Source: Campylobacter sp.
Lineage (GTDB): Bacteria; Campylobacterota; Campylobacteria; Campylobacterales; Campylobacteraceae
Assembly: GCA_022775765.1 (NCBI GenBank)
Contig: JALFKC010000050.1
Coordinates: 1-36,205, forward strand
Length of the DNA stretch: 36,205 nucleotides
Reading direction: 5' to 3'
Shown here in pieces: positions 1 through 36,205 of the stretch. Each line of letters opens with the position of its first letter. Positions within the stretch are counted from its first letter, which is position 1. Both the position numbers and the translations under genes were made by a program. The notes under the pieces were generated by a model. The model searched no databases. It had not been told where the DNA came from and was given only the letters and a program-made list of their open reading frames with translations.

Positions 1-181
1 CGGCAATTTTAGCCCCTATGTGACCGCTCTTGCCAACGCCTGTGACGATGACTTTGCCTTTGCACTCATTGATTAAATTTACTGCGTTTTCAAAATTAAT
101 CCCAAGCATGTTCGCTTGACGAATAAGTTCATTTCCTTCTATTTCTAAGACTTCCTTTGCTATTTCTAAAATTTTACTCAT
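1..181 (-). CDS. kdsD: Arabinose-5-phosphate isomerase (KdsD/KpsF family), N-terminal part
   Basis: The first 60 residues run off the left edge of the window. They begin MSKILEIAKEVLEIEGNEL and include VIVTGVGKSGHIGAKIA, the start of the SIS sugar-isomerase domain of the KdsD/KpsF/GutQ family. This family interconverts ribulose-5-phosphate and arabinose-5-phosphate, the first step to KDO for lipopolysaccharide or capsule. The ATG lies behind an AAAGGTTGAAG ribosome site. The rest of the SIS domain and the CBS pair usual in the family lie outside the window. KdsD (LPS) and KpsF (capsule) cannot be told apart from this fragment, so the symbol is the least certain part of the call. Confidence 0.85.
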   Translation of the reverse strand, partial: MSKILEIAKEVLEIEGNELIRQANMLGINFENAVNLINECKGKVIVTGVGKSGHIGAKIA

Positions 182-257
182 CTTCAACCTTTAATATTGC
201 TTTTTAATTTTGTATATATACACAGTTAATTTTTATTATGTCTAAAATGTTATTAAG

Positions 258-625
258 ATTTTACCATTTTATAGCTTTAAAGAAACTCAAAGTACCATAG
301 ATGATATTGAAAAAGAGGGCTTTGTGCCTATAGTTAGCGTTCCTTGTTTTGAGTTTTGGATACTACTTCATTTCGTAGGCACTACTAACTCTTTTTCTGG
401 AGTTGCGGGTGGATTATCGCCTTGCTAAGAGTGCATAAAAGAGCTAAAGATGTATATCTCAAATTATAAAAAGGCGATGATATTTATAAAAACATCAAAA
501 ATCACCAAGAAATTGCCATTGAAAGGTCAAAAAAGATTGCTAGTGGCAAAAATCAAAGAGCTAAGTATAGCAATCTTGTTACATATTTTCACATGATGGT
601 AGATGATATCAAGCAATTAGCTTAA
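258..625 (+). pseudogene. RloB-like protein, 3' remnant with one stop and one frameshift
   Basis: Translating from about 258 gives ...STIDDIEKEGF, then PCFEFWILLHF, the conserved block of the RloB family (restriction-linked/abortive-infection-associated proteins, often paired with an AAA ATPase). A TAA at 426-428 interrupts the frame between SPC and ECIKELK. At about 470-475 one base is missing, after which the +1 frame reads GDDIYKNIKNHQEIAIERS and continues to the natural stop at 623-625. Only about the last 110 residues of a protein of roughly 200 can be recognised. The N-terminal half and any RloA-type ATPase partner are absent, so the gene is dead. The family assignment is from memory of the motif. 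Confidence 0.6.
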
Positions 626-690
626 AATACTATTCTATATTCGCCAACTAGCTTTTATAAATTTGAAATAAGTTATACTGTTTTATATTT

Positions 691-950
691 TTATTGGTTT
701 ATTGTGATCGGATATTGAATTATTTTTAAGGTTTTAGCGTCTATTTTCTAAACTAAGCGATTTTTGTCATCAATTTTGCGACTAAAATATGGTGATAAAT
801 TCTCACTTAATCCCTCTAGCTTTCCTAATTCAACATAGCCATTTTTGTCAATATCATTAATTAATTCTAGTATGTAAAATCTCTTATCGTTTTTTGCCAG
901 TAGCAAACTCTTCTTATATGTCATCAGTAAAAGATTTTACCAAATATCCC
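691..950 (-). pseudogene. YoeB/Txe-family toxin, degenerate
   Basis: Read on the minus strand, DKRFYILELINDIDKNGYV, then GKLEGLSENLSPYFSRKIDD and KNRLV, aligns well with the YoeB/Txe mRNA-interferase core (E. coli YoeB: KPEPLKHNLSGFWSRRI.EEHRLVY). A TAG (748-750) replaces the tyrosine codon expected after RLV; KIDAKTLKIIQY then continues in frame to a stop at 691-693. The N-terminal part appears to be in another frame (CYWQKT, resembling YLYWQET), so at least one indel is also present. No antitoxin (YefM/Axe type) is recognisable next to it. Upstream, at about 980-1075, another stretch (ISELKIDPFYSNKFKKI) looks weakly RelE-like. Confidence 0.6.
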
Positions 951-1163
951 TAATAGTTCCACCTATTTTATCCATCTCTTTGGCGTTTTTCTAATCTTTT
1001 TAAATTTATTTGAATAAAATGGATCTATTTTTAGTTCAGATATCATTATTGTATATTGTTTAAAAAGTTTAGTATCCTTTTACAGTTATCTTTTACTTTT
1101 ATTACTGTGTCAATTACTTATTTTAGTGAAAATTGATATTTACGATATAGCCTGCTATGGTTT

Positions 1164-1949
1164 TTACACATACTCTATCCTATCTCCCACGCCAGCTCCC
1201 TTAAAGCCCCTTAATCTTAGTAGGCAGCTATCGCAGTGACCGCACGCTTTATCTTCTCTTTCGTAGCAGCTCCAAGTCTCTTCAAATTTCATCCCAAGCT
1301 CTAGCCCTTTTTGCACTATTTCAGTTTTGCTTAGATGGACTAGTGGGGTGATGATTTTGGGATTAAAACTCGCACCAGTGCCTAAATTTATAGCTTTTTC
1401 TATACTTTTGATGAAGTTCTCAGAGCAGTCAGGGTATCCGCTACTATCTTCTTGCACCACGCCTATAAATATCGCTTCACACCCCCTAGCTTCTGCAACC
1501 GCCGCAGCTATAGACAAAAATATCCCGTTTCTAAAAGGCACATATGTGACAGGAAGTTTGGTGGTGCTATATTTGCCACTTATTGAAGTAACATTAGAGT
1601 TTTTATCGTCAAATTTAGTCCCCAAATTCTCATCTAATTTTGCGTGACTATTTTTAGAAATTTCGCCACTATCAAAATCATCCAAATCAATCTCGTCTTT
1701 TGGCACAGCTATATTTTTATCAGTTAGTGCGTTAGCCCCTATTGTAGCGATAAAGCTAGCGTCAAGCACTAGGCTCTCTTTGATATTCAAAGTTTTGCAA
1801 GTAGCTTCAAAACACTCTCTTTCTTTAGTCATCGTGCGTTGATTATAATCAAAATGAAGCCCTACGATTTCATACCCCATATCCTTAGCTATATACGCAC
1901 ACAGCGTACTATCCATTCCACCACTTATCACACAAAGTGCTTTTTTCAT
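1164..1949 (-). CDS. queC: 7-cyano-7-deazaguanine synthase QueC
   Basis: QueC converts 7-carboxy-7-deazaguanine to preQ0 with ATP and ammonia, in the queuosine tRNA-modification pathway (cytoplasm). The N-terminal SGGMDSTL (residues 9-16) is the PP-loop ATP site. The C-terminal cysteines C228, C236, C239 and C242 form the zinc site. FGVV-type and YPDC motifs ([16 protein letters not shown]) are also typical. At 261 residues it is about 35-40 longer than the C. jejuni form. The excess is a hydrophilic Asp/Asn/Ser/Lys-rich insertion at about 90-131, just before [17 protein letters not shown] ribosome site precedes the ATG. It lies 31 bases downstream of modB and probably has its own promoter. 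Confidence 0.95.
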
Positions 1950-1974
1950 CTATACGCTCCAAAGTTTTTGGCGT

Positions 1975-1980
1975 ATTATA
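1975..1980 (-). promoter_or_regulatory. Candidate -10 box for queC
   Basis: On the minus strand, GATATAATACG contains a perfect TATAAT directly after the modB stop codon and about 25 bases before the queC start. In Campylobacter a -10 box with a poorly conserved T-rich -35 is the usual sigma-70 promoter. This suggests that queC can be transcribed independently of the mod operon. No transcript evidence is available here. Confidence 0.45.
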
Positions 1981-2646
1981 TCAAATCTTTTTGTTGCCAA
2001 AGGCATGCACGACAAATAGCACCACAAAGCTAATTACTAGCATTATGCCTGAGTAGATATGAGCCTTGTCAAACTCCAGCATTTCTACGGCCTCATATAT
2101 CGCTATGCTTGCCACTCTTGTTTCATCACTCACGCTTCCGCCTATCATCAGCACTACGCCAAACTCCCCCATTGTGTGGGCGAAGCTTACTACAAGTGCA
2201 GTTAAAAGCGATGGCTTGATAGCAGGCAGACTAACTCTAAAAAGCGTGATGAGTTTGCTTTTGCCAAGGCTATAGCTAGCTAGGATGAGATTTTTTGGCA
2301 TTGATTTAAACCCAGCTACAAGTGGTGAGAACATAAATGGCAGACTATACACGCAGCTTGCAATCACTAGGCCTGTGAAGTTAAACACTAGCCTAATCCC
2401 AAAATGCTCCTCCATAAACGCCCCAAAAAACGAGTATGGTGACAAAAATACCAGTAGATAAAATCCCATCACCGATGGCGGAAGCACCAAAGGTAGTGAG
2501 CATATCGTCTCGATTAAAGCTTTACCTCTGAAGTTTTTCGTCGCTACTGCCCACGAAAGCGGAAGCACCAAAGCAAAGAGTATGGTTGTAGTGATGATGG
2601 AAAGTTTGATGGATATATAAAATGGCTCAAAGCTTATGTCTTGCAA
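1981..2646 (-). CDS. modB: Molybdate ABC transporter permease ModB
   Basis: This is the inner-membrane channel subunit for molybdate or tungstate import, working with ModA (periplasm) and ModC (ATPase). The 221-residue protein has about five hydrophobic segments. It carries LPLVLPPSVMGFYLL near residue 52 and AHTMGEFGVVLMIGGS near residue 157, the EAA-type loop that contacts the ATPase, which is characteristic of ModB. The start is TTG (MQDISF) behind AAAAAGGATAAAAT. The length fits the family (about 225). It follows modC after an 86-base gap in the same direction and is the last mod gene before queC. Confidence 0.93.
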   Translation of the reverse strand: MQDISFEPFYISIKLSIITTTILFALVLPLSWAVATKNFRGKALIETICSLPLVLPPSVMGFYLLVFLSPYSFFGAFMEEHFGIRLVFNFTGLVIASCVYSLPFMFSPLVAGFKSMPKNLILASYSLGKSKLITLFRVSLPAIKPSLLTALVVSFAHTMGEFGVVLMIGGSVSDETRVASIAIYEAVEMLEFDKAHIYSGIMLVISFVVLFVVHAFGNKKI

Positions 2647-2732
2647 ATTTTATCCTTTTTGTAAATTTGATGAATTTATATAGTGTTTTTGATATTTCGC
2701 CACAAATTTGCATAATATACTCATTAATCACT

Positions 2733-3578
2733 CTATTTTTCTAGATTTATTCCAAAAGCTTTGGTGCTTAAATTTACCATATCGCCCACTTTTACGCCAC
2801 TAGCTTCATTTGGTGAGAGCACAACTTCACAAAGTGAACTTCCTATACTTGCGACTACGATTGCCACAGTTGGCGTGATTTGGATACTCTCAACTCTAGC
2901 AGAAAAGCTAAGCTTTCTTGAACCACTTGTCTTTAGCAAAATCTCACTTGGCGTTCCAACGCCAGTTATTTGTCCATTTTCCATCTTATAGACTAAATTT
3001 GCCAAGCGGTATATTTCGCTTGCGTCGTGGCTAACTAGCACAATTGTCATACCAAACTCAGAGTGAATTTTAAGTAAAAACTCTTGAAGCTTAGTCCTTA
3101 AAACGCTATCTAGGGCAGAGAGTGGCTCATCAAGTAGCAAAATTTCAGGGCTTCGCATAAGTGCTCTTGCTAGAGCGACGCGTTGCTTTTGGCCGCCACT
3201 GAGCTTGGTAACATTTGAGTTTTTTAGCTCTTTTAACTCTACCAAATCCAGTAGTTTTTCAGCTAAAACTCTATCTTTTTTGGCAAAAAGTAGATTTCCC
3301 AAAACGCTCATATTTTCAAACAGTGCGTAGTCTTGAAATAGATATGAAACCTCTCTTTTTTGTGGCGGGATAAAAATTCTATCATCAAAGAGAGTCTTGC
3401 TATTAAATTTTATACACCCACTATCAGGCTTTATAAATCCAGCAATTATCCCAAGCAGAGTTGTTTTGCCACTGCCACTTTTGCCATATAGACAGACAAA
3501 ATCACCTTTTTGAATTTTTAAATTTGCGTCTAAACTAAAATGATCACTTAGTTTTTTTTGACAATTTATCTCTATCAT
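2733..3578 (-). CDS. modC: Molybdate ABC transporter ATP-binding protein ModC
   Basis: ATPase subunit energising molybdate/tungstate import. Walker A is GKSGSGKTT at about 33-41, the signature is LSGGQKQRVALARAL, and Walker B is EILLLDEPLSALD followed by the switch histidine in LVSHDASE. Residues from about 215 to the end form a shortened TOBE/Mop-like region. At 281 residues it is shorter than E. coli ModC (352). Its ATG overlaps the stop of the upstream Mop gene by 4 bases, so translation is probably coupled. The ABC core is unmistakable; assignment to molybdate rests on the neighbours modA, modB and the TOBE domain. Confidence 0.93.
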   Translation of the reverse strand: MIEINCQKKLSDHFSLDANLKIQKGDFVCLYGKSGSGKTTLLGIIAGFIKPDSGCIKFNSKTLFDDRIFIPPQKREVSYLFQDYALFENMSVLGNLLFAKKDRVLAEKLLDLVELKELKNSNVTKLSGGQKQRVALARALMRSPEILLLDEPLSALDSVLRTKLQEFLLKIHSEFGMTIVLVSHDASEIYRLANLVYKMENGQITGVGTPSEILLKTSGSRKLSFSARVESIQITPTVAIVVASIGSSLCEVVLSPNEASGVKVGDMVNLSTKAFGINLEK

Positions 3579-3976
3579 AGTAGTTGCTTAATATAGAGTG
3601 AAGTGGCTTTTATATAGGCAAATATACTATCACCTGTGTTTAAATTTAGCCTTTTTGTGCTATCAGCGGTGATTATACTCTCAAACTCAAAGTTTTCGCC
3701 GCCTAAATTTTGAGCCGTGAGTGATAAAACACAAAGAATTTCGTCTATTTTGATCTCTTTGATGATACAAGGAATTTCATTGCTTAGTGAGCAGTTTAAT
3801 CTGCAAGGGCTAACGATCACATCGCTACTTTTAAAGCCTATGATGGCTGTTTGCCCCACCTTTAAACTCTTATCCATAGCAAGTGCGACCATCTTAAAAT
3901 GCAAATTAGTAGCGTCAAATTTAGCTTGCAAGACGCCACTAATTTCTTTGATAGATGAAATTTTAGCTTTTATCAA
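3575..3976 (-). CDS. TOBE/Mop-domain molybdate-binding protein
   Basis: A small cytoplasmic protein of 133 residues made of two Mop-like halves. The first is at about 1-65 (MIKAKISSIKEI to SSDVIVSPC). The second, at about 68-133, ends FAYIKATSLYIK, the typical Mop ending. Mop domains bind oxyanions such as molybdate or tungstate, either for storage or as the sensing part of regulators. It sits between modA and modC. It starts at a TTG overlapping the modA TGA stop (TTGA) and ends overlapping the modC ATG. Campylobacter mod operons commonly carry such a separate gene. A storage or delivery role (molbindin-like) is an inference. Confidence 0.75.
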   Translation of the reverse strand: MIKAKISSIKEISGVLQAKFDATNLHFKMVALAMDKSLKVGQTAIIGFKSSDVIVSPCRLNCSLSNEIPCIIKEIKIDEILCVLSLTAQNLGGENFEFESIITADSTKRLNLNTGDSIFAYIKATSLYIKQLL

Positions 3977-4707
3977 AAGCTATATCCATATTTTGCGAAA
4001 ATCTCTTTACCTTTGTCGCTAAGTATAAAGTCATAAAACTGCTTAGCTTTAGGGTTGTCGCCACCTTTTTTGGTGATTATCATACCTTGAGCGATTGGTT
4101 CATATAGTTTGTCATCAACCAAAATATAGTTTTTACCCTCTTTATACTCGCTCATCTTTGGTGCATACATTGCACTCGCTGCTACAAATCCAGCATCACT
4201 CGCACTAAGGGCTTGTGAGAGGGCTTCACCTATGCTTTTTGCTTGAACGATTTTGCTCTCTACTTCGTCATAAACCTTGGCATTTTTCATCGCCTCTACG
4301 CTTGCTTTGCCATATGGTGCAGTTGCAGGGTTTGCGATAGTGATGGTTTTCATATCTTTTAGTGCGTTAAGTCCTTTACTTAGGTCAAAATCCCTGATGG
4401 TAAAAAGAGCGAGTTTGCCTTTGGCATACATTGCCACATCGCCCACGCCAAAGCCACTTTCTTTGATATTCTCAGCAAACTGCATATCAGCAGCCATAAA
4501 GATATCAAATGGTGCACCATTTTTGATCTGTGTGCTTAGAGCACCACTTGCACCCAGGCTAACATCAAGAGTGGTATCTGGGTAGAGTTTATTAAACTCA
4601 GACTTTATCTCATCAAATGCGTATGTAGTGTTGGCTGCGGCTGCGATTTTAACTTCATCTGCAAATGACAAAGCTACCGCAAGGCACAAAAACAGTAATT
4701 TTTTCAT
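3973..4707 (-). CDS. modA: Molybdate ABC transporter substrate-binding protein ModA
   Basis: Periplasmic receptor that delivers molybdate or tungstate to ModBC. Residues 1-16 (MKKLLFLCLAVALSFA) are a signal peptide. The mature protein starts DEVKIAAAANTTYAFDEI, the usual ModA opening, followed by DVSLGASGALSTQI (the serine-rich oxyanion-binding loop) and APFDIFMAADMQFAE. The length of 244 is normal. The ATG is preceded by AAAAGGATAAAT. A -10 box and an imperfect inverted repeat lie upstream, so this gene probably begins the modA-mop-modC-modB transcript separately from modE. Sequence alone does not settle Mo versus W preference. Confidence 0.95.
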   Translation of the reverse strand: MKKLLFLCLAVALSFADEVKIAAAANTTYAFDEIKSEFNKLYPDTTLDVSLGASGALSTQIKNGAPFDIFMAADMQFAENIKESGFGVGDVAMYAKGKLALFTIRDFDLSKGLNALKDMKTITIANPATAPYGKASVEAMKNAKVYDEVESKIVQAKSIGEALSQALSASDAGFVAASAMYAPKMSEYKEGKNYILVDDKLYEPIAQGMIITKKGGDNPKAKQFYDFILSDKGKEIFAKYGYSF

Positions 4708-4737
4708 AATTTATCCTTTTGAATGAATTTAAAGCTG

Positions 4738-4743
4738 ATTATA
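4738..4743 (-). promoter_or_regulatory. Candidate -10 box for the modA operon
   Basis: Minus-strand AAGTATAATCAGC contains TATAAT about 31 bases before the modA ATG. The candidate ModE operator lies just upstream, over the -35 region, which is where a repressor would be expected to act. Confidence 0.5.
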
Positions 4744-4758
4744 CTTTATAAAAACTTT

Positions 4759-4781
4759 TATATAGATTAAACTATTTTATA
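4759..4781 (-). promoter_or_regulatory. Candidate ModE operator upstream of modA
   Basis: The plus strand reads TATATAG, a 6-base spacer ATTAAA, then CTATTTTATA: an imperfect inverted repeat with TATATAG/CTATtta arms. ModE of E. coli binds palindromes whose half-sites contain TATATA-like cores separated by about 6-7 bases. The repeat lies between modE and modA and overlaps the expected -35 of the modA promoter. Operator function is inferred from position and symmetry. Confidence 0.4.
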
Positions 4782-4870
4782 TGTGGATTCTAATAAGTAT
4801 AAATTTTAAATTTATACTATAAATTTTAAACTCAAAGACAAATTTTACGCCCCAAATTTAGGGCATAAAT

Positions 4871-5653
4871 TTACATTGCGATGATGATATCACTAGGGTT
4901 AATTACCGCACTTACTTCATCGCCCACGCCAAGACGCAAATTTAGAGCTGATTCTTTGGTAATAGAAGAAGTGATAGTTTGATGACCTTTGGTTAGAAGT
5001 GAGATTTCAGCATTTACTGCCCCAATCTTAACCTCTTGTACCGTGCCTTTGATGATATTTGGTGAGCTAAGATTTAGAGTTTCATCTCTAGCGATAATCA
5101 CAGCTGGGGCTTTAAAGATTAATATTATCTCACTTCCAACTTTGATATCTAGGTTTTTTCTTGAAGTTAGAGTTATGCTCGCACAAATCTCTTCTCCACC
5201 ACTAATAGTAGCGTAAATTTGGGAATTTACCGCCCCATCTTCGATCTTATTAACCGTAGCGATGAGCTTGTTTCTAGCACTTAGTTTTGTCCCAAGACGG
5301 CCAAGACTTTCTAAAATCTCTTGATTGATTTTGCCATCTTTTAGAATTTCTGTTAGAAATTGCTGTTGTGCGTTTTTTATGACTTGATAGTTTGCAACTA
5401 GCTTTTTGCCAAATGGGCTTAGAGTGGTGCCGCTACTTTTGGTTTTGCCATTTGGCCTGACGACAATGGGAGTTTTGGATTGATTGTTGATTTCATCTAG
5501 GCTATCCCACGCATTTTTGTAAGAAATTCCTACTTTTTTGGCCGCCGCGGTGATACTTCCAACTTCATCAATTGCTTTTAAAAGTTCAATATGTTTTTTT
5601 AAAATAGAGGTGTTTTTATCCAAAAACAGCTTCAAATCCACTTCTGCTTGCAT
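4871..5653 (-). CDS. modE: Molybdate-responsive regulator ModE
   Basis: Transcription factor with an N-terminal winged helix-turn-helix at about 20-85 (HIELLKAIDEVGSITAAAKK, then VGISYKNAWDSLDEINNQ), the ModE/LysR-like recognition region. Two C-terminal Mop/TOBE domains follow (about 120-188 and 193-260), ending GDEVSAVINPSDIIIAM; these bind molybdate or tungstate at the dimer interface. At 260 residues it matches E. coli ModE (262). When loaded with oxyanion, ModE represses mod transport genes in other bacteria. Its position directly upstream of modA, with a 163-base gap holding a palindrome, supports that role. The ATG has an AAAGGATAAAA ribosome site and a -10 box. Confidence 0.93.
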   Translation of the reverse strand: MQAEVDLKLFLDKNTSILKKHIELLKAIDEVGSITAAAKKVGISYKNAWDSLDEINNQSKTPIVVRPNGKTKSSGTTLSPFGKKLVANYQVIKNAQQQFLTEILKDGKINQEILESLGRLGTKLSARNKLIATVNKIEDGAVNSQIYATISGGEEICASITLTSRKNLDIKVGSEIILIFKAPAVIIARDETLNLSSPNIIKGTVQEVKIGAVNAEISLLTKGHQTITSSITKESALNLRLGVGDEVSAVINPSDIIIAM

Positions 5654-5678
5654 TTTTTATCCTTTGAAATTTTGCAAA

Positions 5679-5684
5679 ATTATA
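5679..5684 (-). promoter_or_regulatory. Candidate -10 box for modE
   Basis: Minus-strand GATATAATTTT holds TATAAT about 25 bases before the modE ATG. It lies in the 149-base divergent region between modE and mlaA. The neighbouring CTATATAGATATAATTTT is rich in TATA half-sites resembling those before modA, so autoregulation is possible, but the symmetry is weak. Confidence 0.4.
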
Positions 5685-5765
5685 TCTATATAGGACTTTA
5701 TATTTATTAAATTTAGACTAAATTCATTAAATTTAAACATTAATAGCTGATTTAAAAATATTTCA

Positions 5766-5771
5766 TATAAT
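5766..5771 (+). promoter_or_regulatory. Candidate -10 box for the mlaA operon
   Basis: CATATAATTAC contains TATAAT 31 bases before the mlaA TTG start, preceded by the A/T-rich run GATTTAAAAATATTT that commonly replaces a -35 in Campylobacter. It drives away from modE. Confidence 0.5.
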
Positions 5772-5802
5772 TACAGATTGCAAATTAATAAAAAGGATAA
5801 AT

Positions 5803-6504
5803 TTGAAAAGACTAATATTCACAGCTTTTGTTGCACTAAATTTAGCATTTGCTGATGAGGTGGCAGATGAGTTTGAAAACGAATATAAAAGCGAGTATGT
5901 AAGCGATCCACTAAGCGGATACAACCGTGTAATTACTGGCTTTAATGATGTTTTTTATGGTTATCTTGTGACACCCCTAGCCAAAGGCTATGACTACGCA
6001 ATGCCAGATCCTGTGCAGGGTGCGATTTATAATGCGTTTTATAATATCTTGTATCCAACAAGGCTGATTAATAGCATTTTTCAGTGGGAATTTGACAAAG
6101 CGTGGGATGAGACAAAGAGATTTTTTATCAATACAACGATGGGATTTGCTGGACTTAGCGATGTAGCAAGTATGCATCTAAATATGCCAAAACACGATGA
6201 GGATTTTGGACAAACTTTGGGTGCGTGGGGCGTTCCAAAAGGTCCGCATATCGTTTGGCCGATTCTTGGACCATCAAACTTTAGAGACACAGTTGGAATG
6301 GTTGGGGATTATTTTACAAATCCTTTGAGCTATACCTTTCCGCATACTGATTTTGCAGCCACTGGACTTAAGGCGTATGGGGCGTTTAATGAGTTTTCTT
6401 TGGACCCAGATCAGTATAATAATATCAAAAAAGACGCACTTGATCTATATATTGTGCTTAGAGATGGTTACGAACAAAGAAGAGATTATTTGGTAAATGA
6501 ATAA
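5803..6504 (+). CDS. mlaA: MlaA/VacJ family outer-membrane phospholipid transport protein
   Basis: MlaA sits in the outer membrane and removes misplaced phospholipids from the outer leaflet. The family signature is clear: DPLSGYNRVITGFND at about 37-51, FFINTTMGFAGLSDVAS at about 107-123, and DEDFGQTLGAWGVPKGPHIV, then LPILGPSN-type WPILGPSNFRD. Residues 1-17 form a signal peptide ending AFA, followed by DEV. Unlike E. coli MlaA, which is a lipoprotein, the predicted protein contains no cysteine, so it cannot be lipidated this way. The start is TTG behind AAAAGGATAAAT. It is followed after 9 bases by mlaC and then an RND protein. Confidence 0.92.
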   Translation: MKRLIFTAFVALNLAFADEVADEFENEYKSEYVSDPLSGYNRVITGFNDVFYGYLVTPLAKGYDYAMPDPVQGAIYNAFYNILYPTRLINSIFQWEFDKAWDETKRFFINTTMGFAGLSDVASMHLNMPKHDEDFGQTLGAWGVPKGPHIVWPILGPSNFRDTVGMVGDYFTNPLSYTFPHTDFAATGLKAYGAFNEFSLDPDQYNNIKKDALDLYIVLRDGYEQRRDYLVNE

Positions 6505-6513
6505 GGTAAAAAA

Positions 6514-7095
6514 ATGAGAAAAATTTGTGTGATTTTAGCCCTTTTGGCGGGTGTTTGTTTTGGGCTTGAGAGAGCTGATATACAAGGCGTAATGGATCAA
6601 AAAGTAGAAATGGCAGTTGAGATACTAAAGGATAATAGCATTCCAAAAGACCAAAAAGGTGGTGAAATTTTTAAGCTATTTGACGAGCATATTGATTATA
6701 AACTTATGGCTAAAATTTCACTTTCTAAATACTACAAAACTTTAAGTAAAACCGACGCTGATAAATTTGACAAGGCTTATGAAGAGCGCTTAAAAGCGTC
6801 TTTTATTGAGAAGCTTTCTATGTATAGCGACGAAACAATGCAAATTCTTGGGCTAAAAACCATAAATGAAAAAAGAGTTGTGCTTCAAACCTTGCTAAAA
6901 GGTCAAAACAAAGACTATACGATTGATTTTAAGTTTTATCCGCAAAAGCCTAATAACTGGATGATTTATGATGTGGATATTTTGGGAGTTAGCGTGGTTG
7001 CGACTTATCGTTCGCAATTTGCAGATATGACTGAAAATGCTAGTTTTGATGAAATTTTAGCCAAGCTTCAAGCTACGGAAGTCGTAACAGAATAG
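6514..7095 (+). CDS. mlaC: MlaC/Ttg2D family periplasmic phospholipid-binding protein
   Basis: MlaC shuttles phospholipid across the periplasm between MlaA and an inner-membrane complex. The first 17 residues (MRKICVILALLAGVCFG) are a signal peptide. The mature part shows the family features HIDYKLMAKISLSKYYKTLS at about 55-74 and NNWMIYDVDILGVSVVATYRSQF at about 148-170, matching the W.IYDV...G.SL...YR.QF block of MlaC. The 193-residue length is near the family norm. The gene lies between mlaA and a large RND protein, with a 3-base gap to the latter. No mlaFEDB genes are in the window. Confidence 0.9.
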   Translation: MRKICVILALLAGVCFGLERADIQGVMDQKVEMAVEILKDNSIPKDQKGGEIFKLFDEHIDYKLMAKISLSKYYKTLSKTDADKFDKAYEERLKASFIEKLSMYSDETMQILGLKTINEKRVVLQTLLKGQNKDYTIDFKFYPQKPNNWMIYDVDILGVSVVATYRSQFADMTENASFDEILAKLQATEVVTE

Positions 7096-7098
7096 TTT

Positions 7099-9546
7099 AT
7101 GAAGCGTATTTTCAAAACAATTACTAGCTTTCCAAAGGCGTTTTTGGCTATAACGCTTTGTTTTACTCTATTTTTTGCTTATTTTAGCACCAAGCTTGAA
7201 GTTGATGCTTCAAGCCAAACTCTATTGCTTGAAAACGATAAAGACCTAAAGAAATTTAGAGAAATTTCCAAACGCTACGAAACACCAAATTTCCTAGTCG
7301 TAGCCTATTCTCCAAAAGATGATATCCTAGACCCTAAAAGCCTTGAAACTATCCATAAACTCTCAAAAAAGCTTGAGAGTTTGGATTTTGTGCAGAGTGT
7401 TTTGAGTATTTTAAATGTGCCTTTGTTTGAAAATCATCCTATGCAAATAACCGATCTTTTAGGTCATATTCCAAGTTTAAAAGATGAAAATGTAAGCCTT
7501 GAAAACGCCAAAAAAGAGTTCCTTTCAAGCCCACTTTATGCGTCAAATTTGGTAAGTGATGATTTTAAAACAACAGCAATTGTGATAAATTTAATCATCG
7601 ATGAGAAGTATTATGATTTTATAAAAGCTAGGGACGAGCTTTTGCAAAAGCAAAAAGATAGCAAGCTTAGTGTGGATGAAAAGGCTAAATTAGAGATTAT
7701 CAATAGCAAGTTTAAAACTTACCGCGATATCAATAGACAAAAAGAAGCCGGCGATATAGAGGCTATCAGGCAGATTTTGGATGAGTTTAGACCAGCCCAA
7801 ACACTATTTTTAGGCGGGGTTAATATGATAGCAAGCGATATGATAGAGTTTGTTAAAAATGACATTGTATTTTATGGTTTGCTCTCTACACTACTTTTGA
7901 TGGGGTGTTTGTGGCTATTTTTTAGGCAAATTCGCTTTGTGATTTGTCCGATTTTTATCTGCCTTGTGAGTGCGATTTGTGCGAGTGGGCTTTTTGGATT
8001 TTTGGGCTTTGAAATTACGGTAATTAGCTCAAACTATGTTGCACTTCAAATTGTCATAACAATGTCAGTTGTCATTCACCTAATCGTAGCCTACCGAGAA
8101 AAGCTTAGACTTCATCCAGATTTTAGTCAAAAAGCCCTTGTTTATCTAGCTCTGCGAGATAGAGCTAATCCTTGCTTTTTTGCGGTTTTTACCACTGTGA
8201 TAGGATTTTTTTCGCTGATTCTTTGTGATATTAAGCCGATAATTATGCTTGGAATTATGATGAGCGTGAGTATATCGTTTTCTTTGGTGATAGCGTTTGT
8301 GGTGTTTGGTTCGCTTATGAGTTTGCTTAAGAAAAGACGAGTTAATACTAAATTTGAAGATGGATTTAGGCTGACTTTTTGGTGTGCAAATTTGGCAATT
8401 TATCACCGAAAAATCGTCTATATCTTTGCGTTTTTAGCTTTGGTGGTTGGACTGATTGGGGCTAGCAAATTAAAGGTGGAAAATAGCGTCATAGGGTATT
8501 TTAAACAAAGCACTGAAATTTATGCTGGGATGGATCTGATCGATAAAAAGCTTGGTGGAACTGTGCCTTTTGATGTGGTGATTAAATTTAAAGATGATGA
8601 GAAAATCTCAAGTGGGGATGAGTTTTTAGATGAGTTTGAGAGTGAATTTGATGAGTTAAGCAAAGATGAAAAATACTGGTTTGAAGCTAGGAAAATGCGT
8701 ATCATCAAAATGGTAGATGAGTTTTTAAAAAATAGAGAGTTTGTAGGATATGTGGGCTCATTTAATATCTTGCTAGAGATTGGTAAAAGTGTAAATGATG
8801 GGAAAGATTTGGATGATTTTATGCTCTCAGTCATCTACAACGAAATCCCTGAGAGTTACAAAGATATCGTAATCACGCCTTATATCAACATAGAGGCAAA
8901 TGAAGCACATTTTAGTGCTAGAACCTACGATAGTGATCCAAATTTGCAACGTGACAAATTCTTAAAAGAGCTCAAACTCGATCTTGAGAATTTGCTAAAA
9001 GATGAGAATGTTGAGGTTGAAATTAGCGGATTAATGGTGCTTTATAACAATATGCTTCAAAGCCTCTTTAGCTCTCAAGCTGATACCTTAATTTTTGTGG
9101 TTGGTGTGCTTTTTGTGCTGTTTATAGTTATTTTTAGAAGTGTTAGATTTGCCTTTATTGCGATAGTTGTCAATGTAATTCCGCTAACTTTGGTGTTTGG
9201 AATTATGGGATTTATGAAAATCTCGCTTGACATTATGACGATTACAATTGCAGCAATTAGCATAGGAATTGGCGTTGATGATGTCATTCACTATATCTAT
9301 AGGCTCAAACAAGAACGCCTCACCAAAGGGCTCAAAGACGCGGTTTTGGTTAGCCACGCAAGCATTGGATATGCGATGTATTACACTTCATTTGCGATAT
9401 TTTTAGGCTTTTTGATAATGTGTGCGAGCAATTTTTGGCCGACAATCCATTTTGGAATTCTCATAGATCTTGTAATGGTTTGTATGCTAACTGGTGCGTT
9501 AGTTTTGCTTCCAACGATGATTTTGAGTATGTTTAGGGATAAATAA
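7099..9546 (+). CDS. RND/MMPL family transporter, probably partner of MlaA-MlaC
   Basis: A large inner-membrane protein of 815 residues with two halves of RND/MMPL type. There is one membrane segment at about 12-30, a periplasmic loop to about 250, a bundle of five at about 255-410, a segment at about 437-458, a second periplasmic loop, and a final bundle at about 655-812. The second half carries ISIGIGVDDVIHYIYRL, the conserved proton-relay-type segment of SSD/MMPL proteins. It resembles the HpnN-like lipid exporters. In C. jejuni the same trio is Cj1371-Cj1373 as I recall. Placement after mlaA and mlaC suggests it drives lipid movement in place of, or alongside, MlaFEDB; that is an inference. 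Confidence 0.85.
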   Translation: MKRIFKTITSFPKAFLAITLCFTLFFAYFSTKLEVDASSQTLLLENDKDLKKFREISKRYETPNFLVVAYSPKDDILDPKSLETIHKLSKKLESLDFVQSVLSILNVPLFENHPMQITDLLGHIPSLKDENVSLENAKKEFLSSPLYASNLVSDDFKTTAIVINLIIDEKYYDFIKARDELLQKQKDSKLSVDEKAKLEIINSKFKTYRDINRQKEAGDIEAIRQILDEFRPAQTLFLGGVNMIASDMIEFVKNDIVFYGLLSTLLLMGCLWLFFRQIRFVICPIFICLVSAICASGLFGFLGFEITVISSNYVALQIVITMSVVIHLIVAYREKLRLHPDFSQKALVYLALRDRANPCFFAVFTTVIGFFSLILCDIKPIIMLGIMMSVSISFSLVIAFVVFGSLMSLLKKRRVNTKFEDGFRLTFWCANLAIYHRKIVYIFAFLALVVGLIGASKLKVENSVIGYFKQSTEIYAGMDLIDKKLGGTVPFDVVIKFKDDEKISSGDEFLDEFESEFDELSKDEKYWFEARKMRIIKMVDEFLKNREFVGYVGSFNILLEIGKSVNDGKDLDDFMLSVIYNEIPESYKDIVITPYINIEANEAHFSARTYDSDPNLQRDKFLKELKLDLENLLKDENVEVEISGLMVLYNNMLQSLFSSQADTLIFVVGVLFVLFIVIFRSVRFAFIAIVVNVIPLTLVFGIMGFMKISLDIMTITIAAISIGIGVDDVIHYIYRLKQERLTKGLKDAVLVSHASIGYAMYYTSFAIFLGFLIMCASNFWPTIHFGILIDLVMVCMLTGALVLLPTMILSMFRDK

Positions 9547-9555
9547 CTCAAAATG

Positions 9556-9587
9556 AGATTATAAATTTAGCACTTGGTTTATAATCT
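9556..9587 (+). terminator. Probable terminator after the mla-RND operon
   Basis: A perfect 10-base stem AGATTATAAA / TTTATAATCT with a 12-base loop starts 10 bases after the RND stop codon, followed by TTATTG. The T-tract is short, so termination strength is uncertain. Confidence 0.55.
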
Positions 9588-9593
9588 TTATTG

Positions 9594-9599
9594 TATAAT
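9594..9599 (+). promoter_or_regulatory. Candidate -10 box ahead of the lipoprotein remnant and msrAB
   Basis: TTGTATAATG contains TATAAT just after the terminator hairpin. It would once have served the broken lipoprotein gene and may now give msrAB a leader of roughly 220 bases. Confidence 0.4.
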
Positions 9600-9619
9600 G
9601 TAATTTTATCTTAAAAGAA

Positions 9620-9762
9620 ATGCGATTAAAACCGAAATTTTATTTGCATAATTGCTGTTTTTGGTAGGTTGTGGTAATTCAAATATAAAAACCATTAAGG
9701 AATATACATTTAAGCTAACAAAGCTATAGGCGTTGGCTATACTTAATGAAAATAGCGAATAA
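9620..9762 (+). pseudogene. Small lipoprotein gene remnant
   Basis: An ATG at 9620 follows TAAAAGAAA. In a shifted frame the sequence reads LLFLVGCGNSNIKTIKEYTF, a lipoprotein signal peptide with lipobox LVGC, then KLTKL, a TAG at 9727-9729, then ALAILNENSE and TAA at 9760-9762. The start codon and the lipobox are in different frames, and a stop interrupts the mature part, so the gene is broken. The parent family is not recognised. A later AAAAGGAG with ATG at 9780 opens only a 7-codon reading frame (MRDIYER). The rest of 9547-9819 holds nothing else I can identify. Confidence 0.4.
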
Positions 9763-9819
9763 AAGGAGATTAGTTTATTATGAGAGATATTTATGAGCGT
9801 TAGATGCTAAATTTCACAG

Positions 9820-10830
9820 ATGAAAAAGATTTTATTTTTGATTTTAACTATAAATTTGATGATGGGAGATGCGATGAAAGAGATTTACCTTGCAGGTGGA
9901 TGTTTTTGGGGTGTTGAAGGGTATTTTAAACAGCTTGATGGAGTTACAAAAACTACAGTGGGTTACGCAAATGGCGATAGCGAAAACACAAGCTATTATG
10001 AGCTAAAACATACTGGTCACGCTGAAACTCTAAAACTAGAGTATGACCCAAAAATTATCACACTTGATGAAATTCTAGCTCATTTTTTTAGGATAGTTGA
10101 TCCAACCCTGCTAAACCGCCAAGGCAACGATATTGGCACGCAGTATAGAAGTGGGATTTATTATGTAGATGAGAGTGATTTAAAAGCGATAAACCAAGCC
10201 ATTAAAATTGAACAAACTAAGTATTCTAGCCCAATACTCACAGAAGTTCAAAAGCTTGAGAATTTTGTAGTTGCCGAAGAGTATCATCAAGACTATTTGG
10301 ATAAAAATCCTAATGGATATTGCCATGTGGATTTAAGCCTTGCAAAAGTGCCACTAGAGAGCAAAAGCACTAAATTTAAAGGTGGTAAATTTGAAGATTT
10401 TCAAAAACCAAGCAAAGATGAGCTAAAAAACACTCTTAGTGAGATTTCATACGCAGTTACACAAGAAAATGCAACTGAGAGGCCATTTTCAAGCAAATAC
10501 GATGAGTTTTTTGAGAATGGAATTTATGTTGATATAGTAAGCAAAGAGCCACTTTTTAGCTCAAAGGATAAGTTTAATTCAGGTTGTGGGTGGCCAAGTT
10601 TTGCAAAATCCATCAAGCCTTTAGAGATTAAAACCGATTTAAGTTATGGAATGATTAGAGATGAAGTTAGGTCAAATTTGGCTGATAGTCATTTGGGGCA
10701 TGTTTTTGATGATGGGCCAAGCGAATTAGGTGGCTTAAGATACTGTATCAACGGGGCTGCACTTGAGTTTATCCCATATGAAAAAATGGATGAGATGGGC
10801 TATGGCGAGTATAAAAAATTTGTAAAATAA
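9820..10830 (+). CDS. msrAB: Fused peptide methionine sulfoxide reductase MsrA-MsrB
   Basis: The enzyme repairs both S- and R-methionine sulfoxide in oxidised proteins. MsrA occupies about 20-175, with [11 protein letters not shown] (catalytic C28) and a distal cysteine in [11 protein letters not shown]. MsrB occupies about 205-330, with [19 protein letters not shown] and the catalytic [11 protein letters not shown] near the C-terminus. Starting at 9820 adds a short hydrophobic N-terminus ([18 protein letters not shown]) that resembles a signal peptide and would place the enzyme in the periplasm, but no ribosome site precedes it. A second ATG at 9874 (M19) has GGGAG five bases upstream and would give a cytoplasmic form. 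It is followed after 10 bases by the Sel1 gene. Confidence 0.92.
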
Positions 10831-10840
10831 AGGGGTAAAT

Positions 10841-11242
10841 TTGAAAAAAGTTGCTTTAATTTTGACAATTATCTGTGGTTTTGCTATGGCAAATGATGAG
10901 ATTTTAGATAATCTTGAGAGCTGTATAGTCAAAGATGATGGTTGTCAAAAAGTCCTAGAATATGCACAAAATGCGTGTGAAAGTGGCAAAAACTGGGGAT
11001 GTTTTGTGAGTGCTGATATGCTAGGGCGTGGCCTTGGTGGCACAAAAGACGCCATAGAATCGTTTGAGCTTTTTAAAAAATCGTGCGAAAATGGCGTAGC
11101 ACAGAGTTGCTATGAAGTATCGGTTAAATATCTAAATGGTGAGGGGGTTCCGCAAAGTTTTGAGCTCTCTGGCAAGACGCTAAATAAAGCGTGCGAGCTT
11201 GGAAGTAATAGGGCGTGCGAAATTTTAAAGCTTTTGCCGTAA
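10841..11242 (+). CDS. Secreted Sel1-repeat (Hcp-like) cysteine-rich protein
   Basis: A periplasmic protein of 133 residues. It has a signal peptide (MKKVALILTIICGFAMA, then NDE) and about three Sel1-like repeats whose cysteine pairs are spaced as in the Helicobacter/Campylobacter Hcp family: CIVKDDGC, ACESGKNWGC, SCENGVAQSC and ACELGSNRAC. Such alpha-helical solenoids usually mediate protein contacts; its partner is unknown. The start is TTG behind AGGGGTAAAT. Ten bases separate it from msrAB, and a strong hairpin terminator follows, so the two probably form one transcript. A shared role in envelope oxidative stress or disulfide handling is only a guess. Confidence 0.8.
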   Translation: MKKVALILTIICGFAMANDEILDNLESCIVKDDGCQKVLEYAQNACESGKNWGCFVSADMLGRGLGGTKDAIESFELFKKSCENGVAQSCYEVSVKYLNGEGVPQSFELSGKTLNKACELGSNRACEILKLLP

Positions 11243-11249
11243 ATTTAGT

Positions 11250-11287
11250 GCTTGAATTTATAGTTTAGCAAATTCAAGCTATTTTTG
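11250..11287 (+). terminator. Rho-independent terminator after the Sel1 gene
   Basis: A perfect 10-base stem GCTTGAATTT / AAATTCAAGC with a 10-base loop is followed by TATTTTTG. It closes the msrAB-Sel1 transcript and lies between that gene pair and the convergent gene at 11325-12311. Confidence 0.75.
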
Positions 11288-11324
11288 TGTTAAATTAAAA
11301 TATTTTGCAGTGCTAGGTTTTAAA

Positions 11325-12311
11325 TTATCTAAATTTATTAAAATCAATAGTCGCGTCTTTTTCGTCAAAGCCTAGGTTTATAAGCTTGTTTTTGGCATTT
11401 TCATCGCCTAAAATTTCAAAAGTTATATATAAAAGATCTAGATTTTTAACCTCAAGTCCGTGATTTAAAAGCATTTGTGAAAGTGTGAATAAATTTGCTT
11501 TAAATTCCAAATATTTGGTAGAATTTTTAAAATTTTCAAGCTTAGTTTTATTGAGATTTTTTCTATTTGAAATCAAAAATCCATTATCGCTTGCAAACAT
11601 CGCAAGCCCAAACCAAAGGTCACGCCCTACGCTAGGAAGTGGCTTTATACCATGCTTTAAAAGCACTTCTAGACTCTTAAATTTTTTGGTTTGAATAGCG
11701 TAATTGATTAAATTCATATCTTTATAATTACAAATTTCGCCACCATCTTTTAGGATTTCATCCATAAATTTAGCCACCTTTTCATCGCTAATCTCATCCA
11801 AAAAAAGCATCAAATTAGCCAAATATCCAAATTCCAACGCCTTTTCGTCACCCACGCAAATTAACGCGTCTTTTAGCAACATAGATTCATTGGCGCCATA
11901 ATCGCTCATCAAACAAAATGCTGGGCCATCATCCCCTAACTTTTGATAGGCTAAATTTGGATTATTTTTTATAATTTTCAAAGCTGTGGTAATTTCGCCA
12001 TTTTTGATTGCATTTTGCAAATCTTGGGCGGTATAAATTTGAGAACTTTCAAATTTATCAAGCATGCCACAGTTTAACTTCATATCAATTTTGTAGGCAC
12101 TCATAAATTCGCGGATAAAATTTTGGATATCTTTGTTGGTAAGATTTTCATCAAATTTCACAAATTTATCAAGCATCTCATTAATTTCTGGGGTAGCGTA
12201 AATTTCACCACCATAAAATTCACTCTGAAATTTAGAAGTTTCATCATCACTTTTAAAATCTGCTTGCAAAATTCCACTCAAAATCCACAAAACAACCAAG
12301 ATTTTACGCAT
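11325..12311 (-). CDS. Secreted protein of unknown function, possibly ankyrin-like helical repeats
   Basis: I do not recognise a named family. The 328-residue protein has a signal peptide (MRKILVVLWILSGILQA), so it is likely periplasmic. The mature part is rich in Lys, Asn, Leu and Asp. It contains helix-pair segments reminiscent of degenerate ankyrin repeats: DLQNAIKNGEITTALKIIKN at about 95-114, NLINYAIQTKKFKSLEVLLK (then HGIKPLP) at about 200-226, and SQMLLNHGLEVKNLDLLYIT near 280-300. There are few cysteines. The ATG follows GAGGATAATT. It stands alone, convergent with the Sel1 gene and divergent from tRNA-Sec. Base composition matches its neighbours. Confidence 0.6.
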   Translation of the reverse strand: MRKILVVLWILSGILQADFKSDDETSKFQSEFYGGEIYATPEINEMLDKFVKFDENLTNKDIQNFIREFMSAYKIDMKLNCGMLDKFESSQIYTAQDLQNAIKNGEITTALKIIKNNPNLAYQKLGDDGPAFCLMSDYGANESMLLKDALICVGDEKALEFGYLANLMLFLDEISDEKVAKFMDEILKDGGEICNYKDMNLINYAIQTKKFKSLEVLLKHGIKPLPSVGRDLWFGLAMFASDNGFLISNRKNLNKTKLENFKNSTKYLEFKANLFTLSQMLLNHGLEVKNLDLLYITFEILGDENAKNKLINLGFDEKDATIDFNKFR

Positions 12312-12380
12312 AATTATCCTCGAATTTGAAAATTTTATCCGAATTTTACCAAATTTTAGCTAAAATATTAACTCAAATTT

Positions 12381-12475
12381 GGAGAGTAAAACGACCTGGT
12401 GGCGTTTGCGGACTTCAAATCCGATAATGGGGCGGTTGACCGTTTCATGGGGGGTTCGATTCCCTCACTCTCTCG
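12381..12475 (+). tRNA. selC: Selenocysteine tRNA (anticodon TCA)
   Basis: A 95-base tRNA. The anticodon loop is CTTCAAA (TCA) closed by CGGA/TCCG. There is a long variable arm with stem CGGT/ACCG, a T-arm GGGG-GTTCGAT-TCCC, and an acceptor stem pairing GGAGAGT with ACTCTCT. Length, anticodon and the extended variable arm are those of bacterial tRNA-Sec. The end reads CGCCG, so the 3' CCA is not fully encoded and the exact ends are uncertain by a base or two. It implies selenoprotein synthesis; in Campylobacter the best-known client is formate dehydrogenase, a Mo/W enzyme. selA and selB are not in this window, and no in-frame TGA is evident in the genes here. Confidence 0.9.
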
Positions 12476-12525
12476 CCGTGTTTAAATAATCTACAATTTT
12501 ATCTCTATTTAACCGCGAAAGAATT

Positions 12526-12547
12526 TGCTAAATTTATAAATTTAGCA
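12526..12547. repeat. 22-base perfect palindrome downstream of tRNA-Sec
   Basis: TGCTAAATTT, two bases AT, then AAATTTAGCA: a perfect inverted repeat about 50 bases after the tRNA. No T-tract follows, so it is a poor intrinsic terminator. It could aid processing or termination of the tRNA transcript or be a protein-binding site. The rest of 12476-12734 is AT-rich with no gene that I can see. Confidence 0.4.
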
Positions 12548-12734
12548 CACTGAAAATTGTTAAATTTATTCATATTTTATAAATTCACGCTTTTGCTATC
12601 TATAAAATCATATTTTTATATACCAAATTTCACAAATTTACAAACTTTTGAAATTTAATTACATTTTTAATACTTTAGTAATAATTACATAAGCATTTTT
12701 TTGATATCCTTACAAATCTAATGAAAAAAGGTGG

Positions 12735-14854
<2,120 letters not shown>

Positions 14855-14866
14855 GAAAGGACGCTT

Positions 14867-15418
14867 ATGAAAGTAAAATTACCGCATGTTCCCTATATTG
14901 CAAGAAAGATTGCTATTGATATGCTAAACTCAGGTTTTATCAAATTTGACGCAGGCATTGAAGCGGTGAGCGAAGTAGCGAGTGAAATTCTAAAAGATGA
15001 TGTATTAAAAGAGCGTGCGATTGATGAAAAAGTAAGGGGAATTTTAGAAGAAAAAGAAGAAGATATGGATATGTACGGCGTAGATAGAAGGGATCTATTT
15101 TGGATGGTAAAAAGACGCCTTGCTAATGAGGGTGAGTTTTTGCTTGATTATCAAGAAAGATATGGAGCAATCTCTCACGCTATCCTTGAAGCGGCTTGGA
15201 AAAAGGGCTATATTGACTATAAAGTTTCAGAAAATAAAGCCAAAAATATCATCTATCAATCCATAAAATCATATCTTAAAAATTACGAAAAAATCGAAGA
15301 TATAGTCTATGATAAAATTTCCAAACTCACAAGAAAGCTTGATGAGGGAAGCGTGGAGTATGATTTGATGTTTGAGAAGCTCTATGAAGAAGAGTTAAAA
15401 AAGAAAGGATTGATATGA
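14867..15418 (+). CDS. DUF507 family protein
   Basis: A cytoplasmic, highly charged helical protein of 183 residues with no signal peptide or membrane segment. The opening MKVKLPHVPYIARKIAIDML, the central VRGILEEKEEDMDMYGVDRR, and a final run of charged helices ending EEELKKKGLI fit the DUF507 family found in Campylobacterota and some other Gram-negative bacteria. No biochemical function is known to me. The gene follows purA closely (GAAAGGACGCTT ribosome site). It overlaps the next ORF by 4 bases (ATGA), so it is translationally coupled to the CarA-like domain. Confidence 0.75.
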   Translation: MKVKLPHVPYIARKIAIDMLNSGFIKFDAGIEAVSEVASEILKDDVLKERAIDEKVRGILEEKEEDMDMYGVDRRDLFWMVKRRLANEGEFLLDYQERYGAISHAILEAAWKKGYIDYKVSENKAKNIIYQSIKSYLKNYEKIEDIVYDKISKLTRKLDEGSVEYDLMFEKLYEEELKKKGLI

Positions 15419-15858
15419 AAGCGGCAGTTTATCTAAGTAGTGGAGAGTTTTTTGAGTGTGAGGCTTATGGCAAAGGCGGTGAAGTGTGCGGTGAGATGGT
15501 CGCAGTAGATAATCTATTTGACTATTCTAGTGTGCTTTGCGATGAAAAATATAAAAACAAGGTGCTTTTATTTTTGCCCTCTCAAATTGGAATAACAGGT
15601 GTAAATAATGAGATTAAAGGCAAAAATATGCAGGCAGCTTGTGCGGTGGCTAGGGTTTTTGATAAATTTACATCAAATGATAAAGCCACTAAAAGCTTAG
15701 AAGAGTTTTTGGTCAAACAGGGCAAATTTATGCTTGGTGGAGTAGATACCAGAGCACTTCATCAAATTCTCATCAAAAACCCAGAGACAAAAGTGGCGAT
15801 TTCAACTATAAATTTTGACAAGGCCACGCTTAGGGAAAATTTGCAAAATTCATTATGA
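15415..15858 (+). CDS. Orphan CarA N-terminal domain protein
   Basis: The 147 residues align with only the N-terminal domain of carbamoyl-phosphate synthase small subunit. They start MKAAVYLSSGEFFECEAYGK, continue with QIGITGVNNEI, then FLVKQGKFMLGGVDTRALHQ (CarA: GI.GIDTRALTR) and VAISTI. The class I glutamine amidotransferase half, with its Cys-His-Glu triad, is absent. Next comes a membrane protein gene with no remnant of that half between them. The gene overlaps both neighbours by 4 bases (ATGA), which argues for a maintained gene rather than a recent deletion. It cannot hydrolyse glutamine. A binding, scaffolding or regulatory role toward CarB or another partner is possible but unproved. 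Confidence 0.75.
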   Translation: MKAAVYLSSGEFFECEAYGKGGEVCGEMVAVDNLFDYSSVLCDEKYKNKVLLFLPSQIGITGVNNEIKGKNMQAACAVARVFDKFTSNDKATKSLEEFLVKQGKFMLGGVDTRALHQILIKNPETKVAISTINFDKATLRENLQNSL

Positions 15859-16526
15859 ATGAACTAAATTTATTAAATATCGCACTGATGTCGTTTTTGC
15901 TTAGTTTTGGGCATTGTGTATTTATGTGCGGTGGGTTTGTTTTGGCCTATAGCACAAAATTAGCCAAAAAAACTAAGAACGAGTTTGTGATTTACTCTTT
16001 TTGCTACCATTTTTTTAGAGTTTTGGCCTATGTTTTGCTTGGGCTTGTGGCTGGTTTTGTTGGAAGCATAGTTAGTTTTAGTGTAGTAGCTAGCGGATAT
16101 ATTAAGTTTGTAGTTGGTATGTTTTTGGTAGTTCTTGGACTAGGGCTTATTTTTAGGGGTGAGATTTTAAAATTTATAGAAAATGATAAAATTTGGTCTA
16201 AATTTTTACAAAAGCCTACTAAATTTGCTATGAGTTCAAACTCACTCAGCGGATTTTGTCTGCTTGGGTTTTTAAATGGCTTTTTGCCGTGCGGGGTTGT
16301 CTATACATTTCTTGGTATGACAATTATGGCAAATAGTGCATTTTATGGGGCTTTGATAATGTTTGTATTTGGCATTTGCACAATGCCTGTGATGATTGGG
16401 ATTGGCTTTGGGGCGAAAATTGGCTTTGAGAAATTCAGTAAATTTTCGCTTTATATTTCTGGGGCATTAATCATAGCTTATGGGCTATACAGTGCGTTTA
16501 TGGGGTTTATGCAAGCAAATGGATAA
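15855..16526 (+). CDS. Sulfite exporter TauE/SafE (DsbD-like) family membrane protein
   Basis: An inner-membrane protein of 223 residues with about six hydrophobic segments. It carries the two motifs of this branch: SFGHCVFMCGGFVLAYST at about 17-34 and GFLNGFLPCGVVYTFLG near 140-156, arranged as an inverted duplication. Such proteins commonly sit beside cbb3 oxidase assembly genes in Proteobacteria. The conserved His/Cys positions suggest metal or thiol handling rather than sulfite export. It overlaps the CarA-like gene by 4 bases and the kinase gene by 8 bases. A role in copper supply or redox maturation of the downstream cbb3 oxidase is inferred from context. Confidence 0.75.
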   Translation: MNELNLLNIALMSFLLSFGHCVFMCGGFVLAYSTKLAKKTKNEFVIYSFCYHFFRVLAYVLLGLVAGFVGSIVSFSVVASGYIKFVVGMFLVVLGLGLIFRGEILKFIENDKIWSKFLQKPTKFAMSSNSLSGFCLLGFLNGFLPCGVVYTFLGMTIMANSAFYGALIMFVFGICTMPVMIGIGFGAKIGFEKFSKFSLYISGALIIAYGLYSAFMGFMQANG

Positions 16527-17745
16527 GACAAAAATCAAATTAGAGCAGTATCTTTATGCAATAGAAAAGAGCAATATCGTCTCAAAAACCGACCCAAAAG
16601 GGCTCATAACCTTTGTCAATGATGAGTTTTGCCAAATAAGTGGGTATTCTAAAGAAGAGTTGATTGGTTCAAATCACAATATTATTCGTCACCCAGATGT
16701 TGGCAAAGAGACATTTAGGCGACTTTGGGGGACTATTCTTCACAAACAAGTCTATAAAGGTATAGTAAAAAACAGAGCCAAAGATGGTAGAGCGTTTTAT
16801 CTAAATGCTACAATAATACCGATTCTTGATGAAAATGGCGAGATTGAGGAATTTGTGGCGATTAGGCACGATGTAACTGAGATTATCAATTTAAACCGCA
16901 ATCTTTTGCAGACAAAATCACAGCTTAAGCAGCTTAACGAAGAGCTCGAAGATAGAGTAAAAGAACAAACCAAAGAGTTAAAAGAGCTAAACTCAAGCCT
17001 TGAAGATAGAGTTAAGGCTGAAATAGCCAAAAACGAAGAGAAAAACCGAATAATGTTTCAACAGTCTCGCCTTGCAACTATGGGAGAGATGATTGCTAAT
17101 ATTGCTCATCAGTGGCGTCAGCCATTAAATGAGCTAAGTTTAGTGATATATAATCTCAAAATTTCAAGAGAGAAAAAAGATGAATTTGACTCATTTTATG
17201 AAAAATCCAAAAAAATCATAGCTAGTATGTCTCAAACTATTGAAGATTTTAGCAACTTTTTTAAAACTGACAAAAATAAAGATGAATTTTTGGTTAGTGC
17301 TTCAATCCACGATGTTGTGTCGCTTATTGGTGCTACTTTGACTAAGCTTGATATAAATTTAGATATAAAACAAGAGTTTGATTGTTATGTTTATGGGCTA
17401 AAAAGTGAATTAATGCAAGTTTTAATGAACTTAATTACTAATGCAAAAGATGCTTTATTAAAAGAATATGGTATAATAAAAAAAGTAATTACAATTACAG
17501 TTTATAAAAAGGATGAATTTGTTTGCATAGATGTCAATGAAAATGCAAGTGCAATCCGACCTGAAGTGCTTGATAGAATTTATGAGCCATATTTTACTAC
17601 CAAACACCCAAACTCAGGAACTGGACTTGGACTTTATATGAGCAAGATGATAATAGACAATATGCGTGGATATATGGAAGTTAAAAACTTAGATAAAGAT
17701 GTTTCTTTTATAATAAAACTACCAATCATAAAAAAGGAGAAATGA
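16519..17745 (+). CDS. PAS-domain sensor histidine kinase linked to cbb3 oxidase genes
   Basis: A soluble kinase of 408 residues without membrane segments. The PAS domain at about 8-115 contains FVNDEFCQISGYSKEELIGS and HNIIRHPD, the Aer-like pattern associated with flavin-based redox sensing. A coiled coil at about 130-185 contains a duplicated LEDRVK unit. The HisKA box is IAHQWRQPLNEL with H197, followed by the N box NLITNAKDAL and the G2 box GTGLGLYMSK. The G1 box reads ENASAI (341-346) where DNxGGI is usual. I chose the ATG at 16519, overlapping the TauE stop, because an earlier in-frame ATG lies inside the TauE gene. The gene overlaps the response regulator. Confidence 0.88.
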   Translation: MDKTKIKLEQYLYAIEKSNIVSKTDPKGLITFVNDEFCQISGYSKEELIGSNHNIIRHPDVGKETFRRLWGTILHKQVYKGIVKNRAKDGRAFYLNATIIPILDENGEIEEFVAIRHDVTEIINLNRNLLQTKSQLKQLNEELEDRVKEQTKELKELNSSLEDRVKAEIAKNEEKNRIMFQQSRLATMGEMIANIAHQWRQPLNELSLVIYNLKISREKKDEFDSFYEKSKKIIASMSQTIEDFSNFFKTDKNKDEFLVSASIHDVVSLIGATLTKLDINLDIKQEFDCYVYGLKSELMQVLMNLITNAKDALLKEYGIIKKVITITVYKKDEFVCIDVNENASAIRPEVLDRIYEPYFTTKHPNSGTGLGLYMSKMIIDNMRGYMEVKNLDKDVSFIIKLPIIKKEK

Positions 17746-18428
17746 TGCAAGATACTTTAAAAAGTCTTACTATCTTGATAGTTGAGGATGAAAAAAGCAC
17801 AAGGGACCTTATGATAAATTCTCTTGAAGGCGTTTTTTCTAAGGTTTTAGTTGCCCAAAATGGAGATGAAGGGCTTAAAAAATTTAAAAAATACAATCCA
17901 AATATTGTGCTAACAGATATTGTAATGCCGATTGTAGATGGTCTCACAATGGCAAAAGAGATAAAAGAAATTTCATCAAAAACTATAGTTATTGTCCTTA
18001 GTGCATTCAGTGAAAGGCAAAAACTTTTAACTTCTATAGACATAGGAATTGACAAATATGTCTTAAAACCAATAGATATGGAAGAGCTTTTAAACACTAT
18101 CAAAGAGCTTGTTACTTCAAAAATACAAGGGCTTGATGAGGTGCATATAGGTGATGGATTTTATTTCTCACAACTTCAAAAAACACTCAAAAAAGATGGT
18201 GTTGAGATCCCGCTAACCAAAAAAGAGCTCGCTTTTATATCATTACTTGCTGAAAAAATCGGCGTCATAGTCTCTATGGATGAGATTAAAGAGAATATCT
18301 GGTATGGTGAAAAAACTAGCGATGCGGCTATTAGGACTTTTATAAAAAGAGTTAGGGACAAGGTAGGTTACGAAACAATTAAAAATATATCAGGTTTAGG
18401 TTACAAAATTGATAAAACTGATAACTAA
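17742..18428 (+). CDS. OmpR-family response regulator
   Basis: A DNA-binding partner of the upstream kinase. The receiver domain at about 8-120 has the acidic pair E15-D16, phospho-acceptor D59 in LTDIVMPIVDG, conserved S/A switch LSAFSE and K in YVLKPI. The C-terminal winged helix (about 145-228) ends IKNISGLGYKID, typical of OmpR/PhoB. Its ATG overlaps the kinase stop (ATGATG). It is 93 bases upstream of ccoN in the same direction, so control of the cbb3 oxidase genes is a reasonable inference. The length of 228 is standard. Confidence 0.92.
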   Translation: MMQDTLKSLTILIVEDEKSTRDLMINSLEGVFSKVLVAQNGDEGLKKFKKYNPNIVLTDIVMPIVDGLTMAKEIKEISSKTIVIVLSAFSERQKLLTSIDIGIDKYVLKPIDMEELLNTIKELVTSKIQGLDEVHIGDGFYFSQLQKTLKKDGVEIPLTKKELAFISLLAEKIGVIVSMDEIKENIWYGEKTSDAAIRTFIKRVRDKVGYETIKNISGLGYKIDKTDN

Positions 18429-18466
18429 AAATTAACGGATTAAGTAAAAATATAGTTTCTAAATAT

Positions 18467-18517
18467 TATAATATCAAAATTGTTACACTAGTATTAACAT
18501 AAATCAAATTAGGAGGT
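18467..18517 (+). promoter_or_regulatory. Candidate ccoN promoter and ribosome site
   Basis: TATAAT at 18467-18472 lies about 50 bases before the ccoN ATG, and AGGAGGT at 18511-18517 is the strongest Shine-Dalgarno sequence I noticed in the window. This fits separate, high-level expression of the oxidase operon from within the gap after the response regulator. I see no convincing FNR-type or repeat operator, but TTAACGGATTAA at about 18432 could be looked at. Confidence 0.45.
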
Positions 18518-18521
18518 TTAT

Positions 18522-19988
18522 ATGCAACCTGGTAATGCACTTAATTATGACTATACAGTCGCAAAGTGTTTTATGTTCACCACTGTGTTGTTTGGCATAA
18601 TCGGTATGCTTGTTGGTGTGCTTATAGCGTTTCAACTAGCATACCCTGAACTAAACTACTTGTTTGGTGAATATTTGAGTTTTAGCCGTCTTAGACCGCT
18701 TCATACCAATGGCGTGGTTTATGGATTTATGCTTTCGGGAATTTTTTCAACCTGGTATTACTTAGGACAGAGAGTTTTAAAAGTATCTATGGCTGAGTCT
18801 AAATTTTTAATGGCAGTTGGAAAACTACATTTTATAATTTATTTTATAGTTATACTTTTAGCTGTTGTCTCGCTTTTAGCAGGTCTTTCTTCATCAAAAG
18901 AGTACGCTGAACTTGAGTGGCCTATTGATATTTTGGTTGTAATACTATGGGTATTGTGGGGAGTTAGTATATTTGGACTAATTGGAATTAGAAGAGAAAA
19001 AACTCTTTATATCTCTGTTTGGTACTATATAGCAACATTCCTAGGCATTGCAATGCTCTATCTATTTAACAATATGGCTATTCCTACAAGGCTTCTTACA
19101 GGTATGGGAAGTTGGCTACATTCAGTCTCTATGTATGCAGGTACAAATGATGCTATGGTTCAATGGTGGTGGGGACACAATGCTGTTGCGTTTGTTTTTA
19201 CTGTCGGTATCATCGCTCAAATTTACTACTTCTTGCCAAAAGAGAGTGGCCAACCGATATTTTCATATAAATTATCGCTATTTTCATTTTGGGGATTGAT
19301 ATTTTTGTATCTTTGGGCTGGTGGTCACCACCTTATTTATGGACCAGTGCCTGATTGGATGCAAACTATGGGCTCAATTTTTTCTGTTGTGCTTATCTTG
19401 CCATCATGGGGAACTGCTATTAATATCTTGCTTACTATGAGAGGTGAGTGGAATCAATTAAGAGAAAATCCATTAATCAAATTTATGATTCTAGCTAGCA
19501 CATTTTATATGTTCTCAACTCTTGAAGGACCTATTCTTTCAATCAAATCTGTAAATGCATTAGCACACTTCACAGATTGGATTCCAGGGCATGTCCACGA
19601 TGGAACACTTGGTTGGGTTGGATTTATGACAGTTGCTGCTATGTATCATATGGTTCCTAGAATGTTTAAAAGAGAGATTTACTCTAAAAAACTTATGGAA
19701 ACTCAATTTTGGATTCAAACAATCGGTATTGTGCTATTTTTCAGCTCAATGTGGATCGCAGGTATCACTCAAGGTATGATGTGGAGAGCCACTGATGAGT
19801 TTGGAGTTTTAGCTTATACATTTAATGATACAGTTTTAGCATTGATTCCATTCTACTGGATTAGAGCTGTTGGCGGACTTCTATATTTTGTAGGATTTTT
19901 GATGTTTGCTTATAATATGTATAAATCAACTTCATCATCAAAAGCTCTTGAAAGCGAACCAAGAAATGCTTCGCCGATGGCAGCTTAA
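18522..19988 (+). CDS. ccoN: cbb3-type cytochrome c oxidase subunit I (CcoN)
   Basis: The catalytic subunit of the high-affinity terminal oxidase, in the inner membrane, carrying heme b and the heme b3-CuB centre. It has about 12 membrane segments and 488 residues. Conserved ligands are visible: RPLHTNGVVYGFM (heme b), WWWGHNAVAFVFT (CuB histidine), GGHHLIYGPVPDW (two CuB histidines) and the late H...HVHDGTLGWVG region. It heads ccoNOQP and follows a strong ribosome site. In Campylobacter this is the main proton-pumping oxidase for microaerobic growth. Confidence 0.97.
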   Translation: MQPGNALNYDYTVAKCFMFTTVLFGIIGMLVGVLIAFQLAYPELNYLFGEYLSFSRLRPLHTNGVVYGFMLSGIFSTWYYLGQRVLKVSMAESKFLMAVGKLHFIIYFIVILLAVVSLLAGLSSSKEYAELEWPIDILVVILWVLWGVSIFGLIGIRREKTLYISVWYYIATFLGIAMLYLFNNMAIPTRLLTGMGSWLHSVSMYAGTNDAMVQWWWGHNAVAFVFTVGIIAQIYYFLPKESGQPIFSYKLSLFSFWGLIFLYLWAGGHHLIYGPVPDWMQTMGSIFSVVLILPSWGTAINILLTMRGEWNQLRENPLIKFMILASTFYMFSTLEGPILSIKSVNALAHFTDWIPGHVHDGTLGWVGFMTVAAMYHMVPRMFKREIYSKKLMETQFWIQTIGIVLFFSSMWIAGITQGMMWRATDEFGVLAYTFNDTVLALIPFYWIRAVGGLLYFVGFLMFAYNMYKSTSSSKALESEPRNASPMAA

Positions 19989-20006
19989 GAGAAAGGAGTA
20001 GTTATT

Positions 20007-20675
20007 ATGTTTAGATGGTTAGAAAAAAATCCATTCTTTTTTGCGGTTGCTGTGTTTATAGTGATAGCATATTCTGGTTTTGTTGAAATTTTGCCTGACT
20101 TTGCAAATGCTGCAAGGCCGATTGAGGGCAGAAAGCCATACACCGCTTTGCAACTAGCTGGAAGACAGGTTTATATAGCAAATAGTTGTAATGCATGTCA
20201 CTCTCAGCTTATTAGACCATTCAAATCAGAAACTGATAGATATGGTGAATATTCAAAAAGTGGTGAATATGCTTATGATAGACCGTTTTTGTGGGGTTCA
20301 AAAAGAACTGGACCTGACTTGATGAGAGTTGGAAACTATAGAAGTTCTGATTGGCACGCAAGACATATGAAAGACCCATCAGGGACTATAAGGCAAAAAA
20401 GCGTTATGCCTGCGTATAAACATCTTTATGTCAAAGATGCAGACTTAGAGACTGCGTATGCTGAGGCTCTAACAGTTAAAAAAGCCTTTAATGTTCCTTA
20501 TGACAAAGAAGGAATGCCAAAATTAGGCACTTGGGAAGAAGCAAAAGCTTCTATGACCGAAGAGGCAAGGATTGTAGTAGAAGAGATGCAAGATCCTGAG
20601 ATAAAAGCGGCGTTTGAAAGAGGTGAAATCAAACAAATCGTAGCTCTTATCGCCTATTTAAATAGTTTGAAATAA
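20007..20675 (+). CDS. ccoO: cbb3-type cytochrome c oxidase subunit II (CcoO)
   Basis: A membrane-anchored mono-heme cytochrome c subunit of 222 residues. It has an N-terminal anchor (FFFAVAVFIVIAYSGFVEIL), then the heme c site SCNACHSQLIRPF at about 63-75 and a distal methionine in VMPAYKHL. Electrons pass from CcoP through CcoO to CcoN. It follows ccoN by 18 bases, with GAAAGGAG as ribosome site. Confidence 0.96.
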   Translation: MFRWLEKNPFFFAVAVFIVIAYSGFVEILPDFANAARPIEGRKPYTALQLAGRQVYIANSCNACHSQLIRPFKSETDRYGEYSKSGEYAYDRPFLWGSKRTGPDLMRVGNYRSSDWHARHMKDPSGTIRQKSVMPAYKHLYVKDADLETAYAEALTVKKAFNVPYDKEGMPKLGTWEEAKASMTEEARIVVEEMQDPEIKAAFERGEIKQIVALIAYLNSLK

Positions 20676-20686
20676 AAGGACTTGCT

Positions 20687-20926
20687 ATGGATATGGAACA
20701 AGTTAGATTTATTCAAGGCGTAGCTTTTTTTATTTTTGTGGTGGTTTTGTGTTTGGTTTTATACGGATATCTTTTTCATCTTAGACGCTCAGAAAAAACT
20801 GGCGAGAGAAATTACGAAAAATACGCAAACTTAGCACTAGACGATGATATTAGTGATAAAGTTTTAGAGCCTAAAGTTCCATATTCTAGCCAAGATTTAA
20901 ATGATAAAAAGGAGTTTAAAAAATGA
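20687..20926 (+). CDS. ccoQ: cbb3-type cytochrome c oxidase subunit CcoQ
   Basis: A 79-residue single-span protein. The hydrophobic segment is VAFFIFVVVLCLVLYGYLFH at about 12-31, with a charged cytoplasmic tail containing RRSEKTGERNYEKYANLALD, typical of CcoQ/FixQ. It helps stabilise the CcoNOP complex. It overlaps ccoP by 4 bases and follows ccoO by 11. It is a little longer than many CcoQ proteins. Confidence 0.9.
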   Translation: MDMEQVRFIQGVAFFIFVVVLCLVLYGYLFHLRRSEKTGERNYEKYANLALDDDISDKVLEPKVPYSSQDLNDKKEFKK

Positions 20927-21798
20927 AATTTTTTAATTTACAAGATAATATTAATTTGCTAACTATCATTTTCGCTCTTGCTCTTGTCATTGCTACTGCA
21001 GTTGTTGTTGGATTTCTTCTTAAAAAGATAAAAGACAAAAAAGAAGGTGATACAAAGCTTTCAGAGCATAGTTGGGATGGCATAGGCGAAGGCGAGAATG
21101 GGCTTCCAATCGGTTGGGTAGCAAGTTTTGTGATATTTATTGTATGGGGATTGTGGTATTTTTTGGTAGGTTATCCGCTAAATTCATTCTCACAAGTAGG
21201 TATGTATAATGAAGAAGTAGCAGCTTATAATGCTAAATTTGAAGATAAATTTACCAATCCATCTGAAGAAACTTTAGTTAGTATGGGTGAGGGAGTGTTT
21301 TTGGTAGAGTGTATAGCTTGTCACGGCATAAATGCAAAAGGCAATGACGGTGTGGCTAGGGATCTAACCAACTGGGGAAGTGAAGATGGAATTTACTACA
21401 CCATAATGAATGGTTCAAAAGGCTTAAAATACCCTGTTGGTTCAAGCGATGAAGATGCTGTTCCTATGTATGCTGGGCTTGTTGGAAGTGAAGATGAGGC
21501 AAGAGCTGTTGCAGCATTTGTAGCACAAGAGATTTCAGCTATTGGCAAAACATCTCATCCAGAATTAGTAGAACAAGGTAGAGAGCTTTGGCCTATATGT
21601 GCTGCTTGTCACGATGAAGATGGCAAATCAGCTAGCGGTTTAGGACCTGATCTTACTAAATATGGCTCAGCTGAGTTTGCGATGGAAGTTTTGCAAAAAG
21701 GCAAAAACGGCAATATAGGCTCTATGCCAAGCTATTCATCTAGGTTGCCTGAAATTCAACAAAGAGCACTTGGTGAATATATCAAGTCTTTACATTAA
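20923..21798 (+). CDS. ccoP: cbb3-type cytochrome c oxidase subunit III (CcoP), di-heme
   Basis: A membrane-bound di-heme cytochrome c of 291 residues that accepts electrons from the bc1 complex or soluble cytochrome. There are two N-terminal membrane segments (about 12-32 and 64-86), the second preceded by the family motif DGIGEGENGLPIGWV. Two heme c sites follow: CIACHG near 129 and CAACHD near 227, each with a distal methionine (AVPMYAG, GSMPSYSSRL). It overlaps ccoQ by 4 bases and is followed by the DUF4006 gene after 12. Confidence 0.96.
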   Translation: MKFFNLQDNINLLTIIFALALVIATAVVVGFLLKKIKDKKEGDTKLSEHSWDGIGEGENGLPIGWVASFVIFIVWGLWYFLVGYPLNSFSQVGMYNEEVAAYNAKFEDKFTNPSEETLVSMGEGVFLVECIACHGINAKGNDGVARDLTNWGSEDGIYYTIMNGSKGLKYPVGSSDEDAVPMYAGLVGSEDEARAVAAFVAQEISAIGKTSHPELVEQGRELWPICAACHDEDGKSASGLGPDLTKYGSAEFAMEVLQKGKNGNIGSMPSYSSRLPEIQQRALGEYIKSLH

Positions 21799-21810
21799 TA
21801 GGGGGAAGTT

Positions 21811-22029
21811 ATGGAAAATACTAATAGAAATGTCTTTGGATTACACGGAGTTACAGGCATGCTAATAGCGACAGTTCTTTTGCTTTCTATTTTGGTTGGG
21901 CTAACCATTTGTGGAATTAAAGCTCAACAAGAAGTAGCTGATAAACCTTATACGCTTCAAAATCTTGAAAAAGTGCAAAAATTCTCAGATATGGAGACTG
22001 CACAAGATACAATGAAAGTTATAGAGTAA
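21811..22029 (+). CDS. DUF4006-type small membrane protein
   Basis: A 72-residue protein with one membrane segment at about 17-36 (MLIATVLLLSILVGLTICGI). It has a short N-terminus MENTNRNVFGLHGVTG and an exported or cytoplasmic polar tail. This fits the DUF4006 family found after ccoP in Campylobacter relatives. The ribosome site is AGGGGGAAG. Function is unknown; position suggests a cbb3 assembly or stability factor. Confidence 0.75.
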   Translation: MENTNRNVFGLHGVTGMLIATVLLLSILVGLTICGIKAQQEVADKPYTLQNLEKVQKFSDMETAQDTMKVIE

Positions 22030-22039
22030 GGAGATAAAG

Positions 22040-22141
22040 ATGTCATCTATTTTAGAAAAACTTATAGTTATAGGCTTGATTGTGTTGGCTATTGTATGTG
22101 CGTGGGCTGTGCTTACACCAAATAATCTTTTTATAGGTTAA
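22040..22141 (+). CDS. 33-residue single-span membrane peptide in the cbb3 operon
   Basis: ATG at 22040 follows AAGGAGATAAAG, a near-ideal ribosome site. The peptide opens MSSILEKLIVIGLIVLAIVC, continues AWAVLTPNNLFIG and stops at 22139-22141. Almost the whole peptide is one hydrophobic helix (about residues 8-25). It lies 10 bases after the DUF4006 stop and 4 bases before the next TTG start, so it occupies a gap that would otherwise have no reason to exist. I do not recognise a family. Small oxidase subunits of this size are known in other terminal oxidases (e.g. CydX in bd oxidase), so a cbb3 accessory subunit is a plausible inference. Confidence 0.7.
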   Translation: MSSILEKLIVIGLIVLAIVCAWAVLTPNNLFIG

Positions 22142-22145
22142 AAGC

Positions 22146-22733
22146 TTGAAGAAATTTATATTGGGCGTCATTTTTGTCGCCCAAACTCTACTTTTTGCAG
22201 ATCAAGTTATTTTGAAAAATGACGATATCTTACACGATGAAGCGGTGGCAAAAATAGAGTTAATAGGCAATGAACTTCTTAATAAAACGGGAATTTTTGT
22301 AGGAATTGTAGCTTTAGACTCTCTTAATGGTGAGAGCATTTCAAGCACTATGCAAAAATACGCCAATACTATTCCTTATCAAAGTTATGCTTTTATTTTG
22401 TTTTCTAAAAATGACAAAAAAGTTGAAATTTATCAAACTGGGGATTTGTTAAATGATTTTGATAAAGAACAGGTTTTGAGCCCATACCCAAGCAAAGGAA
22501 CTATCCTTCCAATTTTAGTATCCAAAAAAGATGATAGTGTTTATGCAGCTGCGCTTTTAAATGGATATGCTGATATTGCCGAGCAAATTGCAGCAAAAAG
22601 AGGTGTAGAACTCGAAAACGCTATCGGTAATACCAACAAAAATATGCTAAATTTTTTCAGATTTATAATTTATGGTAGTGTTTTACTTGTATTTGGAGTT
22701 TATCTATATTATAGATTTAAAGGTAAAAAATGA
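22146..22733 (+). CDS. Membrane-anchored periplasmic protein, TPM-domain-like
   Basis: A 195-residue protein with a signal peptide (MKKFILGVIFVAQTLLFA), a periplasmic domain, and a C-terminal membrane anchor at about 171-190 ending in RFKGKK. The domain has TGIFVGIVALDSL, SYAFILFSKNDKKVEIYQTG and an alternating pattern resembling the TPM fold (PSII repair/YgcG-type). The usual catalytic-looking acidic residues are not obvious, so the family call is tentative. The start is TTG with AGG at 22135-22137 upstream. It overlaps the FixH-like gene by 4 bases. Context suggests cbb3 maturation. Confidence 0.55.
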   Translation: MKKFILGVIFVAQTLLFADQVILKNDDILHDEAVAKIELIGNELLNKTGIFVGIVALDSLNGESISSTMQKYANTIPYQSYAFILFSKNDKKVEIYQTGDLLNDFDKEQVLSPYPSKGTILPILVSKKDDSVYAAALLNGYADIAEQIAAKRGVELENAIGNTNKNMLNFFRFIIYGSVLLVFGVYLYYRFKGKK

Positions 22734-23233
22734 CAGAACAAAATAGAAAAAAGACTTTTTGGCCTTATGGAATTTTGCTTTCAATATTTGCCATTGCGTG
22801 TGCGTGCGTGGCAACTGTGATAGTTTCACTTGACTATCCAGTGCATATGGATGATTTTTATTTTAACTCATATCAAAAAGTTGATGAAAATTACAATGCA
22901 ATTCAGATTTCACAACAAAATTTTGATGAAAAATTCGCTATAAATTTAGTAAATGATCAGTTTAATGTGGATGAGCCAGTATCTATAAAATTTAATCTAA
23001 CTGATAAAAACTTAGTGGGTTATGATGCCTTAAATGTTGAGGTTTTAATCACTAGACCAGATAGTTCTGAATTTGATAAAAGACCTGGATTTAATATAAA
23101 AGATGGTATTTTAGAAATCACGCCTTTTAGCGTAGAAAAGCTTGGAAGATGGCAAATTTTGCTTAAACTTAGCGATAAAAAAGATACCGGATTTTATAAA
23201 TTTGAAATCTTTGTAAGTGATGTTAAGCGATAA
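22730..23233 (+). CDS. FixH-like membrane protein
   Basis: A 167-residue protein with one N-terminal membrane segment (about 13-34, GILLSIFAIACACVATVIVS). A periplasmic beta-rich domain follows, with DYPVHMDDFYFNSYQKVDENYN near 36-57, matching the FixH/CcoH family, which has a conserved YY/Y...D block after the anchor. FixH/CcoH is needed for cbb3 assembly in other bacteria. It overlaps the upstream gene by 4 bases and the downstream addB by several codons. Confidence 0.75.
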   Translation: MTEQNRKKTFWPYGILLSIFAIACACVATVIVSLDYPVHMDDFYFNSYQKVDENYNAIQISQQNFDEKFAINLVNDQFNVDEPVSIKFNLTDKNLVGYDALNVEVLITRPDSSEFDKRPGFNIKDGILEITPFSVEKLGRWQILLKLSDKKDTGFYKFEIFVSDVKR

Positions 23234-25589
23234 TAATTCACTTCTTGTTGTCTCTACAGCTCGCAAAATTAGATATCTAAGAACTCTTAGCCCTGATGGT
23301 TTGCTACCAAAAATAGTCTGTATTGATGAGTTTTTCAAAAGTGCTATCTACGCCCCAAATTTAAGTGAGTGTAGTCAGCTAAGACGAGTTTTGTTTATGC
23401 ACGAAGCGGTTAAAAAAACGCAAAATTTTACAAAAGACCTTAATTTTCCATCTGAATTTTTTGAATTTATGAAAAATAGCAACTATCTTTTTTCATTTTT
23501 CAAAGAGTTGGTAATGCAAAAAAAGAGTGTTGAAGATATCAAATTTAGCGATATTTATGCTAATTATGAAGATCATCTAACTCTGCTTGAGACGCTTTTT
23601 AGCAATTATTGCGAAATCTTGCGTGAAAACGACCTTTATGATGAGATTACAATATATAAAAATTATGAGATAAATAGTGGATTTTTAAGCGAATTTAAGA
23701 GTATTAATGTAGAAGTTGATGGGATTTTATCCAAAGTTGAGTTTGATATTTTAATCTCTATTAGCGAGATTTTACCAGTAAATTTACAAATTTACACATC
23801 AAAACTAAACCGCAAAATGGTTGAAATTTTAGAGAATTTTTGCGGTGAAAAGTTTGAGTTTGATAGAATTTACCTAGTAAATTTACACGACACCACTACC
23901 AAAATTTCACCCTTAAATTTGCTAACAAATACTATCCAAACTAAAGAATTTGAACTTAGGTCGCTTCAGTGTGCTTATGTTTTTGAAAAAATCTCAACTT
24001 TTGTTAGATGCGGTATTGAGCCTAAAAATATCGCTGTAATTTTGCCAGATGAGAGTTTTAGTGGTATTTTAAAGCTTTACGACAAAAATAGTATGCTAAA
24101 TTTTGCAATGGGTGAGAGTTTTGAAAGAGATATTTATTTTAGGATTTTATCAAAGATAAATTTATCCATCAAAGAAAATATCAATCCGATTTTTTATGAA
24201 AATAGCACTGAAGTGAGTAGTTTTGATGAGTTTTCTCTGTTTTTTCACTTTGCAAAAATAAGCCCAGAAATTTACCATAAATTCAGACTAAAATTTAACC
24301 AAATTATAAATTTTAGCGAGTTTAAGATCTTGATTGATGAAGCGGTTAAAGATGTGAGCTTGAGTAGTGATATTTTAAAGCAGTTAAATGGAATATTTTT
24401 CGAACTTGAGATTTTATTTTCGCAAATCAAGCTAACTTTAAAAGACGCCATTGGCATATTTTTGCTTCAGATTAAAAACATTAAAATTGCCGATACCAAA
24501 GGTGGATTAGTTAGTGTGTTGGGGATTTTAGAAACTAGGGGAAATGAATTTGATGGAGTTATAATCGTTGATTTTAACGATGACCTAGTGCCAAAAAGAA
24601 GCGTCAATGAGATGTTTTTAAGCTCGCAAGTTAGAAAAAGAGCTGGGCTTATTAGCTACACTGATAGAGAGAATTTGCAACGCTTTTACTACGAAAGACT
24701 TATCAAAAACGCAAAAAAAGTGGCGATTTGTTACCAAAAAGATGAAGAAAAACTTCCATCGAGATTTCTTAAAAATTTCACCCATATAAACGATGAAAGC
24801 TATAGCGATGATGATTATTTAAGGCTTTTTGCAGACTATAAGAGGCAAAAATTTGTCCCAGAACCAACTGATGAAATTTCGCTAAAGCACGATATTTTCA
24901 AAGCCCCTATCTCGTTTTCAAAGCTAGATACATTTTTAAAATGCAAAAGAAAGTATTATTATAGATATATTTTAAATCTTAGCGAGCCAAAGGGGTTTGA
25001 CGCAGATGATCCAACTCTAAAAGGGAGTATTTTGCACTCTAGCCTAAAAGAGCTCTACCAAAAAAATGCTAGATTTGACCTGCAACTTTTCAAAGAGATC
25101 TACTCTAAAAATGCAGCCAAACTACCTAAAATCGAAAAAGAGCTTATGATTTTTAAATTTGATGAATTTGGTAAATTTATCAAAGAATTTGAAAAAAACA
25201 GCGTCCAAATCAGCGTCGAAAAAGAGATTGAGACTAAATTTTGTGGTAAATTTATCAAAGGTATTATAGATAGAATTGACAAAAATATAGATGGCAAATT
25301 TATCATCACTGATTATAAAAGTGGCAGTGCGGACAGGAGTTCTTTGCAACTTGCATTTTATGAAGCGCTCTTAAAAGGGGCGAAAAATGATGAAAATTTA
25401 GAGGTTTTTTCGCAGTTTTACTCTTTTAAAACGATGGAAGTTATCTCATCTACAAAAGATTTAAACGATTTGATACAGATTTTCGATGAGTTAAAAACAT
25501 TACCAGAAACCATCACTTTTCAAAGAGCCCAAATTCCATCAGCTTGCATATATTGTGCGTATAAAACAGTATGCAAAAAAGAGTTTTAG
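23220..25589 (+). CDS. addB: AddB-type nuclease subunit of AddAB recombination complex
   Basis: Subunit of the helicase-nuclease that processes double-strand breaks for RecA. The C-terminal third is a PD-(D/E)XK nuclease: KGSILHSSLKEL, then GIIDRID and FIITDYKSGSAD. The iron-sulfur staple cysteines of AddB are present: one in LKCKRKYYYRYIL (about residue 576 counting from the GTG) and three at about 777, 780 and 786 in ACIYCAYKTVC. At about 790 residues it is shorter than Bacillus AddB, and the N-terminus (LLVVSTARKIRYL) has no Walker A motif, as in other Campylobacterota. An ATG at 23220 and a GTG at 23217 are adjacent possible starts; both overlap fixH. Confidence 0.88.
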   Translation: MLSDNNSLLVVSTARKIRYLRTLSPDGLLPKIVCIDEFFKSAIYAPNLSECSQLRRVLFMHEAVKKTQNFTKDLNFPSEFFEFMKNSNYLFSFFKELVMQKKSVEDIKFSDIYANYEDHLTLLETLFSNYCEILRENDLYDEITIYKNYEINSGFLSEFKSINVEVDGILSKVEFDILISISEILPVNLQIYTSKLNRKMVEILENFCGEKFEFDRIYLVNLHDTTTKISPLNLLTNTIQTKEFELRSLQCAYVFEKISTFVRCGIEPKNIAVILPDESFSGILKLYDKNSMLNFAMGESFERDIYFRILSKINLSIKENINPIFYENSTEVSSFDEFSLFFHFAKISPEIYHKFRLKFNQIINFSEFKILIDEAVKDVSLSSDILKQLNGIFFELEILFSQIKLTLKDAIGIFLLQIKNIKIADTKGGLVSVLGILETRGNEFDGVIIVDFNDDLVPKRSVNEMFLSSQVRKRAGLISYTDRENLQRFYYERLIKNAKKVAICYQKDEEKLPSRFLKNFTHINDESYSDDDYLRLFADYKRQKFVPEPTDEISLKHDIFKAPISFSKLDTFLKCKRKYYYRYILNLSEPKGFDADDPTLKGSILHSSLKELYQKNARFDLQLFKEIYSKNAAKLPKIEKELMIFKFDEFGKFIKEFEKNSVQISVEKEIETKFCGKFIKGIIDRIDKNIDGKFIITDYKSGSADRSSLQLAFYEALLKGAKNDENLEVFSQFYSFKTMEVISSTKDLNDLIQIFDELKTLPETITFQRAQIPSACIYCAYKTVCKKEF

Positions 25590-25598
25590 GAGAGAGTT

Positions 25599-28508
25599 TT
25601 GGATAGATATTTGGCACTTGAAGCGAGTGCAGGAAGTGGCAAAACCTACAATCTTGCACTAAGATTTGTGGGGCTTATATTAAATGGGGCAAATATCCAC
25701 GAGATTACCGCACTAACCTTTACCAAAAAAGCGGCAAATGAGATGAAAGGACGCATCGTCGATACATTTTTGAACTTAGATTCGGATAAAAAGAGAGATA
25801 TTTTAAATAGTTTAAGTGTTAGTTTTGCAAAAACCCCAGATGAAATTATCAAAATTAGAGATAAGAGACTTGATGAGTTTTTAAGTGCAAGGCTCAATAT
25901 CTCAACTTTTGATTCGTTTTTTAGTTTTATTCTTAAATCTTTTGCCTTAAATAGTGGGCTTGATCCAAATTTTAGTGTTGATGATGGCGTATTAAAAGAT
26001 CAAAATCAAAAATTTATAGATGAAATTTGTAAAGATGTAAAATTGCTTAGAAAGATAGTATTTTATGTCGCAAGCTCACAAAAAACACTGCAAAGCTTTT
26101 TAGATGAACTTAATTTTTTTGCTTCCAATCAGATAGAGCCTACAATTAGTCAAAATGCTAATTTTCCAAATTCTAATAATATTAAGAATTTGTTTTGTGG
26201 GATGAGAGAGATCTGCCTTAGAAACGGCGTTAGCGATAGGGGGATGAAGCAATTTGAGGCAAAAAGTGTCAAAGATATTTTGGCTAAAAATTTAATAACA
26301 AAAGAGAGTTTAGAGTATAGCCGTAGTGATTTTAATAGAGTTTTTAACGCTAGTAGTGCTGATGGAGCTAGACTTGATACACTTTTGGGTGAGCTAAAGC
26401 AAGCTTTAAAATCCTACCTATATGAGCTTGAGAGATACTCTTTAAATGAGCTGGCTGATTTTTTGAACTCTTACAAAGACACTAAGCTTAGCGTTTCAAA
26501 AGCTACAAATTTACTCACATTTAGTGATATTTCAGCCTATACAGCTAAGCTTTTTAAGACTCACAATGTGGATGAGCTATATTTTAGGCTTGATGCTAGG
26601 ATAAATCACTTGCTAATTGATGAGTTTCAAGATACAAGCGTACTTCAATATGAGATTTTAAAACCTCTCATAGATGAGATTGTTTCTGGCTGGGGGCAAA
26701 GTGCTGATAGAAGCTTGTTTTATGTCGGTGATAAAAAGCAAAGTATTTATAAATTTAGAGGTGGCAAAAAAGAGATTTTTGATGATTTGCAAAACGCCCA
26801 CACTCATATCAAAAAAGAATCTTTGGATACGAATTATAGAAGCCTTAAGCTTTTGGTTAAATTTGTAAATATAATTTTTTCGCAGAAATTCAGAGAGTTA
26901 GAAGAGGAAAATAGCTTTAAAAACTTAGAAAACATTCAGTATATTAATCAATTAAGCCACAATGATACTAAGGAGATCTCAAGCGATTTAGATAGTGCAA
27001 AAGAGTATATCAAAAACCACCCAATTTGCGAATTTACCCATTTAGAGATAGAAAATGATGATTATGGATATATTAAGGTTGTAAGCACTAAAGATGAAGA
27101 GAGCGAATTAAATCCAGTAGTTAAAGCCACGGTTGATGAGATTAAAAATCTCTTGCAAAAAGGAGCTTTGGTTGATGAGATAGCGATTTTGTGCTGGAAA
27201 AACTCAGATGTTACAATGATCAAAGAGGCCTTAGAAAATAGCAATATAATTTCAAGCACTAACCGCACAAAGCCACTTTTTGAGACACTATTTGTCGCGG
27301 CGATAGTTGAGTACGTGAAGTATTTTTTTACTAAAGAGAGCATTTATTTTAAGAATGTTGAGAGTTTGCTTGGTAAAAAAGTGCCGGTTTTAGAGCTAAA
27401 TTTGCAAAAAACTAGCCTAGAAAATCTTAAGTTTATATGTGAAATTTTAGAAATTGATATGAGTGATGAGAATGTTCTTTTATTTTTAGAATCAGTTAGT
27501 GGCTTTGAAAACTTAAGCGATCTTTGCTTCAAACGCCCTGATATTGGGGCGTTTTCTCAAAGCGAAAATGGTGTAAAAATAATGACCGTGCATAAGTCAA
27601 AAGGGCTTCAGTTTAACCATATGATACTTTGTGACCGCATAGGAAAAAGCACAAATGGTTCTAGTAATTTTTTGTGCGATTATGATTTTGAGAAAAATTC
27701 GTGGGAAATTCGCCACAATTTAACAAATAAAGAGTTTGTGGATGAGAGTTTTAAAGCTTTAAAAGATAGGCTTAAGTGGCTTGAATATGAAGAGGATATC
27801 AACAAGCTTTATGTCGCATTTACTAGAGCAAAGCACTCTTTGGTTGTTATCAAAAACAAGACACCAAATGGCAACAATCCTAGCTATTTTTCACCATATA
27901 TTTCAAACAAAGAGAGCATAAAATACCTTGATCTGCCTGAGTTTGAATATGGCTATATCTGCAAAAAGCAGCAAATTAAGCCAAGCTTGCACCCAAAAAA
28001 AGAGATAAGTTTAGTTAAGATTCCTAGCCAAGAAAAGGACAGCTCTCAAGCAGATGAAGAGCTAAGCTTAAATGATCTCTATTTTGGCAACGCACTTCAC
28101 TACGCCTTAGAAATTAGTGCTAGTTTTGATGAAATCTCACTCAAAAAAGCTTTAAGTATATCAAAGAGTAAATTTATGCAGTTTTTAGATGGCGGGGCGT
28201 TTAAAGAGATTGAAAAGAGACTTTTGAATTTAGCAAATAGCACTAAATTTAGCTCACTTATAAAAGGTGGCAAAATTTACAAGGAAGTTTCATTTAAAAT
28301 AGATGGCGAGATAAAACGAATGGACCTTTTGGTTGAATTTAACGATAAAATCACTATTTTTGACTATAAAAGCTCACGCAATAATGAGCTGGCAAACAGA
28401 GCCCAAGTGCAGTTTTACAAAGACTCTGTTACTAAATTTACAGATAAAAAAATAAGTGCGTATCTACTATTTTTGCTTCCATCTGCTTTGGAAATTTTAG
28501 AAGTTTAA
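25599..28508 (+). CDS. addA: AddA/RecB-like helicase-nuclease
   Basis: UvrD-type 3'-5' helicase with a C-terminal nuclease, partner of AddB. Walker A ASAGSGKT is at residues 8-15, then LTFTKKAANEMKGRI (motif Ia), LLIDEFQDTS at about 336 (motif II), GDKKQSIYKFRGG (III), MTVHKSKGLQF at about 660 (V) and LYVAFTRAKHSL (VI). The C-terminus has GNALHYALE and MDLLVEF...FDYKSSRN, the RecB-family nuclease. It has 969 residues. The start is TTG behind TAGGAGAG, nine bases after addB. A hairpin overlaps its stop codon. Confidence 0.92.
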   Translation: MDRYLALEASAGSGKTYNLALRFVGLILNGANIHEITALTFTKKAANEMKGRIVDTFLNLDSDKKRDILNSLSVSFAKTPDEIIKIRDKRLDEFLSARLNISTFDSFFSFILKSFALNSGLDPNFSVDDGVLKDQNQKFIDEICKDVKLLRKIVFYVASSQKTLQSFLDELNFFASNQIEPTISQNANFPNSNNIKNLFCGMREICLRNGVSDRGMKQFEAKSVKDILAKNLITKESLEYSRSDFNRVFNASSADGARLDTLLGELKQALKSYLYELERYSLNELADFLNSYKDTKLSVSKATNLLTFSDISAYTAKLFKTHNVDELYFRLDARINHLLIDEFQDTSVLQYEILKPLIDEIVSGWGQSADRSLFYVGDKKQSIYKFRGGKKEIFDDLQNAHTHIKKESLDTNYRSLKLLVKFVNIIFSQKFRELEEENSFKNLENIQYINQLSHNDTKEISSDLDSAKEYIKNHPICEFTHLEIENDDYGYIKVVSTKDEESELNPVVKATVDEIKNLLQKGALVDEIAILCWKNSDVTMIKEALENSNIISSTNRTKPLFETLFVAAIVEYVKYFFTKESIYFKNVESLLGKKVPVLELNLQKTSLENLKFICEILEIDMSDENVLLFLESVSGFENLSDLCFKRPDIGAFSQSENGVKIMTVHKSKGLQFNHMILCDRIGKSTNGSSNFLCDYDFEKNSWEIRHNLTNKEFVDESFKALKDRLKWLEYEEDINKLYVAFTRAKHSLVVIKNKTPNGNNPSYFSPYISNKESIKYLDLPEFEYGYICKKQQIKPSLHPKKEISLVKIPSQEKDSSQADEELSLNDLYFGNALHYALEISASFDEISLKKALSISKSKFMQFLDGGAFKEIEKRLLNLANSTKFSSLIKGGKIYKEVSFKIDGEIKRMDLLVEFNDKITIFDYKSSRNNELANRAQVQFYKDSVTKFTDKKISAYLLFLLPSALEILEV

Positions 28509-28543
28509 ATCTCACTTAAATTCAGCTAATTTTAAGTGAGATT
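28508..28543 (+). terminator. Hairpin terminator after addA
   Basis: A perfect 13-base stem AATCTCACTTAAA / TTTAAGTGAGATT with a 10-base loop begins at the last base of the addA stop. It is followed by AAATTATAATC rather than a clean T-run, so it may be a weak terminator between the repair genes and the ribosomal protein operon. Confidence 0.6.
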
Positions 28544-28547
28544 AAAT

Positions 28548-28553
28548 TATAAT
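28548..28553 (+). promoter_or_regulatory. Candidate -10 box for rplM-rpsI
   Basis: AAATTATAATCAC contains TATAAT 36 bases before the rplM ATG, immediately after the addA hairpin. This is the expected place for the ribosomal-protein promoter. Confidence 0.5.
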
Positions 28554-28589
28554 CACATTTCGTAAATTTTAAAAATATAAGGTTAAATT

Positions 28590-29021
28590 ATGACAAAAAG
28601 TATTAGACCGGTTGAAGTAAAACGCGACTGGGTTGTTATTGACGCTACTGGAAAGGTTTTTGGTAGAATGATAACCGAAGTTGCAACTTTACTAAAAGGA
28701 AAACATAAACCATATTATACACCAAATGTTGATTGTGGTGATTATGTAGTGATTGTAAATGCGTCAAAAGCGATTTACACAGGAGCAAACAAAGGTGCAG
28801 ATAAGCTTTATCATCGCCACTCTGGCTATTTTGGAAGCGTAAAAAGTGAGAAATTTGAGGATTTGTTAGAGCATAATCCTGTGAAATTATATAGACTTGC
28901 GGTTCGTGGTATGTTACCAAAGACAAAACTTGGCAAAGAGATGATTAAAAAACTTAAAGTGTATGAAGGAAGCGAACACCCTCACACAGCACAAATTTCA
29001 ACTAAAAAAGAAGGAAAATAA
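28590..29021 (+). CDS. rplM: 50S ribosomal protein L13
   Basis: L13 of the large ribosomal subunit, 143 residues (usual about 142). It shows RDWVVIDATGKVFGRMITEV, LKGKHKPYYTPNVDCGDYV and AVRGMLPKTKLGKEMIKKL then the PH..Q ending. It is followed after 3 bases by rpsI, the conserved pairing in bacteria. The ribosome site is ATAAGGTTAAATT. Confidence 0.98.
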   Translation: MTKSIRPVEVKRDWVVIDATGKVFGRMITEVATLLKGKHKPYYTPNVDCGDYVVIVNASKAIYTGANKGADKLYHRHSGYFGSVKSEKFEDLLEHNPVKLYRLAVRGMLPKTKLGKEMIKKLKVYEGSEHPHTAQISTKKEGK

Positions 29022-29024
29022 CAG

Positions 29025-29420
29025 ATGGCTGCTAAAATATTTTACGCAACAGGAAAGAGAAAAACAGCGGTAGCTAAAGTTTGGGTCAAAACAGGAAGCG
29101 GAAAAATCGTAGTTAATGGAGTTGATCTTAACTCTTGGCTTGGCGGTCACGAAGATATCAAGTTAAAAGTAATTCAACCACTACTTGTTACAAAACAGCA
29201 AACTTCTATGGATATCAAAGCTGTTACGTTGGGTGGTGGATACAGTGCTCAAGCTGAAGCTCTAAGACACGGAATTTCAAAAGCTTTGTCTGATATGGAT
29301 AAGGATTTTAGGGCTATGCTTAAGCCACAAGGGCTACTTACTAGAGATAGTAGGGTTGTCGAAAGAAAGAAATTTGGTAGAAGAAAGGCTAGAAGAAGTC
29401 CACAATTCTCTAAGAGATAA
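29025..29420 (+). CDS. rpsI: 30S ribosomal protein S9
   Basis: S9 of the small subunit, 131 residues. It has the N-terminal [20 protein letters not shown], the central [19 protein letters not shown], and the basic C-terminal tail ending RRSPQFSKR that reaches the P-site tRNA. It lies 3 bases after rplM. Confidence 0.98.
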
Positions 29421-29440
29421 TAAATATTTTCAGACAAAAG

Positions 29441-29480
29441 TTGACAACCATTTACTTTTGTTTGAATTTTTTTCTATAAT
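29441..29480 (+). promoter_or_regulatory. Candidate promoter for the cadF-like gene
   Basis: TATAAT at 29475-29480 is 40 bases before the ATG and is preceded by a long T-rich stretch, the usual Campylobacter arrangement. A perfect TTGACA at 29441-29446 is also present, but its 28-base spacing to this -10 is too long for a classical pair. Confidence 0.5.
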
Positions 29481-29520
29481 TTATGATAGAATTATTGATA
29501 TTTTTTTTGAAAGGAGAAAT

Positions 29521-30495
29521 ATGAAAAAGATATTTTTAGCACTTAGTTTATGTGCGGCAACAGCTTTGGTAGCAAATGAGGCTGATTACTACTGGGAATT
29601 TACTCCGGTTATAGGTGGTGTTACACCTGAGGGAAATACAGGGCTTGACACTGAACTAACTTATGGAGCTAGAATTGCTTATAATTTTGGCAACGAGTGG
29701 TGGCTAGACCAAATTGAGTTTGGTTATGACAGATCAGACGATATGGATGTTGATGGTGGTGGCGATGTTGATTTAAATATGTATCACTTAAATTTAGTTA
29801 AAAACATCTACTCATTTACCGATAACTTTAAGCTATATGGCTTAGTTGGTGGTGGTTATATGGACTTTAGTGGTGGAAGCGATAATGACACTGGATTTGG
29901 TCAATATGGTCTTGGATTAAAATATTACTGGACAGACTGGTTCTCAACAAAACTTGAGGCAAGACACGCTATTACATTTGATGAGGGTGATAGCTTCTTA
30001 TTCTATAACCTAGGTTTTGGATTTAACTTTGGCAAAAGATCTCAAGTTGTGCCTGTAAATGTAGTTGGCGATAGTGATGGGGACGGCGTTCCTGATGATA
30101 TTGACAGATGTCCAAATACACCAGCTGGTGTAGTTGTTGATGAGTTTGGTTGTGAAAAAATCATCAGATTAAGACTAGATAATTTTGCTTTTGATAGTGC
30201 AGAAATCAAGCCTGAGTTCAAAAATGAAATCAGAAAAGTAAGCAATTTTATGGCTGAGCACCCTGACTATACAACTGTTTTAGAGGGTCATACTGATTCA
30301 ACAGGTGATGCAAACTACAACCAAAAACTATCTGAAAGAAGAGCAGTTGCAGTTTCAAAAGAGTTGCAAGGACTTGGTGTAGAGGCTAGCAGAATTACAA
30401 CTAAAGGTTTTGGCGAAACTAAACCAATCGCTGATAATAACACAAAAGCAGGACGCGCTGAAAATAGACGCGTTGACGCTAAGTTTAACAAATAA
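29521..30495 (+). CDS. cadF: OmpA-family outer-membrane protein, CadF homologue
   Basis: A 324-residue outer-membrane protein. It has a signal peptide (MKKIFLALSLCAATALVA, then NEA), an eight-stranded barrel to about residue 175, and a linker with the calcium-type repeat DSDGDGVPDDIDRCPNTPAG. A C-terminal OmpA peptidoglycan-binding domain follows, with LEGHTDSTGDANYNQKLSE, RRAVAV and GRAENRRVDAKF. Locus order (rplM-rpsI-cadF) and size match C. jejuni CadF, a fibronectin-binding adhesin. The CadF FRLS motif is replaced by YYWT (residues 135-138), so fibronectin binding cannot be assumed. I chose this ATG because GAAAGGAG precedes it and a signal peptide follows; the longer in-frame extension overlaps rpsI. 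Confidence 0.88.
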   Translation: MKKIFLALSLCAATALVANEADYYWEFTPVIGGVTPEGNTGLDTELTYGARIAYNFGNEWWLDQIEFGYDRSDDMDVDGGGDVDLNMYHLNLVKNIYSFTDNFKLYGLVGGGYMDFSGGSDNDTGFGQYGLGLKYYWTDWFSTKLEARHAITFDEGDSFLFYNLGFGFNFGKRSQVVPVNVVGDSDGDGVPDDIDRCPNTPAGVVVDEFGCEKIIRLRLDNFAFDSAEIKPEFKNEIRKVSNFMAEHPDYTTVLEGHTDSTGDANYNQKLSERRAVAVSKELQGLGVEASRITTKGFGETKPIADNNTKAGRAENRRVDAKFNK

Positions 30496-30501
30496 TCCAA
30501 A

Positions 30502-30525
30502 GGGCGAGTTTGGCTCGCTCTTTTT
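30502..30525 (+). terminator. Rho-independent terminator after the cadF-like gene
   Basis: GGGCGAG / CTCGCTC (7 pairs, one G-U), a 5-base loop and a TTTTT tail give a textbook terminator. It ends only 8 bases before the next ATG, so that gene is either read through or served by a promoter hidden in cadF. Confidence 0.85.
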
Positions 30526-30533
30526 AACTCAAT

Positions 30534-31187
30534 ATGCAAAAACCAATAATATTATTTGATCTTGATGGAACGCTTATCGATTCTACAAAATGCATAGTAG
30601 AAGCTTTTAAATTTGCCTTTAAAAAAGAGGGAATTGCACCACCAAAACAGAGCGAAATTACCGCTCATATAGGCTACACCTTAGGCGATATATTTGCTTT
30701 TTTAGGCATTGAAAGCTCTAAAATTGAAAATATGGTGGCTAATTACAAAAGTAGATATCAAGAGATTTATCTTGATGGAACTATTTTGCTTGATTATGCA
30801 AAAGAAGCTGTTTTGAAAGCTAATGAATTTGCAAATTTAGGCGTAGTAACTACCAAAACCTCAAAATATTCTCGTCTTTTGCTAGAAAATCTGGGTATTG
30901 CACAGTATTTTCAAGCTATTGTTGGAAGAGAAGATGTGCTTAATCCAAAGCCGGATAAAGAGCCAATTATCAAAGCTTTGCAACTTATCAATAAAGATAG
31001 TAGGTTTAAATTTATGGTAGGCGATACTAAACTCGACGCTCTAGCTGCAAAATCTGCAGGGATAAAAGGCGTTGGTGTTTTATGTGGATATGGCAAAGAA
31101 AAAGAGCTGAATGAAAATTTTGATTATGTGGTTAAAAACTCTTTTAAAGCTGTAAAGTTAATCAAAAATTTGGTATTTTTTAAATAA
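30534..31187 (+). CDS. gph: HAD-family hydrolase, phosphoglycolate phosphatase-like
   Basis: A cytoplasmic phosphatase of 217 residues. HAD motif I is DLDGTLIDST (residues 8-17), motif II TTKTSKYS, motif III KPDKEP and motif IV MVGDTKLDALAAKSAG followed by GVGVLCGYG. The cap is a small helical insert after motif I, as in Gph-type enzymes. The natural substrate is not determinable; phosphoglycolate or another small phosphate is likely. There is no recognisable ribosome site: the ATG follows a terminator hairpin directly. The C-terminus ends in a hydrophobic VKLIKNLVFFK. Confidence 0.8.
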   Translation: MQKPIILFDLDGTLIDSTKCIVEAFKFAFKKEGIAPPKQSEITAHIGYTLGDIFAFLGIESSKIENMVANYKSRYQEIYLDGTILLDYAKEAVLKANEFANLGVVTTKTSKYSRLLLENLGIAQYFQAIVGREDVLNPKPDKEPIIKALQLINKDSRFKFMVGDTKLDALAAKSAGIKGVGVLCGYGKEKELNENFDYVVKNSFKAVKLIKNLVFFK

Positions 31188-31588
31188 TAATTTAATATTT
31201 TAGCACTTTGCTACTATTTTTTAACACCGCTAGTTAAATTAGCATTTTTTGTATTTTTAATTCATAGATATATTTATAATGTGAATTTATAAAATTCATA
31301 GATAAATTTACATAATTAATAGTGAAAATTTTATATAAATTCACTTTTGCTGTAAATTATTGAAAATTAAATTTTATTGAAGTTGAAATTTATCTCTAAA
31401 TAGTGTAAATTTTACCCATATTTTAGATTTTTACACTTAAATCTGATACTTTTCTTTATTAGTTTTTGCTAAATTTTTATAAAAGTAAAATTTAAACAAC
31501 CAATCACTACTCTATAATTTCACTATTTTATAAAATTTAGTAATTTTTGTAAAATAAATTTGTCGTTTTTTAAATATAAATTTTTTTA
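31188..31588. other. AT-rich intergenic region with nested TGAATTTATA-type repeats
   Basis: About 400 bases with no convincing ORF. It holds a perfect palindrome TGAATTT-ATA-AAATTCA at 31282-31298 and two copies of TTCATAGATANATTTA 34 bases apart (31261 and 31295). A related imperfect palindrome, GTGAAAATTT...AAATTCAC, lies at 31322-31344. These could be operator sites for nifJ or a decayed region. I see no tRNA or known regulatory RNA. Confidence 0.4.
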
Positions 31589-31591
31589 TTG

Positions 31592-31624
31592 TATAATCTC
31601 ATATTATTATGTTTTCTAGGAGAA
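31592..31624 (+). promoter_or_regulatory. Candidate nifJ promoter -10 and ribosome site
   Basis: TATAAT at 31592-31597 follows a T-run and lies 30 bases before the ATG at 31628. TAGGAGA (31617-31623) is the ribosome site. If transcription starts near 31604, the leader is about 24 bases. This placement rules out the longer in-frame start at 31589. Confidence 0.6.
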
Positions 31625-31627
31625 ATT

Positions 31628-34600
31628 ATGAGTAAAACAATGAGAACTATGGATGGAAACGAAGCTGCGGCGTATGTGGCGTATGCTTTTACTGAAGTAG
31701 CTGGAATTTACCCAATTACACCAAGTTCGCCGATGGCTGATTATACTGATCTTTGGGCTAGTGCTGGCAAGAAAAATCTATTTGGAATGCCTGTAAAATT
31801 AATTGAGATGCAAAGCGAAGCTGGTGCGGCTGGCAGCGTACATGGCTCACTTCAAGCTGGAGCACTTACCACCACCTACACAGCCTCTCAAGGTTTGCTT
31901 CTTAAGATTCCAAATATGTATAAGATAGCAGGTCAGCTTTTGCCGGGCGTTATCCATGTGGCGGCTAGATCGCTTGCGGCTCAGGCTCTTTCTATATTTG
32001 GCGATCACCAAGATATCTATGCTTGTAGGCAAACTGGCTTTGCAATGCTTGCAAGTGATAGTGTGCAAGAGGTTATGGATTTAGCAGGTGTTGCACACCT
32101 TTCAGCGATCAAAGGCAGAGTGCCATTTTTGCACTTTTTTGATGGATTTAGAACTAGCCACGAGATTCAAAAAGTAGAGGTGATGGATTACGCCCACTTT
32201 GATAGGCTTTTGGATAGGCAGGCTTTGGCTGAGTTTAGAGCTAACTCTCTTAACTCAGAACATGCCAAAACAAGAGGAACAGCTCAAAATGATGATATAT
32301 ATTTTCAAACTAGAGAGCTTTCAAACCGCTATTACAACGCACTTCCTGATATAGTCGCTAATTATCTTAGTGAAATTTCAAAAATTACAGGCAGAGACTA
32401 TAGACCATTTAACTACTACGGCGTGGATGACGCGACAGATATCATCGTTGCAATGGGTTCAGTAAATCAAACAATCGAAGAAGTAGTTGATTATCTAAAC
32501 GCAAATGGCAAAAAGGTTGGACTTATCAAAGTGCACCTTTATAGACCATTTAGTGTAAAATATCTGATGGAAGTTTTGCCAAAAAGTGTAGAGAGAATTT
32601 GCGTGCTTGATAGAACAAAAGAGCCAGGTAGCCTAGGTGAGCCACTCTACCTTGATATTAAAGCAGCATTTTACGGGCTAGAAAATGAGCCACTAATAAT
32701 AGGTGGAAGATATGGTCTTAGCTCAAAAGATGTCAATCCATCTCAAATTTTTGCAGTCTATGAAAACTTAGCTTCAAAAGAGCCTAAAAATGGCTTTACA
32801 GTTGGAATAAATGACGATGTAACCCACACTTCACTTGAGCTAAAAGAGGCACCATTAGTTGGCAATCAAGACGCAATAGAGTGCCTGTTTTATGGACTTG
32901 GTGCTGATGGAACAGTTGGAGCAAACAAAAACTCAATCAAAATCATAGGTGACAAAACTCATCTTTACGCTCAGGCATATTTTGCATATGATAGCAAAAA
33001 ATCAGGCGGATATACTAGAAGTCATTTAAGATTTGGTAAAAAACCAATCCGCTCAACCTATCTAGTTTCACACCCAAATTTCATCGCCTGTTCTGTTGCG
33101 GCTTACCTTGAAATTTATGATGTTGTCGATGGAATTAGAGAAAATGGGACATTTTTGTTAAACTCAATTTGGGACGCGAATGAGACTATCCAAAAGATTC
33201 CAAACAAAGTCAAGAGAATTTTAGCCAGTAAAAATGTAAATTTCTACATAATCAACGCCACCAAACTCGCCGCTGATATCGGTCTAGGCAATAGAACCAA
33301 CACCATTATGCAATCAGCATTTTTCAAACTTGCTAATATCATCCCATTTGAGGAAGCTAGAGGCTATATGAAAGAATACGCCAAAAAAACTTACGGCAAA
33401 AAAGGCGATAAAATCGTAGAGATGAACTATGAAGCGATTGATAGGGGGGCTGGAGAACTTGTCAAGGTTGAGGTAAATCCTGCGTGGGTGAGCTTAGAAG
33501 ATGAAGTGAGCACAAATAGCACAAAAACAACTGAATTTTACGAGAGTATAGTCAAACCTATGAATGAAGCAAAAGGTGATAGTTTGCCAGTTTCAGCATT
33601 TTTAGGTCACGAGGATGGTGGATTTGAGGCTGGAACTACAGAGTTTGAAAAAAGAGGCGTTGGAATAAATGTACCAATGTGGATCAAAGAAAACTGCATT
33701 CAGTGTAATCAGTGCGTGTTTAGTTGTCCGCACGCGGTAATTAGAGCATTTTTACTTGATGAAAATGACACCCAAAACGCCCCAGATACGCTCAAAGATA
33801 GAACCCTTGACGCAAAAGGTAAAGAGGTAAAAGGGATGAAATTTAAAATCCAAGTTAGCCCACTTGATTGCACAGGCTGTAATCTTTGTGTGGAGGCTTG
33901 CCCTACCAAAGAGAAATCCCTTGTGATGACACCACTTGAAAATGAGCTTGAAAAAGGTGAGCAAGAAAATGCTGATTATCTATTTAGAGAGGTTGAGTAT
34001 AAAGATGACTTGATGAATAAGCATAGCGTCAAAGGTATAGGATTTTCTCAGCCATATTTTGAGTTCCACGGAGCTTGCCCGGGATGTGGTGAAACACCAT
34101 ATATTACGCTTATTACAAGGCTTTTTGGCGATCATATGATAGTAGCAAATGCAACAGGTTGTAGTTCGATTTATGGTGGTTCAGCCCCATCAATGCCATA
34201 TAGAAAAGACAAAGATGGCAGAGGCGTAGCGTGGGCAAATTCGCTCTTTGAGGATAATGCTGAGTTTGGTATGGGTATGCATATTGCAAACACAACTATT
34301 AGGCATAGGATAGAAAATATTATGCTTGATACGATGGATAAAGCCCCAAATGCCCTAGTTGCACTCTATAAAGACTGGATGGCAAATAAAGAGGACGCAG
34401 AGCTTTCAAAAGATATCAAAACAAGACTGGTTGAAATTCTAAATCAAAATAAAAATGTAGAAGGTGCAAGTGAGATTTTGGAACTAAAAGAGTATCTAAG
34501 CAAGCAGTCTCAATGGATAATAGGTGGCGATGGCTGGGCGTATGATATAGGATATGGTGGACTAGATCATGTCCTAGCAAGTGGCGAAAATGTCAATATA

Positions 34601-35197
34601 TTGGTGCTTGATACAGAGGTATATTCAAACACAGGCGGCCAAAGTTCAAAAGCGTCTCGTCGTGGTTCTATAGCACAGTTTAGTGCCTCAGGTAAGCCAG
34701 TTCAGAAAAAAGATCTAGGCATAATGATGATGACCTATGGTAATATTTTTATAACCCAAATCAACTCAAACGCTTCTCAAGCCGCAACTATTAAGGCTAT
34801 AATAGAAGCTGAATCTTACGATGGACCTAGCCTTATCATTGCGTATTCACCGTGCATTGCTCACGGAATCAAAGGCGGGCTAAGCTCATCCAAAAATCAA
34901 GCCGAGCTTGCGACAAAAGTAGGGTATTGGCCAACTTATACCTATGACCCACGCCTTAAAGCTCAGGGCAAAAACCCTCTCAAAATCACCTCAAAAGAGC
35001 CTGATTGGGATAATTACAATGAGTTTTTGCTTCACGAAGTTAGGTATAGTGCACTCTCTAAAATCAACCCAGCTCACGCTAGTGAGCTTTTGGAAGCAAA
35101 CAAAAAAGATGCTCAAGCTAGATATCGCCAACTTAAACGCTTGGCAAGTTTGGATTATAGCGACGAGATTGAAAATAGCGACAATACCGCTGAATAG
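31628..35197 (+). CDS. nifJ: Pyruvate:ferredoxin (flavodoxin) oxidoreductase
   Basis: A single-chain 1189-residue enzyme that oxidises pyruvate to acetyl-CoA, CO2 and reduced ferredoxin or flavodoxin, replacing pyruvate dehydrogenase in Campylobacter. Domains in order: the pyruvate-binding N-terminal domain (GNEAAAYVAYAFTEVAGIYP, ITPSSPMADYTD), the domain with MGSVNQTIEEVVDYL, the gamma domain (GLGADGTVGANKNSIKIIGD) and a two-cluster ferredoxin domain with CIQCNQCVFSCPH (about 690) and CTGCNLCVEACP (about 747). Last is the TPP domain with CPGCGETPY (about 816) and GDGWAYDIGYGGLDHVL (about 966), plus the late NTGGQ motif. The ATG at 31628 has TAGGAGA upstream. A perfect hairpin follows the stop. 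Confidence 0.97.
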   Translation: MSKTMRTMDGNEAAAYVAYAFTEVAGIYPITPSSPMADYTDLWASAGKKNLFGMPVKLIEMQSEAGAAGSVHGSLQAGALTTTYTASQGLLLKIPNMYKIAGQLLPGVIHVAARSLAAQALSIFGDHQDIYACRQTGFAMLASDSVQEVMDLAGVAHLSAIKGRVPFLHFFDGFRTSHEIQKVEVMDYAHFDRLLDRQALAEFRANSLNSEHAKTRGTAQNDDIYFQTRELSNRYYNALPDIVANYLSEISKITGRDYRPFNYYGVDDATDIIVAMGSVNQTIEEVVDYLNANGKKVGLIKVHLYRPFSVKYLMEVLPKSVERICVLDRTKEPGSLGEPLYLDIKAAFYGLENEPLIIGGRYGLSSKDVNPSQIFAVYENLASKEPKNGFTVGINDDVTHTSLELKEAPLVGNQDAIECLFYGLGADGTVGANKNSIKIIGDKTHLYAQAYFAYDSKKSGGYTRSHLRFGKKPIRSTYLVSHPNFIACSVAAYLEIYDVVDGIRENGTFLLNSIWDANETIQKIPNKVKRILASKNVNFYIINATKLAADIGLGNRTNTIMQSAFFKLANIIPFEEARGYMKEYAKKTYGKKGDKIVEMNYEAIDRGAGELVKVEVNPAWVSLEDEVSTNSTKTTEFYESIVKPMNEAKGDSLPVSAFLGHEDGGFEAGTTEFEKRGVGINVPMWIKENCIQCNQCVFSCPHAVIRAFLLDENDTQNAPDTLKDRTLDAKGKEVKGMKFKIQVSPLDCTGCNLCVEACPTKEKSLVMTPLENELEKGEQENADYLFREVEYKDDLMNKHSVKGIGFSQPYFEFHGACPGCGETPYITLITRLFGDHMIVANATGCSSIYGGSAPSMPYRKDKDGRGVAWANSLFEDNAEFGMGMHIANTTIRHRIENIMLDTMDKAPNALVALYKDWMANKEDAELSKDIKTRLVEILNQNKNVEGASEILELKEYLSKQSQWIIGGDGWAYDIGYGGLDHVLASGENVNILVLDTEVYSNTGGQSSKASRRGSIAQFSASGKPVQKKDLGIMMMTYGNIFITQINSNASQAATIKAIIEAESYDGPSLIIAYSPCIAHGIKGGLSSSKNQAELATKVGYWPTYTYDPRLKAQGKNPLKITSKEPDWDNYNEFLLHEVRYSALSKINPAHASELLEANKKDAQARYRQLKRLASLDYSDEIENSDNTAE

Positions 35198-35198
35198 C

Positions 35199-35226
35199 AA
35201 ATTTGGCTGATAATTCAGCCAAATTT
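35199..35226 (+). terminator. Terminator hairpin after nifJ
   Basis: A perfect 12-base stem AAATTTGGCTGA / TCAGCCAAATTT with a TAAT loop starts 2 bases after the stop codon. The A-rich left arm and T-rich right arm make it usable in either direction. Confidence 0.8.
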
Positions 35227-35288
35227 ATACTGCAATAAATTTAAAATATTAATTATAGGGGGCTTTAAATCTCTGCTTTTTGATCATT

Positions 35289-35585
35289 TTACAAAAGAAT
35301 TGCTCAAGGTATAGGAACTGTTTTGGGTGCAGTAGCTGGCGGTATTATAGGATATAATGCTGGAAGTGGTGGTGCTGTGGACTTTTGGCTGGTAGTTTAG
35401 TAGATGATAAGGTTATAGCTTAGGGCGTTACTATCGTTTATAGAGTGGAAGCAAACTCAAAAATTCTAACTTCTACGCAAGCTGGAAGAATGTGCGTTTT
35501 TAAAACTGGAACTGCTTTGATGATTACCACAAAGATAAATGAGACTAAAATTCAACCAAATGCGGTATGTCCTGAGGATAAATAA
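35289..35585 (+). pseudogene. Glycine-zipper envelope protein, broken
   Basis: One frame gives RIAQGIGTVLGAVAGGIIGY, then NAGSGGAVDFW and a stop at 35398-35400. The continuation lies in another frame (AGSLVDDKVIA, TAG, GVTIVYRVEANSKIL, QAGRMCVFKTGTALMITTK) and ends VCPEDK at 35583-35585. The G...G...G pattern is a glycine zipper of the kind found in small outer-membrane lipoproteins (17 kDa antigen/SlyB-like). At least one frameshift and one internal stop (near 35430) show that it is dead, and no start or signal peptide remains. The stop overlaps an ATG (TAATG), the trace of a two-gene operon. Confidence 0.5.
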
Positions 35586-35910
35586 TGAAAAAGTTAGACA
35601 AGCTTAAATCGCAGCTCAAAAAGCTGGAAAAGAAAGAGCTTATAACGACTATATGAGTGATAAAAAACGTGATCAAGATTTTGAAGATGAGCTTCGAAGA
35701 CTTGAACTTGAAGAGAGAAAAGCTATGAGACAGGCAAGGTTTAAGAGAGCTGATGAGTTTGTTAGTGAAGAGCTAAATAGACAAAAAGCACAAACTGATG
35801 TAATTCAATCAGAAGCCAGTGTCGATAGAAGCTTGGCAGAAGGTGCTAAAGATCTTATGTCAAAAGAAGGCGATGCTAGGATAAAGGCAAATTCAGGATT
35901 TTTTAAATAA
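35585..35910 (+). pseudogene. Charged coiled-coil protein, frameshifted; open 3' part from 35653
   Basis: An ATG at 35585, overlapping the previous stop, begins MKKLDKLKSQLKK but ends after 23 codons. The main frame, open from 35608 (IAAQKAGKERAYNDYMSDKK), runs to 35910. An ATG at 35653 would give an 85-residue product, MSDKKRDQDFEDELRRLELE onward to SGFFK. It has no ribosome site, which argues that it is the tail of a longer frameshifted gene rather than a gene in its own right. The product is almost wholly charged and helical (Glu, Arg, Lys, Ala), with no signal or membrane segment. No family is recognised. Confidence 0.5.
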
Positions 35911-35919
35911 TCAGTTATG

Positions 35920-35943
35920 CCAATTTGCGTTAATGCAAGTTGG
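35920..35943 (+). terminator. Hairpin terminator after the coiled-coil gene
   Basis: CCAATTTGC / GCAAGTTGG (9 pairs, one G-U) with a 6-base loop GTTAAT is followed by TATTTTAATA. It lies 9 bases after the stop at 35910. Confidence 0.6.
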
Positions 35944-36056
35944 TATTTTAATAATATTTAACTCAAAAATTAAGTAAATTGTATCTTTATATCTATTTTA
36001 ATAAAATATCAAATTTAGGTTTTTAAAAATTATAGACAGATTTTATCAACTCCAAG

Positions 36057-36092
36057 CAATTCATCTTCCGCTTCTATAAGCAAGATGAATTG
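36057..36092. repeat. Long interrupted hairpin near the right edge
   Basis: CAATTCATCTT, a CC bulge, GCTT, loop CTAT, then AAGC and AAGATGAATTG: 15 base pairs with a single two-base bulge. There is no adjacent coding region in the window, and only TCTCTG follows on the plus strand. It could terminate a gene entering from the right or be part of a small RNA. The rest of 35944-36205 is AT-rich and I see no gene in it. Confidence 0.45.
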
Positions 36093-36205
36093 TCTCTGAA
36101 TGTCTAATAGTATTAATTAGCATTTAGTTGAATTTGTTATAAACTCATTGTGCAAGCAGAATATGATAAAAATTTACATTCAGTATTTTTGTTACAATAT
36201 CACTT

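Follow-up and report, generated by a model that had tools for sequence, protein, structure and literature searches.

A carA gene trimmed to its CarB-interaction domain points to a glutaminase-free carbamoyl-phosphate synthetase in Campylobacter

Results

The window analysed here, a 36,205-nucleotide stretch of Campylobacter sp. DNA, carries on its forward strand at 15,415–15,858 an open reading frame (ORF) of 147 amino acids, with an ATG start and a TGA stop, which corresponds to a carA of which only the N-terminal S1 (CarB-interaction) domain is left. Its sole Pfam match is PF00988 (CPSase small chain, CPSase domain; residues 6–124, E 3e-20, 72.7 bits against a cut-off of 27), and this Pfam search found no amidotransferase domain in the 147 residues. 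The ORF covers only positions 2–141 of the 361 in the CarA profile TIGR01368 and scores 68.3 bits, below the curated cut-off of 307. An AlphaFold2 model is a confident fold (pLDDT 86.8), for which Foldseek returned Escherichia coli CarA as the top match (TM 0.91, E 3e-12, rmsd 1.5), followed by human CPS1. Residue 147, the last of the chain, is the point at which the linker to S2, the glutaminase domain, would start, placing the cut at the S1/S2 boundary. The ORF overlaps by ATGA both the stop of an upstream gene for a DUF507 protein (14,867–15,418, forward strand; PF04368, E 2.6e-64, and synteny) and the start of a downstream gene for a DsbD_2 family membrane protein (15,855–16,526, forward strand; PF13386, E 1.8e-43, and synteny), and its codon usage (0.198 per codon) is typical of the neighbouring genes (0.166–0.298), with the other frames negative and shuffled sequences never above −0.146. 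It is a real coding ORF, and the original prediction, made from the letters of the window, was right that only the first CarA domain is present, that the glutaminase half is absent and that both neighbours are overlapped.

These three genes belong to a conserved neighbourhood, flanked on one side by purA (adenylosuccinate synthetase; 13,604–14,854, forward strand; ORF and conserved order) and on the other by a gene read as a PAS-type sensor histidine kinase (16,519–17,745, forward strand, with an upstream start at 16,480 in the ORF list; assigned from the ORF, its conserved order and its sequence). This kinase is the last conserved neighbour on its side, a response regulator and cco genes lying beyond. 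The order (purA) DUF507–carA–DsbD_2–histidine kinase, with a full-length carA, was found across the Campylobacteraceae and out to Sulfurospirillum; as a scan of genome contigs with the S1 protein gave no match, DUF507 was used as the anchor of the slot. The S1 ORF occupies exactly the ancestral carA slot and is the sole carA in its genome, which identifies it as the trimmed carA itself, an orthologue. Of the two origins first proposed, a diverged paralogue or a trimmed replacement, the second is thus retained and the first dropped, and nothing points to the further suggestion of a nucleotide-linked regulator. Elsewhere in the window (9,820–10,830), a 336-amino-acid ORF reads as a fused MsrA–MsrB methionine sulfoxide reductase with a signal peptide.

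The window's genome (G000; 1.80 Mb, a 93-contig draft, 100% complete) was searched for the remaining genes of carbamoyl-phosphate metabolism, as the original prediction had proposed for carA and carB. A search with the S1 protein matched only itself, and TIGR01368 matched, besides the S1 ORF, only GATase domains belonging to other enzymes. A complete CarB (1396 bits over its full length) is encoded on a different contig from S1, and two transcarbamylase-family genes (OTCase/ATCase) are present. No arcC-like carbamate kinase was found in the 13 genomes searched, G000 included, so that carbamoyl phosphate must come from CarB. Six GATase-type ORFs were recovered (a TrpG–TrpD fusion, GuaA, PyrG, HisH, PurQ and a PfpI-family protein), all assigned to other pathways. 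A CPSase-type glutaminase (a class I GATase with the catalytic Cys and His) is absent from the ORF, from the DNA downstream of it and from the rest of the genome.

Full CarA is present in 135 of 153 genomes of the family. Among the 14 genomes compared in the window's genus (g1), seven encode full CarA (G067–69, G073–76), G000 has S1 only, G065 retains an S1 remnant with stops and frameshifts, no S2 and an intact CarB, and in four (G066, G071, G072, G077) the next gene follows DUF507 with nothing in between. In the remaining genome, that of C. portucalensis (G070), carA is lost and carB, OTCase and ATCase were not found either. A second S1-only ORF, of 148 amino acids, occurs in G058 and G062, two near-closed genomes (2–3 contigs) of another genus-level group, where it is nested among species with full CarA. 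Close relatives therefore do not all carry full-length CarA; the finding that the original prediction had named as counting against it was the opposite one, homologues in close relatives that are full-length CarA throughout. In a sample of 250 Campylobacterales genomes (≥95% complete), which did not contain G062 and included five other genomes without a CarA match, the S1-only pattern was recognised only in G058 and the window's genome. CarB is kept in all CarA-reduced species except G070 and the draft G130.

Trees place the G000 truncation apart from that of G058 and G062, indicating that the cut at the domain border arose at least twice. A single truncation in one clade of the CarA-reduced g1 species was rejected by two trees, of the neighbouring genes and of CarB L3–L4 (AU p 0.016 and 0.019), in a test made after the fact and on long branches. 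The G000 truncation probably arose separately from the losses in its congeners, while the number of truncation or loss events inside g1 is uncertain; that of G058 and G062 is separate from these.

Several further observations concern the slot and its equivalents elsewhere. The DsbD_2 gene is also absent from the slot in L097 (G065) and L095 (G071), and the histidine kinase directly follows the S1 remnant in the former and DUF507 in the latter. In G070 (L104/L101), about 250 bp of non-coding DNA is left in the carA slot, and the loss seems to take in the entire carbamoyl-phosphate branch, from which auxotrophy for arginine and pyrimidines is predicted. Genus g5 (L073/G129, L074/G128, L080/G127) has no CarA and an extremely divergent, long-branched CarB adjoined by an ATCase/OTCase-family gene, as would be expected if an acquired carB–transcarbamylase pair without a glutaminase had taken the place of the CPSase. 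In genus g19 of family f8 (G159, G175, G200 and others), the best CarA match reaches only E ~1e-80 and falls below the TIGR01368 cut-off in many genomes, this CarA being either divergent or partly reduced.

Comparison of the S1 sequences of G058 and G062 gave 21 synonymous and 11 nonsynonymous differences, with a dN/dS of 0.126 (bootstrap 0.04–0.25) that is in line with the values for DUF507 (0.07), DsbD_2 (0.17) and CarB (0.06) in the same pair, and a branch model estimated omega at 0.089 (LRT against 1, 47.8). These rates indicate clear purifying selection on the 148-residue S1, assuming that the truncation was already present in the common ancestor of the two genomes, as their shared stop position suggests. 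The S1 of G000 shares 31–37% identity with the CarA S1 of relatives and is diverging much faster than its neighbours; the omega of 0.004 obtained for it in a codon branch test was set aside because the branch is saturated, at its upper bound. In an alignment with 19 full-length CarAs, most of the invariant CarA residues (FNTS..G..E...PS.AGQF..MPE) are lost from codons 30–57 (15,502–15,585, forward strand). The residue equivalent to E. coli Ser47, which we take to be part of the CarA glutamine pocket, is Lys45 in G000 and Ser in G058 and G062.

Because the window's S1 has diverged so far, slow decay is the main rival to its retention as a partner of CarB: the domain would be a relic of the S2 deletion, drifting to a functionless pseudogene while CarB works alone on ammonia. 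The complete loss of S1 in several congeners, the stops and frameshifts of the G065 remnant and the low identity of the G000 domain, in which only 26 of 52 CarA-invariant sites are kept, are all consistent with such a course. However, these invariant sites are kept more often than the others (27 of 95; p 0.012), and in simulations of neutral drift to 36% identity the frame stayed open in 1 of 3000 runs, rising to 0.1–3.5% when part of the divergence was constrained (3.5% being reached with constraint down to 50% identity). The gene-like codon usage, the intact ATGA coupling and the purifying selection on the orthologous S1 of G058 and G062 also argue against decay, which we regard as unlikely.

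CarB has also changed where S2 is missing; 559 of its columns are invariant among 30 genomes with full CarA (the divergent CarB of g5 was left out of this comparison). In G000, 33 of 270 such columns are changed in L1, the carboxyphosphate domain (E. coli CarB 1–400), against 3 of 211 in L3 (p 2e-6). The same bias is seen in G058 (8 of 270 against 0 of 211; p 0.01) and in species lacking S1 (34–47 of 270 against 5–14 of 211), while controls with full CarA, each left out in turn, presented 0–6 changes and no L1 bias. The changes cluster at 227–230, 255–284 and 337–352, in the domain where CarA docks and ammonia enters, and residues 488 and 535–540 are also among those changed. Arg265, presumably in the wall of the ammonia tunnel, is replaced by Glu in G000 and by Lys or Thr in S1-less species; Phe348 is Ile in G000, Arg in G058 and G062, and changed in some S1-less species. 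Human CPS1, which is ammonia-dependent and still has S2, keeps the equivalents of both. Sites changed in S1-less species only (e.g. Arg361Lys) might mark the S1 contact, although shared ancestry confounds this reading. CarA is known to contact the carboxyphosphate and oligomerisation domains of CarB (PMC6245113).

All of the ATP-grasp and catalytic residues checked in the CarBs of CarA-reduced species are intact, and the combination of no working glutaminase with both ATP-grasp sites intact is that of an ammonia-dependent CPSase. The L1 signature is absent from the CarBs of the drafts G010, G133, G143 and G149 and can be taken to tell real CarA losses from assembly gaps; on this basis, the absence of CarA in G010 and G143 is probably a gap.

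These CarB changes, matching the state of CarA and located in the domain facing it, also bear on a second alternative, in which S1 would have been repurposed away from CarB, for example as a regulator of the purA/respiration operon. Its coupling to the DUF507 and DsbD_2 genes and the loss of many CarA-specific residues could be read in that way, but the neighbourhood is the ancestral one of carA, with nothing new around S1, and the fold is still that of CarA S1, making repurposing improbable. Shared glutaminase subunits exist in nature (TrpG/PabA), and another amidotransferase might similarly feed glutamine-derived ammonia in trans to S1–CarB; this is highly improbable given that all GATases of G000 are committed elsewhere, with TrpG fused to TrpD, that the S1 stretch around the presumed glutamine pocket is lost, including its Ser47 equivalent, and that CarB Arg265 is Glu. 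Lastly, an assembly or sequencing error hiding the S2 half, a concern already raised in the original prediction and suggested by the draft state of G000, has a negligible chance of explaining the locus, where S1 is coupled to the genes on both sides within one contig and no S2 trace follows it or appears in genome-wide searches, the same truncation point recurring in the near-closed genomes G058 and G062.

Discussion

The reading that we consider likely is that the window's genome encodes a glutaminase-free, ammonia-fed CPSase, in which the trimmed carA has been kept as S1, a non-catalytic partner of CarB. That role, one of those first proposed for the ORF, is the best-supported function for S1, based on selection on S1 in the G058/G062 lineage and on the L1 changes in CarB. 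Binding of S1 to CarB, the use of ammonia as substrate and a shielding or bracing role for S1 are what we infer from these patterns.

In the mechanism that we propose, carA has lost its C-terminal glutaminase half, and the CPSase would be composed of CarB and a stand-alone S1. With no glutaminase feeding the tunnel, free ammonia would enter CarB at the carboxyphosphate (L1) domain, and CarB would make carbamate, phosphorylate it in L3 in the normal way and so provide for OTCase and ATCase. S1 may act as a structural lid or brace over the L1/L2 surface at which it docks in full CarA, holding the enzyme in its active shape and/or protecting the site of carboxyphosphate formation. In some congeners, CarB may have adapted further and S1 been lost; as several of them lack S1 altogether, it is dispensable for CarB function there. 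Campylobacters live on amino-acid deamination, so that high internal ammonia is plausible. With ammonia as substrate, the large subunit of E. coli forms carbamoyl phosphate only at very high concentrations (PMC6245113), which implies that ammonia use demands adaptation or an ammonia-rich cell. An alternative entrance may admit ammonia to human CPS1 and may likewise be present in the enzyme of E. coli (PMC4655335). In C. jejuni, growth or colonisation is impaired by insertions in carA and carB (PMC5438104).

In its S1 sequence and fold, its genomic slot and the presence of a CarB partner in the genome, the ORF resembles bacterial CarA (TIGR01368; E. coli 1JDB/1C30), but the class I glutaminase domain (E. 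coli Cys269, His353) is missing in its entirety, and the stretch around the S1 residue of the presumed glutamine pocket has been lost. It is CarA by descent while failing the defining glutaminase feature of CarA. Vertebrate CPS I (human CPS1, 5DOT/5DOU) is likewise an S1-bearing synthetase, and its inactive glutaminase makes free ammonia its substrate. However, CPS1 is one fused chain that keeps S2 with a Cys-to-Ser change and needs N-acetylglutamate, whereas the enzyme described here has no S2 at all and its S1 is a protein of its own, of 147 residues, with CarB on another contig, so that this is not CPS I proper. In its working it most likely resembles CPS I-type enzymes, being glutaminase-free, although it is not a member of the vertebrate CPS I class. 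The minimal CPS of Methanobrevibacter smithii also makes carbamoyl phosphate with a reduced enzyme, but the reduction there affects the synthetase, which is a 41-kDa dimer (PMC6022934), while here it affects the small subunit and leaves CarB at full length. A carbamate-kinase-type CPS differs in requiring an arcC-like kinase, which is missing here. A parallel to the domain itself is a laboratory deletion: work by Guillou et al. in PNAS in 1989 reportedly isolated an 'interaction domain' of E. coli CarA, the N-terminal half that binds CarB without the glutaminase. In contrast to that construct, the present one is a natural gene, arisen more than once. A search of the literature accessible without subscription turned up no earlier account of an S1-only CarA.

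With somewhat less assurance than for the reading of this genome's CPSase itself, we favour the broader view that Campylobacter lineages have repeatedly made their CPSase ammonia-dependent by cutting carA at the S1/S2 border, with S1 a selected, stand-alone structural subunit of CarB in a two-part CPSase of natural origin (S1 + CarB) that is previously undescribed and a step toward CarB alone. The window's genus displays a metabolic amidotransferase being dismantled in nature, since full CarA, S1 only, decayed S1 and no S1 all occur within it. These species may serve as natural tests of the contribution of S1 to CarB, of the CarB residues that serve the glutamine tunnel only (Arg265 and Phe348, which change where S2 is gone), and of a bacterial CPSase turning ammonia-dependent, a change for which vertebrate ureagenesis is otherwise the best-known case. 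Species without S2 are predicted to be unable to use glutamine for carbamoyl phosphate.
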